Assembly (NCBI RefSeq): GCF_030409805.1
Contig: NZ_JAUFQP010000013.1
Span: 1,122,501-1,186,500, forward strand
Length of the DNA: 64,000 nt
Source of the DNA: Algibacter miyuki
GTDB lineage: Bacteria > Bacteroidota > Bacteroidia > Flavobacteriales > Flavobacteriaceae
Direction: 5' to 3'
Shown: positions 1-64,000 of the stretch, piece by piece
Numbering within the stretch: position 1 is the first letter of the stretch
How the letters are laid out: the number at the start of each line of letters is the position of its first letter
Made by a program: the position numbers and the translations under genes
Notes under the pieces: generated by a model
Databases searched by the model: none
Told to the model about the DNA's origin: nothing
The model's input: only the letters and a program-made list of their open reading frames with translations

Positions 1-2184
1 AAGACCAACGTGTTATCGGCTGATGAATACAGAAACGCCATTACCGATGTAGCTTACGATCATGGTGGATCTACCGATTGGCAAGAGGAGTTATTGCGCA
101 GCGCAGTAACAAAAAACAACAACTTTTCGTTTGCTAAAAAGACGGACAGCGGAAACTATTATACCTCTTTATCTTTTATGGATCAGGAAGGTATTGTTGA
201 AACGAGTGGTTTTAAAAGAACAACAGCACGTTTAAATGCTGAAGAGTCGTTTTTAGACAACAAACGTTTAAAGGTTAAAGTGAATTTAACGGCCAGTCAA
301 ATTAATGAAACAGGTGTTCCAAATGGAGCAGATGCTGGATCGGATGGACAATTAATTATTCATGCGTTAATGGCAAACCCAACACAACCTGTTTTTACTG
401 AAGATGGCGATTTTACCAACTTCAACCTAAACCAAAATTATAACCCCATGTATTTGTTGGATATTTATGATGACCATACGCAAACGCTACGTGTTTTAGG
501 AAATCTAGAAACCTCCTTCAGAATTATAGATGGTTTAGAATACAAGTTTAATTATGGTATAGATCGTTCGGTTTCCGAAAGAAATTCTACTATTTATCCA
601 AATGCTACCGATAGAACGCCAGATGGTGCTTATGTTCAGAATAATTTAGAGTCTGAAAGTGTTTTAATGGAGCATTATTTAACCTACCGATTTGGTTTAA
701 ATAAAAGTAAGTTTGAAGTTTTAGGAGGGTTCTCTTATCAAGAATTCGATTTCTCTGGAACTACATTTTCTTTAATAGGTATAGATGAAAAAGGTACGGG
801 AGTAGCTCCTGAATACGATCCTGGTTATTCTGGTGAGCAATCTGGCGTTAGTGGATATGCGCAAAGAAATGAGTTGCAATCTTACTTTGGAAGATTAAAC
901 TATAATTTTGATGATAAATATTTACTTACTGCTTCTTTAAGAGCGGATGGTTCTACACGTTTTGGCGAAAATAATAAATATGGTTATTTCCCATCGTTTG
1001 CTTTAGGTTGGAATTTAGATAACGAAAACTTTATTAGTGAAGTAGATGATATCGATCAATTAAAATTTAGAATGAGTTGGGGGCAAACGGGTAACCAAGA
1101 AGTTCAGAATAAAATTACTCAAGCCAGCTATTCGCAATCGGCTTCAGGTGGTTATTATTTGTATGACGATTATAATTTAATAAACGGAATTGTTGTAAAC
1201 CGTACGGCAAACCCAGATTTAAAATGGGAAGTTGTAGAACAATTAAACGTTGGTTTAGATTTCAGTTTATGGAACAACAAGCTTTACGGATCTTTAGATT
1301 ATTATAATAAAACGACAACCGATGCTATTTTAAATATTTCTTCGGAACCATTAAGTCCTACTACAACGGTTTGGAAAAACATCGATGGAAAAATTGTAAA
1401 CAAAGGTTTTGAGTTTGCCTTAGGTAGTAAACTTATTAATGCTGAAGATTTTTCATGGAGCGTAGATGTTAACGGAGCAACTTTAAATAATGAAATACAA
1501 AATCTACCAGTATCAGAATTATACTCAGGGAGTGTTGCAGGTCCTGGATTATCTGGGGTTTTTGCCAATATCTATAAAAGTGGATACGAGGCTGGTTCTT
1601 TCTTTATGCTGAAACATTTAGGTTTTGATGCTGATGGAAACGATATTTTTGAAGATTTTAATAATGATAGCGTTATTAATACTGAAGATCGTCAAATATT
1701 TGAAGGCGCACTTCCAAATTTCACCTTTGGTTTAAATACAAACTTAAGCTACAAACGTTGGGATTTAAGTCTTGCTTTTATTGGGCAAACAGGAGGTTTA
1801 TTGGTTAATAACACCAACTTGGCATTAAACATTAACAATATTGTTTCAGATAGAAATGTATTGTCTGAATTTTATGATGATGGTGCAAGTTTTACAAACC
1901 AACCACAATTATCTACACTATACTTAGAAAAATCAGATTTCATTCGTTTAAACAATGCGAGACTTGGTTATTCTATAGACACCGATGCGCTTAACATAAC
2001 TTGGTTACAAGGTTTAAACCTTTACGTTAGCGGACAAAACCTTTTTACAATCACTAATTATTCAGGATTCGATCCGTTGGTTAACAGCCCGCGTGCTTCT
2101 GGAGGAAATCAATCTATTGGTATAGATTACACGACTTATCCTTCTTCAAGATCATTTTTACTTGGTGCAACTTTAAAATTATAA
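1..2184 (+). CDS. SusC/RagA-family TonB-dependent outer-membrane receptor, 3' part
   Basis: The frame is open from base 1 (K-T-N-V-L-S-A-D-E-Y) with no start, so the gene begins upstream of the window. The GTG at base 10 is only an internal codon. About 727 residues remain of a family that usually has about 1000. The signal peptide, carboxypeptidase-like domain and most of the plug are missing; what is left is the 22-strand beta-barrel. SusC-type signatures are visible: TDWQEEL near the start, WGQTGNQ, RADGSTRFG and GYFPSFALGWNL. The protein ends in the hydrophobic strand LLGATLKL. Such receptors import oligosaccharides or peptides with TonB energy and a SusD lid. The susD gene follows after 3 bases, so the two are co-transcribed. 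The substrate cannot be told, because no glycan-degrading enzyme lies next to the pair on this side. Confidence 0.95.
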   Translation, partial: KTNVLSADEYRNAITDVAYDHGGSTDWQEELLRSAVTKNNNFSFAKKTDSGNYYTSLSFMDQEGIVETSGFKRTTARLNAEESFLDNKRLKVKVNLTASQINETGVPNGADAGSDGQLIIHALMANPTQPVFTEDGDFTNFNLNQNYNPMYLLDIYDDHTQTLRVLGNLETSFRIIDGLEYKFNYGIDRSVSERNSTIYPNATDRTPDGAYVQNNLESESVLMEHYLTYRFGLNKSKFEVLGGFSYQEFDFSGTTFSLIGIDEKGTGVAPEYDPGYSGEQSGVSGYAQRNELQSYFGRLNYNFDDKYLLTASLRADGSTRFGENNKYGYFPSFALGWNLDNENFISEVDDIDQLKFRMSWGQTGNQEVQNKITQASYSQSASGGYYLYDDYNLINGIVVNRTANPDLKWEVVEQLNVGLDFSLWNNKLYGSLDYYNKTTTDAILNISSEPLSPTTTVWKNIDGKIVNKGFEFALGSKLINAEDFSWSVDVNGATLNNEIQNLPVSELYSGSVAGPGLSGVFANIYKSGYEAGSFFMLKHLGFDADGNDIFEDFNNDSVINTEDRQIFEGALPNFTFGLNTNLSYKRWDLSLAFIGQTGGLLVNNTNLALNINNIVSDRNVLSEFYDDGASFTNQPQLSTLYLEKSDFIRLNNARLGYSIDTDALNITWLQGLNLYVSGQNLFTITNYSGFDPLVNSPRASGGNQSIGIDYTTYPSSRSFLLGATLKL

Positions 2185-2187
2185 TTT

Positions 2188-3957
2188 ATGAAAATTTCAA
2201 ATAAAATATCAAAAATAGCTTCCGTATTCATGGTTGGTGCACTCGTTTTTAGTTGTACAGATTTGAATGAAGAAGTAATAGACGAAGTTATTGGTGGAGA
2301 AAGCTCTAACCCAGAAAGCGCCATGGCTGCGGCTTACGGTCAATTAGCAAATAGAACCTTTACCGATCATGGTAATGTGTTTGGTTTGCAAGAATATCCA
2401 ACCGATGAGTGTATGTTGCCAACCCGAGGAAGTGACTGGGGCGATGGTGGAAAATGGCGTGCATTAACCGAGTTTACTTGGGGAACAAACAATGCTGCAG
2501 TTGCCGGTACTTGGAATAATTTAACGAGCGGAATCACTAAAACCTTAACTGCAATTGAGTCTTTAGAGCAAAATCCAGATTACGCAAATTACGATTTGTT
2601 TTTAGCAGAAGCTCAAGGTTTATTGGCTTTATATGTTTACAATACGTTAGATTTATTTAATCAAGCGCCATATAGAGACCCTTTTACAGCGGGTGCGCCT
2701 TTAGAAATTCTTCAAGGTGAAACTGAAATTGATAACCTTATTGCCGATGTAGAACGTATTATACCAAACCTTGTTAATTTAGGTGAACAACAAACCTATA
2801 ATGGGCGTTTTACAAAACAAGCGGCTTATGCATTATTGGCAGATATGTACTTAAATAGAGCTGTTTTTAAAGATCGTTATAATGCAAGTTCTAGTTTTAA
2901 TTTTACGGAAACTGCTGTAGATAATAATGGTAACGATATGGATAAAGTTATTTATTACACATCATTATTAATTGATGGTAGCTTTAGTTTAGAGAGTAAC
3001 TATTTTAAGAATTTTGATATAGATAATGGCAGCGGTTCTGAAATTATTTTTGCTGTAGCTCAAGAAAATGATAACATACGTACTAGTGATAACGATTTTG
3101 CATACATGTCTACAGGGCGTGCACAAAAGCAAACACCAGATAATCGTGGTACAAACGGATCTTGCGTAGAACCTGAGTTTTACTACACTTGGGATGGAAA
3201 TCATGACGATCCTCGTTTTCACCGTTACTACCAATATAGTGATGGTACTTGGTTTATGAACGATGGAACCACAGGGAGTGTACCTGCTGAAGATACCAGA
3301 ACAGATACCGGAAAGTTACTTGTACATTTTAACCGTGGTTTACAAGTAGGGCAACAGTATGGCCCAACTTTAGACGGAAAAGGTGGTTTTAACATGACGG
3401 CCGATGGACGTATTGAAATCACTAAATTGTACATGGAAAAAAACACGACAACACCAATGGATTATACTCCAGATTTAGATTTTAGTAACCCGGTAGAAGC
3501 TGTGTTTTCTCAAGATCAAATTAATCGTGGTGTACGTAACTTTAAGTGGGAATTCGACCCTAACTACGGTAACGGAAACTCTGCCGTAGATGTGCCACTA
3601 TACCGTTTAGGAGGTATGTATTGTATGCGTGCAGAGGCTTATTTCCGTAACGGAGAAACAGCTTTAGCGCTTGCCGATATCAATATGTTAAGAACAAGTA
3701 GAACGCGTGAAGCACTCTTCGGAAATGCGCCAGGTGTTGCTATTACTTCTTTAGATGAAACAACATTATATAACGAAATTGGTTTCGAAATGTATTGGGA
3801 AATGTATCGTAGAAAACAGATGATACGTTTTGGAACTTTTGATGAGCCTTATACAGCCAAACCAACTACGGAGCCGTATTTAAGAGTTTACGCTATTCCT
3901 CAGGCTACTATCGATGTAACCGCTGAAATTAGTCAAAATTTCGGGTATATTAATTAA
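2188..3957 (+). CDS. SusD/RagB-family nutrient-binding outer-membrane lipoprotein
   Basis: This 589-residue protein starts with a lipoprotein signal (MKISNKISK, then a hydrophobic stretch to LVFSC, lipidated Cys at 23), followed by TDLNEE as is usual for SusD. The tetratricopeptide-like helical part typical of the family is recognisable around residues 190-230 (RFTKQAAYALLADMYLNRA) and near the end (YRLGGMYCMRAEAYFRNGE). SusD proteins sit on the cell surface and act as the lid and glycan-binding partner of the SusC channel. The start is 3 bases after the susC stop, so translation is probably coupled. A strong terminator follows. The length is normal. No sugar specificity can be inferred from sequence alone. 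Confidence 0.95.
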   Translation: MKISNKISKIASVFMVGALVFSCTDLNEEVIDEVIGGESSNPESAMAAAYGQLANRTFTDHGNVFGLQEYPTDECMLPTRGSDWGDGGKWRALTEFTWGTNNAAVAGTWNNLTSGITKTLTAIESLEQNPDYANYDLFLAEAQGLLALYVYNTLDLFNQAPYRDPFTAGAPLEILQGETEIDNLIADVERIIPNLVNLGEQQTYNGRFTKQAAYALLADMYLNRAVFKDRYNASSSFNFTETAVDNNGNDMDKVIYYTSLLIDGSFSLESNYFKNFDIDNGSGSEIIFAVAQENDNIRTSDNDFAYMSTGRAQKQTPDNRGTNGSCVEPEFYYTWDGNHDDPRFHRYYQYSDGTWFMNDGTTGSVPAEDTRTDTGKLLVHFNRGLQVGQQYGPTLDGKGGFNMTADGRIEITKLYMEKNTTTPMDYTPDLDFSNPVEAVFSQDQINRGVRNFKWEFDPNYGNGNSAVDVPLYRLGGMYCMRAEAYFRNGETALALADINMLRTSRTREALFGNAPGVAITSLDETTLYNEIGFEMYWEMYRRKQMIRFGTFDEPYTAKPTTEPYLRVYAIPQATIDVTAEISQNFGYIN

Positions 3958-3985
3958 GTATCAATTTCATAAATTGGTAATATGG

Positions 3986-4020
3986 AAAATCTCAGGCTTA
4001 TGGTCTGAGATTTTTTTTTT
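3986..4020 (+). terminator. Rho-independent terminator of the susCD operon
   Basis: A perfect 10-bp stem (AAAATCTCAG at 3986-3995 pairing with 4005-4014) encloses a 9-base loop, and the T run continues to 4020. It lies 28 bases after susD and just before the convergent minus-strand gene. A weaker T run would also exist on the other strand, so it may act in both directions. Confidence 0.85.
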
Positions 4021-4029
4021 CTAATTTTT

Positions 4030-5220
4030 TTAAGAATTTACTCGTTTAGAAATAACCACCACTTTATTGTTATCTATATCGGTAGTGAAAAATAAATACA
4101 ATTCACCACCGTCTTTAATGTTGAATTTTTTTCTAATATTTTGCACCGTTTCCGGGAAATTTCTCGTGGTAATATTCGCTTTTGAAAGCCTAAGTTTTTT
4201 GATTTCTTTTTTATTATACTGAAGTGTTTTTTCAATTTTAAAAACCCGACCAGGAAAATCGATTAAGACGTCACTAGTATAAAGATGAGAATGTTTATGA
4301 AGCTTGAAAATGTTAAAATGAAGCGCTATGGAATTAAAAGCTCCCGATTTTAAAATAGCCGAATTAGGCTCGTATAAATAGGTGAGTGGCTTAGAATAGT
4401 TAGATTCAATCGTTTTTTCTTCATCTAAAACAAAGTTGAAGGTTTCGTTTTTATCTTTTTTTAGGTTGATAGTTTCAATGGTTGTTTGTCCTGAAAATTC
4501 AGCTTCTAAAATCCACAGTAATTCTTTAACTTCATTATTTAAAGCTACAATTTGAATGGTTTTAACTTGTTTTAATTCACTTATGCCAACCGATAAATCG
4601 AGTAAAGGTGCTGTTTTAATCATGATGTTTTTAGCACGACTGAATAAAACATCTAAATATTGTGGCACATTGGGCAAGCAATCGTTTAAAAAGAAGACTT
4701 TGCCTTTACTATCGTGTCGTCGCGATGGATCGATATAAATCCAATCATAAATTGCGTTAGTTTCACTTAAATACGCCATACCGTCAACGGCCAGAGTTTT
4801 TATGTTTTCAACGCCTAACTGTTTGTAATTATGGTTTACAATTTCTGATAGTTTGGGATTAATTTCGCAATGTGTAACGGTTTTAAATTGTTTCGAAAAG
4901 TAAAAACAATCGACTCCAAAACCGCCTGTTAAATCTATTATAGATTTTCCGGTGATTAAATCGGCTTTGTGTTTTGCTGTTTTTTCCGAAGAGGTTTGTT
5001 CAATATTTAATTTATTAGGAAAATAGATGTTTTTGGCGTTAAACCAAGTTGGTAACTTTTTTTCGCAACGTGTTTTCGCTTCTATTTGTTCAATAATGGT
5101 ACTGGTTTCTACCAAAGGAAAAGCTGTGCCTTTTAGTAAAATAGAAGTGACATCAGTTTTTAAATTGGCATCTATAAATTCTTGAATTTCGGTATGTAAA
5201 ATGGAAATATTCAAAAGCAT
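4030..5220 (-). CDS. THUMP-like class I SAM-dependent methyltransferase
   Basis: This 396-residue protein carries a Rossmann methyltransferase core: motif I is D97-L-T-G-G-F-G-V-D104 and the catalytic-site motif is I-D-P-S-R-R at about 163-168. The C-terminal third matches the THUMP-like domain seen in a family of predicted RNA or DNA methyltransferases of Bacteroidota and Gram-positives (it contains FPGRVFKIEK and KANITTRNFP). A D-P-S-R motif instead of the N-P-P-Y of N6-adenine enzymes makes the target uncertain. The gene starts one base inside the end of the upstream permease gene, so the two are translationally coupled. The substrate is unknown; an RNA base is the most likely guess because the flanking genes include two other RNA methyltransferases. 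Confidence 0.85.
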   Translation of the reverse strand: MLLNISILHTEIQEFIDANLKTDVTSILLKGTAFPLVETSTIIEQIEAKTRCEKKLPTWFNAKNIYFPNKLNIEQTSSEKTAKHKADLITGKSIIDLTGGFGVDCFYFSKQFKTVTHCEINPKLSEIVNHNYKQLGVENIKTLAVDGMAYLSETNAIYDWIYIDPSRRHDSKGKVFFLNDCLPNVPQYLDVLFSRAKNIMIKTAPLLDLSVGISELKQVKTIQIVALNNEVKELLWILEAEFSGQTTIETINLKKDKNETFNFVLDEEKTIESNYSKPLTYLYEPNSAILKSGAFNSIALHFNIFKLHKHSHLYTSDVLIDFPGRVFKIEKTLQYNKKEIKKLRLSKANITTRNFPETVQNIRKKFNIKDGGELYLFFTTDIDNNKVVVISKRVNS

Positions 5221-6308
5221 TATAAATTTTTAGTCAGCTTTTTTACCACTTGATTTTCTGATAAGAAAGCTTTTAGAATAACTTTTATCGCAGTGTATGC
5301 AGGTACAGCAATGATTAAACCAATAATGCCAAACAGGATGCCGGTAATTAAGATAACTAAAAATATTTCTAAAGGATGTGATTTTACACTTTTTGAAAAT
5401 ATAATGGGTTGGCTGCCAAAATTATCAACCAATTGTCCTATCATAAACACGATAAATACCCAAAATGTTTTTGGCATAATAACCTCGCTAAAACTTTCGT
5501 CTAAATTGCTGGTCATAGTTAAGGTTAGCATTAAAAATGCACCAATAAGTGGCCCAACATAGGGGATTAGGTTAAGTAAGGCACATAAAAAAGCAATAAC
5601 AATTGCGTTTTCGACACCTACAATAAGTAAACCAATAGTGTAAATGATAAAGAGGATTAGAATTTGAAAAATAAGCCCTACGAAATAACGAGACAGTAAA
5701 TCTTTTATTTGCGTTGACGATTTTTCCCAACGAGATTCCTTGTTATCTGGAATAAAAATAAGGATGCCATTGGCGAACAAATGACTGTCTTTTAAAAAGA
5801 AAAAAGATATAAATAGTACAGAAAATAGACCAATACTGAAACTTCCTAAACCACTGATAATAGCGTTTAAAAAATCGGGAATCATGGCGAAATTTATTTT
5901 TGATAATATATTAGATTCTTTAAGTGATTGTTCAACATCGATTTGATGTAAGTCAAAATACTTTATAATTTCGCGGTATAAATGTTCAACATTATCTTGT
6001 AATTGGTCTATGTTTAAAAGGGATAAATTTTGTCCTTGCTTAACCACTAAAGGAATAAATAAGCCTACTAAACCAAGAAATAAGCCCAGTAAAACAAGCA
6101 TAGTTATAATCACAGCAATGGTGTTTTTAAACTTCAATTTACGCTCTAAAAACAGTACAATAGGGCGACCAATAAGCGAAATAACAGAGGCAATGGCAAT
6201 GTAGCCAATTACCGATTGTATTTTGTACAGAAAATATAAGGTAAGCGCCACGCCTAAAACAATGCCTATGGCTTTTAAAATACCGTTGGAAATGGTGTTT
6301 GAATTCAT
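5220..6308 (-). CDS. AI-2E/PerM-family membrane permease
   Basis: The 362-residue protein has about eight hydrophobic segments and the layout of the AI-2E family transporters (formerly UPF0118). A helix pair lies at about 12-60, a long amphipathic section of about 80-150 in the middle contains few helices, and a conserved block reads LLNLIPYVGPLIGA at about 235-260, the hallmark of the family. Members export autoinducer-2 in some bacteria or act as Na+/H+ antiporters in others; neither can be chosen here. It overlaps the next gene by one base. Its own start is the ATG at 6308, with an A-rich upstream region on the minus strand. Confidence 0.88.
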   Translation of the reverse strand: MNSNTISNGILKAIGIVLGVALTLYFLYKIQSVIGYIAIASVISLIGRPIVLFLERKLKFKNTIAVIITMLVLLGLFLGLVGLFIPLVVKQGQNLSLLNIDQLQDNVEHLYREIIKYFDLHQIDVEQSLKESNILSKINFAMIPDFLNAIISGLGSFSIGLFSVLFISFFFLKDSHLFANGILIFIPDNKESRWEKSSTQIKDLLSRYFVGLIFQILILFIIYTIGLLIVGVENAIVIAFLCALLNLIPYVGPLIGAFLMLTLTMTSNLDESFSEVIMPKTFWVFIVFMIGQLVDNFGSQPIIFSKSVKSHPLEIFLVILITGILFGIIGLIIAVPAYTAIKVILKAFLSENQVVKKLTKNL

Positions 6309-6376
6309 AAAGTAAATATAATATTATTTGGGAGAAATTTTGAGAGGTACTTTTTATAATATCTATTTTCTGAATT

Positions 6377-6886
6377 TTATTGGGAAGCAGAAATTTGTTT
6401 TGTTATTTCATATAAAGCAATATTCGTGGCTTGAACCACATTCATACTACTGTTTTGTCCGAACATATCAATATGAATAACCGCGTCGGATTGTTTTAAA
6501 ATAGCGTCGGAAACACCAAAATTCTCATCACCAATAAATAAGGCGATTGGTTTTTTTGTTGAAAACTGAACATTGTGAATAGGTTCGCTAGAATCTGTAA
6601 TTTCTAATGAAATAATCTGATAGTTTTTACTTTTTAAATCTTTAATAATTTCTAAAGCATCTTGATTAACTTCATAAGTTACAACTTTTTCTGTGGCTCG
6701 AGATGTCTTTGCCATTTTTCTACCAAACGAAATATTTTCACCACAAAGTATTAGTTTTTCAATACCAAAAGCATCAGAAATTCTGAATAAACTACCAATA
6801 TTTGGAGCGTTGGTAACGTTATCACAAACCAAAATTATAGGAAATATACGTTTGTTGAAATTTGTAGTGTAGTGGGTGAGTTGCAA
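6377..6886 (-). CDS. TrmH/SpoU-family RNA 2'-O-ribose methyltransferase
   Basis: This short 169-residue protein is a single SPOUT domain. The three SpoU motifs are visible: motif 1 NAPNIGSLFRISDAFG (with the catalytic Arg), motif 2 LFIGDENFGVSDAIL, and motif 3 FGQNSSMNVVQATNIALYEI. It lacks the N-terminal substrate-binding extension of RlmB, so it resembles the compact TrmL/TrmH-like enzymes that modify tRNA, but the exact nucleotide cannot be fixed. It sits in a minus-strand run with other RNA-modifying enzymes (THUMP-like methyltransferase, RsmE, TsaD). The gaps on both sides are about 65 bases, so it may be in the same transcript as its neighbours. Confidence 0.9.
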   Translation of the reverse strand: MQLTHYTTNFNKRIFPIILVCDNVTNAPNIGSLFRISDAFGIEKLILCGENISFGRKMAKTSRATEKVVTYEVNQDALEIIKDLKSKNYQIISLEITDSSEPIHNVQFSTKKPIALFIGDENFGVSDAILKQSDAVIHIDMFGQNSSMNVVQATNIALYEITKQISASQ

Positions 6887-6949
6887 TTTGAGTTATTTTT
6901 ATTTAAAATGTTTATTCGGTTAAATGCTTTGTTTTTTACTTTTTGTTAT

Positions 6950-7597
6950 TCAATTCTCAAAAGCATATTTTATAATATTAGCTCCCATTTGTAGTGCTTT
7001 TTCTCTTACATCTACTGGGTCGTTATGTATTTGTGGGTCTTCCCAACCATCTCCTAAATCACTTTCAAAGGTGAATAATAAAATGAGTCTGTCGTTATTA
7101 AATAGTCCAAAAGCTTGCGGACGTTTTCCGTCGTGTTCATGTATTTTGGGTAAACCTTTAGGGAATTTATAAGCCGAATTAAAAATAGGATGATTTACCG
7201 GAAGTTCAATAAGATCTTTATTCGGAAATACTTTTTTGAGTTCCTTTACAATATAAGGTTGCATACCGTAATTATCATCAATATGCAAAAAACCACCAGA
7301 AATTAAATAATTGCTTAGATTTTCAGCATCCGTTTCATTAAAAAATACGTTGCCATGCCCCGTCATATGTAAAAATGGATATTGAAAAATATCGGTACTG
7401 CCTACTTCTACAATTTCTGTTTTTGGGTTTATTTTAGTATCTATGTTTTTATTGCAAAAGGCAACTAAATTGGGCAATGCTGTGGGGTTACCATACCAAT
7501 CGCCACCGCCTTGATATTTTAAAACGGCCACTTTCTGTGCAAAGCAAAAAAGGGTGAGCAAACATAAAATAACAGACAATTTAATTTTTATAGCCAT
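6950..7597 (-). CDS. DUF4159 domain protein, secreted
   Basis: The 215-residue protein has a Sec signal peptide (MAIKIKLSVILCLLTLFCFAQ, cut after about residue 21). The mature part is the DUF4159 fold, which is related to glutamine amidotransferase-like domains. Recognisable blocks are YQGGGDWYGNPTALPNL near the N terminus, FLHIDDNYGMQPYI in the middle and SDLGDGWEDPQIHNDP near the end. The function of the family is not known. Members are common in Bacteroidota, sometimes near gliding or aerotolerance genes. Here the gene lies 9 bases downstream of rsmE, so it is probably in the same operon as rsmE and the parvulin gene. Confidence 0.88.
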   Translation of the reverse strand: MAIKIKLSVILCLLTLFCFAQKVAVLKYQGGGDWYGNPTALPNLVAFCNKNIDTKINPKTEIVEVGSTDIFQYPFLHMTGHGNVFFNETDAENLSNYLISGGFLHIDDNYGMQPYIVKELKKVFPNKDLIELPVNHPIFNSAYKFPKGLPKIHEHDGKRPQAFGLFNNDRLILLFTFESDLGDGWEDPQIHNDPVDVREKALQMGANIIKYAFEN

Positions 7598-7606
7598 TTT
7601 CGGACT

Positions 7607-8314
7607 TTAGATTTCGTTTGTAAACGCTACGGAATGGCAAGCCACAATAGCAGCTGTTTCAGTGCGTAAACGCGTTTCTCCCAAAGTTACAGGAATAAAT
7701 TTATTTTGAAGCGCTTGTTCTATTTCTTTAACAGAAAAATCGCCTTCTGGGCCAATTAAAATCGTGATGTCTTGCTTTGGTTTGAGTTCTCCTTTTAACG
7801 ATTTTTTATCTGTTTCTTCACAATGTGCGATAAAAAGATTACCTGAAAAGTCTTGTTTTATGAAGTCTTTAAAGGAAACAGCATTATTTAAAACTGGTAA
7901 ATAACAGCTTAACGATTGTTTGGCTGCCGATTGTATAATACGTTCGAAACGTTCGGCTTTAATTACTTTACGTTCGCTATGGTCGCAAAAAATAGGCGTA
8001 ATACTATCGATACCTATTTCGGTTGCTTTTTCTAGAAACCACTCGTAGCGGTCGTTCATTTTTGTTGGAGCAACCGCTAAGTGTAGATTATAATTTCTTT
8101 TAGGTTGTAATGTTTTTGAAACTATTTCGGCTGTACATTTATTAATGTTAGGTATGGAAATTTCGGCTGAAAACAACCAACCTTTACCATTTGTAATATG
8201 TAATGTATCGCCAACTTGTTTACGTAAAACCTTTACAATATGGCGGCTTTCTTCTTTTTCAAAAGAAAATTGTGTGGTGTTCTCGTTTACTGTGGAATTA
8301 TAAAATAATTGCAT
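7607..8314 (-). CDS. rsmE: 16S rRNA (uracil-1498-N3)-methyltransferase RsmE
   Basis: The protein is 235 residues, the normal length for RsmE. An N-terminal PUA-like part (MQLFYNSTVN to about 70) carries the conserved RHIVKVLRKQVGD. It is followed by a SPOUT methyltransferase domain with KATEIGIDSITPI, SAAKQS and the SAM-binding knot IGPEGDFSVKEIE, then LGETRLRTETAAI. RsmE methylates N3 of U1498 of 16S rRNA in the decoding site. Its stop is 9 bases before the DUF4159 gene start, and its start shares one base with the stop of the parvulin gene, so the three form an operon. Confidence 0.96.
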   Translation of the reverse strand: MQLFYNSTVNENTTQFSFEKEESRHIVKVLRKQVGDTLHITNGKGWLFSAEISIPNINKCTAEIVSKTLQPKRNYNLHLAVAPTKMNDRYEWFLEKATEIGIDSITPIFCDHSERKVIKAERFERIIQSAAKQSLSCYLPVLNNAVSFKDFIKQDFSGNLFIAHCEETDKKSLKGELKPKQDITILIGPEGDFSVKEIEQALQNKFIPVTLGETRLRTETAAIVACHSVAFTNEI

Positions 8315-8952
8315 TATGCTTTGGGTTCAACGATTTTTAAAACTTCAACTTCCGAAATGTTTTTTGGATCGTAAGTTTTCAAGACCACATAATACCAATT
8401 TTTTTCGGGAATATCAATAGTAAAAATATCATTTAATTCGTGATTACCATTAATTATTTCGTTTGCAAAAATGGGGTCTACGTCACTTTCTAAAAACCAA
8501 CCTAAATCGCCACCTTTATTAGCGTTATCATCCATAGAATATTGCTTCGATAAAAAGTCGAAAGGAGCACCATGGTTAAATTTGAATATAATTTTATCTC
8601 GTAGATTGTTTAAATCTTCTAAATTATATTTTGTACCATCTAAATAGATATAAGATATTCTATTGTAAGATTTTGTATGTTTCTCTACAACTTTGTAAAT
8701 CGTTTTTTCAAATTGATTTTCGTTTACTTTGGTTCCGCCAATGCGTAAACCTAAGAGTTCTTTAGCTAAACTTGTTTTGTGTTTTTCTTCGTTAAAAGTA
8801 ATGAGTTTGTTTTTTGTAGAGTTTTTAGATTCTAGAAAGGCTTCGATTTGCTCAGGTGTTTCAATCGTTTCCAATTGTTTTTCTATTGATTTTTGAGCGT
8901 TTACATAACAAGAAAAGCCTATAAAGGCTAGCACTATTAATGATTTTGTCAT
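8314..8952 (-). CDS. Parvulin-type peptidyl-prolyl isomerase, secreted
   Basis: The 212-residue protein begins with a signal peptide (MTKSLIVLAFIGFSCYVNA, cut before QKS). A PpiC/rotamase domain occupies the C-terminal half: ISYIYLD, then FDFLSKQYSMDDNANKGGDLGWFLES and a final strand ending VVLKTYDP. The G-G-D-L-G-W motif is diagnostic of parvulins. It should act in the periplasm in folding envelope proteins, like SurA/PpiC enzymes, but is shorter and lacks a SurA chaperone domain. It heads a small operon with rsmE and the DUF4159 gene. A TAAATTTG box lies about 26 bases upstream. Confidence 0.88.
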   Translation of the reverse strand: MTKSLIVLAFIGFSCYVNAQKSIEKQLETIETPEQIEAFLESKNSTKNKLITFNEEKHKTSLAKELLGLRIGGTKVNENQFEKTIYKVVEKHTKSYNRISYIYLDGTKYNLEDLNNLRDKIIFKFNHGAPFDFLSKQYSMDDNANKGGDLGWFLESDVDPIFANEIINGNHELNDIFTIDIPEKNWYYVVLKTYDPKNISEVEVLKIVEPKA

Positions 8953-8977
8953 AGGATTTGGGGGTTTGGTTTGACTT

Positions 8978-8985
8978 CAAATTTA
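8978..8985 (-). promoter_or_regulatory. Candidate -7 box (TAAATTTG) for the parvulin-rsmE operon
   Basis: Read on the minus strand this is an exact match to the Bacteroidota -7 consensus TAnnTTTG, ending 25 bases before the parvulin ATG. No TTG is present at the expected 19-21 base spacing, so the call rests on the -7 box alone. Confidence 0.4.
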
Positions 8986-9298
8986 AAGGTAATGTTTCTT
9001 ATATGAAAGAACTTACAAAAAGTTATCAATAAATTATTGTTTAAGTATTGATTTATAGTGTTCTAGCAGCGTTTTAGGATGATGTTATTTTAGAATAAAT
9101 AAAAGTCAGTGCACAGCAAATAAATAAAATTATTGATGTGAAAATAGTGATATCAAAATAGGTTATCACATACTAGTTATCATAATAGATGAACACCATA
9201 CTGTCATGATTTTTTTAGAAAAAAGTACTGCTTATTGCTGCATTAATTGCTGAAATACAGAAGAAAACATATGGTTTTTGTTTATTCAACCTAAACAA
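8986..9298. other. Gene-free stretch between tsaD and the parvulin gene
   Basis: Apart from the promoter box at its left edge, I see no open frame of useful length, tRNA-like cloverleaf, strong hairpin or repeat here. It is AT-rich and probably holds only the 3' end of the tsaD transcript and upstream promoter sequence. Confidence 0.5.
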
Positions 9299-10321
9299 TT
9301 AAATTTTTAATCGGGCAGAGGCTACGACATCTTGTTCTGCAAAATCACCATCTAAATATTTTAAATAACCAACAATAGCAATCATGGCTGCATTATCTGT
9401 TGTAAACTCAAATTTAGGTACGTAGGTAGTCCATCCAAATTTTTGTTCACCATCTTTTAAAGCTTGTCTAATCCCGGAATTGGCCGATACACCACCGCCA
9501 ATAGCAATATGTTTTATACCTGTTTCTTTGGTGGCTAATTTCAACTTATCTATTAAAATACCTATAATAGTAAATTGAATAGAAGCACAAATATCATTTA
9601 AATTTTCTGCTATAAAATTAGGATTGGCCTTAACTTCACGCTGAATAAAATATAGTACAGCTGTTTTAAACCCTGAAAAACTAAAGTTTAAACCAGCTAC
9701 TTTTGGTTTTGTAAATTTAAAAGCTTTCGGATTTCCGAGTTTAGCGCGTTTATCAATTTCTGGGCCTGCAGGATAGCCTAAACCTAAAATTTTCCCACTT
9801 TTATCAAAAGCTTCACCTACGGCATCATCGATGGTTTCACCAATAACAGTCATTTCAAAATAAGAATCTACACGTACAATTTGTGTATGCCCTCCAGAAA
9901 TAGTCATGGCCAGAAACGGAAAAGGTGGTTTTTCAAAGCCTTCTTCATCTATAAAATGTGCCAAAATATGAGCTTGCATATGGTTTACATCAATTAGCGG
10001 AATGTTTAAACCATAGGCTAGAGATTTCGCAAACGATGTGCCAACCAATAAACTTCCCATAAGCCCAGGGCCACGTGTAAAGGCCACTGCGTGCAGTTGT
10101 TCTTTATTAATATTGGCTTTTTTTAGCGCTTGACTTACGACCGGAACAATGTTTTGTTGGTGGGCGCGCGAAGCTAATTCTGGCACTACACCACCAAATT
10201 CTTCATGTATTTTTTGGGTAGCAACAACATTGCTTAAAATTTTTCCGTTATGTATCACGGAAGCCGCAGTATCATCGCAGGACGACTCAATTCCGAGGAT
10301 ATAAATATTTTGTTCCTTCAT
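9299..10321 (-). CDS. tsaD: tRNA N6-adenosine threonylcarbamoyltransferase TsaD
   Basis: The 340-residue protein is a complete TsaD/Kae1: IESSCDDTAA at residues 11-20, the metal-binding H114-M-Q-A-H118 motif, the ASKHA-fold phosphate loop ISGGHTQIV, and the late IGGGVSANSGIR and TTDNAAMIA blocks. With TsaB, TsaC and TsaE (not in this window) it makes N6-threonylcarbamoyladenosine at position 37 of ANN-decoding tRNAs in the cytoplasm. The start ATG at 10321 is supported by MKEQNIYILGIESS, the usual N terminus in Flavobacteriaceae. It is divergent from the tamB-like gene, an arrangement I recall as common in this family. Confidence 0.97.
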   Translation of the reverse strand: MKEQNIYILGIESSCDDTAASVIHNGKILSNVVATQKIHEEFGGVVPELASRAHQQNIVPVVSQALKKANINKEQLHAVAFTRGPGLMGSLLVGTSFAKSLAYGLNIPLIDVNHMQAHILAHFIDEEGFEKPPFPFLAMTISGGHTQIVRVDSYFEMTVIGETIDDAVGEAFDKSGKILGLGYPAGPEIDKRAKLGNPKAFKFTKPKVAGLNFSFSGFKTAVLYFIQREVKANPNFIAENLNDICASIQFTIIGILIDKLKLATKETGIKHIAIGGGVSANSGIRQALKDGEQKFGWTTYVPKFEFTTDNAAMIAIVGYLKYLDGDFAEQDVVASARLKI

Positions 10322-10395
10322 TAGTGAATTTTAGGCACAATAATTGTTAATTTTGAATCCGAATAAACTTCTCAACAGATTCTTTAAATATGGAA

Positions 10396-10426
10396 TTGCA
10401 AAAATAGTTTATTCTTAATAAATTTA
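10396..10426 (+). promoter_or_regulatory. Candidate promoter of the tamB-like gene (TTG-N20-TAAATTTA)
   Basis: TTG at 10396-10398 and TAAATTTA at 10419-10426 are 20 bases apart. This fits the Bacteroidota sigma-A pattern TTG-N19-21-TAnnTTTG with one mismatch in the last base. Transcription would start near 10431-10435, which places the true start codon of the gene downstream of that point. Confidence 0.45.
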
Positions 10427-10439
10427 TATCGTTAAACGT

Positions 10440-13400
10440 ATCAAAAAATTTCTAAAAATACTATCAAAGATAGCAGGTGTTTTACTGTTGTTGTTCATCA
10501 TTTTGGTGTTGATACTTTCTATTCCCGCTGTACAAACCGGAGTAGGAAGGTATGTTACAAACCGGATAAATACGGATTTTAAAACCAATATAAATGTAGA
10601 TCGAGTAAGCCTTCAGTTTAACGGCGATGTGGAGCTTAAAAATATTTATATTGAAGATTATAAGCAAGATACACTTATTAGTATTGTTGAATTGAATACC
10701 TCTATTTTGAGTGTTAGAAATATCATTAATGGGCAGCTTGTTTTTGGTGATATTGATATTGAAAATCTGCTTTTTAATATTGTAACTTATAAGGATACAA
10801 CAGAAACTAATTTAGACGTTTTTGTGGCGCGATTTAATAGTGATAACCCGAGAACTGAAAAAAGTAAATTTTTGCTATCTTCTAGTGATGTGTCCATTAA
10901 TAATAGTGTTTTTAAGCTTTTAGACGAAAATAGAACCACGACCAAAGTGCTTCATTTTGAAGATTTAAATATCAACGCCACCAATTTTTTAATTAACGGA
11001 AGCGATGTTGATGCCCGAATAAATACCCTTAATTTTAAAGATAGCCGTGGTGTTGTTGTAAAAAATATGATGACGAATTTTAGTTATACTTTAACTGAAA
11101 TGACCTTTGCAAATTTGGATATTAAAACACCAAATTCGGTATTAAAAGGCGATTTGAAATTCTCTTATGATCGTGCCGATTTTAAGTATTTTACAGATAA
11201 GGTTTTGGTGTCTGCTAATTTTACAGATTCTAAGGTGCAATTAGATGAGCTGAATACGTTTTACAATGAATTTGGCGTGAACCAAACCGCCAGTTTTAGT
11301 ACTGAAATTTCAGGAACATTAAACAATTTACAAGCTTCTAATTTACAATTAAATACCAATAGGAACACGCGTATTTACGGCGATATCAATTTCAAAAACC
11401 TGTTTAATAAAGACGCTGGTAATTTTTATATGACGGGTAATTATAGAAATTTATCGTCCACGTATAAAGATTTAAAAAGTTTACTACCTAATGTACTTGG
11501 CTCAGCTATTCCTTCATCTTTTGATCGTTTAGGCTATTTTACAATTACCGGAAATTCACAAGTAACATCGTCGGCTGTAATTGCAGATATTCAAATTGAT
11601 ACCGAGTTAGGTTTTGTAGATTCTAATCTGGAAATTAGTAAAATAAACGATATTGATAATGCAGCATATAAGGGGAATATTATTTTTACAGAATTCGATT
11701 TTGGTACTTTTTTAAATGCGCCAGATGTAGGCCGAGCATCCTTAAATTTTGATGTAGACGGTAAAGGTTTTGTAACCAAAACGGTTGATACCAAAGTAAA
11801 AGGAGATGTTTTTGAAATTGAATATAACGGCTATAAATATTCTGGAGTTAAAGTTGCAGGAAATGTAAAAAATAACATTTTTGATGGTAACTTAATTGCA
11901 AATGATGTAAACCTGAAACTTAATTTTACAGGACTTGTAGATTTTTCTGAAACGGTAAACAAATACGATTTTGAAGCTAAAGTAGATTACGCAAACCTTA
12001 ATGCATTAAATTTCGTGAAAAAAGATAGTATTTCTATTTTTAGAAGTATTGTAAAAATGAATATGAATGCCAGTAATTATGATGATGCTTATGGTAAAAT
12101 TTCATTTTTAAGAACAAAATACATCAACGAAAACGACACCTATTTCTTTGATTCTTTCGATGTTTCATCACGTTTTAGTGACGATTTGAGATATATAGAA
12201 ATTAATTCGCCCGATATTATAGAAGGCGATTTAAAAGGACAATTTAAGTTTGAAGAACTTAAAAAATTGTTCGAAAACTCTATTGGGCATATTTACACCA
12301 ATTACATTCCGCATAAAGTAGCAGCTAACCAAAGTATCGATTTTAATTTTACTATTTATAATAAGATAATCGAGGTTATTTATCCAGAGTTAGAATTGGC
12401 AAAAAACACCTTTATACGTGGAAAAGTAGAAAGTGATGAAAAGCAGTTTAAACTCACTTTTAAATCGCCTAAAATTAAGTTATTAGATTATTTTGCGAAT
12501 AACATTGAGTTGCAAGTAGATAACAGTAATCCAGTTTTTAATACCTATGTTGAAGTGGATAGTTTGAACACTAAATATTACAATGTGTCTAACTTCAACT
12601 TAATTAACGTGACCGTGAATGATACCTTGTTTATGCGTTCTGAATTTACAGGAGGAAAGCGTAATCAAGATAAATTTAACCTTAGTTTTTATCATACCAT
12701 AAATGAATCGGCCGAATCGGTAATTGGTTTTAAACAATCAGATATTACCATAAAAAATAATACTTGGAATATTAATGAATTGCAAGATCAGTTTCATAAA
12801 ATATCTTTCGATAAAGCATTAACAAAATTTAATATTGATAAGTTTAGAATTAATCATAATAATGAAGAAATTCGGCTTTCAGGTTTCTTAAGAGATTCCA
12901 CAGAAAAAGATATTAAACTTAATTTTACAAATGTCGATTTAGCTAAAATTACACCCGATATTGATAGTTTGTCTTTCTCTGGGAATGTCAACGGAAAGCT
13001 GGATGTATTACAGCAAAATGGAAACTATTTGCCAAATTCGAGTATTGTAATAGACAATTTTAAAGTGAACGATTTTCTATTAGGTTCTTTTGATGCCAAT
13101 ATTAGTGGAGACGAATCGCTAACAAATTATATGGTTGATGCCACTATTAGTACAGATGAAACAAACTCGTTTAAAGCAAATGGAGAAATTTATGTGGCCG
13201 GAAAACAATCTAAAATTGATGTGGCTTTACTATTTAATGGTTTCGATTTATACCCTTTAAATCCGTTGTTGCAAGGTGTTTTAAGTGATATTCGAGGTCA
13301 GGCTTCTGGTAAGGTTAATGTAACAGGTAATTTAAACCGCCCAAGTATTAATGGTGAATTATCATTACAAAAAGCAGGATTGGGCATTCCGTTTTTAAAT

Positions 13401-14879
13401 GTAGATTATGCCTTTGCTGATAAATCTTCGGTAACATTAAAGGACCAAAGTTTTATCTTCAATAAAATAAAAATAACCGATACTAAGTTTCAAACCAAGG
13501 GGCAACTGGATGGTAATTTAAATCATGTTAACTTTTCTAAATGGGGCTTAGGACTTGATGTTTCAACTAAAAATTTATTAGTTCTAGATACCAAAGAATC
13601 AGAAGATGCGCTGTATTACGGCACCGGATTTATTGGAGGAGAAGCCAGTATTTATGGTCCAACCGATGAATTGAGAATTAATGTTATAGGCGAAACAAAA
13701 GCGGGTACGGTATTTAAAATTCCGTTGAACGATGCAGAATCGTTTGGCGATAATTCATTCATTCATTTTATAACAAAAGAAGAAAAGGAAGCTCGAAATA
13801 GTGGAACAGAACTCGTTTTTGATGAAATAAAAGGGATTGAACTCGATTTCGATTTGGATGTTACGGAAGATGCCGAAGTTGAAATTATAATAGATAAAAA
13901 CACGGGTCACTCTTTAAGAGGAAAAGGACGTGGCGGATTATTAGTAGAAATTAATACGAATGGTAAATTTGATATGTGGGGCGATTTTGCTGTTTTTGAA
14001 GGTGTTTACAATTTTGCGTACGGAGGTTTTATTCAAAAACAATTTATAGTACAACCAGGTGGTACATTGGCCTGGGAGGGCGACCCACTTGATGCAGCTA
14101 TAAATATGAATGCCATATATAAAACCCAAGCCAATCCATCCCCTTTATTAGATGTTCCTATTAATAGAAGTATCCCTGTAGAACTAAATATTGCTTTAAC
14201 AGGTAATTTAGAACAGCCTAACCCAGAGTTTACTTTTGATTTTCCTAACGTAAATTCAACTATAAAATCGGAGCTAAATTATCGCTTAGAATCAGATTCT
14301 GATAGGCAAGATCAAGCTTTGTATTTAATTTCTACCGGCTCTTTTTCTGGAGGGCTAGACGAACTTAATTTTTCAGGAACCATTGCCGAACGTTTGAATG
14401 GTATTATAAATAGTGTGTTTTCTAATGGAGATGGTAAACTTAATTTAGGTTTAAATTATGAAGCGGGACAAAACACGCCAGATTATCAAACGGAAGATCG
14501 TGTAGGTTTAACCTTGCAAACCCAAATTAGCGACCGTATTCTTTTTAATGGTAAAGTAGGGGTGCCTGTGGGTGGCGCAACCGATACTGTAGTTGCTGGC
14601 GATGCTGAAATTTCATTCCTATTAAATGCCGACGGGACACTTACCGCCAAAGTTTTCAATAGAGAAAATAGTATTCGAAATTTTGGAGAAGATATTGGTT
14701 ATACTCAAGGAGTTGGTTTATCTTACAATGTCGATTTTGATACATTTAAAGAATTACTTCGGAAAATATTCAAAAATAATTCTGATGATGAAAATCCGGT
14801 GTTAGAAGAACCAGAAAAAGAAACAGAAAATGTATTACCAGATTTTATTTCGGTGAAAACTGCTCCTGAAAAAGAATGA
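10440..14879 (+). CDS. tamB: TamB-like translocation and assembly module protein, non-canonical start
   Basis: The protein is about 1480 residues and almost wholly beta-structured, as in the TamB/AsmA-like lipid-transfer superfamily. It has an N-terminal membrane anchor and the C-terminal DUF490 domain (roughly the last 450 residues, with YNFAYGGFIQKQF, GGTLAWEGDPLDA and the final strand block). TamB proteins span the periplasm with TamA, helping to insert outer-membrane proteins or move phospholipid. The frame contains no ATG or GTG before the anchor. The first ordinary start, TTG at 10488, would leave out the basic residues before the hydrophobic helix. In-frame codons from 10440 (ATC) read I-K-K-F-L-K-I-L-S-K-I-A-G, a typical anchor start, so I begin the call there. 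The stop before it is at 10419. The C terminus is acidic. Confidence 0.88.
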   Translation: MKKFLKILSKIAGVLLLLFIILVLILSIPAVQTGVGRYVTNRINTDFKTNINVDRVSLQFNGDVELKNIYIEDYKQDTLISIVELNTSILSVRNIINGQLVFGDIDIENLLFNIVTYKDTTETNLDVFVARFNSDNPRTEKSKFLLSSSDVSINNSVFKLLDENRTTTKVLHFEDLNINATNFLINGSDVDARINTLNFKDSRGVVVKNMMTNFSYTLTEMTFANLDIKTPNSVLKGDLKFSYDRADFKYFTDKVLVSANFTDSKVQLDELNTFYNEFGVNQTASFSTEISGTLNNLQASNLQLNTNRNTRIYGDINFKNLFNKDAGNFYMTGNYRNLSSTYKDLKSLLPNVLGSAIPSSFDRLGYFTITGNSQVTSSAVIADIQIDTELGFVDSNLEISKINDIDNAAYKGNIIFTEFDFGTFLNAPDVGRASLNFDVDGKGFVTKTVDTKVKGDVFEIEYNGYKYSGVKVAGNVKNNIFDGNLIANDVNLKLNFTGLVDFSETVNKYDFEAKVDYANLNALNFVKKDSISIFRSIVKMNMNASNYDDAYGKISFLRTKYINENDTYFFDSFDVSSRFSDDLRYIEINSPDIIEGDLKGQFKFEELKKLFENSIGHIYTNYIPHKVAANQSIDFNFTIYNKIIEVIYPELELAKNTFIRGKVESDEKQFKLTFKSPKIKLLDYFANNIELQVDNSNPVFNTYVEVDSLNTKYYNVSNFNLINVTVNDTLFMRSEFTGGKRNQDKFNLSFYHTINESAESVIGFKQSDITIKNNTWNINELQDQFHKISFDKALTKFNIDKFRINHNNEEIRLSGFLRDSTEKDIKLNFTNVDLAKITPDIDSLSFSGNVNGKLDVLQQNGNYLPNSSIVIDNFKVNDFLLGSFDANISGDESLTNYMVDATISTDETNSFKANGEIYVAGKQSKIDVALLFNGFDLYPLNPLLQGVLSDIRGQASGKVNVTGNLNRPSINGELSLQKAGLGIPFLNVDYAFADKSSVTLKDQSFIFNKIKITDTKFQTKGQLDGNLNHVNFSKWGLGLDVSTKNLLVLDTKESEDALYYGTGFIGGEASIYGPTDELRINVIGETKAGTVFKIPLNDAESFGDNSFIHFITKEEKEARNSGTELVFDEIKGIELDFDLDVTEDAEVEIIIDKNTGHSLRGKGRGGLLVEINTNGKFDMWGDFAVFEGVYNFAYGGFIQKQFIVQPGGTLAWEGDPLDAAINMNAIYKTQANPSPLLDVPINRSIPVELNIALTGNLEQPNPEFTFDFPNVNSTIKSELNYRLESDSDRQDQALYLISTGSFSGGLDELNFSGTIAERLNGIINSVFSNGDGKLNLGLNYEAGQNTPDYQTEDRVGLTLQTQISDRILFNGKVGVPVGGATDTVVAGDAEISFLLNADGTLTAKVFNRENSIRNFGEDIGYTQGVGLSYNVDFDTFKELLRKIFKNNSDDENPVLEEPEKETENVLPDFISVKTAPEKE

Positions 14880-14884
14880 TTATT

Positions 14885-14932
14885 TAATATTCATCAGAAT
14901 ATTAAGTTAAAATTCATTTTAATGTATTTTTT
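14885..14932 (+). terminator. Possible weak terminator after the tamB-like gene
   Basis: An 8-bp stem (TAATATTC at 14885-14892 with 14897-14904) with a 4-base loop is followed by an A/T-only hairpin and a run of T residues near 14925-14932. The stems are AT-rich and the T run is not directly attached to the better stem, so this is a weak candidate. Confidence 0.35.
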
Positions 14933-15036
14933 TTGAGCTAAAAGTGCATATTAATTATTTTATTTTACTAAAACGTTATAGTATCAAACATCGAATAAAA
15001 CAGGTCATTTGCTATGTTTATATACTATTTCTTTAG

Positions 15037-15044
15037 TAAATTTA
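15037..15044 (+). promoter_or_regulatory. Candidate -7 box (TAAATTTA) for pfkA
   Basis: TAAATTTA matches TAnnTTTG except for the last base and lies 21 bases before the pfkA ATG. No convincing TTG partner is seen upstream. Confidence 0.3.
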
Positions 15045-15065
15045 CGTTTTAATTTAAAGAAATCG

Positions 15066-17077
<2,012 letters not shown>

Positions 17078-17091
17078 ATTATCTATATATT

Positions 17092-17132
17092 TCCACAGTA
17101 TTATTTATTTTGAATAATGCTGTGGATTTTTT
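17092..17132 (+). terminator. Strong terminator after gap
   Basis: A 14-bp stem (17092-17105 with 17113-17126, one G-T wobble) and a 7-base loop are followed by six T residues to 17132. It lies 14 bases after the gap stop and before the kinase gene, so the kinase is mainly transcribed separately or by read-through. Confidence 0.9.
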
Positions 17133-17146
17133 AATTCTAAGAACTT

Positions 17147-18007
17147 ATGATTTTAATTGTAGATAGTGGTTCTACAAAGTCAGATTGGCTTGCAGTAGAT
17201 AAAGATGGCAATAGATTAATGGATAAAATCCGAACAAAAGGATTAAATCCCGCCATTTTAAGCGAGAAAAAGCTTAAAAAATTAATTAAAAAAAGTAAAG
17301 AATTAAAGTCTAATGCAGAAAACGTAACACACGTCTTTTTTTACGGAGCCGGTTGTGGTACCGATAATGCCAGAGATTTGTTAAGTGCCGTTTTACAAGA
17401 AATTTTTTCTAATGCGCATGTTGAAGTTAATGAAGATACTTTGGCTGCCGTATACGCTACTATAGACACGCCGGATCAAGCTGCCGTAGTTTGTATTATG
17501 GGTACAGGGTCTAACTGTAGTTATTTTGATGGTGAAAAATTACATCAACGTGTTAAATCGCTTGGTTATACCTTAATGGACGATGCTTCGGGTAACTATT
17601 ATGGTAAGCAATTAATTAGAGATTATTACTATAATCACATGCCAGAAAATGTTAGAATAGCCTTTGGAGCTAAGTTTAACATGGAGGCCGATTTTATTAA
17701 ATACAACCTATACAAACAACCTAGTCCTAATGCTTATTTAGCAAATTTTGCTGAATTTATGTTTTTACATAAAGATTCAGAATACACCATAAATCTTATT
17801 AAGGAAGGTATTCGTCTTTTAGCAAAAAACATGATTATGCAGTATAAAGAAGAGTTAAAAACAGTTCCTGTACATTTTGCTGGATCTATCGCCTTTTTTG
17901 CACAAAAAGAAATTAAAGAAGTTGGTGAAGAAATGGGCTTTAAAGTGGGGAATTTCGAGCGCAGACCTATTGATGGTTTAGTGCCTTTCCACACCAATAA
18001 TTTATAA
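17147..18007 (+). CDS. BadF/BadG/BcrA/BcrD-type ATPase, N-acetylglucosamine kinase-like
   Basis: This 286-residue ASKHA-fold kinase has the phosphate-1 loop DSGSTKSDW at residues 6-14, a second loop CIMGTGSNCSYF in the middle and the adenosine-loop region HFAGSIAFFAQKEI near the end. Proteins of this kind in Bacteroidota are usually annotated as N-acetylglucosamine kinases because of similarity to eukaryotic NAGK. Substrate specificity cannot be confirmed here. It would phosphorylate an amino sugar in the cytoplasm, which fits its place after pfkA-gap and the presence of a peptidoglycan-recycling GH3 fusion elsewhere in the window. The start ATG lies only 14 bases after the gap terminator. 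Confidence 0.85.
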   Translation: MILIVDSGSTKSDWLAVDKDGNRLMDKIRTKGLNPAILSEKKLKKLIKKSKELKSNAENVTHVFFYGAGCGTDNARDLLSAVLQEIFSNAHVEVNEDTLAAVYATIDTPDQAAVVCIMGTGSNCSYFDGEKLHQRVKSLGYTLMDDASGNYYGKQLIRDYYYNHMPENVRIAFGAKFNMEADFIKYNLYKQPSPNAYLANFAEFMFLHKDSEYTINLIKEGIRLLAKNMIMQYKEELKTVPVHFAGSIAFFAQKEIKEVGEEMGFKVGNFERRPIDGLVPFHTNNL

Positions 18008-18026
18008 AAAAATAATAAAAGTAGAG

Positions 18027-19265
18027 TTGCAAAAGCATTTAGCAATTTATATATCTAATAGATCGGATAAGGAAAGCCTTATCCAATCTATTATGTCAGG
18101 TAATCTTATACCTGATTTCTCCAATTTAAAGGGCGCCCTTTTTTCAGAAATTATATTAAATAAATTTATAGAAGAAGAAACACGTCATGGACAATTTGAT
18201 GTCGTTACTGAAACTAAAAACAGTTTATTGCATTCTTCGGAAGGCGAACGAAAAAAAGCCCTTTTAAATCATATTATAGCTCAGAAACCAGATTATTTGG
18301 TAATTGATAATGTTTTTGGAAATCTTGATGTTTTAACACAAGCTCATATTGAAAAAGAGATTACCCAATTAAGTGAGAACACGCGTATTATTCAAATAGC
18401 AAACAGGCAAAGAGATTTTTTATCTTTTATAACCGAAATATGGGTGTTTAAGGAAGGTCAATTAGAACCTTTCAAAGAAACCGAAAATAGTAATAGTCTC
18501 AATACTTCAGAAGGAGTTCAGTTTGTCGACACTTTACCAAAAGTTGAGCATTCTGCAGGTGAAGAAGAACAATCTTTAGTGAAATTTAATAATGTATCTA
18601 TTAACTATCGCGAACGTCCTATTTTAAATTCCATTTCATGGGAAATTAAGTCTGGAGAGTTTTGGCAGCTAATCGGTCCTAACGGATCAGGGAAAAGCAC
18701 AATGTTAAGCATGATTTTTGGCGATAACCCAAAAGCCTACGGACAAGATATTATTTTGTTTGGCGTTAAAAAGGGGAGTGGAGAGAGCATTTGGGATATT
18801 AAACAAAAAATTGGTTATTTTTCTTCGGAAATGCTACGCGGTTTTACCCGCAGAGATGCTATTGGAAACATGATTGTTTCAGGTTTTTTTGATACTGTTG
18901 GTTTGTATAAAACGCCAACAAATGCTCAAATAAAAATAGCGCAACACTGGTTACGTGTTTTAAATATGTTCGATATTAGAAAGCAATGTTTTTTATCGCT
19001 TTCTCGTGGTCATCAACGTTTAGTGCTTATTGCGCGTGCTATGGTAAAAAATCCGCCGCTGCTTATTTTAGACGAACCAACAAACGGTCTCGATGATAAC
19101 GATGCTGCTTTATTTTGCGAATTAATTAATAAAATAGCAACCGAAACAAATACGGCTATTCTTTATGTGTCTCACCGAAAAGAAGGAAACCTTAAACCAG
19201 ATAATGTTTTTGAGTTAACTGCTAGTGATACTGGTTCAACAGGAGCTATAAATTTCGATTTTTAG
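18027..19265 (+). CDS. ABC-type ATPase with a degenerate first ATPase half (ModF-like)
   Basis: The 412-residue protein has two ABC-like halves. The second half (from about 185) is complete: Walker A G217-P-N-G-S-G-K-S-T225, a variant signature L-S-R-G-H-Q-R at 325-331 and Walker B L-L-I-L-D349-E350-P. The first half (1-145) has lost Walker A but keeps a degenerate signature (SEGERKKALL at 71-80) and a degenerate Walker B region V-I-D94-N-V-F-G-N-L-D101. Tandem ABC proteins without membrane parts resemble ModF/PhrA. The role is unknown. The start is TTG at 18027, giving MQKHLAIYISN; the first in-frame ATG (18093) would cut off conserved-looking sequence. No transporter membrane gene lies nearby. 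Confidence 0.82.
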   Translation: MQKHLAIYISNRSDKESLIQSIMSGNLIPDFSNLKGALFSEIILNKFIEEETRHGQFDVVTETKNSLLHSSEGERKKALLNHIIAQKPDYLVIDNVFGNLDVLTQAHIEKEITQLSENTRIIQIANRQRDFLSFITEIWVFKEGQLEPFKETENSNSLNTSEGVQFVDTLPKVEHSAGEEEQSLVKFNNVSINYRERPILNSISWEIKSGEFWQLIGPNGSGKSTMLSMIFGDNPKAYGQDIILFGVKKGSGESIWDIKQKIGYFSSEMLRGFTRRDAIGNMIVSGFFDTVGLYKTPTNAQIKIAQHWLRVLNMFDIRKQCFLSLSRGHQRLVLIARAMVKNPPLLILDEPTNGLDDNDAALFCELINKIATETNTAILYVSHRKEGNLKPDNVFELTASDTGSTGAINFDF

Positions 19266-19282
19266 AAACTCTAATCCATGTG

Positions 19283-20173
19283 TTAAACAGCTGGCCTAAT
19301 ATCCACAGCGACCTTCATTTTATTTTCACCCGAACTATAGATAACACCTTTTAGTGGTGGTACATCATAATAATCCCGTCCGTAAGCCACAATAATATGT
19401 TGGTTTTTTGGTATTTGATTATTTGTAGGGTCAAAATCTACCCAGCCAAATTCCGGAATATATAATGAAAACCAAGCGTGAGACGCATCGGTACCTACTA
19501 GTTTTTCTTTCCCTGGAGGCGGTAAGGTTTCAATATAACCACTAACATAACGTGCGGGCAAACCAATAGATCTCAGGCAAGCAATGCCAATTTGCGCAAA
19601 ATCTTGGCAAACGCCTTTTTTATTTTCCATAACCTCTTGTATAGGTGTTGCCACATTGGTTACGTTTGAGTTGAATTCAAAATCAGTAAAAATACGTTGC
19701 ATCAATTCAACGGTCGCTTCAAAAATAGGACGCCCTGGTTTAAATGAAACCAAAGCATAGTCTTTAATGTTTTTCGATATTTTGGCAATTAAAATAGACT
19801 CTAATAAGAATTGTTTAACCTCTAAAATTTCAGGAGAAAGCTTGGTCATCGCTTTTCTTGCGTCTTCTAAAGTCATGGCGGTGCCAATTTTAGACTCATA
19901 AATATCAGGCGCTAAACTCACATCGCGAAGTACTTTGCTTTTAGCAATAACTTTTAATTCTTTATGATGTTGCTGTATAGAAAAACGGGTAATTGTGTTT
20001 CCGAAGAAATCTGTACGTTCTGAAATTTCTGTTGGTTTCGGACTGATTTCTAAATGATAACTTAAAATAGTTTGACCTAAAAAATCACGAGGTTTTAAGG
20101 TGGCTATATTGTGACAAAATGTAACGCCGTCGACGTATTTGTAACTTGTGGTATGTGATAATTGAAAAACCAT
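19283..20173 (-). CDS. Transglutaminase-like cysteine protein (Bact_transglu_N plus core)
   Basis: The 296-residue protein has the N-terminal bacterial transglutaminase-associated domain (1-85, starting FQLSHTTSYKY). The transglutaminase core keeps an intact triad: C189 in K-K-G-V-C-Q-D-F-A, H232 in D-A-S-H-A-W-F and D248 in W-V-D-F-D-P-T-N-N. There is no signal peptide, so it is cytoplasmic. Proteins of this type occur with circularly permuted ATP-grasp and alpha-E proteins; they may cleave or form amide bonds in a small peptide. Its ATG overlaps the stop of the upstream ATP-grasp gene by one base. It is the last gene of a three-gene operon. Its 3' end lies only 17 bases from the convergent ABC gene, with no terminator visible between. 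Confidence 0.92.
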   Translation of the reverse strand: MVFQLSHTTSYKYVDGVTFCHNIATLKPRDFLGQTILSYHLEISPKPTEISERTDFFGNTITRFSIQQHHKELKVIAKSKVLRDVSLAPDIYESKIGTAMTLEDARKAMTKLSPEILEVKQFLLESILIAKISKNIKDYALVSFKPGRPIFEATVELMQRIFTDFEFNSNVTNVATPIQEVMENKKGVCQDFAQIGIACLRSIGLPARYVSGYIETLPPPGKEKLVGTDASHAWFSLYIPEFGWVDFDPTNNQIPKNQHIIVAYGRDYYDVPPLKGVIYSSGENKMKVAVDIRPAV

Positions 20174-22731
20174 TATTGTAGTGGGAAGTTTTGATTAACC
20201 AATTGATTTTGTTGATAAGAATGATTGAAATACGTATCGGAAATAGATAATGACGTTTGATGTAGCAACTCACTAATATCCGATAGTACGTGTTCTAGAT
20301 ATTCCCTAAGCGCTTCGTTATCATCTAATACAATTAGTTTTTTTGCATCTAAATTTGAAACCAAATTATTCAATTGATGAATTAAGGTATAGCAAGCCGT
20401 ATTACCATTAACACCTTTAGGGACAGGTAATTTGCTGATGTCTTTTAAAATACGATTAAGCTGATAAGTCAACGAGCGACTGTATTTATCATTCAGTAAA
20501 ACTAAGTTTATCACGTTCTCTACACTTAAAAAAGAGCGGTAGCTGTAACGATAAATATTCAAACTTTCATGGCTAGTTAATAACGCTTCAAGCACTTCAT
20601 ATTCTAAATCTTCATTGTGATGAGCAACAATTAAAGCACGGGTTTTTGCAATGGTTAAACTGGCTTGTTCGGTTTGTAAACCTATAAAATAGAGTAATAA
20701 ACCTTGATCGACTAAAATACTTTCTTCAATTAAGCCCATAAAAGCGATAAGCCTAGTAATGGTATTGTCTAATAATTTTATTAGGGTTGAAATGGAGTAT
20801 TCATTCTTTTTGTCATATTTATTCCATAGCTTTTTGATGCCATCGAATACGCGCCACATATCTTTAGACCATAGGTTTCTTAGCGAGTAATACGAATTGT
20901 TGAAACTAATTAATGTTTGCGCTAAGGATCCTATTCTAAAATTATCCAAAATAAGAGAATTCATTTCTTTTAATGGATTTTTAAGCACTTCTTCCTTTCC
21001 TTTCCCAACGAAACCAGGGAGCGTATGTGTGATATTGGTAATGGCTTCAAATATAATTTTTAAACTATCGGAAGGTGTATCACTTTTATCATATTGGGCA
21101 TGTTGCATTTTGTTTAACGCCATCCTTAACAGACGAGAAGTTACTAAGGCACGTCCTAAATAACGTCCCGACCAAAACAGGTTTTCGGCAGTATGACTTG
21201 GTAAATCGTTAATGTCTGATACCGGTTTTTGAAAGGTATTGTCCCAACTATAATTTTGAAATTGATTTTGAGCTTTATCTGTTAAAACCCAAAAATCTTT
21301 ACTAATACCGCCACGCTGATTAGATACTCTTAAGTTTTCGCGTTCGGCAGCTACACGAACTAAACCGCCCGGCATAATGCTGTAAGAATCTCGTTTTGCT
21401 ATGGCGAACGTACGGCACATCACTTTGCGAGGTTCTAGTTTTCCGTCAATAAAATCGGGTGCCGTCGAGAATTGTATTTTTGCTTGAGCAACAAAACGAT
21501 AGGGGTTTGCTAATATTTCTTCTTTTAATTTCTTGAGCTCTTTTTTATTTAAAAATTCACCAAAATATAAACTTTCTCTGTTGGAGCGGTCGATGCGTTT
21601 TACCACATATTTGGTTAAATTTTTTAATACATGATTGCGCTCTTTTTCTTGTCCGCACCACCAAGAGGCAATTTGCGGCAGAATTAATTCTTCATTTAAA
21701 AAATATTTAGAAATCGCATTCATAAACGGAATGAGTCCAGAGTTTTCCAAAACTCCGCTTCCAATAGGATTTACAATACTCACGTTTTGTTGACGAATAA
21801 CATCCAATATACCAGCGATACCTAAATATGAATCTTCACGGAGTTCTAAAGGATCCATATAAACATCATCAACACGTCTTAAAATGACATGAACTTGCTT
21901 TAATTCTTTTAAAGATTTCATCCAAACTTTGCCATTTCTCACCACTAAATCGTTTCCTTTTACCAAAGGATAGCCTAGAAAGGTGGACATGTAAGCATGT
22001 TCAAAATAGGTTTCGTTATGCGGTCCTGGAGTTAAGATAACAATGTTTGGGTTGCTCACATTTTTAGGCGCGGCATCAATAAGCATTTGATTATAATCCT
22101 GAAAAAACGAAGTCGGTTGCTTTACATTAATGCCGCTAAATAAATTGGGTGCGGCTTTGTTTATAGCAAACCTGTTTTCGAGAGCATAACCTAAACCTGA
22201 TGGGGCTTGCGTACGATCGTTTACCACCCACATGCGGCCATCTGGACCACGTGCTAAATCGGTAGCGTGAATGAGTAAATTTTTAGAGGTATTATACCGT
22301 ATTTGGTCGCATTGCCTTAAAAAACCACGATGCGCAAAAATAACTTCTTGCGGCACAATGCCATTTTTAATCAGTTCGCGCTTACCATAGATGTCTTTAA
22401 GCACTAAATTGAGTAATTCGGCACGTTGTTTCAAACCTTTTTCAATGGTTTGCCATTCACTTTGGTGAATAATAAAAGGGACAATGTTTAAATCCCAAGT
22501 GCGGTTTAGGCCTTTGGGATCATTATAAACATTATAGGTAACGCCGTTTTCGTCCATCAACCAATCAATTTCTTTTTGTCGAGAAGTTAATTCGTCGGAA
22601 CCGGCTTTTGTTAAATTAGATAATAAACTAACCCAATTAGGGTTAATTTTATCCTTAGATTTCAATACTTCATCATAATTTTTGTTTTTGATAAAATAAT
22701 TCTGAAATAGTGTATTCGAATCTATGGTCAT
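20173..22731 (-). CDS. Circularly permuted ATP-grasp protein fused to an alpha-E domain
   Basis: The 852-residue protein joins two domains that are often separate genes. Residues about 60-500 are a circularly permuted ATP-grasp (COG2308 type), with TWDLNIVPFIIH, GRMWVVNDRTQAPSGLGYA, NPIGSGVLENSGLIPFM and the late CRTFAIAKRDSYSIMPGG. From about 520 (AENLFWSGRYLGRALVTSR) to the end is the all-helical alpha-E domain, with the repeated helices typical of that family. ATP-grasp enzymes make an acyl-phosphate and join it to an amine, so peptide-bond synthesis is the likely chemistry; the substrates are not known. It lies 11 bases after the DUF2126 gene and overlaps the small transglutaminase gene by one base. 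Confidence 0.92.
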   Translation of the reverse strand: MTIDSNTLFQNYFIKNKNYDEVLKSKDKINPNWVSLLSNLTKAGSDELTSRQKEIDWLMDENGVTYNVYNDPKGLNRTWDLNIVPFIIHQSEWQTIEKGLKQRAELLNLVLKDIYGKRELIKNGIVPQEVIFAHRGFLRQCDQIRYNTSKNLLIHATDLARGPDGRMWVVNDRTQAPSGLGYALENRFAINKAAPNLFSGINVKQPTSFFQDYNQMLIDAAPKNVSNPNIVILTPGPHNETYFEHAYMSTFLGYPLVKGNDLVVRNGKVWMKSLKELKQVHVILRRVDDVYMDPLELREDSYLGIAGILDVIRQQNVSIVNPIGSGVLENSGLIPFMNAISKYFLNEELILPQIASWWCGQEKERNHVLKNLTKYVVKRIDRSNRESLYFGEFLNKKELKKLKEEILANPYRFVAQAKIQFSTAPDFIDGKLEPRKVMCRTFAIAKRDSYSIMPGGLVRVAAERENLRVSNQRGGISKDFWVLTDKAQNQFQNYSWDNTFQKPVSDINDLPSHTAENLFWSGRYLGRALVTSRLLRMALNKMQHAQYDKSDTPSDSLKIIFEAITNITHTLPGFVGKGKEEVLKNPLKEMNSLILDNFRIGSLAQTLISFNNSYYSLRNLWSKDMWRVFDGIKKLWNKYDKKNEYSISTLIKLLDNTITRLIAFMGLIEESILVDQGLLLYFIGLQTEQASLTIAKTRALIVAHHNEDLEYEVLEALLTSHESLNIYRYSYRSFLSVENVINLVLLNDKYSRSLTYQLNRILKDISKLPVPKGVNGNTACYTLIHQLNNLVSNLDAKKLIVLDDNEALREYLEHVLSDISELLHQTSLSISDTYFNHSYQQNQLVNQNFPLQ

Positions 22732-22742
22732 TTATGTTTTAA

Positions 22743-25700
22743 TTACTTTTGTCTTAAATCTGTTGTGTTCGGAAACTCAAGGTTTGCAGGAAGTTCCTTA
22801 TAATTAAATTTCTTAGAACTGCCTTTCTTTTTCACACTCGTATTCGATGATGCATCATCTGTTATAGTTTCTTTTACAGGATCGATTTCACCTTGCGTGT
22901 GTCCTGATTCCCAGAAACGATTAATACGTCTAGACTCAGCTTCGTAACTATTTACTGGATGTACATCATAAGAGCGTCCACCAGGATGCGATACAAAATA
23001 TGTACAACCACCAATAGAACGTTTGTTCCAAGTATCAACAATATCGAAAACCAATGGTGCATCTACACCAATTGTTGGGTGTAGCGCGGAATATGGATCC
23101 CATGCTTTATAGCGTATTCCTGCAACAAACTCGCCTTTTACAGCGGTAGGTTTTAAGTTTACCTTTACACCGTTGCAAGTTACAACATATCTTTCTTCTG
23201 TGAAATTAGCGACTTTAATTTGTATGCGTTCCAAAGAGGAATCTACATATCGAGCTGTTCCGCCTCCAGTCATTTCTTCACCTAAAACATTCCAAGGTTC
23301 AATGGCAGCACGCAATTCTATATGAATATTGTTGATGGTTACCATGCCATGTAATGGAAATCTGAATTCGAAAAATGGATTAAACCATTCTTCTTTAAAC
23401 TTATAACCAGCCTTATTAAGCGAGGTTACAATGTCTTTAATATCTTCTCTAACAAAATGTTCTATTAAGAATTTATCATGTAATTCGGTACCCCAACGCA
23501 CTAATTTATGCTCGTAAGGTTTTTTCCAGAACCAAGCGACTAAAGTACGAACCAGCAAATTTTGCATTAAACTCATCTGCGGATGTGGCGGCATATCGAA
23601 AGCACGAAGCTCTAAAATACCTAAACGCCCTGTGGATGAATCGGGTGAGTATAATTTATCGATACAGAATTCGGCGCGGTGCGTATTACCTGTTAAATCG
23701 GTTAATAAATGTCTAAATAATCTATCGGTTAACCAGAAAGGAACATCGCCATCTTTTGGAATTTGACTAAAAGCAATTTCCAACTCGTAAAGGTTTTCCA
23801 TACGCGCTTCGTCAATTCTTGGAGCCTGACTTGTAGCGCCAACAAACGAACCTGAAAATAAATAAGATAAGCCTGGGTGATGTTGCCAAAACGTAAGTAA
23901 ACTTCGTAATAAACTTGGTTTACGTAACAGCGGGCTATCAGCTGGAGATATACCGCCAAGTGTTACGTGATTTCCGCCACCTGTACCTGTATGTTTACCA
24001 TCAAGCATAAATTTTTCGGTGCCTAAACGCGATTGTTTTGCTTCTTCATATAAAGCAAATGTGTTTTTAGTAAGCTCGTCCCAATTTTTTGCTGGGTGTA
24101 CGTTAATTTCAATAACACCAGGGTCGGGCGTGATTTTTAAAGATTCTAATCGATTATCTTTTGGAGCTGCATAACCTTCTAAAATCACAGGGATGTTTAG
24201 TGTTTTTGCGGTTGCTTCAATAGATGACAATAAATCTAAATAATATTCAGCACAGTCTAATGGCGGTAAAAATAAGTAGAGTTTTTGGTCTCTAACTTCT
24301 GCGCAAAGGGCTGTTCTTATAAAATAATCTGTTTTCGGTTTTTCTAATTCACCGTTAACAAAGGATACATATCTATTGGTTGCTATCTTTTTATAACTTG
24401 GAAATCTGCCACGTTTTGTGAATTGATCCGGTTCAAACTTTGGAAATTCTTCGTGTTCTGGTTTCTCAACAAGCGATGATAGTGGTAAACGCAAACCTAC
24501 TGGAGAATTTCCAGGCGTTAAAAATAAATGGTTACGTCTAAATTGCCAAAAGCAAGTGTACCATTTACCGAAACTATTATTTAGTGGCAGTAAATGCCCA
24601 ACCACTTTGTTGGTACCTTGTTCTAATATTTCGCCTAATTTCTTTTGAATAAGCGAGCCATCTTTATCGGTTCTAGGATCAATGTCTACCGGTAAATTAC
24701 CTTCTTCCCAAAGAAAATAAAAGGCATCTTCAAAGGCCGGCATAATGGTTTCATCTGTAATACCAAGGTATTTGGTAAGGGTGTCTAAAAATAATTTATC
24801 AGCATTTTCTGGAACAATTTTATTGTCTGCAAAGGTTGAAAGGAGTTTTTCATTATGCCAAATAACACGTCCATCTTTACGCCAACATAACTCAGTTCCC
24901 CAACGTGGTAAAGGTTCTCCAGGATACCATTTGCCTTGTGCACGGTGTAAAAAACCGCCTTTTGCAAATCTATTAAATAAGCGTTTAGTTAAATTATCGG
25001 CTAGTTCTCTTTTGTGTGGACCATCAGCATCAGTATTCCATTCTGGAGATTCCATGTCGTCGATAGATACAAAAGTAGGTTCGCCACCCATGGTTAAACG
25101 TACGTCGCCTTTTTCAAGTTCATTTTCAACTTTAAAGCCTAGTTTATAGATGTCGTTCCATTGTTTTTCAGTGTATGGTTTTGTTACACGAGGCGATTCA
25201 AAAATTCGTTTTACAGAGTTTTCAAATTCAAATTCTGTTTCACAAAAGTCGGTCATTCCTGAAACAGGTGCTGCACTTTCAAACGATGGTGTGCAGGCTA
25301 ATGGGATATGGCCTTCTCCAGCTAATAATCCAGAGGTGGCATCGAAACCAATCCATCCAGCGCCAGGTAAATAAACTTCAGCCCAAGCGTGTAAATCGGT
25401 GAAATCTTCCTCAGGTCCAGAAGGGCCATCAAGCGATTTTTCATCCGATTTTAATTGTACAATATAACCAGAAACAAAACGAGCTCCAAAGCCTAAATGC
25501 CTTAAAGTTTGCACAAACAACCAAGCATAATCACGGCATGAGCCATTTCTTTGGGTTAGTGTTTCTTCACAAGTTTGCACGCCAGGATCTAACCTGATGT
25601 TATAACTTAAGTACTCGTAAACTTTACGGTTGATATCAATTAAAAAATAGATGGTTTTTCGAGGAGAATAATCAATTGTTTTAATAAACTCCTTTATTAG

Positions 25701-26075
25701 CGGACCATTATCAGTAATTTCTAAATAGGGTAGAAGTTCTTTTTTAACGGTTTCATTATATTCAAACGGGTATTCTTCCGCAGATTCTTCAACAAAAAAG
25801 TCGAATGGATTTATAGTTTTTAAGTCGGCTATTATTTCCACTTCCACCGATAATTCTGTGGTTTTTTCAGGGAAAATTAATCGAGCTATATAGTTACCAA
25901 AGGGATCCTGTTGCCAGTTAAAAAACTGATTTTCTGGTTTTATTTTTATAGAATAAGCCTCAATAGGTGTTCTGCTGTGTGGTGCAGGCCGTAATCTAAA
26001 TATATGTGGAGATAGGTTTATTGCTCTATCATATTTATACTTTGTTTTGTGTGAGATTACAATTTTTAACGCCAT
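22743..26075 (-). CDS. Transglutaminase-like protein fused to DUF2126
   Basis: The 1110-residue protein begins with Bact_transglu_N (1-85) and a transglutaminase core with an intact triad: C180 in R-N-G-S-C-R-D-Y-A, H229 in D-L-H-A-W and D245 in W-I-G-F-D-A-T-S-G. Residues about 300-1100 are DUF2126, recognisable by LTMGGEPTFVS, a GTGGGNHVTLGG block and LELRAFDMPPHPQMS. The DUF2126 part has been linked by sequence analysis to the glutamine-synthetase/COOH-NH2 ligase fold; I state that from memory. No signal peptide is present. It is the first gene of the operon with the ATP-grasp/alpha-E fusion and the second transglutaminase. The C terminus (last 60 residues) is polar and Lys/Ser-rich. Confidence 0.93.
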   Translation of the reverse strand: MALKIVISHKTKYKYDRAINLSPHIFRLRPAPHSRTPIEAYSIKIKPENQFFNWQQDPFGNYIARLIFPEKTTELSVEVEIIADLKTINPFDFFVEESAEEYPFEYNETVKKELLPYLEITDNGPLIKEFIKTIDYSPRKTIYFLIDINRKVYEYLSYNIRLDPGVQTCEETLTQRNGSCRDYAWLFVQTLRHLGFGARFVSGYIVQLKSDEKSLDGPSGPEEDFTDLHAWAEVYLPGAGWIGFDATSGLLAGEGHIPLACTPSFESAAPVSGMTDFCETEFEFENSVKRIFESPRVTKPYTEKQWNDIYKLGFKVENELEKGDVRLTMGGEPTFVSIDDMESPEWNTDADGPHKRELADNLTKRLFNRFAKGGFLHRAQGKWYPGEPLPRWGTELCWRKDGRVIWHNEKLLSTFADNKIVPENADKLFLDTLTKYLGITDETIMPAFEDAFYFLWEEGNLPVDIDPRTDKDGSLIQKKLGEILEQGTNKVVGHLLPLNNSFGKWYTCFWQFRRNHLFLTPGNSPVGLRLPLSSLVEKPEHEEFPKFEPDQFTKRGRFPSYKKIATNRYVSFVNGELEKPKTDYFIRTALCAEVRDQKLYLFLPPLDCAEYYLDLLSSIEATAKTLNIPVILEGYAAPKDNRLESLKITPDPGVIEINVHPAKNWDELTKNTFALYEEAKQSRLGTEKFMLDGKHTGTGGGNHVTLGGISPADSPLLRKPSLLRSLLTFWQHHPGLSYLFSGSFVGATSQAPRIDEARMENLYELEIAFSQIPKDGDVPFWLTDRLFRHLLTDLTGNTHRAEFCIDKLYSPDSSTGRLGILELRAFDMPPHPQMSLMQNLLVRTLVAWFWKKPYEHKLVRWGTELHDKFLIEHFVREDIKDIVTSLNKAGYKFKEEWFNPFFEFRFPLHGMVTINNIHIELRAAIEPWNVLGEEMTGGGTARYVDSSLERIQIKVANFTEERYVVTCNGVKVNLKPTAVKGEFVAGIRYKAWDPYSALHPTIGVDAPLVFDIVDTWNKRSIGGCTYFVSHPGGRSYDVHPVNSYEAESRRINRFWESGHTQGEIDPVKETITDDASSNTSVKKKGSSKKFNYKELPANLEFPNTTDLRQK

Positions 26076-26471
26076 AAATTGGTGGTTTTATTGAATGGAT
26101 TTGAAAGTAAAAAGATTCATATAAATGTACATTAATTTTCTTGGTAATGTTAAGGTTTTATGTAAAATTGAAATAATTAGTAAAACTATTAAAACATTGA
26201 AAATTATGATGAATTAAAATGAAGATATATTGAATTTAATGATTATTTATGATAATATCGATAAAATGTATAATTTATTAAGTCGGTTTATTCTGTTTAC
26301 TAGATTGAAAACCTTAAAATGATTATATAATATAAGCAATAAAAATTTTTTTACATAAAATTGGATATAAATAAGCTTTACTATTTATTTATATTGGTAT
26401 TTAATCTTACATTAGTTAGCTTAAAAGGTCCATAAATGAAATTTTTTCCAAAATCTCTTCAATATATAAAA
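26076..26471. other. AT-rich divergent intergenic stretch
   Basis: It separates the minus-strand transglutaminase operon from the plus-strand hybrid kinase and must contain promoters for both. The base composition is extremely AT-rich. I could not pick out a convincing TTG-N19-21-TAnnTTTG pair, tRNA or hairpin. Confidence 0.4.
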
Positions 26472-27833
26472 ATGAAAAAGAAGTTGTCTTTTTTCATCTT
26501 CTTATCTATTACCGCTATTTTAATTATTGGCTATTTCTTTTTTGAACGTCAAATATATGTTGAATTGGCAGCGGTATTTCTTCTTGTGTTGGCTATTGTT
26601 CAAGTTATTGCGCTACAGTTTTTTTTAAAAAGTCTTTTGAAGGATGACGTAATAAAAGAAAATTTAAAAGGACGAGTAGCAGAGTTGAAGAAAGATTTAG
26701 AAGTTTCGGAAAACTTGGCCGAACACAAATCAATTTATTTAGCCAATATGAGCTATGAGGTTCGCACCCCTTTAAATACAGTTTTAGGAATGCTAAATAT
26801 GCTAAAACAAACCAGTTTAGATAGTGATCAAGTAGCGCAGGTTGAAATTGCCGAATATTCATCGATGCATTTATTTCAGTTGGTAAAAATGGTAACGGAT
26901 AATGCAGAAGTGGATTCTGGAAAAGTAAAACTGAATTTTATTGCCATTGATTTAAAGCAAGATTTATCAAGTTTATTTAAGGTTTTTGAATATCAAGCTT
27001 GGGAGAAAGGACTAGAATTTGATTTTAAATTTTTATTTGAAGAAAAGGATAAGTCATCTGTTTTTGGCGATTCGGAGCGGATTCAACAGGTATTGATTAA
27101 TTTAATTAACAATGCTATAAAGTTTACTAATTCAGGAAAAATATCAATAATTATCGATCAAACCGTTGGTATAGATCATGATCAAATAGTAACGTTTTAT
27201 GTAAAGGATACTGGCGTAGGTATGCGTTCGGACGAAGTAAAACGATTTCTGAATGAAAATAAAAACATGCCAGCAGCGACTATTAAAGATTATCGAGGTG
27301 GTGGTTTAGGCTTATCGATTTCGCAAAAACTTGTGAAATTGATGGGAGGAACATTGAAATTAGAAAGTAAAGAAAATGAGGGGTCAACATTTTATTTTAG
27401 TCTTCAATTGAAAAAGACCATGAATATTAAAATTGTTGAAGATACCACACCTACACTACATGCTAAATTTAATGTTTTGGTCGCGGAAGATAATAGAATG
27501 AACCAAAAAGTAATTAAGTTTTTACTTGAAAAACAAGGTGCCGATTGTACGTTTGCTAAAAATGGATTGGAAGCTTTATTACTATATAAAATTCTAGATT
27601 TCGATATGGTTTTTATGGATATTTACATGCCTGATATGGATGGTTATGAAGCAACTAAAGCTATTAGAGAAACAGCCAAATACAAACAACATAAAACGCC
27701 AATAATAGCCGTTTCGGCAAGTGCGTTTGAAGAAGATATTGAAAATGCAAAGCGCGCAGGTGCTAACGAGTTTTTAGCAAAACCAATAGAGTTAAACAAG
27801 TTAAAGGAAATGCTAACTAAATACGCGCTTTAA
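26472..27833 (+). CDS. Hybrid histidine kinase/response regulator with Tyr in place of the H-box His
   Basis: From the ATG at 26472 the protein is 453 residues. An ATG 36 bases upstream is possible, but the A-rich leader and MKKKLSFF anchor favour this one. Two membrane helices (about 5-24 and 29-50) leave almost no periplasmic loop. The dimerisation helix has the H-box A-N-M-S-Y95-E-V-R-T-P-L-N, where the phospho-accepting His is Tyr (codon TAT at 26754). The ATPase domain looks intact: N-box VLINLINNAIKFT, G1 DTGVGM, G2 RGGGLGLS. The C-terminal receiver is intact: E-D-N at the acidic pocket, D383 in F-M-D-I-Y-M-P-D-M-D-G and the conserved Lys in LAKPI. It should bind ATP but not autophosphorylate in the normal way. 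Confidence 0.92.
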   Translation: MKKKLSFFIFLSITAILIIGYFFFERQIYVELAAVFLLVLAIVQVIALQFFLKSLLKDDVIKENLKGRVAELKKDLEVSENLAEHKSIYLANMSYEVRTPLNTVLGMLNMLKQTSLDSDQVAQVEIAEYSSMHLFQLVKMVTDNAEVDSGKVKLNFIAIDLKQDLSSLFKVFEYQAWEKGLEFDFKFLFEEKDKSSVFGDSERIQQVLINLINNAIKFTNSGKISIIIDQTVGIDHDQIVTFYVKDTGVGMRSDEVKRFLNENKNMPAATIKDYRGGGLGLSISQKLVKLMGGTLKLESKENEGSTFYFSLQLKKTMNIKIVEDTTPTLHAKFNVLVAEDNRMNQKVIKFLLEKQGADCTFAKNGLEALLLYKILDFDMVFMDIYMPDMDGYEATKAIRETAKYKQHKTPIIAVSASAFEEDIENAKRAGANEFLAKPIELNKLKEMLTKYAL

Positions 27834-27849
27834 CAATATTGTAATGCCT

Positions 27850-28230
27850 TTACTTTACAGCAATAACACTTATTTCTACATTTACATTTTTAGGTAATTT
27901 AGCTACTTGAACGGTTTCTCTAGCAGGTGCTGTAGCGTCGTTAAAGTAACTGCCATATACGTTGTTTATATTACTAAAATCGTCCATGTTACTGATAAAA
28001 ATCGTCGATTTAATTACGTTTTCAAAAGTCATCCCAGCAGCAGATAATACCGCTTTAAGGTTATTCATAACTTGAGTCGTTTCTGTTTTAATATCGTCTA
28101 AAATCAGTTCTCCTGTTTCTGGATTAATAGCGATTTGACCAGAAGTATATAAAGTGTTTCCTGTTAATATAGCTTGATTGTATGGGCCAATAGGAGCTGG
28201 CGCATTTGGTGTTGTGATAATGGTTTTCAT
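27850..28230 (-). CDS. ridA: RidA family enamine/imine deaminase
   Basis: The 126-residue protein is a complete RidA/YjgF/UK114 family member: PNAPAPIGPYNQAI at the N terminus, TSGQIAINPETGEL, and the signature ARETVQVAKLPKNVNVEISVIA at the C terminus. Its Arg (A-R-E-T-V) is the residue that binds the substrate carboxylate in active RidA. It hydrolyses reactive 2-aminoacrylate and similar enamines released by PLP enzymes, protecting the cell. It converges on the hybrid kinase with a 16-base gap and stands alone, without operon partners. Confidence 0.95.
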   Translation of the reverse strand: MKTIITTPNAPAPIGPYNQAILTGNTLYTSGQIAINPETGELILDDIKTETTQVMNNLKAVLSAAGMTFENVIKSTIFISNMDDFSNINNVYGSYFNDATAPARETVQVAKLPKNVNVEISVIAVK

Positions 28231-28343
28231 TTTAGAGGTGTTTTTGTTGATTATAAAATTATAAATTAGATAGGCCTAAAAATAACTAAATTATTATGAT
28301 TTTTTTTAATGAAAGAATCAAGATTTTCTTTTTGAATTAAAGC

Positions 28344-28376
28344 TTTTGAAATTGAATTATTAATTGTATTTCAAAA
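28344..28376. terminator. Inverted repeat downstream of lptD, possible terminator
   Basis: TTTTGAAAT (28344-28352) is an exact inverted match of 28368-28376. Two inner mismatches are followed by a second 4-bp stem. It lies about 104 bases beyond the lptD stop and upstream of ridA, both on the minus strand. It is AT-rich, so termination strength is doubtful. Confidence 0.3.
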
Positions 28377-28479
28377 AGTCGGTAAGTTTTTTAATAACGA
28401 AGGTTATAAAAAGACTATATATAAGTATAGGCCGTTTTTCGTTTTAAACTAATAAAATTACAGCTATTCAAATCAGTCA

Positions 28480-31182
28480 TTACAACTGCGTATCTGCCGA
28501 CTTACGTTTTTCGTATTTAAGATCTTGTAACATGCTCGATTTAATCCCGATAAAGAAGTTCCATGAGGTGTAAGTTCCAAAAGGCACCCAGCTAAAATTC
28601 ATTCTCCAACTTAATAAATCTCGTTCGAAACGTAATTGGGTAGAGGTGAAGTCGTTATTTTTAAGGTCGTAACCAGAAGAGGCTCCAATAGACCATTTAT
28701 CAGATAATTGAATATCACCAGAAAACATCAAAGAATGCGACGATATTTCGTTTTGTCTCGTAGTATTGGCATAATTTACGGCGTAAGCCAAACGTAAACT
28801 CCATGGTAATTTATAATTATAGAGGGCTGTTTTTGTTTCTTCGTCCTTTTTGTCTTCTTTCATTTGTTCATTAGAGAAGTCTTGCGACACCCCGAACATG
28901 TCATCATCACGACCACCACCACGTAAATTTTCATCACGGTTTCTATCATCGTCGTTAGAATCTTTTTTCTTGTTATTATCACTAGATAAAGACCAACTTG
29001 CCGTCATGTTAGCACTAGTTAACCTGAATAAGCTTCCGCCATTATCGATGTTGAATTTTTCAATACGGTTATTGTTATTATCTAGGGCATAAGGATCTAA
29101 AGTCGCACCAAAATTCAAACTCAATTTATTATCAAATAATTGCGTTCCACCACTCATTCTAACCGGGCTCCATTGCAGAGAATCGCCTGCGAAGTTATAC
29201 GATGTAGAAAAGTTTAAGTTGTTTAATAAAACCACCTTTTTAGGTTCGGTAGCAGTACTATCTTTATCACGTACTTTGGCTTCTAAATTATTAGATAATG
29301 AAATCCCCATAGAGCTAGAAAAAGCTTGACCAGGTGTTCCAAAAATACTTTCTTCGAATCTAGTGAACGATACATCTTCGGCTGTTTCTCCATCCGCACT
29401 TACAACCTCGTAAGTATCGTAATATTTATCAAAAGCTGGATTGATATTGTAACTAATAGAAGGCCGCATAATATGCCTTATTTTTTGAATTTTAGGATCT
29501 TTTCCTTCCTTTTCAAAATCGAACATACCGTAAATTGTAGTACCTAAACTGGTACTAAAATTATAAGTTCTAAAAGAGTCGAAACCATTTACAGTTTCTG
29601 TTACAACTTCTCTAGTGCTTGTGTCAAAAGTTTTATCGATGGTTTTGAACGTCCAAACCTCGTTAAAATTTGTACTTGCACTCATACTAAAGTATTTAAA
29701 TACTTTGAAGTTTGTTGTTAACGGAATGCTATGTTGAAACCCAAGTTGCGCGTCGTCAAACATTTCTTTTTTGAAGAATAAAGAATCGGTAGTTGTAATT
29801 CTATTTTCTCCACGAATATTGTACTGCAAGTTTATATTTTGAATAATACCACTTTTAGAACCTGTTTTTGGCGCAAAAGGATACATTCTACCAAGGCTAC
29901 CTTGCAACGTTGGCAACGTCATATTAATAACTTGAGTTTGCGTGTTTTGCGAATGCGTTGCTGTTAAACTAATATTTGCCTGCGGTTCGCCTTGAAAGGT
30001 TTTGGAGTAAGATACCGAAGAGGATAACGTATTATTGAACCTATTCGCAAGGTTTACTTGGTTTACCGAGCTACTATAATAGTTGCTACTACCTAAGTTT
30101 ACCGATGCTGAAAATCGTGAATTTGGATTGGCTTTAGCGTCTTGGCTATGCGACCAACGTAAGTTGTAAAGTGTACTTTTAGAATAATCAGAAAATCCAA
30201 GTTCACTATTAATTAAGCTTTCATATCTAAAACTTACGTTACCTCTGTATTTATAACGTTGCGCGTAGGTGTTTTCTAGTCGAAGTCCATAACTTCCATT
30301 GGTGTAATAATCTCCTAAAACAGTTAAATCTAAATGATCGCTAATGGCAAAATAATAACCACCATTTTGTAAAAAGAAACCCCGATCGTTTTGCTCACCA
30401 AAACTTGGAAGGATTATACCTGAAGTTTGTGTTTCACTTTGTGGGAAAAAACCGAAAGGTAATCCAATAGGCGTAGGTACATCATATATAAATAAGTTGG
30501 CTAAACCGGTTACAATCTTTTTTCCTGGAACAATTTTCGCTTTTCTCAGTTTTATGTAATAATCCGGATCGTCTAAATCTTCTGCCGTAGTGTATTTAGC
30601 TTCTTTAATAAAGTAAACCGAATCGTTCTCTTTTTTAGTAATATTAGCAATTACAGTACCTTCTCCTTGCTCGGTTTTTGAGTTATAGATTAATGCTTTT
30701 TTCGATTTTGAATTAAATACAATACTGTCAGGTTCTACAACACTGCTGGCTTGGGTAAATACCGGTTTTTGGCTATAAGTGCCTGTACTATCTAAAATAC
30801 CTTTAGCACGTACCGTGTTTGTAGTGTAATCTACAATAATGCTTCCGGCCGTAATATTCATATCGCCATAATCAATTTTGGCTTCATTATATAAGTATAA
30901 TTTATGCTTTACTTGATTAAAAGTAGTGTAATCTCTAGCACTATAAACCACCTTGTTTTCTAAAATGCCTTTTTTAGGTTTGATAGAGTCGGTAAGTGTC
31001 GAGTCTTTAACTTTTTCGTCAATTATGGGTGCGACTAGGCTGTCCGTTTTTATAGTAACGGGTTTTTCTATAGAGGGTTTGATAGAATCCCGCTTTTTTT
31101 TGATGTCTTGACCAAAGCTTAGCATGTTGATAAACATGGTAAAACTAAGTGCAAAAAGTATTTTAAAGTTGTTTGTCTGCAA
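28480..31182 (-). CDS. lptD: LptD-like outer-membrane LPS assembly protein
   Basis: The protein is about 900 residues. From the TTG at 31182 it begins MQTNNFKILFALSFTMFINMLS, a signal peptide ending FGQ. A longer frame from TTG 31233 exists, but that codon lies inside a perfect -7 box. After a low-complexity linker comes the OstA-like beta-jellyroll (TTFNQVKHKLYLYNEAKIDYGDM region, about 110-260 of the longer frame), then a long beta-barrel rich in Tyr, Asn and Ser. A charged insert KKKDSNDDDRNRDENLR lies in a loop near 770. LptD puts lipopolysaccharide into the outer leaflet with LptE. This is the flavobacterial version, with weak similarity to enterobacterial LptD. It is divergent from the amidase gene. 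Confidence 0.87.
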   Translation of the reverse strand: MQTNNFKILFALSFTMFINMLSFGQDIKKKRDSIKPSIEKPVTIKTDSLVAPIIDEKVKDSTLTDSIKPKKGILENKVVYSARDYTTFNQVKHKLYLYNEAKIDYGDMNITAGSIIVDYTTNTVRAKGILDSTGTYSQKPVFTQASSVVEPDSIVFNSKSKKALIYNSKTEQGEGTVIANITKKENDSVYFIKEAKYTTAEDLDDPDYYIKLRKAKIVPGKKIVTGLANLFIYDVPTPIGLPFGFFPQSETQTSGIILPSFGEQNDRGFFLQNGGYYFAISDHLDLTVLGDYYTNGSYGLRLENTYAQRYKYRGNVSFRYESLINSELGFSDYSKSTLYNLRWSHSQDAKANPNSRFSASVNLGSSNYYSSSVNQVNLANRFNNTLSSSVSYSKTFQGEPQANISLTATHSQNTQTQVINMTLPTLQGSLGRMYPFAPKTGSKSGIIQNINLQYNIRGENRITTTDSLFFKKEMFDDAQLGFQHSIPLTTNFKVFKYFSMSASTNFNEVWTFKTIDKTFDTSTREVVTETVNGFDSFRTYNFSTSLGTTIYGMFDFEKEGKDPKIQKIRHIMRPSISYNINPAFDKYYDTYEVVSADGETAEDVSFTRFEESIFGTPGQAFSSSMGISLSNNLEAKVRDKDSTATEPKKVVLLNNLNFSTSYNFAGDSLQWSPVRMSGGTQLFDNKLSLNFGATLDPYALDNNNNRIEKFNIDNGGSLFRLTSANMTASWSLSSDNNKKKDSNDDDRNRDENLRGGGRDDDMFGVSQDFSNEQMKEDKKDEETKTALYNYKLPWSLRLAYAVNYANTTRQNEISSHSLMFSGDIQLSDKWSIGASSGYDLKNNDFTSTQLRFERDLLSWRMNFSWVPFGTYTSWNFFIGIKSSMLQDLKYEKRKSADTQL

Positions 31183-31230
31183 CGCTTTTAAGTGTATTTT
31201 TGTAAAAGTATGGCTCGGTTTTTGAAAAGC

Positions 31231-31238
31231 CAAAATTA
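31231..31238 (-). promoter_or_regulatory. Candidate -7 box (TAATTTTG) for lptD
   Basis: On the minus strand this is an exact TAnnTTTG match. Transcription would start near 31224, giving a leader of about 40 bases before the TTG at 31182. This argues against the upstream TTG at 31233 as the start. No TTG partner is seen at the expected spacing. Confidence 0.4.
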
Positions 31239-31392
31239 CATATATTTTTTTGTGAATGTTTTATATTCTAGCAAAAATTTAAAATTAAACTAAACCGAGT
31301 ATTTTAATCGTTATTATTTTATTTAATGCAACTATTTTTATTTTGAATGTAGCGGTTATTATTACAATGGTTTAAAATTTTGTTGATTTATC

Positions 31393-32490
31393 ATGAAAAC
31401 GAACACCTTATTACTTTTCGTATCTTTTATATTAGTATTAACATTTTCTTCTTTTACAGAAAAGAAGAATAATAGCACCAATAAGTTTGTTGTTGTACTC
31501 GATGCAGGGCATGGCGGTAAAGACCCTGGGAATATGGGCAATGGGTACAAAGAAAAAGATATTGCACTAAAAGTGGTTTTATCTATTGGTAAAGCTTTAG
31601 AGAAGAACCCTAATATTGAAGTTGTTTACACGCGTAAATCGGATGAGTTTATAGATTTATTTGTACGTGGAAAAATAGCCAACAAGGCAAAAGCTGATTT
31701 GTTTGTGTCGGTACATTGCGATTCGCACACGTCTCAAGCATACGGAGCTGGTACGTTTGTGTTAGGTTTACACCGAAATAACACTAATTTTGAAGTAGCC
31801 AAAAAGGAAAACTCTGTAATTCTTATGGAAGATAATTACCATCAAAATTATGCGGGTTACGATCCAAATTCTCCAGAATCGGCCATTAGCATCATGATGG
31901 GCATGGAAGATTATTTAGATCAAAGTATTCAAGTGGCGAGTCTTATTCAGAAAAACTTTGTAGGGAAACTTAAACGAAAAGATCGTAGCGTTAAACAAGC
32001 CGGTTTTATTGTACTACACCAAACGGTAATGCCGAGTGTATTAGTAGAGTTGGGCTTTTTGACTAATAAAAAGGAAGGTGCTTACTTAAATTCTAAAAAA
32101 GGACAGCAGGATATGGCAACATCAATCACCGACGCTATTTTAGAGTATAAAAAATCTATAGAACAAAATGTGGCTCATGTACATTTTGAAGATGAAGTGC
32201 TCGATATTCCAAATGCGAAAGATGAAGTTTACAACGATATTACCTTTAAAATTCAAATTGCAGCAAGTTCCAAATCTCTTGAAACTAAAGCCTATAATTT
32301 TAAGGGCCTCCGAGATATTTCAAAAGAAAAAATCGGAAGTTTATATAAGTATTATTACGGCGCAACATCCAACTATACACGTGTAAAACAACTGGAGGCC
32401 GAAGCTCAAAATAAAGGGTATAAATCCAGTTATATTGTGGCTTTTAAAAACGGAAAAAAGATAAGCCTTTCCGAAGCTTTAAAAAGGTAA
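31393..32490 (+). CDS. N-acetylmuramoyl-L-alanine amidase, with SPOR-like C terminus
   Basis: The 365-residue protein has a signal peptide (MKTNTLLLFVSFILVLTFSS). An Amidase_3 domain (about 31-250) keeps its zinc ligands, H40 in D-A-G-H-G-G-K-D-P-G, E54 and H108 in S-V-H-C-D-S-H, and the catalytic E219 in S-V-L-V-E-L-G-F-L. The last 90 residues (TFKIQIAASS to the end) look like a SPOR-type fold, which binds denuded septal glycan. It cleaves the amide between MurNAc and L-Ala in the periplasm, as in daughter-cell separation. It is divergent from lptD and lies 69 bases before the MCE gene. Confidence 0.93.
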   Translation: MKTNTLLLFVSFILVLTFSSFTEKKNNSTNKFVVVLDAGHGGKDPGNMGNGYKEKDIALKVVLSIGKALEKNPNIEVVYTRKSDEFIDLFVRGKIANKAKADLFVSVHCDSHTSQAYGAGTFVLGLHRNNTNFEVAKKENSVILMEDNYHQNYAGYDPNSPESAISIMMGMEDYLDQSIQVASLIQKNFVGKLKRKDRSVKQAGFIVLHQTVMPSVLVELGFLTNKKEGAYLNSKKGQQDMATSITDAILEYKKSIEQNVAHVHFEDEVLDIPNAKDEVYNDITFKIQIAASSKSLETKAYNFKGLRDISKEKIGSLYKYYYGATSNYTRVKQLEAEAQNKGYKSSYIVAFKNGKKISLSEALKR

Positions 32491-32524
32491 TTAAAAAATA
32501 AGGAGTATTCTTTTAAATTTAACT

Positions 32525-32532
32525 TAAATTTG
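32525..32532 (+). promoter_or_regulatory. Candidate -7 box (TAAATTTG) for the MCE operon
   Basis: This is an exact TAnnTTTG match ending 27 bases before the TTG start of the MCE gene. No -33 TTG is evident, so the site may be weak or the operon may be read through from the amidase gene. Confidence 0.35.
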
Positions 32533-32559
32533 TATTCCTAAATTTAAAGAATATACAAT

Positions 32560-33501
32560 TTGAAAATCTCTAGAGAAATAAAAACAGGCATCTTAGTATT
32601 ATTAGGAATCATCCTATTTATTTTTGGTTTCAATTACCTAAAAGGACAAAATTTACTAGACAGTTCCAAAACTTACTATGTGGTTTACGATAATGTGGAA
32701 GGTTTAGTACCGTCTACTCCTGTAACCATCAACGGACTTAGTGTCGGCAAAGTAATTAGCATCGGTTTTAAAGATGATAATTCGGGTAAATTATTAGTCG
32801 AATTACTAGTTGATAACGATTTTCAATTTTCTAAAAATAGTACAGCCGAATTATATGATACAGGTCTTATAGGGGGTAAAGCAGTCGCTATAATTCCAGC
32901 GTTTGATAATGCTGGAACAGCAGAAAATGAAGCCGTTCTATCAGGAACTGTAAAAGCAGGGTTAACCGACGCTTTAGCAAGCCAATTAACACCGTTACAA
33001 GCTAAAGTTGAAAAAATGCTGGTAAGTGCCGATGCTTTATTGAGTAATTTAAATGATGTTTTCGATGCTACTGCAAAAGCGAATCTAAAAACAAGTATCG
33101 CTGCATTAAGTGTTACCATGAACGAGTTTCAAGGCACATCAAAAGCACTTAATGAAATCATGCAAGGCAATAAATCTAAAATAAGTGCCGTGTTAACCAA
33201 TGCGGAAACCGCGACTAACGATTTAACTAAAATCACGGGATCGTTATCTAAATCCGATTTAGGAGCCACTTTAAATAAGTTAGAAAGTACTTTAGCGAGT
33301 TTTGATGATATAATGGGCAACCTTGAAAAAGGAGAGGGGTCTATGGGGAAATTATTAAAAGATGACGCGTTGTATAACAATTTAGAAGGTGCTACTGAAG
33401 AATTAGAATCCTTATTAAAAGATATAAAATTACATCCAAACCGTTATACGCGAATTTTATCCAAAAAAGAAATTCCGTACGAATCACCCGAAACTAACTA
33501 A
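32560..33501 (+). CDS. MCE-family (MlaD-like) lipid transport protein
   Basis: The 313-residue protein starts at TTG 32560, giving MKISREIKTG, the usual N terminus of Bacteroidota MCE proteins; no ATG is available nearby. One membrane helix (about 11-27) anchors a single MCE domain (about 38-117, with TPVTINGLSVGKVISI and LYDTGLIGGKAVAI). A long alpha-helical tail follows (about 140-290, with repeated ANLKTSIAAL-like heptads), as in the barrel-forming helices of MlaD/PqiB relatives. MCE proteins carry phospholipids between the two membranes. No ABC ATPase or permease of an Mla system lies next to it. Instead it is followed after 7 bases by an iron-sulfur membrane protein. Confidence 0.93.
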   Translation: MKISREIKTGILVLLGIILFIFGFNYLKGQNLLDSSKTYYVVYDNVEGLVPSTPVTINGLSVGKVISIGFKDDNSGKLLVELLVDNDFQFSKNSTAELYDTGLIGGKAVAIIPAFDNAGTAENEAVLSGTVKAGLTDALASQLTPLQAKVEKMLVSADALLSNLNDVFDATAKANLKTSIAALSVTMNEFQGTSKALNEIMQGNKSKISAVLTNAETATNDLTKITGSLSKSDLGATLNKLESTLASFDDIMGNLEKGEGSMGKLLKDDALYNNLEGATEELESLLKDIKLHPNRYTRILSKKEIPYESPETN

Positions 33502-33508
33502 ATTTTAG

Positions 33509-34822
33509 ATGACATATTTACCCAACATACTATTCGCCATAATTCTCATTGCAGGAATTGGATATTTTGCAAATAATGTAAAAAAACTATTTCGTAATAT
33601 TAAATTAGGCCAAGATGTCGATGTTAGCGACAACAAATCGCAACGTTGGAAAAACATGGCGCGAATTGCGCTTGGGCAAAGTAAAATGGTTCGACGCCCA
33701 GTGTCAGGATTATTACATGTGGTCGTTTACGTTGGGTTTGTCATTATAAATATTGAAGTACTCGAAATTATTATCGATGGTCTTTTCGGTACACACCGCA
33801 TTGGTTTAAGTGTGCTTCCAACTTCAGTTTACGGGTTTTTAATAGGTACTTTCGAAGTGCTCGCATGTCTTGTTTTTATTTCCGTAGTCGTATTTTGGAT
33901 TCGTAGAAACATTATCAAAATTCAACGTTTTTGGAAAAGTGAAATGACGAGCTGGCCCAAAAATGATGGTAATATCATCCTTTATTTCGAAATGGTTTTA
34001 ATGGGGCTTTTCCTATTAATGAACGCAACCGATTTACATTTTCAAAGTTTAAATTCAGGAAATGTAATCAGTCAGTTTATCACACCTATATTTTCAAACG
34101 TACCAGAAACCACATTGCATGTTATAGAACGCAGCGCTTGGTGGATGCATATTATAGGGATTCTAGCATTTTTAAACTACCTATATTTTTCAAAACATTT
34201 ACATATTCTGTTAGCTTTCCCAAACACTTATTTTGGAAAATTAACACCAAAAGGGCAATTCAATAATTTAGAATCTGTTACCAACGAGGTAAAACTAATG
34301 ATGGATCCAAATGCCGATCCTTTTGCTGCCGCTCCCGAAGGTGAAGCCGACGAAGCGCCAGCAAAATTTGGAGCTAGCGATGTGCAAGATTTAAGTTGGG
34401 TAAGCTTATTAAACGCATACACTTGTACCGAGTGCGGACGTTGTACAAGCGAGTGCCCAGCCAATCTAACCGGTAAAAAATTATCACCACGAAAAATCAT
34501 GATGGACACCCGTGATCGTCTAGAGGAAGTGGGTAAAAACATCGACGCTAACAATGGCGAATTCAAAGACGATGGCAAACAATTGCTTGGCGATTACATT
34601 ACAAACGAAGAAATTTGGGCCTGCACCAGCTGTAACGCCTGTGTAGAAGCCTGCCCAGTAAGCATCGATCCATTATCCATCATCATCGAAATGCGCCGCT
34701 ATTTAGTTATGGAACAAAGCGCAGCGCCAACCGAACTGAACAACATGATGACGAACATAGAAAACAACGGAGCACCATGGCCATACAACCAAATGGACCG
34801 TTTAAACTGGAAAAACGAATAA
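33509..34822 (+). CDS. Membrane (Fe-S)-binding oxidoreductase, heterodisulfide-reductase-like
   Basis: The 437-residue protein has about five membrane helices in the first 240 residues, resembling the haem-b-binding gamma subunit of respiratory nitrate reductase or HdrE (LLHVVVYVGFVIINIEVLEII and HIIGILAFLNYLYFSKHLHIL). A soluble region carries two [4Fe-4S] motifs, C-T-E-C-G-R-C-T-S-E-C-P and C-T-S-C-N-A-C-V-E-A-C-P. This is the usual pattern of a quinone-linked electron carrier to an HdrB-like CCG subunit, and that subunit is encoded next. Its donor and acceptor are unknown. The gene begins 7 bases after the MCE gene. Its link to lipid transport is positional only. Confidence 0.9.
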   Translation: MTYLPNILFAIILIAGIGYFANNVKKLFRNIKLGQDVDVSDNKSQRWKNMARIALGQSKMVRRPVSGLLHVVVYVGFVIINIEVLEIIIDGLFGTHRIGLSVLPTSVYGFLIGTFEVLACLVFISVVVFWIRRNIIKIQRFWKSEMTSWPKNDGNIILYFEMVLMGLFLLMNATDLHFQSLNSGNVISQFITPIFSNVPETTLHVIERSAWWMHIIGILAFLNYLYFSKHLHILLAFPNTYFGKLTPKGQFNNLESVTNEVKLMMDPNADPFAAAPEGEADEAPAKFGASDVQDLSWVSLLNAYTCTECGRCTSECPANLTGKKLSPRKIMMDTRDRLEEVGKNIDANNGEFKDDGKQLLGDYITNEEIWACTSCNACVEACPVSIDPLSIIIEMRRYLVMEQSAAPTELNNMMTNIENNGAPWPYNQMDRLNWKNE

Positions 34823-34831
34823 ATAAAAATA

Positions 34832-34938
34832 ATTTGGGCGTTCCCCGAAAAGGGTCGGGCTTTCGGCAGTCGCTTTTTTGTGTTGCATAAGTGCAACAAC
34901 ACAAAAAGAGCTCCAACAAAACCTCAATCCCTAACGCA
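34832..34938 (+). repeat. Structured, repeat-like intergenic element
   Basis: The sequence has a GGGCGTTCCCCGAAAAGGGT core with an inverted CCCGA/TCGGG pair, then a CTTTCGGCAGTCGC segment. A long hairpin follows (TTTTTGTGTTGCA against TGCAAC-AAC-ACAAAAA with a 3-base bulge), then GAGCTCC and a 3' block ending CAATCCCTAACGC. From memory, very similar elements with conserved ends and a variable central hairpin are scattered between genes of many Flavobacteriaceae. I see only one copy in this window. It could be a REP-like repeat, a small RNA (the Flavo-1 motif is one candidate name I cannot confirm) or a terminator-attenuator. It is clearly more GC-rich than its surroundings and splits two genes of one functional pair. 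Confidence 0.55.
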
Positions 34939-35051
34939 ACCTAACAATTAAGTAAAGTGCCAAAAGCAGTAAAAGTCATTTTTTATAACGTTCAGTAATA
35001 TAAAAAATAACAGATAGGAAAAGCACTTTAAAACCTCATAAACAATAAAGC

Positions 35052-35843
35052 ATGAGCGAACAACTAAACGTACCAACCATGGAAGAATTCATGGCACAAG
35101 GCAAACAACCCGACATTTTATTTTGGGTAGGTTCTGCGGGAAGTTACGACGATAGAGCCAAAAAAATAACCCGTGCCTTTGTAAAAATATTAAACAAAGC
35201 CAACGTTAATTTTGCCGTTTTAGGAACCGAAGAAAGTTGTACCGGCGATGTTGCCAAACGCGCAGGAAATGAATTTTTGTTTCAAATGCAGGCCATGATG
35301 AACATCGAAGTCTTAAACGGCTACGAGGTAAAACGTATTGTAACCTGCGACCCACATTCCTTTAATTGTTTAAAAAACGAATATCCAAGTTTAGGTGGTA
35401 ATTACGAGGTTTTACACCATACGCAATTCATAAAAGAATTGATAGAAAGTAAAAAACTAGAAATTAAAGACGGGACTTTTCAAGGTAAACGTATCACTTT
35501 TCACGATCCGTGTTATTTAGGTCGCGCCAATTCCGAGTACGATGCGCCACGCGACGTATTAGCGACACTAAATGCAAATATTCTAGAAATGAAACGTAGT
35601 AAAGCTACCGCATTATGTTGTGGAGCAGGAGGAGCGCAAATGTTCAAGGATGCCGAAAAAGGCGATAAAGAAATTAATGAACTTCGTACTGAAGACGCGC
35701 TAAAAACCAATCCGGAAATTATTGCAACGGCTTGCCCTTATTGTATGACCATGATGAGCGATGGCGTAAAAGTAAAAGAAAAAGAAAGCGAAATTCAAGT
35801 GTTAGATATTGCCGAACTTATCGCACAATCTCAAAACCTGTAA
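35052..35843 (+). CDS. (Fe-S)-binding CCG-domain protein, HdrB/LutA-like
   Basis: The 263-residue soluble protein has two cysteine-rich CCG modules. One is degenerate (T-C-D-P-H-S-F-N-C-L); the second is complete (DPCYLGR followed by A-L-C-C-G-A-G-G-A-Q-M-F and ATACPYC). Such modules bind a noncubane [4Fe-4S] pair in heterodisulfide reductase subunit B or act in lactate-utilisation proteins. It should receive electrons from the upstream membrane protein and reduce an unidentified disulfide or quinone-linked substrate. It lies 229 bases after that gene because the structured repeat sits between them. The start ATG at 35052 follows an A-rich leader (ATAAACAATAAAGC). Confidence 0.9.
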   Translation: MSEQLNVPTMEEFMAQGKQPDILFWVGSAGSYDDRAKKITRAFVKILNKANVNFAVLGTEESCTGDVAKRAGNEFLFQMQAMMNIEVLNGYEVKRIVTCDPHSFNCLKNEYPSLGGNYEVLHHTQFIKELIESKKLEIKDGTFQGKRITFHDPCYLGRANSEYDAPRDVLATLNANILEMKRSKATALCCGAGGAQMFKDAEKGDKEINELRTEDALKTNPEIIATACPYCMTMMSDGVKVKEKESEIQVLDIAELIAQSQNL

Positions 35844-35868
35844 CATTTCAAAAGAAAAAAAAGAAAAC

Positions 35869-36354
35869 ATGCTAGTAGAATTTAATACATTACCCGAAGA
35901 ATCTCGCGTTTGGATATATCAAGCCAACCGATCATTCAACCTGCAAGAACTTGAAGAAATCGAGGCTAAACTCAAAGTTTTTATAGAAAACTGGACAGCG
36001 CACGGCAGCGATTTACAAGCAGGCTACACCATAAAATATAAACGGTTTATCATTTTAGGCTTAAACCAAAATTTAAATCTTGCTACAGGATGTTCCATAG
36101 ACGCTTCGGTACATTTTATTCAGCAATTAGAAAAAGACTACAACGTCGATCTAATGGATAAAATGAACGTATCCTATAAACAAGGCGAGTATGTAGCGTA
36201 TAAAACATTGACCGATTTTCGTAAAATGGCAAAAGACAAGGCGGTTTCAAAAAACACGATTGTTTTTAATAATTTGGTGGCTAATATTGCTGAATTCAAT
36301 GAAAATTGGGAGGTGCCTGCAAGTGAAAGTTGGCATAGTCGGTTTGTAAAGTAA
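35869..36354 (+). CDS. Conserved protein of unknown function (often mislabelled ABC transporter ATPase)
   Basis: From the ATG at 35869 the protein is 161 residues (MLVEFNTLPEESRVWIYQANRSF). An in-frame extension to 35809 overlaps the upstream gene and has no support. I recognise close relatives across Flavobacteriaceae; in databases they tend to carry the name ABC transporter ATPase, but no Walker A, Walker B or signature motif is present. Conserved features are a mixed alpha/beta fold with LATGCSIDASVHFIQ and a C terminus ending ASESWHSRF. It begins 25 bases after the CCG-protein gene, so it is probably part of that operon. The function is unknown. Confidence 0.85.
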   Translation: MLVEFNTLPEESRVWIYQANRSFNLQELEEIEAKLKVFIENWTAHGSDLQAGYTIKYKRFIILGLNQNLNLATGCSIDASVHFIQQLEKDYNVDLMDKMNVSYKQGEYVAYKTLTDFRKMAKDKAVSKNTIVFNNLVANIAEFNENWEVPASESWHSRFVK

Positions 36355-36364
36355 AATTAAAACC

Positions 36365-36396
36365 CACCTATAGGTTCAAAACTTATAGGTGTTTTT
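36365..36396 (+). terminator. Terminator after the iron-sulfur operon
   Basis: CACCTATA at 36365-36372 pairs with TATAGGTG at 36384-36391 around an 11-base loop and is followed by five T residues. It closes the MCE/iron-sulfur operon 10 bases after the last stop. Confidence 0.75.
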
Positions 36397-36487
36397 CTTT
36401 TAAATCCTTTTTAAGTATTGAAATATAAGTAGACTTGTTTTAAACCAAATTAAAAGCAAGAAGTCTTATTAAAAAATATAATACATA

Positions 36488-37246
36488 ATGAACTCCAATC
36501 TAATTAAAAGTTTTGCAGCAATATTCACCTTACTAACAGTTTTAAATTGTAGTAATGACGATGAAAAATCAACCAATGAAAATGAAGTAATCGAGGTGCC
36601 TGCCGTATATTCAAAAGTTTATGGAGCAACGAGTGTTACAAGCGATGGTACTTTTATAACTATTAAAACCACTGGAACGCCAGACCATAAGAGCGTATAT
36701 TATCCTGTAACAAGCGACCTGTACGAAGATTTTAGTGGCACCACTTATGCTGGTTTTGATTTTGTGAAAAACCCAAACAAAATTTCCGAATTCGATTATA
36801 CGTTTAAAATTCCATTAAACCCGACTGTAGCAACAAATCATGCAGCAACGCCACTTGGTGCTATAGGCGTTTCTTTGAATGGTGTGCCATTTTTTAATCA
36901 GTATGCTGGGCCAAATCAACCGCTTACTGATGAGATTCAAAGTTTTGATCAATATTGGGGGCATCCAACCGGAAATGGTACATTTCATTACCACGTAGAA
37001 CCTTTGTATTTAACAACGGTAACAGCTAGTAAGTCCGCATTGTTAGGTTTTCTTTTAGATGGTTTTCCTGTATATGGTCCTGAAGAAGAAAATGGTGACG
37101 CGATAACTGGTTTAGACGCTTATCATGGTCATACGCATGTTACAGTAGATTATCCTGACGGTATTTATCATTACCATATTACAGATAGCGATCCGTATTT
37201 AAATGGTAATGGATTCTACGGAACTCCAGGAACAGTAACACAATAA
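36488..37246 (+). CDS. YHYH-domain lipoprotein
   Basis: The 252-residue protein has a lipoprotein signal (MNSNLIKSFAAIFTLLTVLNC, lipidated Cys at 21) and a low-complexity acidic linker. It then has the YHYH domain, named for its tetrapeptide: here G-T-F-H-Y-H-V-E-P and, near the end, D-G-I-Y-H-Y-H-I-T, with a further D-A-Y-H-G-H-T-H cluster. The many histidines suggest metal binding, but that is an inference. The function of the family is not established. It is the first gene of a five-gene overlapping operon; its stop shares one base with the ATG of the next gene (taatg). Confidence 0.9.
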   Translation: MNSNLIKSFAAIFTLLTVLNCSNDDEKSTNENEVIEVPAVYSKVYGATSVTSDGTFITIKTTGTPDHKSVYYPVTSDLYEDFSGTTYAGFDFVKNPNKISEFDYTFKIPLNPTVATNHAATPLGAIGVSLNGVPFFNQYAGPNQPLTDEIQSFDQYWGHPTGNGTFHYHVEPLYLTTVTASKSALLGFLLDGFPVYGPEEENGDAITGLDAYHGHTHVTVDYPDGIYHYHITDSDPYLNGNGFYGTPGTVTQ

Positions 37247-37830
37247 TGAAATTCTTAACTTTAATTTTACTTTTAATTTTCAGTTGTTCGTGTAAAGAGC
37301 AAACGGGTGAAGTTGGTTTGAATAAAACTATTCCAGAATCATACGTTTTAAAGTCGGAAGCAACCCAAATCAACGGGGTTTGCTATATGAACGACAGTAA
37401 ATACTCTGGATATTTGTATCAATTAGAGCAGAAAACAGCCGATACTATTTTAGTTGAAAGTTATTACGAAGGTTTACAAGAAGGCGTTTCAAAAAAATGG
37501 TATACTGGTAATCGTTTGAAAGAAATACGTTATTATTCCGAAGGAATGAAAAACGGACAACAAGTTGCTTTTTGGGAAAACGGAAATAAACGCTTTGAAT
37601 ATACTGCCCAAAATGATGGCTATGAAGGCGAATTGAAAGAATGGAACGAAACTGGATTTCTACTTCATTTAGCTAATTACAAAAACGGACAAGAAGAAGG
37701 TACTCAAAAGATGTGGTACGATAACGGGAAAATTAGAGCGAATTACGTTATTGTTGAAGGAAAACGATTTGGATTATTAGGAACTAAAAACTGTGTTAAT
37801 GTATCGGATAGTATTTTTTTTAATAATTAG
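37246..37830 (+). CDS. MORN-repeat lipoprotein (YwqK-type)
   Basis: The 194-residue protein begins with a lipoprotein signal (MKFLTLILLLIFSC, Cys at 14). Its body is a series of MORN-variant repeats: YEGLQEGVSKKWY, YSEGMKNGQQVAFWENG, YEGELKEWNETG and YKNGQEEGTQKMWYDNG. These match the YwqK family, which databases name as antitoxin. That name comes from one Bacillus pair and there is no toxin gene here. The repeats form a beta-sheet that may bind a partner protein on the outer membrane. The start codon overlaps the YHYH gene stop by one base and its 3' end overlaps the SCO gene by 38 bases. Confidence 0.88.
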   Translation: MKFLTLILLLIFSCSCKEQTGEVGLNKTIPESYVLKSEATQINGVCYMNDSKYSGYLYQLEQKTADTILVESYYEGLQEGVSKKWYTGNRLKEIRYYSEGMKNGQQVAFWENGNKRFEYTAQNDGYEGELKEWNETGFLLHLANYKNGQEEGTQKMWYDNGKIRANYVIVEGKRFGLLGTKNCVNVSDSIFFNN

Positions 37831-38446
37831 TTTTCTTTGTTTTGGGTGCAATAAAAAGGAACATAAAACTATAACGTCTTTACCGTATTATAATGAGCCT
37901 ACATTCACACCCGTTTTTGTAAATAAAAACCCTGAATTACTAAAAACAATAAATCATACAATTGCTGATTTTGAATTCTTAAATCAAGATAGTGTTGTAG
38001 TAAATCAGAGCAGTATTGAAAATAAAATTCACATTGCTAATTTTATTTTCACCACTTGTGGAAGTATTTGTCCAACCATGACGAGCCATTTAAAAACGGT
38101 AAGTGATAGTTTAAAAAATGACGATCTTGTTTTTCTGTCGTATTCTGTAACGCCTTGGATAGATAAACCTGAGGTATTAAAAGCGTACAAAGAAAGTCAA
38201 GGTATAACCAATCAAAATTGGCACTTTCTAACAGGTTCAAAAAATGATATTTATAATTTAGCAAGACAATCTTATTATGCTGAAGAAGATATCGGGTTCA
38301 GTAAAGATAGTACGGAGTTTTTACATACCGAACATGTACTTTTAGTAGATAAAACCAAAAGAATTCGTGGTATTTATAATGGCACTTTAGGTTTAGAAAT
38401 GAACCAATTAATAGAAGATATAAAAATGTTACAAGATGAAAACTAA
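37793..38446 (+). CDS. SCO1/SenC-family copper-binding thioredoxin-like lipoprotein
   Basis: The 217-residue protein starts at GTG 37793 (an ATG two codons later is equally possible), inside the 3' end of the MORN gene. A lipobox (L-C-F-G-C19) is followed by the SCO fold with the copper ligands C89-G-S-I-C93 in [10 protein letters not shown] and the distal His181 in [11 protein letters not shown] proteins deliver copper to cytochrome oxidase CuA or control thiol redox. No oxidase gene lies near, so its partner is unknown; the His-rich YHYH protein at the head of the operon is a candidate. The gene overlaps the sulfatase by 11 bases. Confidence 0.92.
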
Positions 38447-39881
38447 CTATTTATTAGTATTACTAGTTTTTTGTAGTTTGTTGCTTTTTCAATGTTCAGA
38501 ATCTGTTAAAACAGAAAAACCTAATATTCTTTTAATTTGTATTGATGATTTGCGTCCAGAATTAAAATCTTTTGGGGCAGATTACATAGTCTCCCCAAAC
38601 ATAGATGCACTTGCTAAAAACGGCGTGTCTTTTCAAAAGCATTTTGTGAATGCACCAAGTTGCGGACCATCTCGTTACACTTTACTCACAGGACAATATG
38701 GTTCTGCAAATAATGACGCGTTGTTTCGTCGTTCATATCAAATTTCTGCAGGCGATAAAAGTGTTAATCCAAGCATGCCAGAGTGGTTTAGAACGCATGG
38801 ATACACAACTGTTTCGGTTGGGAAAGTATCGCATCATCCTGGAGGAAGAGGGGGTGAAAATTGGAACGACAGTACCATAATTGAAATGCCTAATGCTTGG
38901 GACAAACATTTACTTCCGGTTTCAGAATGGCAACATCCACGAGGTGTTATGCACGGATTGGCACATGGTGAAATTCGAGAAATAGCAAATGAAATGGATG
39001 TATTTCAATCTGCTGAAGGTGATGATAATATATATCCAGATGGCGCCATTACAGACGAAGCATTGAATCAAATACGGGTGCTTTCCGAAGATAAAGAAAA
39101 ACCATTTTTTCTTGCGGTAGGCATTATTAAACCACATTTGCCTTTTGGAGCGCCTAAAAAATATTATGATTTGTATGAAGGCGTTAAACTACTTGAAATA
39201 AAACATCCTCAAAAACCCGAAGGTATAACAACTTGGCATGCTTCTGGTGAGTTTATGAAATATAACCGCTGGGGTAAAGATCCAAATACGGATGCTGAAT
39301 TTGCCAAAGAAGTTCGTCGCCATTATGCAGCAAGCGTAAGTTATGCCGATGCTCAAGTAGGGAAGGTGCTTGCTGAATTAAAACGAACTGGTGCAGACAA
39401 AAACACCATCGTGCTACTTTGGGGAGATCATGGTTGGCATTTGGGCGAACACGCTATTTGGGGGAAACATAGTTTGTTCGAGGAATCGTTGCACTCTCCC
39501 ATGATTATTCATTATCCAGGTATGAAACAACACGGGCAAAAAACAAATACCATAGTGGAAACATTAGATGTTTTTCCAACGTTGTGTGAATTAACAGGCA
39601 TTGAGGCACCTGAATTTGCTCAGGGCACATCTTTATTAGAGATACTTGAAAATCCGAATTCAAAAAAAGATCATTTAGCTGTGGCATACAACAGTAATGT
39701 GGCTACAATTAGAACGACTACACATCGACTATTACTTCATAAAAATGGTTTTGTTGAATTATATGATAGTACAACAGAAGCAGGTGAAACTAAAAATATA
39801 GCAGACCAATATCCAGAGCTCGTAGGGGAGTTGAAGCAAGCGTTAAAAGCGAAGTTGGGATTTACAGAAGATGGCATTTAA
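38436..39881 (+). CDS. Sulfatase, iduronate-2-sulfatase-like (S1 family) lipoprotein
   Basis: The 481-residue protein has a lipobox (L-L-F-Q-C20) and a full arylsulfatase fold. The Ca-binding I-D-D pair is at 37-38. The formylglycine motif is C76-G-P-S-R80, and the [10 protein letters not shown] block, characteristic of iduronate-2-sulfatase and heparan-type enzymes, is intact. Activity requires conversion of C76 to formylglycine by an anaerobic sulfatase-maturating enzyme or FGE encoded elsewhere. Sulfatases are common in flavobacteria that degrade algal polysaccharides. This one is not in a clear polysaccharide locus; it is packed in an operon with YHYH, MORN and SCO genes. The start overlaps the SCO gene by 11 bases. 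Confidence 0.93.
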
Positions 39882-39890
39882 AAATAAATT

Positions 39891-40604
39891 ATGACAAAAA
39901 TTGAAGGCAGTATTATTTTAATTACTGGTGCTGATGGTGGAATAGGTACTGCGCTAGTAGATGAATGTTTGGCTTTAGGTGCAAAAAAAATATACGCAAC
40001 TGGGCTAAATTTAGACAACTTAAATAACCTTTTTAAAAGTTATGATAATGTTGTTTCTGTTGTTCTGGATGTTACAAATTCAGAGCAAATTAAATCCGTA
40101 GCCGAAATTTGTGCAGATACTAATTTACTGATAAATAATGCTGGTGTAGAATTTAAAGTGCCTTTTATAGCCGAAAAATCGAGCCAGGCTGCACTCATGG
40201 AAATGAAAGTGAATTATTTAGGTTTAATCGATATGATTAATGCGTTTGTTCCAAATTTAAAAAAGTTAGAACATGCTGGTATTGTTAATATTTTATCGGT
40301 TGGAGCCTTAGCTATTATAAAACGTTTGGGCACTTATTGTGCATCCAAAACGGCGTCTCACGTATTAACCGAGACGATTAGGGCAGAGCTAGAAGAGCAA
40401 AATATAAAAGTGATGGGAACTTATCTTGGGTATGTAGATACCTCTATGGTGCCAGAGGAAACTAAAACCGAAAAATCTTCACCGAAAAACATCGCAATTG
40501 GTATTTGTGAAGGCATAAATAACAATGAAAATCATATTTATCCAGATCAAACCACGAAAGACTATATTAAAGAACATCCTCTTGAAACCGTATTTTTTGA
40601 ATAA
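39891..40604 (+). CDS. SDR-family oxidoreductase
   Basis: The 237-residue protein is a classical short-chain dehydrogenase: T12-G-A-D-G-G-I-G19 cofactor loop, N-N-A-G at 82-85, catalytic S136, Y149 and K153 (T-Y-C-A-S-K). The Asp near the end of the second strand that normally selects NAD is replaced by a short G-L-N segment, so the cofactor is not obvious. The protein lacks a signal peptide. It is cytoplasmic although the four upstream genes encode secreted lipoproteins. It follows the sulfatase by 9 bases and is the last gene of the operon. Substrate unknown. Confidence 0.92.
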   Translation: MTKIEGSIILITGADGGIGTALVDECLALGAKKIYATGLNLDNLNNLFKSYDNVVSVVLDVTNSEQIKSVAEICADTNLLINNAGVEFKVPFIAEKSSQAALMEMKVNYLGLIDMINAFVPNLKKLEHAGIVNILSVGALAIIKRLGTYCASKTASHVLTETIRAELEEQNIKVMGTYLGYVDTSMVPEETKTEKSSPKNIAIGICEGINNNENHIYPDQTTKDYIKEHPLETVFFE

Positions 40605-40751
40605 ATAATTAATAAGAAAAAAGCCAATTCATTCCTGTATTGTTGGTAGGATGTCCTTTCCTTAATTTATAGCGCATTATTCTCGAAAAAATTTTTATAA
40701 TTCAATTAGAATAATGATTTTTACATCTTTGAAAAAAGTAAAAACTAAATT

Positions 40752-41975
40752 ATGGCTAAAGAGATTGTTTTATTAAATATTTCAGGACAGGATAAACCGG
40801 GTTTAACATCTAGTTTAACTGGTGTTTTGGCCGAATATGGCGCAAAAGTTTTAGATATTGGTCAGGCCAATATTCACGATACATTGTCTTTAGGTATTTT
40901 GTTCGAAATAAAATCTAAAAAGAATTCGGCTGCCGTTTTAAAAGATTTGCTTTTCAAAGCTTACGAACTTGGTATTACTGCTAAGTTTACTCCAATTTCT
41001 TTGGATAAATATGAAGATTGGGTGACACTTCAAGGTAAAGACCGCTACATTGTGACACTTTTAGGAGAGAAATTAGCTGCCAAACAAATATCTGAAGTAA
41101 CGAAAGTAATTTCAGATAAGAATTTAAATATAGATTCTATAAAGCGTTTAACGGGGCGTTTATCATTAAAAAGAAAAGAAGAATACCCTAGGGCTTCTAT
41201 TCAATTGTCTATTAGAGGAGAGATTGGAGATAAATCTGAAATGACTAAAAAATTCATGTCAATTTCTAAGGAACTTAATGTTGATATCGCTTTTCAAGAA
41301 GATAATATTTACCGTAGAAACCGTCGTTTGGTATGTTTTGATATGGATTCTACTTTAATTCAAGCTGAAGTTATTGATAAGTTAGCTGAATTGGCTGGTG
41401 TTGGTGATGAAGTTAAAGCTATTACGGAATCTGCTATGCAAGGCGAAATTGATTTCAACGAAAGTTTTAAACAACGTATGAAGCTGTTAAAAGGCTTAAG
41501 CGAAGAAGTTCTGCAAGATGTTGCTGTAAATTTACCAATAACCAAAGGTGCACGTCGCTTAATTGATACATTAAAAAGTTACGGTTTTAAAACCGCTATT
41601 CTTTCTGGAGGATTTACATATTTTGGTGAGTATTTGAAAAAGGAACTAGGTATGGACTACGTTTATGCTAACCAATTAGAAATTATTGATGGCAAGTTAA
41701 CCGGTGGCTATTTAGGAGATATTGTTGATGGTAATAAAAAAGCAGAATACTTAAAAGAAATTGCTAAAAAAGAAGGGATTGATATTAGCCAAACCATTGC
41801 AGTAGGTGATGGTGCTAACGATTTGCCTATGCTTAATTTAGCGGGTTTAGGTATTGCGTTCCATGCTAAGCCTAAAGTAAAAGATAGTGCACAAAGTTCT
41901 ATATCGAGTATTGGTTTAGATGGTGTGTTATACTTGTTAGGGTATCACGACAGACATATTGATTTAATTGAGTAA
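40752..41975 (+). CDS. serB: Phosphoserine phosphatase with tandem ACT domains
   Basis: The 407-residue protein has an ACT domain at about 4-80 (EIVLLNISGQDKPGLTSSL), a second at about 95-180 (RYIVTLLGEKLAAKQISEV) and a HAD phosphatase from about 190. The HAD catalytic motif is F-D197-M-D199-S-T-L, with SGGFTYFGEYL (motif II Ser) and AVGDGANDLPML (motif IV). The last step of serine synthesis is dephosphorylation of L-phosphoserine. The ACT domains suggest amino-acid feedback. The protein is longer than E. coli SerB, as is usual in Bacteroidota, where the tandem ACT form occurs. It is a single-gene unit ended by a strong palindromic terminator. Confidence 0.95.
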   Translation: MAKEIVLLNISGQDKPGLTSSLTGVLAEYGAKVLDIGQANIHDTLSLGILFEIKSKKNSAAVLKDLLFKAYELGITAKFTPISLDKYEDWVTLQGKDRYIVTLLGEKLAAKQISEVTKVISDKNLNIDSIKRLTGRLSLKRKEEYPRASIQLSIRGEIGDKSEMTKKFMSISKELNVDIAFQEDNIYRRNRRLVCFDMDSTLIQAEVIDKLAELAGVGDEVKAITESAMQGEIDFNESFKQRMKLLKGLSEEVLQDVAVNLPITKGARRLIDTLKSYGFKTAILSGGFTYFGEYLKKELGMDYVYANQLEIIDGKLTGGYLGDIVDGNKKAEYLKEIAKKEGIDISQTIAVGDGANDLPMLNLAGLGIAFHAKPKVKDSAQSSISSIGLDGVLYLLGYHDRHIDLIE

Positions 41976-42001
41976 AGATTATTTACTTGGTATGATATAA
42001 T

Positions 42002-42035
42002 AAAAAAAGCTCTAAAAATTTTTAGAGCTTTTTTT
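42002..42035. terminator. Bidirectional terminator between serB and the universal stress gene
   Basis: A perfect 17-base palindrome (AAAAAAAGCTCTAAAAA and its complement) spans 42002-42035. It has A and T runs at its outer edges, so a functional U tract exists on either strand. It separates two convergent genes. Confidence 0.9.
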
Positions 42036-42050
42036 ATGGATTATATTTTC

Positions 42051-42893
42051 TTAGTCCCGATAAATAGCCATAATCGGTATATCGAAGTTGTTTAATAAAT
42101 CTTCAGTTAAACTAAAAGAGAATAAGCGCTGGTAAAAATTACGTTTATGATTTATGAGACAAACCATATCTATTTTGTTGTTAATACAGTATTCTGTAAG
42201 CGATTTTTTTAAGTTAATTGAGTCTATAGAAATAAACTCGACGTTATTAAGATGTGCTAAATCTAACGATTGCTTAAAGGTTTCCATTAGTGGAGAAATG
42301 GATTCTACATGTGCTAAATCGAAATGAATAACATGTAATTTTGAATTGAATTCTTGCGATTTTTCAATAACATCTCCCAGCGGAATTATTTCATCTTCTT
42401 TATAATCTACAAGAAAAACAATGTTATCCAAATAACCATCGAAAACAGCTTTTTCTGGCACAGCAATAACGGGTTTGCTAATTTCTTCCAATATTTTAAT
42501 GGTATTGGTTTCCATAAAAATATTAAACAGGCTATTCTGGCTACTTTGCGTACCCATAATAATCAAGTCAATCTTATCTTCTTTTTTTAAAATGTACTTT
42601 TTTAAAGACTCTACAAAAGTACCTTCATCCACGACATATTTTACGTTTAAATTTCCTGCTTTACTGTTTTTAATAAGTTTTTCAAATGGAGGGAATTTAT
42701 CCTTTTTGCTTCTAAAGTTTTGGATATCTACTTTATTGTAAACGGCCTGAGCATCTTCATTTAAAGGATCTCCAGTGGTATAAGTGTGATATATAATAAG
42801 CTTTGAATTAGACTTTTGTGCATATTCCATAGCATATGTAAAAGCATTTAAGGATAATTCGGTAAAATCTGTTGGAAATAATATGCTTTTCAT
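42051..42893 (-). CDS. Universal stress protein with two UspA domains
   Basis: The 280-residue protein consists of two UspA-type alpha/beta halves. The first (MKSILFPTDFTELSLNAFTYAMEYA) shows the usual start and ends in IIMGTQSSQNSL. The second (from about 150) ends in VCLINHKRNFYQRLFSFSLTEDLLN with the weaker ATP-loop pattern. Tandem Usp proteins in Bacteroidota are of unknown detailed role, binding ATP or sensing stress. It lies 47 bases downstream of the PiT-like permease gene on the same strand, so they may be co-transcribed. Confidence 0.9.
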   Translation of the reverse strand: MKSILFPTDFTELSLNAFTYAMEYAQKSNSKLIIYHTYTTGDPLNEDAQAVYNKVDIQNFRSKKDKFPPFEKLIKNSKAGNLNVKYVVDEGTFVESLKKYILKKEDKIDLIIMGTQSSQNSLFNIFMETNTIKILEEISKPVIAVPEKAVFDGYLDNIVFLVDYKEDEIIPLGDVIEKSQEFNSKLHVIHFDLAHVESISPLMETFKQSLDLAHLNNVEFISIDSINLKKSLTEYCINNKIDMVCLINHKRNFYQRLFSFSLTEDLLNNFDIPIMAIYRD

Positions 42894-42940
42894 CTTTTTA
42901 ACGATTAGGGTTGTGTTTTTAATTTTAAATGAAAGTAATG

Positions 42941-43900
42941 CTATAGCGTTGCTAAATATTTTACGGCATAAACCAGCACAATACTCACTACAAGGCCTAT
43001 AAAAACTTTAAATAAATCCATTCCTAAATTACTAAACATAGCTCTTCGAGGTTCATTTTTTCTAAGCATATAATTTAGGGCAATTTCTCTACCAGCTAAA
43101 ATGCCTATAAATACCCAAGTGGTGCTCATAGGTACATTATTTAGTTCTTTAAAATAGAATAAAATAATACCATATGTAAAATCTATAAGCGTGGCAGACC
43201 TTAAATCTACGGTATTGGTTTTAGATTTAATAATGTTTTGTATGGCACCTCCTTTTTTCGCGATGATAAAAGCAAGCATAAGTAATATAATAATCAACGA
43301 GAATATTAATTGCCATAATTGGAGTTGCCTTGGTAAATAAACATAAATATTAGCGAAATCTTGAATAAGCCATTGCGACCATAAAAAACCAGTTGAGCCC
43401 CATTGTAAGGCGGTCCATATTTTGGTTTCTTTAGTTGTGATGGGGTTTTCTATAAATTTTTTCTCTAGTATTTTAGATATGGTCAAATACAAAATAATGG
43501 CCGCAACAAAAGAAACCGCATAACCAGAAACCGATTTTAAAACCATATCAGTTAAATTCTTTTGATTAAAAAAAGTAAGAATTAAAAACGAGGTGCTTAC
43601 CGGGATTCCGGTACGTGTAAGCAACATTAAAATAATAGGAGGTAGTATGTAATACCATGAAAACGGGTTTGGCATAGGGTATTTTTCTAAACGCCCGTAA
43701 GAGACATCGCCATCATGAGTAATGTAACCATAGATAAGGGTAAATGTTAAAATGCCACCAGCATAAAGATATAATACCCACCATTTTTTTCGTTCATTCG
43801 AGCTTAGGAAAGTCCCCAATGTTTGGATGGTATCATTACCTATTACGGAATAGGCGGCTAAAGTAAAACCAAGATAAATAACTACTGTCGAAAAATCCAT
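42941..43900 (-). CDS. PiT-like phosphate/sulfate permease-type membrane protein
   Basis: The 319-residue protein has about nine hydrophobic segments. Signatures of the inorganic phosphate transporter fold are visible in two places: V-I-G-N-D-T-I-Q-T-L-G-T with G-I-P-V-S-T-S near the N-terminal half, and N-V-P-M-S-T-T-W-V-F-I-G in the C-terminal half. This gives the usual two-fold internal similarity, but the first motif lacks the exact GANDxAN pattern. It is shorter than classical PiT proteins. Whether it moves phosphate, sulfate or something else is open. It is 47 bases upstream of the stress gene. Confidence 0.75.
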   Translation of the reverse strand: MDFSTVVIYLGFTLAAYSVIGNDTIQTLGTFLSSNERKKWWVLYLYAGGILTFTLIYGYITHDGDVSYGRLEKYPMPNPFSWYYILPPIILMLLTRTGIPVSTSFLILTFFNQKNLTDMVLKSVSGYAVSFVAAIILYLTISKILEKKFIENPITTKETKIWTALQWGSTGFLWSQWLIQDFANIYVYLPRQLQLWQLIFSLIIILLMLAFIIAKKGGAIQNIIKSKTNTVDLRSATLIDFTYGIILFYFKELNNVPMSTTWVFIGILAGREIALNYMLRKNEPRRAMFSNLGMDLFKVFIGLVVSIVLVYAVKYLATL

Positions 43901-44333
43901 TGATAATGTTGGTATGGTTGTTTTTTTATTTTGGTGGTAAATAACGCATTTAAAACCATGTGATATGTTATATAATCTTTATTAATTAGTTAAGTTTTAT
44001 TGCTGCTAAATCTTTTAAATTCAGTGGAGTATAAAGTATTTGCATGTGCTTGAAAATAGGAGGTGAAAATTTTTATTCGAGCTGAAGGAAATTGAAACAA
44101 GCTAGCAGATGTATTTTATTATTTATCACATATTACCAAAATATATTAATTCTATGTTAGATGGTTGTCATTAATACAATGATGAATTTACGCCACCTTA
44201 AATTTAAAATCTGTTACAAACTTCTGTATAAATCTATCTTAAAGTCTTTTTATCTTCCTATTAAAAGTATTATTTTGGCATGATTATTAGTGATATATAA
44301 TTACTAACAATTCTCTTTTAATTAATTCTATTT
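43901..44333. other. Divergent intergenic region
   Basis: This 433-base AT-rich stretch separates the minus-strand permease and the plus-strand GH3 fusion. It should hold promoters for both. I saw no exact TAnnTTTG box, no tRNA, no repeat and no open frame of useful length. Confidence 0.45.
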
Positions 44334-47249
44334 ATGCGCCAAATAATTTCTACCGTAGTTTGTATATTTTCTGTGTTTTCAATTTACAGTCAAACCTCAG
44401 GTAATCCCTTAAAAACAGTAGACTCAGAAGCTCAACAAAAATGGGTCGATAGTGTATATTCTGCATTAACTTTATCCGAGAAAATTGGGCAATTGTACAT
44501 GGTGCAAGTTATGTCTAACCAATCGGCAGCAACAAAACTTAAGGTTGAAAACTTAATAAAAAAGCACCATATTGGTGGTCTTATTTATTCTTTAGGTGGT
44601 CCAAACCGTCAGGCGCGATTAAATAACGAGTTACAATCCATTTCTAAAATTCCACTTTTAATTGGTATGGATGCCGAATGGGGATTAAGCATGCGTTTAG
44701 ATTCTACTTACGCTTTTCCATGGAATATGACTTTAGGTGCCATTAGAGATAATAAATTAGTTGAGGAAGCTGGCCGAAAAATTGGAGAACATTGTAAACG
44801 TTTGGGCGTTCATTTCAACTTTGCTCCGGTGGTAGATATTAATACGAACCCATTAAACCCTATCATTGGAAATCGTTCTTTTGGAGAAGATCGCGATAAT
44901 GTCACAATAAAGGCTTCTGCTTTTATGAAAGGGATGCAAAGCGCTGGTGTTTTAGCAAATGCGAAACATTTTCCAGGGCATGGCGATACCGATCAGGATT
45001 CTCATTTAACATTGCCAACTATTAGTTTCAACGAAAAACGTATCGATTCTATAGAATTATACCCCTATAGAAAATTAATAACCGAAGGACTTTCTAGTGT
45101 TATGGTGGCGCACTTAAACGTGCCTGCTTTAGATAATTCGGGCGTACCATCATCATTATCAAAACATATTGTAACCGATATTTTAAAAGAAAAATTAGGT
45201 TTTCAAGGACTTATCTTCACCGATGCATTAACTATGAAAGGTGCTGCTGATTTTGATGAAACAGGCGATATCGATTTAGCTGCTTTTCAAGCTGGAAATG
45301 ACGTAATGCTTATGTCTGAAAATGTAGGTATTGGTGTCTCCAAAATTAAAGATGCTTATACTCGTGGAGAAATTTCCGAAGCACGTTTAGCACTTTCTGT
45401 TAAAAAGATTTTAATGGCAAAGTATAAAGTGGGATTAAACAATTACCAACCTATAAGCTTAAAAAATCTTTCTAAAGATTTAAACCGTCCGGAAGATGAT
45501 ATTTTATACGAAGAGCTTCTAGAAAATGCTATTACTGTTGTAAAGAACGAAAATAATTTAGTGCCGTTAACGCATTTAGAAGTTAAAACTTTGGCTTATG
45601 TGAAGTTAGGCGACGATTCTGGAGATGAATTTTTTAACGAATTAAAAAAATATGGAAAAGTACACGCCATAGCAGGGAATAACCTAGAAGATTTATTGGG
45701 GAAACTAGAACCGTATAATACAGTTGTTATCGGTTTACATCGTTCGAATGCTAATCCATGGAAAAGTTATAAATTCACAGAACAAGAAATTGTTTGGTTG
45801 CACGAAATTGCGCGTACACATAATGTAATTTTAGATGTTTTTGTAAAACCATATGCATTGTCCGATTTAAAAACGACAGCGAATATTGAGACTATTATTG
45901 TAAGTTACCAAAACAGTGCCATTGCACAGCAAAAATCGGCGCAGCTTATTTTTGGAGCCATTCCATCAAGAGGTGTTTTACCTGTTTCTGTCGGTGGTTT
46001 TTATAATGCTGGCGAAGGGATTGATATCGATGCTATTAAACGTTTAGGCTATACAGTTCCAGAACGTGTAGGGATGAATTCTAAAAAATTAAATAGAATT
46101 GATTCACTCGCTAATTTAGCTGTAAATAATAAAATGACTCCAGGAATTCAATTGTTGGTGGCTAGAAAAGGTAAGGTGATTTATAATAAAAATTTCGGAA
46201 AACACACTTACGCAGGAAAAGAAAAAGTAGGTTTCGATGATATTTACGATGTAGCATCACTCACCAAAATATTGGCAACTTTACCTTTGCTAATGGAAAT
46301 GGAAGAGCAGGGAATTGTAAGTTTAGATACCAAACTAGTGGAGGTATTACCAGAGTATAAAGGTTCTAATAAGGAGAATATCACCTTAAAACAAATGTTG
46401 TCTCATTACGCACGTTTACGCCCGTGGGAACCATTTTATTACCGTACTTTAGATTCGGTTACTAAACGTCCGAGCAAAAAATATTACAGAAAAGTACGTA
46501 GTCCAGAATTTAATGTTGAAGTGACTAATAACCTGTTTTTAAGATCTGATTATCAGGATTCTATTCCTAATATTATTAAGGATTCAGATTTGTTAGATCG
46601 TCTAAAGTACCGTTATAGTGATTTCCCTTATTACATTTTAAAGAAATTTATTGAAGAGTATTACGACAGAACCCTAGAACAATTATCGCAAGCCCATTTT
46701 TATGAGTCTCTAGGTGCGAATTATACCATGTATAATCCATATCATAAAGTGAGTAGTAAAAAAATAGTACCAACGGAAGAAGATGATTATTATCGTTTTC
46801 AAAGGGTGCAAGGTTATGTGCACGATATGGGCGCAGCCATGCAGGATGGTATTGGCGGGCATGCCGGTATTTTTAGTAATGCAAACGATGTAGCTAAAAT
46901 TATGCAAATGTATTTGCAAAAAGGATATTACGGCGGAAAGCGTTACTTAAAAGAAGAAACCGTTGATAAGTTTAATACCCGTTATTATGAAGATAAAAGT
47001 AATAGAAGAGGGGTTGGTTTTGATAAACCGCAATTGGGGACTGCTGGACCTACATGTGGTTGTTTGTCTATGGAAAGTTTTGGGCATTCTGGTTTTACCG
47101 GAACTTATGCGTGGGCCGATCCAGACGAAGAAATTGTGTATGTGTTTTTAGCGAATAGAACGTACCCAAATGCAGGTACAAATTTATTGCTGAAAGAAAA
47201 TATAAGAACAGAAATACAACGCTTAATTTACGAAGCTATTGAAGATTAA
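44334..47249 (+). CDS. Glycoside hydrolase family 3 fused to a beta-lactamase-type serine hydrolase
   Basis: The 971-residue protein has a signal peptide (MRQIISTVVCIFSVFSIYS) and two catalytic parts. Residues about 30-380 are GH3 of the NagZ type: K211-H212-F-P-G-H-G-D-T with the NagZ-specific His-Asp dyad loop, and the nucleophile D297 in F-T-D-A-L-T-M-K-G-A. A GH3 C-terminal part follows to about 560. Residues about 590-960 are a class C beta-lactamase/esterase fold with S642-L-T-K645, a Y-S-D in place of Y-x-N and H-S-G-F-T-G in place of K-T-G. It likely works in the periplasm on peptidoglycan, the GH3 part removing GlcNAc and the hydrolase part acting on a peptide or ester. Confidence 0.92.
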   Translation: MRQIISTVVCIFSVFSIYSQTSGNPLKTVDSEAQQKWVDSVYSALTLSEKIGQLYMVQVMSNQSAATKLKVENLIKKHHIGGLIYSLGGPNRQARLNNELQSISKIPLLIGMDAEWGLSMRLDSTYAFPWNMTLGAIRDNKLVEEAGRKIGEHCKRLGVHFNFAPVVDINTNPLNPIIGNRSFGEDRDNVTIKASAFMKGMQSAGVLANAKHFPGHGDTDQDSHLTLPTISFNEKRIDSIELYPYRKLITEGLSSVMVAHLNVPALDNSGVPSSLSKHIVTDILKEKLGFQGLIFTDALTMKGAADFDETGDIDLAAFQAGNDVMLMSENVGIGVSKIKDAYTRGEISEARLALSVKKILMAKYKVGLNNYQPISLKNLSKDLNRPEDDILYEELLENAITVVKNENNLVPLTHLEVKTLAYVKLGDDSGDEFFNELKKYGKVHAIAGNNLEDLLGKLEPYNTVVIGLHRSNANPWKSYKFTEQEIVWLHEIARTHNVILDVFVKPYALSDLKTTANIETIIVSYQNSAIAQQKSAQLIFGAIPSRGVLPVSVGGFYNAGEGIDIDAIKRLGYTVPERVGMNSKKLNRIDSLANLAVNNKMTPGIQLLVARKGKVIYNKNFGKHTYAGKEKVGFDDIYDVASLTKILATLPLLMEMEEQGIVSLDTKLVEVLPEYKGSNKENITLKQMLSHYARLRPWEPFYYRTLDSVTKRPSKKYYRKVRSPEFNVEVTNNLFLRSDYQDSIPNIIKDSDLLDRLKYRYSDFPYYILKKFIEEYYDRTLEQLSQAHFYESLGANYTMYNPYHKVSSKKIVPTEEDDYYRFQRVQGYVHDMGAAMQDGIGGHAGIFSNANDVAKIMQMYLQKGYYGGKRYLKEETVDKFNTRYYEDKSNRRGVGFDKPQLGTAGPTCGCLSMESFGHSGFTGTYAWADPDEEIVYVFLANRTYPNAGTNLLLKENIRTEIQRLIYEAIED

Positions 47250-47285
47250 GATGCTTGAGTTTTTTAAGTTTATAAAATTGAAAAG

Positions 47286-48425
47286 ATGAAAATAGGTATA
47301 GTGTGTTATCCAACATTTGGAGGAAGTGGCGTTGTGGCAACAGAGTTGGGCTTAGAACTTTCTAAGCGAGGTCATGAAATTCATTTTATTACTTATAACC
47401 AACCGGTGCGATTAGAATTGTTGGGCAATAATGTACATTATCACGAAGTAAATGTACCCGAATACCCGTTGTTTCATTATCAACCTTACGAGTTGGCTTT
47501 ATCGAGTAAATTAGTCGATATGGTGAAGCTTCATAAAATAGAAATCCTTCATGTGCATTACGCTATTCCGCATGCATACGCGGCTTATATGGCTAAAAAA
47601 ATGCTTATTGAAGAAGATATTTATGTCCCTATTGTAACCACACTTCACGGTACTGATATTACATTGGTAGGGAGTCATCCTTTTTATAAACCAGCGGTAA
47701 CGTTTAGTATTAATAAATCCGATGCGGTAACAGCAGTTTCAGCAAGTTTAAAAGAAGATACACTGCGCTTATTTGATATTAAAAATGAGATTGAAGTAGT
47801 ACCTAACTTTATAGATTTAGAAAAGTATAAACATCATGGCGTTACAGAATGTCAACGTGGTTTGATGGCTAAAGACAATGAAAAAATAATAACGCATATA
47901 AGTAATTTACGACCCGTAAAACGAATAGAAGATGTTATTAGTGTGTTTTATAATATTCAAAAAGCAATGCCAGCCAAATTGATGTTTATTGGTGAAGGAC
48001 CTGAAAAGGAAAAAATGGAAATGCAGTGTGCAGATCTTGGAATTACCGATAAAGTAGTGTTCTTCGGAAGAAGTAATGAAATAGATAAAATACTATGTTT
48101 CAGTGATTTATTTCTATTGCCTTCTCAAACAGAAAGTTTTGGTTTAGCAGCTTTAGAAGCTATGGCATCGGGTGTTCCCGTAATTTCTAGTAATACAGGT
48201 GGTATTCCTGAAGTTAACGTACACGGGGTTTCTGGATATTTAAGTGAAGTAGGCGATATTGAAGATATGAGCAAGAACGCGATTTATATTTTAAGTGATG
48301 AAAATCGTTTAAAAACCTTCAAAGAAAACGCGAGAAAAGAATCCTTGAAATTTGATTTACACGAAATAGTACCGCAGTACGAGAAAATTTATGAAAAAAC
48401 ACTAGCCAAATGTTTGGTGCTGTAA
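47286..48425 (+). CDS. bshA: N-acetyl-alpha-D-glucosaminyl L-malate synthase BshA
   Basis: The 379-residue protein is a GT4 glycosyltransferase whose N terminus (MKIGIVCYPTFGGSGVVATELG) is diagnostic of BshA. The UDP-sugar site block ESFGLAALEAMASGVPVI near 280 and the HGTDITLVGSHP loop are intact. It joins GlcNAc from UDP-GlcNAc to L-malate, the first step of bacillithiol synthesis. The deacetylase BshB is not in this window, whereas BshC is encoded 4.3 kb away. It follows the GH3 fusion by 36 bases and may share a transcript with it. Confidence 0.96.
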   Translation: MKIGIVCYPTFGGSGVVATELGLELSKRGHEIHFITYNQPVRLELLGNNVHYHEVNVPEYPLFHYQPYELALSSKLVDMVKLHKIEILHVHYAIPHAYAAYMAKKMLIEEDIYVPIVTTLHGTDITLVGSHPFYKPAVTFSINKSDAVTAVSASLKEDTLRLFDIKNEIEVVPNFIDLEKYKHHGVTECQRGLMAKDNEKIITHISNLRPVKRIEDVISVFYNIQKAMPAKLMFIGEGPEKEKMEMQCADLGITDKVVFFGRSNEIDKILCFSDLFLLPSQTESFGLAALEAMASGVPVISSNTGGIPEVNVHGVSGYLSEVGDIEDMSKNAIYILSDENRLKTFKENARKESLKFDLHEIVPQYEKIYEKTLAKCLVL

Positions 48426-48502
48426 ATTCGAATGAGTGATGTGATGAGTACTGGCTTTTTATTCGTTAAATTAGCCTTTAAAATCACTAAAATTCAAAAG
48501 AA

Positions 48503-48982
48503 ATGGAAACCTTCACATTAGCACGCGTTATTCATGTTATTGCTGTTATTTTATGGATTGGTGGTGTGTCTATGGTAACAACGGTTATTATTCCGGCCGT
48601 TAAAAAACTAAAATCTAAAGAAGATCAAATTAAAACCTTCGAAGCATTAGAAGGTAAATTTGCTATACAAGCTAAAGTAACAACTTTGCTAACGGGACTT
48701 TCAGGGTTTTACATGTTATATGTGCTCGATGCTTGGGATCGGTATTTTGATTATCGATTTTGGTGGATTCATGCCATGACTCTAGTTTGGGTTTTGTTTA
48801 CACTTATTTTATACGTTTTAGAACCGCTTATTCTGCATAAATTATTCAAAAAATATGTAGAAGAAAATCCTTCAAAAACATTTTCAATCCTCCATAAAGC
48901 GCATTGGTTTTTACTAATCTTGAGTTTAATAACTACAGCAGGAGCAGTTGCTGGTAGTCATGGTTGGTTTTTTATAAAATAA
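48503..48982 (+). CDS. Small four-helix membrane protein with conserved His (CopD/DUF2269-like)
   Basis: The 159-residue protein has about four membrane helices. The first carries ARVIHVIAVILWIGGVSM, a His-plus-W-I-G-G pattern typical of CopD-like and DUF2269 proteins. Further His residues lie in FWWIHAMTL and LHKAHWFLLIL. The pattern could coordinate haem or copper, but I cannot say which. It lies between bshA and a convergent peroxidase gene, 77 bases after bshA, and its stop codon forms part of the following terminator. The start ATG at 48503 follows an A-rich leader. Confidence 0.7.
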   Translation: METFTLARVIHVIAVILWIGGVSMVTTVIIPAVKKLKSKEDQIKTFEALEGKFAIQAKVTTLLTGLSGFYMLYVLDAWDRYFDYRFWWIHAMTLVWVLFTLILYVLEPLILHKLFKKYVEENPSKTFSILHKAHWFLLILSLITTAGAVAGSHGWFFIK

Positions 48983-49009
48983 AAATCCGCCATAAATTGA
49001 CGGATTTTT
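48981..49009. terminator. Bidirectional terminator between the small membrane protein and the peroxidase gene
   Basis: AAAAATCCG (48981-48989) pairs with CGGATTTTT (49001-49009), extended by two inner pairs after one mismatch. The symmetric A and T ends allow use from either strand. The left arm overlaps the stop codon of the membrane-protein gene. Confidence 0.85.
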
Positions 49010-49051
49010 AAGAGTTTCATTATTGTGTTCTAAAAGTTTTAGAGCTAACAT

Positions 49052-50863
49052 TTAATACACATCATTAACTGTTTCGGTTAAGGTTTTCATAAAAGCAACT
49101 AAGGCATTTTGTTCTTCAGTTGTTAAATTCAGTTCATCAAAAGGTAAGGTTTGATGTTCTAAATCGAAACCTAAACCGCCACCACCTCCAAGGTTGTAAA
49201 ACGCTACAACTTCCTCCAATGTTTCATAAACACCATTATGCATATATGGTGCTGTTAAGGCTATACTTCTAATACTTGGTGTTTTAAACATGCCCTTATG
49301 TAATGGTTCTTTAAAGCTCCAGTAAAAACCTAAATCGTCATCGAGTGCTTTGTTTTCTGCGGTTTCAGGTACTCCAATAACTTCTTTTTCGGTTTCAGTA
49401 TAAAATGGAGGAACAGTCCCGTTTGTTAAAGGCATAAAGTGGCAAGTAGCGCATAGTGCTTTTCCCATAAATAAATTATACCCTAGTTTTTCTTCTTCGG
49501 AAAAGGAATCTTCTTCACCACGAATATTTTTATCAAATTTAGAATTAAAGCCATTCAATGTAGAAATATAAGATGAAATGGCTTTAATAACATCGCTATT
49601 GTTGCTTGCTATTTTTCCGAAGGCACTTTTGAAAAGTGGAGTATAAGTAGAGTCTGTTAAAATGGCTGTTGAAAACGTATGTACATCGGTATTAAATTCT
49701 TTATTATTTGTGAAAACAGACGAAATTTGATCTAATAAGGTATTCGATCTACCGTCTAAAAAGAAGCTTTGCTGAAAGGCTGTGTTTATTAAAGTAGGCG
49801 TGTTACGTTGTAAATTGCCGCCTTGGTTATCTAAATTTAAAGCCATATTATCAGCATAACCTTTACTGGGTAAATGACAAGTAATACAAGCCATTTTTCC
49901 GTTTCCAGAAAGTTTGGGATCGGTAAATAATTTTTTACCTAAAGCAATCTGTTTTTCGGTTGGGTTTTGGTTAATAGCAGCTGTAAAATAGTTTAAATTA
50001 AAACTATCGTCTTCAAAAAAAGTAGGGGCATCGAAATTAAAAGGCGTAGTGTCTATAGGATCCCAAAGTGCGCTAGATTTTCTAATATCGACCCAATTTC
50101 GCGTAATTGGATTCATGTAATCGCGTGTAAATGTAAAGCGATCGAAAGTATCAAAATCTCTATTTTTATTGATGAAAGCAATAGCTTTTTCAATGTTAAT
50201 GTTGAAATTGGTATCTAATTTTTTGTCTTTTAATTTAATACTATTTTGTATGGTCGACTTATAAACGGTTTGTAAACTTTCTAATGAAATGATCGTTTCC
50301 TCTATGCCCAAATGACTTACTGGTGTATCAAAACCAGAAATAGCTAAACTTACAATACGTAATAGTTGTTGGTGTGTAGCAATAAAGAAGCGTTGCGGAT
50401 TAAGTTCCCGTTTTTCAATGGCTTTTTTTAAGTTAGAAAGCATACCCTTTTGTACGTATAATTCTTGTTTAAAATCGGCTTCGGAAGTTTCATTATCATA
50501 AACACTTTCTTCTATTTTCTGATAACCAACGGGTTTTATAATTTTACCTGTATCTTCTTTATAAATGGGCAGGGCAGGGCCGTTTGCGCGGTGGCCAACT
50601 TCAGGATTTAAATACGAGGCATAAGGTTCTGCTTTTTTGAAAGCAACACGAGATAAAGTGAAATAGGTTTTTGCTTTTTTACCGTGCATACCTTCAGTTT
50701 CTAAACTATCAATATAGCTTAAAGCTAAATCTATGTTTTGGGAGTAATAGTTTTGTGCGGCCGACCAATTTATTACAGAAATGGTTTCTTTTTTATCCTG
50801 TTGGCATCCAGTTATTGAAATGCAAATAATTAAGAAGAATAGCGATTTTAAATATCGAAACAT
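49052..50863 (-). CDS. Di-haem cytochrome c peroxidase (MauG/CCP type) lipoprotein
   Basis: The 603-residue protein has a lipobox (I-T-G-C20). An N-terminal helical domain of about 240 residues resembles the imelysin-like extension seen in Bacteroidota members. A CCP-type domain follows with two haem motifs, C326-I-T-C-H330 and C471-A-T-C-H475. Downstream blocks F-K-T-P-S-I-R and A-P-Y-M-H-N-G carry the usual distal ligand region. It should be periplasmic and reduce hydrogen peroxide or oxidise a partner with cytochrome electrons. It lies 76 bases after the PhoX-like gene on the same strand, so these two extracytoplasmic proteins are probably co-expressed. Confidence 0.94.
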   Translation of the reverse strand: MFRYLKSLFFLIICISITGCQQDKKETISVINWSAAQNYYSQNIDLALSYIDSLETEGMHGKKAKTYFTLSRVAFKKAEPYASYLNPEVGHRANGPALPIYKEDTGKIIKPVGYQKIEESVYDNETSEADFKQELYVQKGMLSNLKKAIEKRELNPQRFFIATHQQLLRIVSLAISGFDTPVSHLGIEETIISLESLQTVYKSTIQNSIKLKDKKLDTNFNINIEKAIAFINKNRDFDTFDRFTFTRDYMNPITRNWVDIRKSSALWDPIDTTPFNFDAPTFFEDDSFNLNYFTAAINQNPTEKQIALGKKLFTDPKLSGNGKMACITCHLPSKGYADNMALNLDNQGGNLQRNTPTLINTAFQQSFFLDGRSNTLLDQISSVFTNNKEFNTDVHTFSTAILTDSTYTPLFKSAFGKIASNNSDVIKAISSYISTLNGFNSKFDKNIRGEEDSFSEEEKLGYNLFMGKALCATCHFMPLTNGTVPPFYTETEKEVIGVPETAENKALDDDLGFYWSFKEPLHKGMFKTPSIRSIALTAPYMHNGVYETLEEVVAFYNLGGGGGLGFDLEHQTLPFDELNLTTEEQNALVAFMKTLTETVNDVY

Positions 50864-50939
50864 GTGTAAAAGTTATAAAAATGAAAGAATCTTCATTGCG
50901 AAAATGAAGATTCTTAATATTAAAAAAGTATGGTGTTTA

Positions 50940-52475
50940 CTATCTAGCTAAGCCTTTTAATAATACAATTTGTCCTCCTTGGTTATGAGGTAAGTTGCTA
51001 GAAACAAAAGCATCACTTTCCCAATAATGAGGTTGTAGGTTTAATATGAAAGTATCTGGCACACCCACTTTATCTGAGATATCGATTAAAGCACCAAACT
51101 CACCTGAAAATCCTGTAGAACCTGATGGGTCTAAGTTATTTTCAATTTTTAACTCTAAAACAACTTTGGTATTGTTGCCATCTAAATCTGCTTGGTAAAT
51201 TTGGGCAGCATGGTTTCTAGAGAAAGAATTTGGATCTTCTTGTACGTAGATAAAGTTTTCTGTAACACAAATGTTATCCGGACTTTGTAATTCTGCAAGG
51301 TTACCATCTTGGTTGTTAGTATCCGTGTTCCCACTTATAATTTGAGTTAATTTACCTTCTAATGGGTTGGTTTCATCAAGTTCGATTTTGTATACTGTTC
51401 CCCAATCGTTGTAAGTTCCTCTTCCAGGACCTCTTCCGGTTACGGCAAAAAATACGTCTCTTGCATCGGCATCGCTACCTTTTTTGTAGTCAACATCTTC
51501 AACACGCATAAATTGTGAAGCCAGAACATTAGTACATGCCGTTTCCATTTCACTTTTAGTTAAGCTAGCACCATCAACGATTTCAACAAATTCGATATCG
51601 TATGTTTTTTGAAAATCTAAACTACCTTCGTTGTAAACAGCATCAGTAGCAACATCCATAACGCCACCCGCGCCATCAGAAACTTGTTTAAATCTTAAAA
51701 CATAAATTTTACCGTTTTCTAAATCGGCATCGCCATTTTCAGATAAATACATGGTAACCTGACCTTCCGATCCGCTAGAATCATCATCACCACCAATAAT
51801 TACTGTTTTACCTGCATAAGCACCTTTTGGTAATGGTACGGCGTTTTCCCAAGAAAATTCACCTAAAGCATCAAGACCAAAATCGGCTGTTGGTGTAGGT
51901 GTTTCAATCCAAGGGTCAATACCTTTTACATCATACGAAAGTGATTCCGAAGCCGATAAAAAGATGTCTTTATCACCACCATGAATGGCAGCTTCCCACA
52001 TGGTTCCTGAACATTGTCTAGCGTAATCTGCTACACCACTGTTCAATAACCATTCACCAGAAATAGGGTTAAGGTCTTTATCAAAACGAATTCTAGAAAC
52101 CGCATAATCATCTTCAGCATTTACCACATATATGTATTCTTCACCATCTTTTAAAAAGCCAGCACCATCTTGCGCACCTACTAAACGGAACCCGTTTGAA
52201 AGCACATCGGTAGAACTTATTAATGAAAAAGCTTCTACAGTACTAAAGTCTGAATGTATTTTCACTAAAGGGTTTAAAAGCGATTTATTTTCAAACATGT
52301 TTGTTATCGGCGTAAAATCTTCACCGTTTTCTCCGTCGGTGCCATTTTCTCCATCTTTACCATCAACGCCATTTATGCCGTCTTTGCCATCTTCAATATC
52401 GCAACTTACTAATAAGGTATTTGTTGCCGTTACAACAAAAAGTAATAGAAATAATTTAAGGTACTTGTTCATCAT
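50940..52475 (-). CDS. PhoX-like (DUF839) lipoprotein with a collagen-like segment
   Basis: The 511-residue protein has a lipobox (L-L-V-S-C25). Right after it come eight glycines at every third position from residue 30 to 51 (G-K-D-G-I-N-G-V-D-G and so on), which is a collagen-like G-x-y tract. The rest is a beta-propeller-like DUF839/PhoX relation, with G-T-M-W-E-A-A-I, WGTVYKIELD and the phosphatase-like D-N-I-C-V-T-E-N-F-I-Y-V-Q-E-D. Alkaline phosphatase activity is possible but the Ca/Fe ligands cannot be checked from sequence by eye. Two ATGs start it (M-M-N-K). The following di-haem peroxidase gene is 76 bases away. Confidence 0.8.
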   Translation of the reverse strand: MMNKYLKLFLLLFVVTATNTLLVSCDIEDGKDGINGVDGKDGENGTDGENGEDFTPITNMFENKSLLNPLVKIHSDFSTVEAFSLISSTDVLSNGFRLVGAQDGAGFLKDGEEYIYVVNAEDDYAVSRIRFDKDLNPISGEWLLNSGVADYARQCSGTMWEAAIHGGDKDIFLSASESLSYDVKGIDPWIETPTPTADFGLDALGEFSWENAVPLPKGAYAGKTVIIGGDDDSSGSEGQVTMYLSENGDADLENGKIYVLRFKQVSDGAGGVMDVATDAVYNEGSLDFQKTYDIEFVEIVDGASLTKSEMETACTNVLASQFMRVEDVDYKKGSDADARDVFFAVTGRGPGRGTYNDWGTVYKIELDETNPLEGKLTQIISGNTDTNNQDGNLAELQSPDNICVTENFIYVQEDPNSFSRNHAAQIYQADLDGNNTKVVLELKIENNLDPSGSTGFSGEFGALIDISDKVGVPDTFILNLQPHYWESDAFVSSNLPHNQGGQIVLLKGLAR

Positions 52476-52772
52476 TTAAAGTATAATAATTAGTTAATTA
52501 ATTAGTGTCAAAATTATACTTTGCCTTCAAGAATGGTGTTACCTAACTGCTGTGGTTAATTTAATTTTGAGTAACTTTAGTGTTACCAAGATTATTTAAA
52601 CATTAAAACCAAAGGGTATTTTTACCGTGAATGTTAAGTGAATATAAAATGAATGTTTTATAACTTTTAAACGACAAAGTTTTGGGAGCGATTTAACTCG
52701 TAATTCTTAACGAAATTTTTAGAATTGCAAAATCGAATAATCTTATATTTACATTTTCTATCTTTAATTTAT
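52476..52772. other. Divergent intergenic region before bshC
   Basis: This 297-base AT-rich region separates the PhoX-like gene (minus) from bshC (plus). I see no strong promoter box, structured RNA or repeat. An in-frame extension of bshC into it (from 52725) has no family support. Confidence 0.4.
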
Positions 52773-54374
52773 ATGCCAAAAGACTGTATTTCGTTTAAAA
52801 ACACAGGTTATTTTTCAACTTTAATTTGCGATTATCTTGATGAACATCAGGATTTAAAACCCTTTTATAATCGGTTTCCATCGCTAGATAATTTCAAAAA
52901 TCAAATTGCAGAGAAGCAAGCGCATTTTTCCGAAGCATCACGTAAAACCTTATATGATGTTTTAAAAAAGCAATATAAAAGTGTAGATGCATCGGCATTA
53001 ACGCTTCAAAATATCGCGCTTTTAAAAGCAGAGAATACATTTACTATTACTACGGGCCATCAATTAAACTTGTTTACGGGTCCGCTTTATTTTCTGTATA
53101 AAATTGTTTCGGCTATTAATTTGTCCAATGAATTGAAAACAGCTTATCCCGATTCTAATTTTGTTCCTATCTATTGGATGGCAACCGAGGATCATGATTT
53201 TGACGAAATAAACTATTTTAATTTCCGAGGAAAAAAAGTACAGTGGAATAGGCAGGCGAGTGGTGCTGTTGGAGAATTATCTACCGAAGGTTTAGATGAA
53301 GTTTTTAATGCGTTTTCTGACGAAATAGGACAAACGCAAAATGCAGAAACTTTAAAATCATTATTTAAAGCCGCTTATTTAGACCACGATAATTTAGCCG
53401 ATGCCACTCGATTTTTGGCAAATGCTTTATTTAAGGATTACGGATTGGTTATTGTTGAAGCTAATAATGCCGATTTAAAAAAGCAATTTATACCATATAT
53501 AGAAACCGAATTATTAAACGAAACAGCGTTTAAAGCCGTAAATGAAAGTATTACGGAATTAGCTAATTATTCCGAAAATTATAGTCCACAGGTTAATCCT
53601 CGCGAAATAAACTTATTTTATTTAACTGAGAATTTACGTGAGCGCATTGTTTTTGAAGACCCAATTTATAAGGTTGTAAATACTAAGATAACTTGGACTA
53701 AAGATGCTATTTTAGATGAAGTAAAAAAGCATCCTGAACGCTTTTCGCCAAACGTGATTATGCGTCCGTTATATCAAGAAGTTATTTTGCCTAACCTCTG
53801 CTATATTGGTGGTGGCGGAGAATTAGCCTATTGGTTTCAATTGAAAAAATATTTTAATGCGGTAAATGTGCCGTTTCCTACTTTGTTATTAAGAAATTCA
53901 GTTTTAATTCAAACAGAAATTCAGCAGAAAAAACTTCAAAAGCTAAACATTTCTAAGGAAGATGTTTTTTTGAAACGCCATACATTTATCAATAAAAAAG
54001 TGAGAGAAATTTCGAATATTGATATCGATTTTTCAAAACAAAAGAAACATTTAGAAGCTCAGTTTGAAGATTTATATAAACTTGCTGAAGTTACCGATAA
54101 ATCGTTTTTAGGCGCAGTAAAGGCTCAAGAATTAAAACAATTAAAAGGATTAAGCCATTTAGAAGACCGCTTGCTAAAAGCTCAAAAACGAAAACTAAAA
54201 GATGCCGTTTCTAGAATGACAGCTTTACAAACCGAGTTATTCCCCGGTGGAAGTTTACAGGAACGAAACACGAATTTTTCAGAGTTTTATTTAGAGTATG
54301 GTCCTACATTAATTCCAAGTTTAGTAGATGCTTTAGAGCCTTTAAAAGGTGAATTTCTAATTTTAACTTTATAA
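52773..54374 (+). CDS. bshC: Bacillithiol biosynthesis cysteine-adding enzyme BshC
   Basis: From the ATG at 52773 the protein is 533 residues (MPKDCISFKNTGYFS), the normal length for BshC. Typical blocks are TITTGHQLNLFTGPLYFLYKI, FVPIYWMATEDHDFDEIN and LCYIGGGGELAYWFQLK, then a coiled-coil region (about 390-480) and a C-terminal dimer part. It is the last enzyme of bacillithiol synthesis, adding cysteine to GlcN-malate. The chemistry has been assigned from genetic data in Bacillus. The PLP decarboxylase gene begins 2 bases after its stop, so the two are translationally coupled. Confidence 0.95.
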   Translation: MPKDCISFKNTGYFSTLICDYLDEHQDLKPFYNRFPSLDNFKNQIAEKQAHFSEASRKTLYDVLKKQYKSVDASALTLQNIALLKAENTFTITTGHQLNLFTGPLYFLYKIVSAINLSNELKTAYPDSNFVPIYWMATEDHDFDEINYFNFRGKKVQWNRQASGAVGELSTEGLDEVFNAFSDEIGQTQNAETLKSLFKAAYLDHDNLADATRFLANALFKDYGLVIVEANNADLKKQFIPYIETELLNETAFKAVNESITELANYSENYSPQVNPREINLFYLTENLRERIVFEDPIYKVVNTKITWTKDAILDEVKKHPERFSPNVIMRPLYQEVILPNLCYIGGGGELAYWFQLKKYFNAVNVPFPTLLLRNSVLIQTEIQQKKLQKLNISKEDVFLKRHTFINKKVREISNIDIDFSKQKKHLEAQFEDLYKLAEVTDKSFLGAVKAQELKQLKGLSHLEDRLLKAQKRKLKDAVSRMTALQTELFPGGSLQERNTNFSEFYLEYGPTLIPSLVDALEPLKGEFLILTL

Positions 54375-54376
54375 TT

Positions 54377-55756
54377 ATGCAAAGTATGCACAAAATTGAT
54401 ATGGATTTGGTGGAAATGACGTTAGACGTCATGAAATATGCCATTGACAGAATATCATCATCAAAAATTAAAATTGGAAAACCTAAAAGAGCTGAAGAAT
54501 TAAAGGCTTTGGTTGGCGAAACCGTAACTGATAAAGGAATTGGTGGCGAGTATGCTTTCAATTTATGGAAAAAACATTTAGCGAAAGCCAATGTACCTGT
54601 CGATCATCCTAGAAATTTAGCTTTTGTGCCCGCAGCACCAACAAGAACGGCTATTATGTTCGATTTGGTGACCTCGGCATCAAGTATTCATGGTGCATAT
54701 TGGATGGAAGGTGCCGGAGGTATTTTCTGTGAAAATGAAGCTATGAGCTGGATTGTCTCTTTAACAGGTTTACCAGAAGGTGCTTTTGGAGTATTCACCA
54801 GTGGCGGTACAGCAGCCAACCTTTCAGCCATGGTTACGGCTCGTGAACATTGGAGAGAAAACGATATTTTCAAAAGAGAAAAGGGACTTATTATTACCTC
54901 TATTGGAGCGCATTCATCTATAAAAGCAATGGCTAAAGTTATTGATGTTGATGTGCATTTGGTAGAAACTGAAGATGTATTAAGTGGTGTAGAATTACAA
55001 GATGCTATAGATAATTTAACTGCAGACGAACGTAAACGATTGTTTGCTGTAGTAGGAACTGGAGGAACTACCAATGCTGGAATTATTGACGATTTGGATA
55101 GTATCGCAAATATATGTAAACAAGAAAAATTATGGTTTCATGTTGATGCTGCTTATGGTGGTGGGGCGCTCGCAGCCGATTCAGTAAGGCATTTATTTAA
55201 AGGAATTGAAAAAGCAGATAGTATTACTATAGATCCGCACAAATGGATGTTTTCACCTTACGATTGTGGTGCTGTTATTTATAAAGACATGCAATTGGCA
55301 AAAAATGCCCATTCGCAAGAAGGTTCTTATTTAGATATTTTTAAAGACGAAGGCGCTCATGGTTTTAATCCAACCGATTATCAAATACAATTAACACGCC
55401 GTGTTAGAGGGTTGCCACTTTGGTTTTCTCTAGCCGCGAATGGCACCGATAAATATAAAGAAGCGGTAGAACGTGGTTTGGAATTAGCACAAATTGCGGG
55501 TAGATTAATTGATGAAGATCCTAATGTAGAGTTGGTTAGAACGCCAAGTTTGTCTTGTGTGTTGTACCGAAGAATAGGATGGAAGCCTGAAGATTATACT
55601 CATTGGACGTACGAAAATCATAAAAAAGGGTTTGCATTAGTAACGCCAACAAAATGGAAAAATGGTGATGATTTTGAAACGGTGTCACGCTTTTGTTTTA
55701 TAAATCCGGATACCACGGAAGGCGACATCAGGGCGATTTTGGATTCTATGGCATAA
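54377..55756 (+). CDS. Group II pyridoxal-phosphate-dependent decarboxylase
   Basis: The 459-residue protein has the PLP lysine in T-I-D-P-H-K289-W-M-F, the cofactor-binding VDAAYGGGAL and the group II hallmark F-T-S-G-G-T-A-A-N-L. This is the aromatic-L-amino-acid/glutamate/diaminobutyrate decarboxylase fold. It could decarboxylate aspartate, tyrosine, glutamate or 2,4-diaminobutyrate; no residue seen here decides. It begins 2 bases after bshC, which suggests joint expression, perhaps because decarboxylation of a cysteine-derived or amino-acid substrate supports thiol or cofactor synthesis. The first ATG (MQSMHKID) is used; a second lies three codons further. Confidence 0.9.
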   Translation: MQSMHKIDMDLVEMTLDVMKYAIDRISSSKIKIGKPKRAEELKALVGETVTDKGIGGEYAFNLWKKHLAKANVPVDHPRNLAFVPAAPTRTAIMFDLVTSASSIHGAYWMEGAGGIFCENEAMSWIVSLTGLPEGAFGVFTSGGTAANLSAMVTAREHWRENDIFKREKGLIITSIGAHSSIKAMAKVIDVDVHLVETEDVLSGVELQDAIDNLTADERKRLFAVVGTGGTTNAGIIDDLDSIANICKQEKLWFHVDAAYGGGALAADSVRHLFKGIEKADSITIDPHKWMFSPYDCGAVIYKDMQLAKNAHSQEGSYLDIFKDEGAHGFNPTDYQIQLTRRVRGLPLWFSLAANGTDKYKEAVERGLELAQIAGRLIDEDPNVELVRTPSLSCVLYRRIGWKPEDYTHWTYENHKKGFALVTPTKWKNGDDFETVSRFCFINPDTTEGDIRAILDSMA

Positions 55757-55804
55757 AAAATAAAAAAAATAGGGTTCCTAATATGTCATTTTAAAATCAA
55801 TCGT

Positions 55805-55812
55805 TATTTTTG
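55805..55812 (+). promoter_or_regulatory. Candidate -7 box (TATTTTTG) directly before guaA
   Basis: This is an exact TAnnTTTG match ending only 3 bases before the guaA ATG. If used, transcription would begin at or within a few bases of the start codon, giving a leaderless or nearly leaderless messenger. No TTG partner is seen at the expected spacing. Confidence 0.4.
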
Positions 55813-55815
55813 CGC

Positions 55816-57351
55816 ATGCAACATGACAAGGTACTTATTTTAGACTTCGGATCGCAATACACACAACTTATTGCTCGTCGAGTTAGGGAACTCAACATTT
55901 ACTCCGAAATACATCCATTTAACAAAATTCCAACTAATATTGATGCTTACAAAGCAGTGATTCTTTCAGGGAGTCCAAATTCCGTAAGAGGAGAAGATGC
56001 TTTACATCCTGATTTATCAGAAATTAGAGGAAAAAAACCGATGCTAGCCGTATGTTACGGTGCGCAATATTTAGCCCATTTTTCGGGTGGTGAAGTAGCG
56101 CCGTCGAATACAAGAGAGTATGGACGTGCTAATTTATCATTCATTAAAAACGATGAGCCATTTTTCGCAACATTAAGCGAAGGTAGCCAAGTTTGGATGA
56201 GCCATTCCGATACCATTAAAAGCTTACCAACAAATGGTGTTTTATTGGCAAGCACAAACGATGTTAAAAATGCGGCTTATAAAATTGAAGGCGAAAGCAC
56301 TTATGCTATTCAATTTCACCCAGAAGTTTATCACTCTACAGACGGAAAACAACTTTTAGAAAACTTTTTAGTAAAAATAGCAGACTTAAAACAAGACTGG
56401 ACTCCAGATTCTTTTGTTGAAGAAACTGTAGCGGCTATTAAAGAAAAAGTAGGAAATGATAAAGTGGTTTTAGGTTTATCAGGAGGTGTAGATTCTACCG
56501 TGGCTGCTGTTTTACTTAATAAAGCTATAGGTGAAAACTTATATTGCATTTTTGTAAATAACGGTTTATTGCGTAAAGATGAGTTTTCTTCAGTATTAAA
56601 ACAATACGAAGGTATGGGGCTTAACGTAAAAGGGGTTGATGCTTCTGAACGTTTTCTTGAAGCTTTAAAAGGTCTTGAGGATCCTGAACTAAAACGTAAA
56701 GCGATAGGTAATTCTTTCATTGAAGTTTTTGATGATGAAGCACATAAATTAACCGATGTAAAATGGTTAGCCCAAGGGACTATTTATCCAGATGTAATCG
56801 AAAGTGTTTCGGCAACTGGAGGGCCTTCAGCAACTATAAAAAGTCATCATAATGTAGGTGGATTACCCGATTTTATGAAACTTAAAATTGTAGAACCACT
56901 TCGTGCTATTTTTAAAGATGAAGTTCGTCGCGTTGGTGCTACTTTAGGTATCGATCCTGAACTTTTAGGACGTCATCCATTTCCTGGTCCTGGTTTAGGG
57001 ATTCGTATTTTGGGTGATATTACTGCCGAAAAAGTACAAATGCTTCAAGAAGTTGATGCCATTTTTATTAATGGTTTAAAAGAATGGGGACTTTACGATA
57101 AGGTGTGGCAAGCAGGCGCTATGTTATTGCCTGTGAATAGCGTAGGTGTTATGGGCGACGAGCGTACATACGAAAAATGTGTGGCACTTAGAGCCGTAGA
57201 AAGTACGGATGGTATGACGGCCGATTGGGTGAATTTACCATACGAGTTTCTTCAAAAAACATCAAACGATATTATAAATAAGGTAAAAGGTGTAAACCGT
57301 GTGGTTTATGATATAAGCTCGAAGCCACCAGCAACTATTGAGTGGGAATAA
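55816..57351 (+). CDS. guaA: GMP synthase (glutamine-hydrolysing)
   Basis: From the ATG at 55816 the protein is 511 residues, the normal GuaA length. A longer frame from TTG 55810 would run through the promoter box and is not used. The class I glutamine amidotransferase half has the nucleophile Cys in L-A-V-C-Y-G-A and the His-Glu pair in I-Q-F-H-P-E-V-Y. The ATP-pyrophosphatase half has the P-loop L-S-G-G-V-D-S-T and the C-terminal dimer block ends in PPATIEWE. It converts XMP to GMP using glutamine and ATP. It stands alone, flanked by a candidate promoter and two hairpins. Confidence 0.97.
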
Positions 57352-57368
57352 ATACCACTACGGTATTT
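57350..57368 (+). terminator. First hairpin after guaA
   Basis: AAATACC pairs with GGTATTT around a 5-base loop, overlapping the guaA stop codon, with T-rich sequence after it. It is shorter than the hairpin at 57395 and may be part of a tandem terminator. Confidence 0.45.
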
Positions 57369-57394
57369 GTATTATTGAGTATAATTTTTAAAAT

Positions 57395-57437
57395 AGCTAA
57401 CTGCACTGCAATATTTTGGTGTAGTTAGCTGTTTTTT
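57395..57437 (+). terminator. Strong terminator after guaA
   Basis: A 12-bp stem (57395-57406 with 57419-57430, one G-T wobble, AGCTAACTGCAC on the left arm) encloses a 12-base loop and is followed after one base by six T residues (57432-57437). Confidence 0.88.
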
Positions 57438-57551
57438 GTAAAAGGAACGTATATTCCTATAACGATTAAACTTAAAGTTAATGGTATTGTTTTGGCACGC
57501 TATATGCAACACAGAAATAAACCACCTTTAGGTAACTTAAAAACAAATTAA

Positions 57552-59474
57552 ATGAGTAAGTTTTTTTCCGTTTTATTATTAACGCTATTGTTTAGTTTTA
57601 GCAACTTAAACGCACAGAATTTCAGCACACACCAAGTTAAAGATGGTGAAACTGTGGAAAGTATTTCAAAACGCTATTTTGTAACACCTAGTGATATTTA
57701 TGGCTTAAATCCTGATGCAAAAAAAGGACTTAAAGCAAACACTATTTTAATTATTCCAATTGGTAAAGCAAATAAACCAACGGTAACAACGGTAAAGGAA
57801 TTATCTGGTTTTAAAACGCATAAAACCAAAAGAAAGGAAACTTTATATAGCTTATCTAAAAAGTACGATGTATCGGAAGAAGATATAAAAAAATACAATA
57901 AGTTTTTGTACGCTAATGCTTTACGTAAAAACGACAAGCTTCAAATCCCTGTGTTTAAGGTAACCGAAGTTGTTGAAGAGGCTAACACCGGTAAAACATA
58001 TTTAGTTAAAGCTAAGGAAGGAAAATGGCGTATTGCTTATAAATTTGGTATTACTGTAGATGAATTAGAAGCGCTTAATCCAAAAATGGGTAATGTGCTA
58101 CAAGAAGGGCAAAAAATTTACGTGCCTAATATTGAAAAAGAAGAAATTAAAGTTGTAGACGAAACTTACGGCTACTATAAAGTGTTGCCAAAAGAAGGTT
58201 TTTACCGTCTTAAGTTGAAATTAGGTTTAACACAAGATCAATTAGAAACTTTAAATCCTGAGTTAAAAGAATTGGGTCTAAAAGCTGGCATGATTTTAAA
58301 AACACCACAAGGAAACACGAATTTACCAGGTGAATCTAATCACGATGGTGAGCGATCTGATTTAAAATTAAAAATTAAAGATTATAACACCAAACATATT
58401 GCTATTATGCTACCGTTTAGATTAAACCGTGTAGAATTTGGTGCCACTGAAGATACTAAACGTAGCATTAATAATGATCCTTACTTAAACGCTTCTTTAG
58501 ATTTTCATTCGGGAGTTTTAATGGCTATAGATTCATTAAAATCATTAGGTATTTCACTTAAAGCGGATGTTTACGATACGAAGTATGAAGTGAGCGAAGT
58601 GTCTCGCATTTTAAACGAAAATAATTTTGAAAATGTAGATGCGGTTATTGGGCCATTAACACCAAAAACATTTGCTAAAGTAGCTTCTGAATTAGAACGA
58701 TATAATGTACCTGTAGTGTCTCCAATTGGAACGGGTTTACAGTTACGTTCTAATGTTTTTCAATCTAGAGCGAACACTAATATGTTTATGGATAAGGTTG
58801 TAAACTATGTGAAATCTGATAGTTTGGCTCAAAATATCATTATTGTTGCCGATTCTAAAAATATTGCTAGAGCGAATGAGTTAAAGCGTTTGTTTAGTAA
58901 ATCTACTATCGTTTATTCTAGAAAAAACAAAAATGGTCAAGATGAAAATTATGTGCTTGTTGGCGATATTAGTGGAGCTTTAAAAAGCGGAAATAATGTG
59001 GTGTTTCTAGAAACAAGCAACCCTGGATTTGTTTCTAATGTTACTAGTTTATTGGCTTCGGAGATAAAATCGAATGAGGGGGCTTTAAATTCAAAAATCA
59101 CTTTAGTAACTACAGATATGAACGATGCTTTTGAAGACGATCAAGTATCTAACGAACATTTATCAAAATTAAACTTTCATTTTGCAGCCATTTCAAAATG
59201 GTCTGATGAAAGTGATAATGCATTCATTAAAAAGTACGAAAAACTATACCATGTAACGCCTAACAAAAGAGCCATTCGTGGTTTTGATGTTACTATGGAT
59301 GTGGTGCTACGTTTGGTAACTTCTCAAGATTTGTACCAGTCGGTTAACGATTCACCTTTAACAGAATATGTTGAAAGTAAATTTGCATACAAAAAGAACT
59401 TAACAGGTGGTTATTATAATGATACCATCTACCTAGTAAAACACGAAAATTTACGTATTGTAGAGGTGAAGTAA
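57552..59474 (+). CDS. LysM-repeat protein fused to a periplasmic-binding-like domain
   Basis: The 640-residue protein has a signal peptide (MSKFFSVLLLTLLFSFSNLNA). Four LysM-type repeats follow at about 27-70, 84-134, 147-193 and 206-252; the later ones are divergent. The C-terminal 350 residues (from HIAIMLPFRL) have the two-lobed fold of periplasmic amino-acid-binding proteins, with N-V-D-A-V-I-G-P-L-T-P at the ligand loop. LysM binds peptidoglycan, so the protein is held on the wall while the second domain may bind a small ligand. The ligand is not known. No ABC transporter subunits lie next to it, so import through it is not shown. Confidence 0.85.
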   Translation: MSKFFSVLLLTLLFSFSNLNAQNFSTHQVKDGETVESISKRYFVTPSDIYGLNPDAKKGLKANTILIIPIGKANKPTVTTVKELSGFKTHKTKRKETLYSLSKKYDVSEEDIKKYNKFLYANALRKNDKLQIPVFKVTEVVEEANTGKTYLVKAKEGKWRIAYKFGITVDELEALNPKMGNVLQEGQKIYVPNIEKEEIKVVDETYGYYKVLPKEGFYRLKLKLGLTQDQLETLNPELKELGLKAGMILKTPQGNTNLPGESNHDGERSDLKLKIKDYNTKHIAIMLPFRLNRVEFGATEDTKRSINNDPYLNASLDFHSGVLMAIDSLKSLGISLKADVYDTKYEVSEVSRILNENNFENVDAVIGPLTPKTFAKVASELERYNVPVVSPIGTGLQLRSNVFQSRANTNMFMDKVVNYVKSDSLAQNIIIVADSKNIARANELKRLFSKSTIVYSRKNKNGQDENYVLVGDISGALKSGNNVVFLETSNPGFVSNVTSLLASEIKSNEGALNSKITLVTTDMNDAFEDDQVSNEHLSKLNFHFAAISKWSDESDNAFIKKYEKLYHVTPNKRAIRGFDVTMDVVLRLVTSQDLYQSVNDSPLTEYVESKFAYKKNLTGGYYNDTIYLVKHENLRIVEVK

Positions 59475-59528
59475 TAGGTTGGCGTTCTAATCGTTTTTCT
59501 GGATAAGCTATTTTTCTTTAATTGAATT

Positions 59529-60059
59529 ATGATTAGAATTTTATTCATATTAATATGTTTTTTTAACATTCAACAAGACAAGCCAACTATTGTTTGGCAA
59601 CAAGATTATAAGTTGTCTTGGGATGATTTTAAAGCAAAACCAAGATTGAGTTCTGATGCTGTTGCAGAAACAGCATCAGGTATTTCATTTGGGTTTTCAG
59701 TAAAGGAGTTCAATAAAGAAATTGTAAGTTTTTCAACAGATGTGTTTGCCTATTTTTATCCCGAAGAATCGTGGTGTAAGCCAAAAGACGTTAATAGAGG
59801 TGTTTTAGCGCATGAGCAATTACATTTTGATTTAACCGAATTGTACTCTCGAAAATTAAAGCTTAATATTGCTAAATTGGAGGTTTCAAAAGATATTAAG
59901 AAAGAGCTGCGTTGGCTTTATCAAAATACGGTAAAAGCGCTAGATGTAGCACAGAAACAATACGATGCGGAAACGAATCATTCTCAAAATATTGACATTC
60001 AAAAACACTGGGAAGCTTTTGTGGAAGAAGAACTTCGTAAATTATCAAATTATAAATAA
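59529..60059 (+). CDS. DUF922 protein with an HExxH metalloprotease-type motif
   Basis: The 176-residue protein has a short hydrophobic N terminus (MIRILFILICFFNIQQ), probably a signal peptide. Its body is a DUF922-type domain with L-A-H95-E-Q-L-H99-F-D-L, the HExxH zinc motif of metallopeptidases. Family members are called predicted secreted zinc proteases, although activity has not been shown for most. The C-terminal helices continue with repeated basic and acidic residues. It lies 54 bases after the LysM protein and 11 bases before a DUF3820 gene, so all three may be one operon. Confidence 0.82.
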   Translation: MIRILFILICFFNIQQDKPTIVWQQDYKLSWDDFKAKPRLSSDAVAETASGISFGFSVKEFNKEIVSFSTDVFAYFYPEESWCKPKDVNRGVLAHEQLHFDLTELYSRKLKLNIAKLEVSKDIKKELRWLYQNTVKALDVAQKQYDAETNHSQNIDIQKHWEAFVEEELRKLSNYK

Positions 60060-60070
60060 GAATATTCACT

Positions 60071-60298
60071 GTGACTCCAGATAAACAATTTTTAATTACA
60101 CTTGCGCATACAAGAATGCCTTTCGGAAAATATGAAGGACGATATTTAATCGATTTGCCGGAGTATTACGTGGTTTGGTACCATAACAAGGGCTTTCCGA
60201 AGGGAAAATTAGGCGATATGCTAACGCAAGTTTACGAGTTAAAATTGAATGGCCTAGAAGATTTAATCCGAAATATACAAAAGCGATATCCAAAATAA
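60071..60298 (+). CDS. DUF3820 family small protein
   Basis: The 75-residue protein starts with GTG at 60071 (M-T-P-D-K-Q). It carries the family signature M-P-F-G-K-Y-E-G-R-Y and L-P-E-Y-Y-V-V-W. DUF3820 proteins are short, soluble and of unknown function; a similar domain is found attached to some exonuclease-like proteins, which is the only clue I have. It lies 11 bases after the DUF922 gene. Confidence 0.8.
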   Translation: MTPDKQFLITLAHTRMPFGKYEGRYLIDLPEYYVVWYHNKGFPKGKLGDMLTQVYELKLNGLEDLIRNIQKRYPK

Positions 60299-60393
60299 TC
60301 GTTGGTTTTATCGGGGTAATTCATCTTTATAAAATCGATAAAACGAATTTTAACAACATCGGCTTAAATAAGGCGAAAACAATTCCCTAATAA

Positions 60394-62079
<1,686 letters not shown>

Positions 62080-62117
62080 TGGATAGTTTTTTGAGTTAAA
62101 AACTAAACGATTATACA

Positions 62118-62150
62118 AGACCTGATAAGTTGCTGAAATTTATCGGGTCT
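62118..62150 (+). terminator. Hairpin between pyrG and yidC
   Basis: An 11-bp stem (62118-62128 with 62140-62150, one T-G wobble) closes an 11-base loop and is followed by AAAATTTAAA rather than a clear T run. It could be a weak terminator, an attenuator or a stability element at the head of yidC. Confidence 0.5.
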
Positions 62151-62163
62151 AAAATTTAAATAG

Positions 62164-64000
62164 ATGGAAGAAAAAAAATTAGACCTTAATTCGATCATTG
62201 GTTTTGTACTGATTTTCGGAATATTAGCTTACATGCTTTGGCAAAACCAACCTACTCCAGAAGAGCTTGAAGCCCAAGAAAAAGCAAAACAAGAACAACT
62301 TGCAGTTGAAAATAATACAGCATCTCAAGCAGATACTAAAGTTGTTTCTGCAGATGATTTTAAGATTGAAGGTGTTTCCGATTCACTTCAATTAATTGCT
62401 CTTCAAAATAAATTTGGTGCGTTTGCTTATGCAGCATCACAAGCTTCGGATAAAGAAACACTTGTAGAAACAGATGTTTTTACGTTAAAGTTTAATAATA
62501 AAGGAGGATACCTGTCGGAGTTAAAACTTAAAAAGTTTGTAAACTACGATTCGCTTCCTATCTATTTAATAAAAAACAAAAATTCCGGTTTCAATATTAA
62601 TTTTGGAACTACCGATAGCCGAATTTTAAATACAAAAGATTTATATTTTGTGCCATCTGTAACTAAAAACGGCGAAAACACGATTGTTTCCATGAAACTT
62701 AAAGTGTCGGAATCTAAGTTTTTAGAATATCGTTACGAGTTAAAACCTAACGATTACATGATGGATTTCACGGTACGTTCTCAAGGTTTAGCCGATGTTA
62801 TTAATGGATCACAAGCCGTTAATTTAGATTGGAGCTTAAAGGGATACCGTCATGCAAAAAGTATTTCTTACGAAAACAGGTATACTGATATTCATTACGA
62901 ATACGAGGGCGGGAAAGCTAATTACACAGGCGCTCGTGATACTGATGAAGATTTGGAAGATGTAACCTGGATAGGTTACAAACAGCATTTCTTTTCATCT
63001 GTATTATTAACAGACGCTCCGTTTAAAACAGCACAAATTAAATCAGAAAACTTGGTTGATGACGAAGCTATAGATACTGTTTATACTAAAAGTTTCGATG
63101 CTAAAATGCCATTTGTATTACAAGCTGGAGAGATTAGCCAGTCTATGGATTTCTACTTTGGACCAAACGATTTTGAGGTAGTAAATGGTTACGATCGTAA
63201 TTTGGACGAATTAGTGCCATTTGGTTGGGGGCTTTTCGGTTGGATTAACCGATACATTTTTACGCCTTTATTCGCGTTTTTAGCAGGTTTTTTACCTTAC
63301 GGAATTGCCATTATTGCCATGACGGTTTTAATTAAATTAATGCTTTCATTTGTACAATACAAGCAGTTTTTATCGCAAGCGAAACTTAAAATTCTAAAAC
63401 CAGAATTAGACGCTATTCGTGAAAAGCATAAAGACAATAAAATGAAAGCGCAACAAGAAACTATGGCGTTGCAAACCAAAGCAGGAGCAAGCCCTATGGC
63501 GGGTTGTTTACCAGCTTTAGTACAGCTTCCTGTATTCTATGCTTTGTTTCAATTTTTTCCTTCGGCGTTCGATTTAAGACAAAAATCATTCCTTTGGGCA
63601 GACGATTTATCATCTTATGATGTTATTGCAGATTTACCATTCCACATTCCGTTTTATGGAAATCACGTGAGTTTGTTCCCGTTATTAGCGTCGGTTGCTA
63701 TTTTCTTTTACATGCAACTTACAACAGGGCAGCAAGTGGCGTCGCAACCGCAACAAGAAGGTATGCCTGATATGGGGAAAATGATGAAGTACATGATGTA
63801 TTTCTCTCCAATTATGATGTTGTTTTTCTTTAACAACTATGCGTCAGGATTAAGTTTATATTACTTTATCTCGAACTTAATTAGTATCGGAATTATATTA
63901 GTGATTAAGAATTTTATTTTAGATGAAGATAAAATTCACGCTCAAATTCAAGAGAAGAAAAAACAACCTAAGAAAGAAAATCGTTTTCAGAAAAAAATGG
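62164..64000 (+). CDS. yidC: Membrane protein insertase YidC, 3' end outside the window
   Basis: The frame is open from the ATG at 62164 to the last base of the window, with no stop. About 612 residues are present, and Bacteroidota YidC is about 630, so only the extreme C terminus is missing. Features are an N-terminal helix (LNSIIGFVLIFGILAYMLW), a Gln/Ala/Glu-rich linker, the large periplasmic beta-domain (about 60-340) and the conserved core helices from about 350. The core includes GWGLFGWINRYIFTPLF, KAGASPMAGCLPALVQLPVF and YFSPIMMLFFFNNYASGLS. It inserts proteins into the inner membrane with or without SecYEG. The Lys-rich tail after the last helix is the ribosome-contacting end. Confidence 0.97.
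   Translation, partial: MEEKKLDLNSIIGFVLIFGILAYMLWQNQPTPEELEAQEKAKQEQLAVENNTASQADTKVVSADDFKIEGVSDSLQLIALQNKFGAFAYAASQASDKETLVETDVFTLKFNNKGGYLSELKLKKFVNYDSLPIYLIKNKNSGFNINFGTTDSRILNTKDLYFVPSVTKNGENTIVSMKLKVSESKFLEYRYELKPNDYMMDFTVRSQGLADVINGSQAVNLDWSLKGYRHAKSISYENRYTDIHYEYEGGKANYTGARDTDEDLEDVTWIGYKQHFFSSVLLTDAPFKTAQIKSENLVDDEAIDTVYTKSFDAKMPFVLQAGEISQSMDFYFGPNDFEVVNGYDRNLDELVPFGWGLFGWINRYIFTPLFAFLAGFLPYGIAIIAMTVLIKLMLSFVQYKQFLSQAKLKILKPELDAIREKHKDNKMKAQQETMALQTKAGASPMAGCLPALVQLPVFYALFQFFPSAFDLRQKSFLWADDLSSYDVIADLPFHIPFYGNHVSLFPLLASVAIFFYMQLTTGQQVASQPQQEGMPDMGKMMKYMMYFSPIMMLFFFNNYASGLSLYYFISNLISIGIILVIKNFILDEDKIHAQIQEKKKQPKKENRFQKKM

Follow-up and report, generated by a model that had tools for sequence, protein, structure and literature searches.

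A transglutaminase-DUF2126 operon of Algibacter miyuki combines a predicted glutamine-synthetase-fold ligase with a probable ATP-grasp pseudo-ligase

The window analysed here is a stretch of 64,000 nucleotides from the flavobacterium Algibacter miyuki (assembly GCF_030409805.1, contig NZ_JAUFQP010000013.1, positions 1,122,501 to 1,186,500 of the forward strand). It contains an operon of three packed open reading frames on the minus strand, whose features are collected in Table 1. The genes of TG1-DUF2126 and of the ATP-grasp-AlphaE fusion are separated by 11 bases (22732-22742), and the latter overlaps the TG2 gene by a single base (20173). This layout agrees with a preliminary description of the same DNA, and so do the domains, which that description had listed as two transglutaminase-like proteins, a permuted ATP-grasp fused to alpha-E and a DUF2126 region. 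Indeed, all Pfam matches of the three proteins far exceed the gathering scores. The first protein matches Bact_transglu_N (2.8e-25), Transglut_core (9.3e-18) and, over the whole profile, DUF2126 (1257.7 bits); the second matches CP_ATPgrasp_2 (3.2e-147) and Alpha-E (2.2e-50), and the third Bact_transglu_N (6.1e-25) and Transglut_core (1.7e-19). A transglutaminase-fused DUF2126 is found in one operon with a CP-ATP-grasp carrying AlphaE and a second transglutaminase. Gene sets of this sort are already on record from Iyer and Aravind and from the literature on Anbu operons, and the comparative genomics mentioned beforehand is borne out by the publications on TG-DUF2126 ligases and Anbu operons. 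Genome searches returned at least 591 relatives of the DUF2126 system, of which 80 from at least eight phyla were kept. The gene set proved conserved, which the preliminary description had named as support: the order of the three genes is retained in 4/4 other searched genomes of the genus and is also found in loci from several phyla, so that the arrangement is not a product of chance.

Table 1. Features of the operon, in positions of the 64,000-nucleotide window
Feature	Position	Strand	Basis
TG1-DUF2126, 1110 aa: transglutaminase-like cysteine amidase joined to a ligase with glutamine synthetase fold (by model)	22743..26075	-	ORF, Pfam
TG1 part, residues 1-262	25290..26075	-	Pfam, triad conservation
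TG1 triad codons	C180 25536-25538, H229 25389-25391, D245 25341-25343	-	81/81 conserved
DUF2126 domain, residues 277-1108; GS-like motif residues E332, E656, H703, E822, R824	22752..25247	-	Pfam, model, VIA-align, conservation
Type A CP-ATP-grasp-AlphaE fusion, 852 aa, active site predicted to be degenerate	20173..22731	-	Pfam, paralog comparison
CP-ATP-grasp domain, residues 85-461	21349..22479	-	Pfam
N171-D-R173 in CP-ATP-grasp, at the position of type B E-x-N	22213-22221	-	paralog comparison
AlphaE domain, residues 510-835, with other residues in place of the R-E-N motif of type B	20227..21204	-	Pfam, site comparison, model
TG2, 296 aa: a further transglutaminase-like cysteine amidase	19283..20173	-	Pfam, triad conservation
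TG2 triad codons	C189 19607-19609, H232 19478-19480, D248 19430-19432	-

The Cys-His-Asp triads of both transglutaminase-like proteins lie at the residues given in the preliminary description, and the triad is invariant in 81/81 TG1 domains and in 57/57 other linked transglutaminase domains, the window being included in each count. As had also been claimed, no signal peptide is evident when the N-termini of the operon proteins are inspected by eye. Rv2569c presumably lies in the same cluster as Rv2566, a member of the TG-DUF2126 family. A serine protease activity is reported for Rv2569c in excerpts of PMC11081392, but the inhibitor profile given there does not fit a Cys-His-Asp site and this reading was set aside.

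The DUF2126 region was modelled over 840 aa (pLDDT 78.2, pTM 0.79). All 50 structural matches listed by VIA-align for this model are glutamine synthetase (GS) or its homologs, such as GmaS, with Z scores of 12.8-15.1 over 221-283 aligned residues. The top Foldseek matches are GS as well (best E 0.0089), no DUF2126 match by this tool alone reaching E 0.001, and an hhalign comparison of DUF2126 with just one E. coli GlnA sequence was not significant (probability 2.3). Residues E332, E633, E656, H703, E822 and R824 are invariant in 57/57 DUF2126 rows. Matching of motifs by eye, the basis of residue equivalence between DUF2126 and GS as well as between type B ATP-grasp (see below) and GspS, relates DUF2126 positions to GS residues that we take to serve at the catalytic metal site, the window protein carrying T334 at the position of GS E131. 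DUF2126 thus models as a GS fold and appears, by this mapping, to keep GS-like catalytic metal-site residues, in keeping with the ligase role assigned to it beforehand. The family has been named a ligase since 2008 (PMC2588565, in excerpt); new here is the GS fold suggested by a predicted model, together with the invariant GS-like residues.

The ATP-grasp presents a different situation. The fusion encoded in the operon belongs to a separate paralogous clade, type A, and an intact second locus with CP-ATP-grasp, AlphaE and transglutaminase genes, type B, lies about 536 kb from the operon in the same genome. The two types separate with no misplaced member among 97 ATP-grasp and 94 AlphaE sequences (FastTree support 1.0). 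Eleven sites are nearly invariant in type B, where 10-11 of them are kept in 43/43 proteins; type A retains 0-2 of them in 54/54 proteins, and the window protein none. A second, partly overlapping set gives the same result (12/12 type A rows, 14/14 type B rows). The sites missing from type A include the E-x-N motif, the first lysine, the glycine-rich loop and D433, and a D-R-x-Q-x-P-S-G pattern occupies the old metal site. By motif match, the lost sites include some that correspond to the Mg ligands and first ATP lysine of GspS/TryS. Considered as a GspS-like ATP-grasp, the window protein is missing the E-x-N Mg ligands, the ATP lysine and the glycine-rich loop altogether; hhalign against a single E. 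coli GspS sequence was not significant. Some residues near the former active site are nevertheless still held in type A (K378 in 43/54, R440 in 53/54 and D293 in 54/54), so nucleotide binding or an altered chemistry is possible. Type A is under strong purifying selection, with an omega of 0.046-0.089 in 10/10 pairs within the genus, values that are rough because most of the underlying dS are near or above 1. Selection of this strength suggests that type A is probably a repurposed pseudo-ligase. No paper is listed under the name DUF2126, and the literature listings for CP-ATP-grasp, AlphaE, Anbu and GspS/TryS, which cover work other than Iyer (2009) and the 2008 paper of Valas and Bourne, show no earlier mention of a degenerate ATP-grasp.

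These observations bear directly on the scheme first put forward for the operon, in which DUF2126 and the neighbouring ATP-grasp would both be catalytic and would together build a small peptide, to be cut or transferred by the transglutaminase-like enzymes. Membership of the window protein in the CP-ATP-grasp family is clear from its Pfam match and its homology to PDB 3n6x (2.1e-85), the DUF2126/ATP-grasp gene pair is conserved, and the residues retained near the old active site would suit a catalytic protein. However, the type B motifs are present in 3n6x, the whole type A clade keeps at most two of the eleven type B sites, and we regard this scheme as unlikely. The part of it that finds no support is the building of the product by the operon's own ATP-grasp, since this protein belongs to a clade without sites that are kept in its paralog and that match residues binding Mg and ATP in GspS/TryS. 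The preliminary description had named the disappearance of catalytic residues from close relatives as evidence against the proposal; this is borne out in part, for the type A ATP-grasp, the transglutaminase triads being intact.

The AlphaE domain gave a confident model (pLDDT 93.1), for which no Foldseek match reached E 0.001. The best VIA-align score, a Z of 9.5, is within the noise that the tool states for helical bundles. Rows for cytochrome bd and NasR occur among the AlphaE structure matches and are left uninterpreted.

The working ATP-grasp of A. miyuki is likely the one encoded 536 kb away, judging from its conserved sites. Type B is present in 78/80 DUF2126 genomes, when the types are called, in our own reading, from the length of the open frame and the AlphaE bit score, with G352 and G353 entered as B on weak, short matches. 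It was not seen in 2/68 genomes with type A, both MAG records, nor was type A in 12/80 DUF2126 genomes, frames at a contig end or of odd length in G352, G357, G361 and G380 being counted as A. Neither type is therefore strictly needed on present data. A linked transglutaminase besides TG1 accompanies type A in 52/54 loci. Of 296 Bacteroidota, 118 have AlphaE; these include all 12 DUF2126 genomes, and DUF2126 is present in each of the 9 genomes in which AlphaE matches twice.

The surroundings of the operon were inspected for additional components. No ORF longer than 30 aa is present in the 360 bases that separate the operon from its upstream neighbour, which fits the previous remark that no precursor-peptide gene is visible, and no unlabelled neighbour family (ORFs of at least 90 aa) occurs in more than 7/80 loci; a RiPP precursor gene was found in neither place. 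The scanned member of the largest such family, with 7/80 loci, is a GGDEF response regulator. Among the neighbour examples scanned with Pfam, three gave no match and the rest are known proteins, for instance citrate synthase, a GGDEF regulator and SHMT. These, together with ArsC, a peptide release factor and similar neighbours, were rejected as parts of the system and taken as local context. Four sources scanned for riboswitches or RNA elements gave none at the operon; one Flavo-1 RNA occurs in locus L003, away from its genes of the system. No anti-phage defence family was assigned by PADLOC to any of the three operon proteins (0 families for 3/3), nor did they have a PHROGs match for a phage function.

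The proteasome-like Anbu protein deserves a separate discussion. A pupylation-like role in protein tagging or turnover, described as a hypothesis in the excerpted text of PMC6376114, would have the ligases tag proteins with an amino acid or peptide, after which a transglutaminase, Anbu or a metallopeptidase would remove the tag or degrade the target. Several associations point in this direction: some DUF2126 loci have a linked gene for Anbu or a zincin, and a profile of three Bacteroidota Anbu proteins, which finds Anbu in 21/296 Bacteroidota, places it in genomes that all have AlphaE and in 6/12 of the DUF2126 genomes. In A. miyuki itself, however, neither PF00227 nor this profile detects Anbu, the profile carrying more weight because PF00227 may fail to recover the Anbu of Bacteroidota (a true neighbour scores 18.9 bits against a cut-off of 22.4). 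Anbu was found in none of 60 searched genomes, this one included, and a broader 15-row profile gave nothing in A. lectus (G351). As regards pupylation, no Pup-like ORF accompanies the operon and the genome has no PF00227 match to stand for a proteasome, and section 6 of PMC2588565, the portion of that 2008 paper considered here, argued against protein conjugation for the TG-DUF2126 family. Taken together, a tagging function is rather improbable. The relation between Anbu and type A was also followed in 49 genomes, which are not a random sample since they are those of the 80 lacking linked A or linked B. Anbu is found in 11/12 DUF2126 genomes without type A as opposed to 13/37 with it (Fisher p 0.0008, by genome), but the DUF2126 tree contains only 5 independent pairs (sign test median p 0.25), and the replacement of type A by Anbu was demoted to a lead.

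PuuA glutamylates an amine so that its nitrogen can be released. By analogy, the GS-like ligase of the operon could glutamylate an amine or amide in a catabolic GmaS/PuuA-like route, for processing and nitrogen release, the cysteine amidases then freeing the glutamyl group. GmaS does appear among the listed structural matches of DUF2126, and gene clusters annotated with the domains of the operon are nitrogen-regulated in two proteobacteria, a group other than the Flavobacteriia, according to excerpts of PMC5491218 and PMC8050072. In a Burkholderia ntrC mutant, adjacent genes for DUF404/DUF407, DUF403, a transglutaminase and a large transglutaminase protein, the last of which seems to carry DUF2126, stand at -8.2, -9.4, -9.4 and -6.0 (PMC5491218, in excerpt); in Pseudomonas putida, the Anbu and CP-ATP-grasp genes are up on nitrate versus ammonium, with log2 values of 4.44 and 3.99 (PMC8050072, in excerpt). 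Against such a route, the neighbourhood of the cluster shows no recurring oxidase, aminotransferase or transporter, and even the largest unlabelled family is confined to the 7/80 loci mentioned above; we consider it improbable. The preliminary description had called the system untested. This holds for its chemistry, in that the literature examined contains no established substrate, as stated there, or product, but must be qualified by the nitrogen regulation just cited and by the ATP-grasp of the Yersinia bercovieri Anbu operon, which releases phosphate from ATP (PMC6376114, in excerpt).

Four known systems help to place the operon. The TG-DUF2126 ligase family (Rv2566; PF09899; PMC2588565, in excerpt) has the same N-terminal transglutaminase-like domain and GS-superfamily ligase, and likewise no Pup-like ORF nearby; the Algibacter locus differs from that example in the GS fold proposed by a predicted model and in the seemingly degenerate ATP-grasp next to it. 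With the Anbu operon (ATP-grasp, AlphaE, transglutaminase, Anbu) it shares CP-ATP-grasp, AlphaE and transglutaminase, and the second locus of the genome has three of these four genes in that order, whereas the operon adds DUF2126 and the degenerate fused paralog. GspS/TryS (glutathionylspermidine and trypanothione synthetase-amidase) also join a papain-like cysteine amidase, as which TG1 is classed here, to an ATP-dependent amide ligase, as predicted here, and share E-x-N-x4-S and lysine motifs with type B ATP-grasp (by eye); in the operon, by contrast, the fused ligase would have a GS fold instead of an ATP-grasp one, and its amidase belongs to the transglutaminase type. Finally, GS and GmaS would have the same core fold as DUF2126 (Z up to 15.1 among the listed matches) with similar metal-site residues, DUF2126 being much longer, fused to a transglutaminase and equipped with T334 in place of E131.

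On the basis of these comparisons, we propose, with a probability of about one half, that the operon is a GS-type ligase/cysteine amidase arm working with the type B ligase in the making and unmaking of an amide conjugate. Within a conserved system of the cytoplasm, it would represent the arm based on DUF2126. DUF2126 would activate a carboxylate, probably glutamyl, as an acyl phosphate and join it to an amine, and TG1 and TG2 would cleave or transfer bonds of this kind, like the synthetase and amidase halves of GspS/TryS. The ATP-grasp ligation would be carried out by type B, and type A, presumably non-catalytic, may act as a scaffold or regulator by binding the substrate or the type B partners. 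Nitrogen limitation may switch the system on, as suggested by other species, in which case the product would be less likely a toxin or a RiPP than an intermediate in nitrogen storage or scavenging. A bolder and more tentative extension, which we hold to be possible but doubtful, is that DUF2126 systems depend on a pseudo-ligase of their own. This would be an ATP-grasp-AlphaE copy that arose by duplication, became fused and lost its catalysis, and that now carries substrate for the intact copy or regulates it as a subunit. Where this pseudo-ligase is missing, Anbu would usually replace the module together with TG2, so that a dead ligase plus a cysteine amidase would be interchangeable with a proteasome-like hydrolase as partners of one GS-type ligase.

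The DUF2126 system is widespread, as judged from its relatives, and has no established product in the literature examined. Assays of the ATP-grasp beside DUF2126 are likely to be unsuccessful, and deletion or metabolomic studies of a single locus can be misleading, since the partner that works often has its gene at another place in the genome. The likely live ligases, and hence the proteins worth purifying, are DUF2126 and the type B ATP-grasp with its AlphaE.

The operon encodes three proteins on the minus strand, and the packed arrangement attributed to it from the sequence was recovered, with an 11-base gap between genes 1 and 2 and a 1-base overlap of genes 2 and 3. At an E of 0.001, none of the three proteins matched NCBIfam, PHROGs or PADLOC. 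The surrounding genes are of common kinds by Pfam: PFK, GAPDH, a BadF-family ATPase and an ABC ATPase to one side, and to the other a hybrid histidine kinase, a Rid-family protein and LptD. Neighbour clustering found the same flanks in all four other Algibacter genomes, except that the histidine kinase is missing from one. An IMPDH/GMP-reductase-family gene (346-369 aa; assigned by Pfam for one of the four genes and by clustering for the remaining three) is located directly upstream of TG1-DUF2126 in these four genomes, and is absent from the corresponding upstream region of the window (26076-26435). Among the matches listed, the closest named relative, with 94% identity at the protein level, is Algibacter lectus DSM 15365.

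Genes of the operon (window positions) and of the second locus; TG, transglutaminase-like
Feature	Position	Strand	Content	Source
Operon gene 1 (TG1-DUF2126)	22743-26075	-	TG N-terminal and core domains; DUF2126 over the whole profile	Pfam
Operon gene 2 (type A)	20173-22731	-	CP-ATP-grasp and Alpha-E	Pfam
Operon gene 3 (TG2)	19283-20173	-	TG N-terminal and core domains	Pfam
Second locus (type B)	C1:602713-606097 (L003 8714-12098)		CP-ATP-grasp (479 aa), AlphaE (307 aa), TG (327 aa), unfused	

AlphaE is present in two copies in this genome, the second at an unfused locus about 536 kb away. The source genome has a listed completeness of 99.06% and a contamination of 6.01%; contamination is an unlikely cause, since both loci are on a single contig (1.46 Mb) and are found again in other members of the genus. 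Of the four genes that make up the Anbu operon (passages of PMC5666114 and PMC6376114), the second locus has three. No proteasome-family gene was detected by PF00227 in 60 genomes including this one, nor was Anbu by a profile built from three Anbu proteins of Bacteroidota. That profile finds Anbu in 21 genomes among 296 Bacteroidota, each of which also carries AlphaE. A search of this genome for Peptidase_Mx, which also recurs as a partner, found none. A Flavo-1 RNA match is located near the second locus (L003 6368-6510, minus strand), not adjoining its genes.

The fused (type A) and unfused (type B) forms were compared using 80 DUF2126 loci from named records, the window and the second locus, which yielded 97 ATP-grasp and 94 AlphaE sequences. 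The two types separate in both trees, with no misplaced sequence and a FastTree support of 1.0. Eleven sites near-invariant in type B were then scored: 10 or 11 are kept in 43/43 type B sequences, against none in 32, one in 20 and two in 2 of the 54 type A sequences. In a second Bacteroidota set, which partly overlaps the first and includes both the window and second-locus rows, 0 or 1 of the 11 sites is kept in 12/12 type A rows and all 11 in 14/14 type B rows. By eye, on motif and spacing, the E-x-N-x4-S motif of type B, containing E168 and N170, matches E330, N332 and S337 of E. coli GspS and E344, N346 and S351 of TryS; K326 likewise matches GspS K498 and TryS K513. In TryS, Mg is contacted by D330, E344 and N346 (passages of PMC3581523). 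The G-G-Y-G loop and D433 are also near-invariant, and type B motifs are present in the solved homolog 3n6x. At these sites the window protein has E168 replaced by N, N170 by R, K326 by S, G-G-Y-G by N-R-E-S and D433 by M; type A also lacks the R-E-N motif found in type B AlphaE. No alignment obtained with hhalign against individual GspS or GS sequences reached significance.

The type A gene is not in decay: it is stop-free in all five Algibacter genomes, and its omega is 0.046-0.089 in the ten genus pairs, a rough estimate given that most dS values are near or above 1. Type A has its own pattern at the old metal site (R173 in 47/54, Q175 in 45/54, G181 in 54/54) and new residues, W358 and G360, kept in 54/54. 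Over the same 30 loci, mean ATP-grasp identity is 0.42 for type A versus 0.56 for type B, type A thus diverging faster; the AlphaE difference is small (0.33 versus 0.35). On the basis of the lost type B sites, these conserved residues and purifying selection, type A is probably a pseudo-ligase turned to another use.

The AlphaFold2 model of residues 271-1110 of the DUF2126 protein (pLDDT 78.2, pTM 0.79) retrieved glutamine synthetases (GS) as top Foldseek hits, the best E being only 0.0089 and Fab fragments appearing further down. With VIA-align (best Z 15.1, 12.8 at row 50), each of the best 50 rows was either a GS or one of its homologs (GmaS, for instance), over 221-283 aligned residues. 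The motifs M-G-G-E332, P-G-V-I-E656, G-G-G-N-H703 and G-I-L-E822-L-R824 provide five residues, invariant in 57/57 rows, that line up by eye, in both order and surrounding sequence, with E129, E220, H269, E357 and R359 of E. coli GS, which serve there as catalytic and metal-site residues. The E131 position of GS is occupied by T334 in the window. This fold and these motifs agree with the assignment of the family in 2008 to the carboxylate-amine ligase superfamily (section 6 of PMC2588565). The intact Cys-His-Asp triads of the preliminary description hold in 81/81 TG1 and 57/57 other linked TG domains, window included.

The whole-genome co-occurrence of these domains, proposed there as a check, was observed: DUF2126 is present in 12 of 296 Bacteroidota, all among the 118 AlphaE carriers, and the nine genomes with two AlphaE matches all have DUF2126. 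Anbu is found in 6 of the 12. Seven of the 60 relatives, a set that counts this genome too, carry DUF2126, each with two AlphaE matches; three further genomes have one AlphaE and no DUF2126. Type A is linked at 54 of the 80 named DUF2126 loci, 52 of which have a TG besides TG1; A and B are both linked at 31, and 12, some on short contigs, have no linked ATP-grasp or AlphaE whatever. The genomes of the 49 loci other than those 31 were searched entirely, A and B being called by us from the bit scores and the lengths of the frames: AlphaE was detected in all 49, A in 37 and B in 47, giving by this reading totals of 68 (A) and 78 (B) among the 80. Only G354 and G370, both MAG records, had A without a detected B. 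Linked Anbu occurs at 8/12 DUF2126 loci with B and no A versus 4/54 with A, and Anbu in 11/12 searched genomes without A versus 13/37 with A, the latter contrast not being significant after allowing for relatedness.

Various arrangements were observed in other loci. The A and B loci are adjacent and divergent in a family relative (L026 5647-15245), with no TG after the type B pair, and convergent in G281 (L059 7550-18904), where the B set ends with a TG and a Peptidase_Mx zincin. An AstE/AspA-like amidohydrolase gene, with family members at L099 and L145, lies between the two sets in an Aliarcobacter record (L098 19931-20884). A GltS-type glutamate symporter is directly downstream of a DUF2126 gene without linked ATP-grasp (L057 11869-13089), and two Anbu genes apiece are found near DUF2126 at L116 and L154. 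The DUF2126 of L100, titled Helicobacter pylori MAG, groups with Arcobacter-like proteins, and this title may be wrong.

In plan, TG1-DUF2126 resembles GspS and TryS: each joins an amide ligase that uses ATP to a papain-like cysteine amidase. DUF2126 would form one kind of amide bond, which TG1 and TG2 may cut or transfer; type B would supply the ATP-grasp step, and type A may bind the substrate or partners. Domains, conserved residues, predicted fold and co-occurrence were computed here; substrates, direction and partners of the whole system we infer. To our knowledge, phosphate release is the sole biochemical activity in print for the CP-ATP-grasp of such operons. The ATP-grasp of the Yersinia bercovieri Anbu operon, which would be type B by gene organisation, releases phosphate from ATP (passages of PMC6376114). 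Proteobacterial data point to a regulation linked to nitrogen: in a Burkholderia ntrC mutant, four neighbouring genes with the annotations DUF404/DUF407, DUF403, TG and large TG protein stand at -6.0 to -9.4 (passages of PMC5491218), and the Anbu and CP-ATP-grasp genes of Pseudomonas putida have higher expression with nitrate than with ammonium (passages of PMC8050072). As the operon belongs to a known kind, its novelty is limited; its interest resides in the degenerate ATP-grasp, the split across two loci and the support for a GS fold, which make an old question easier to test.
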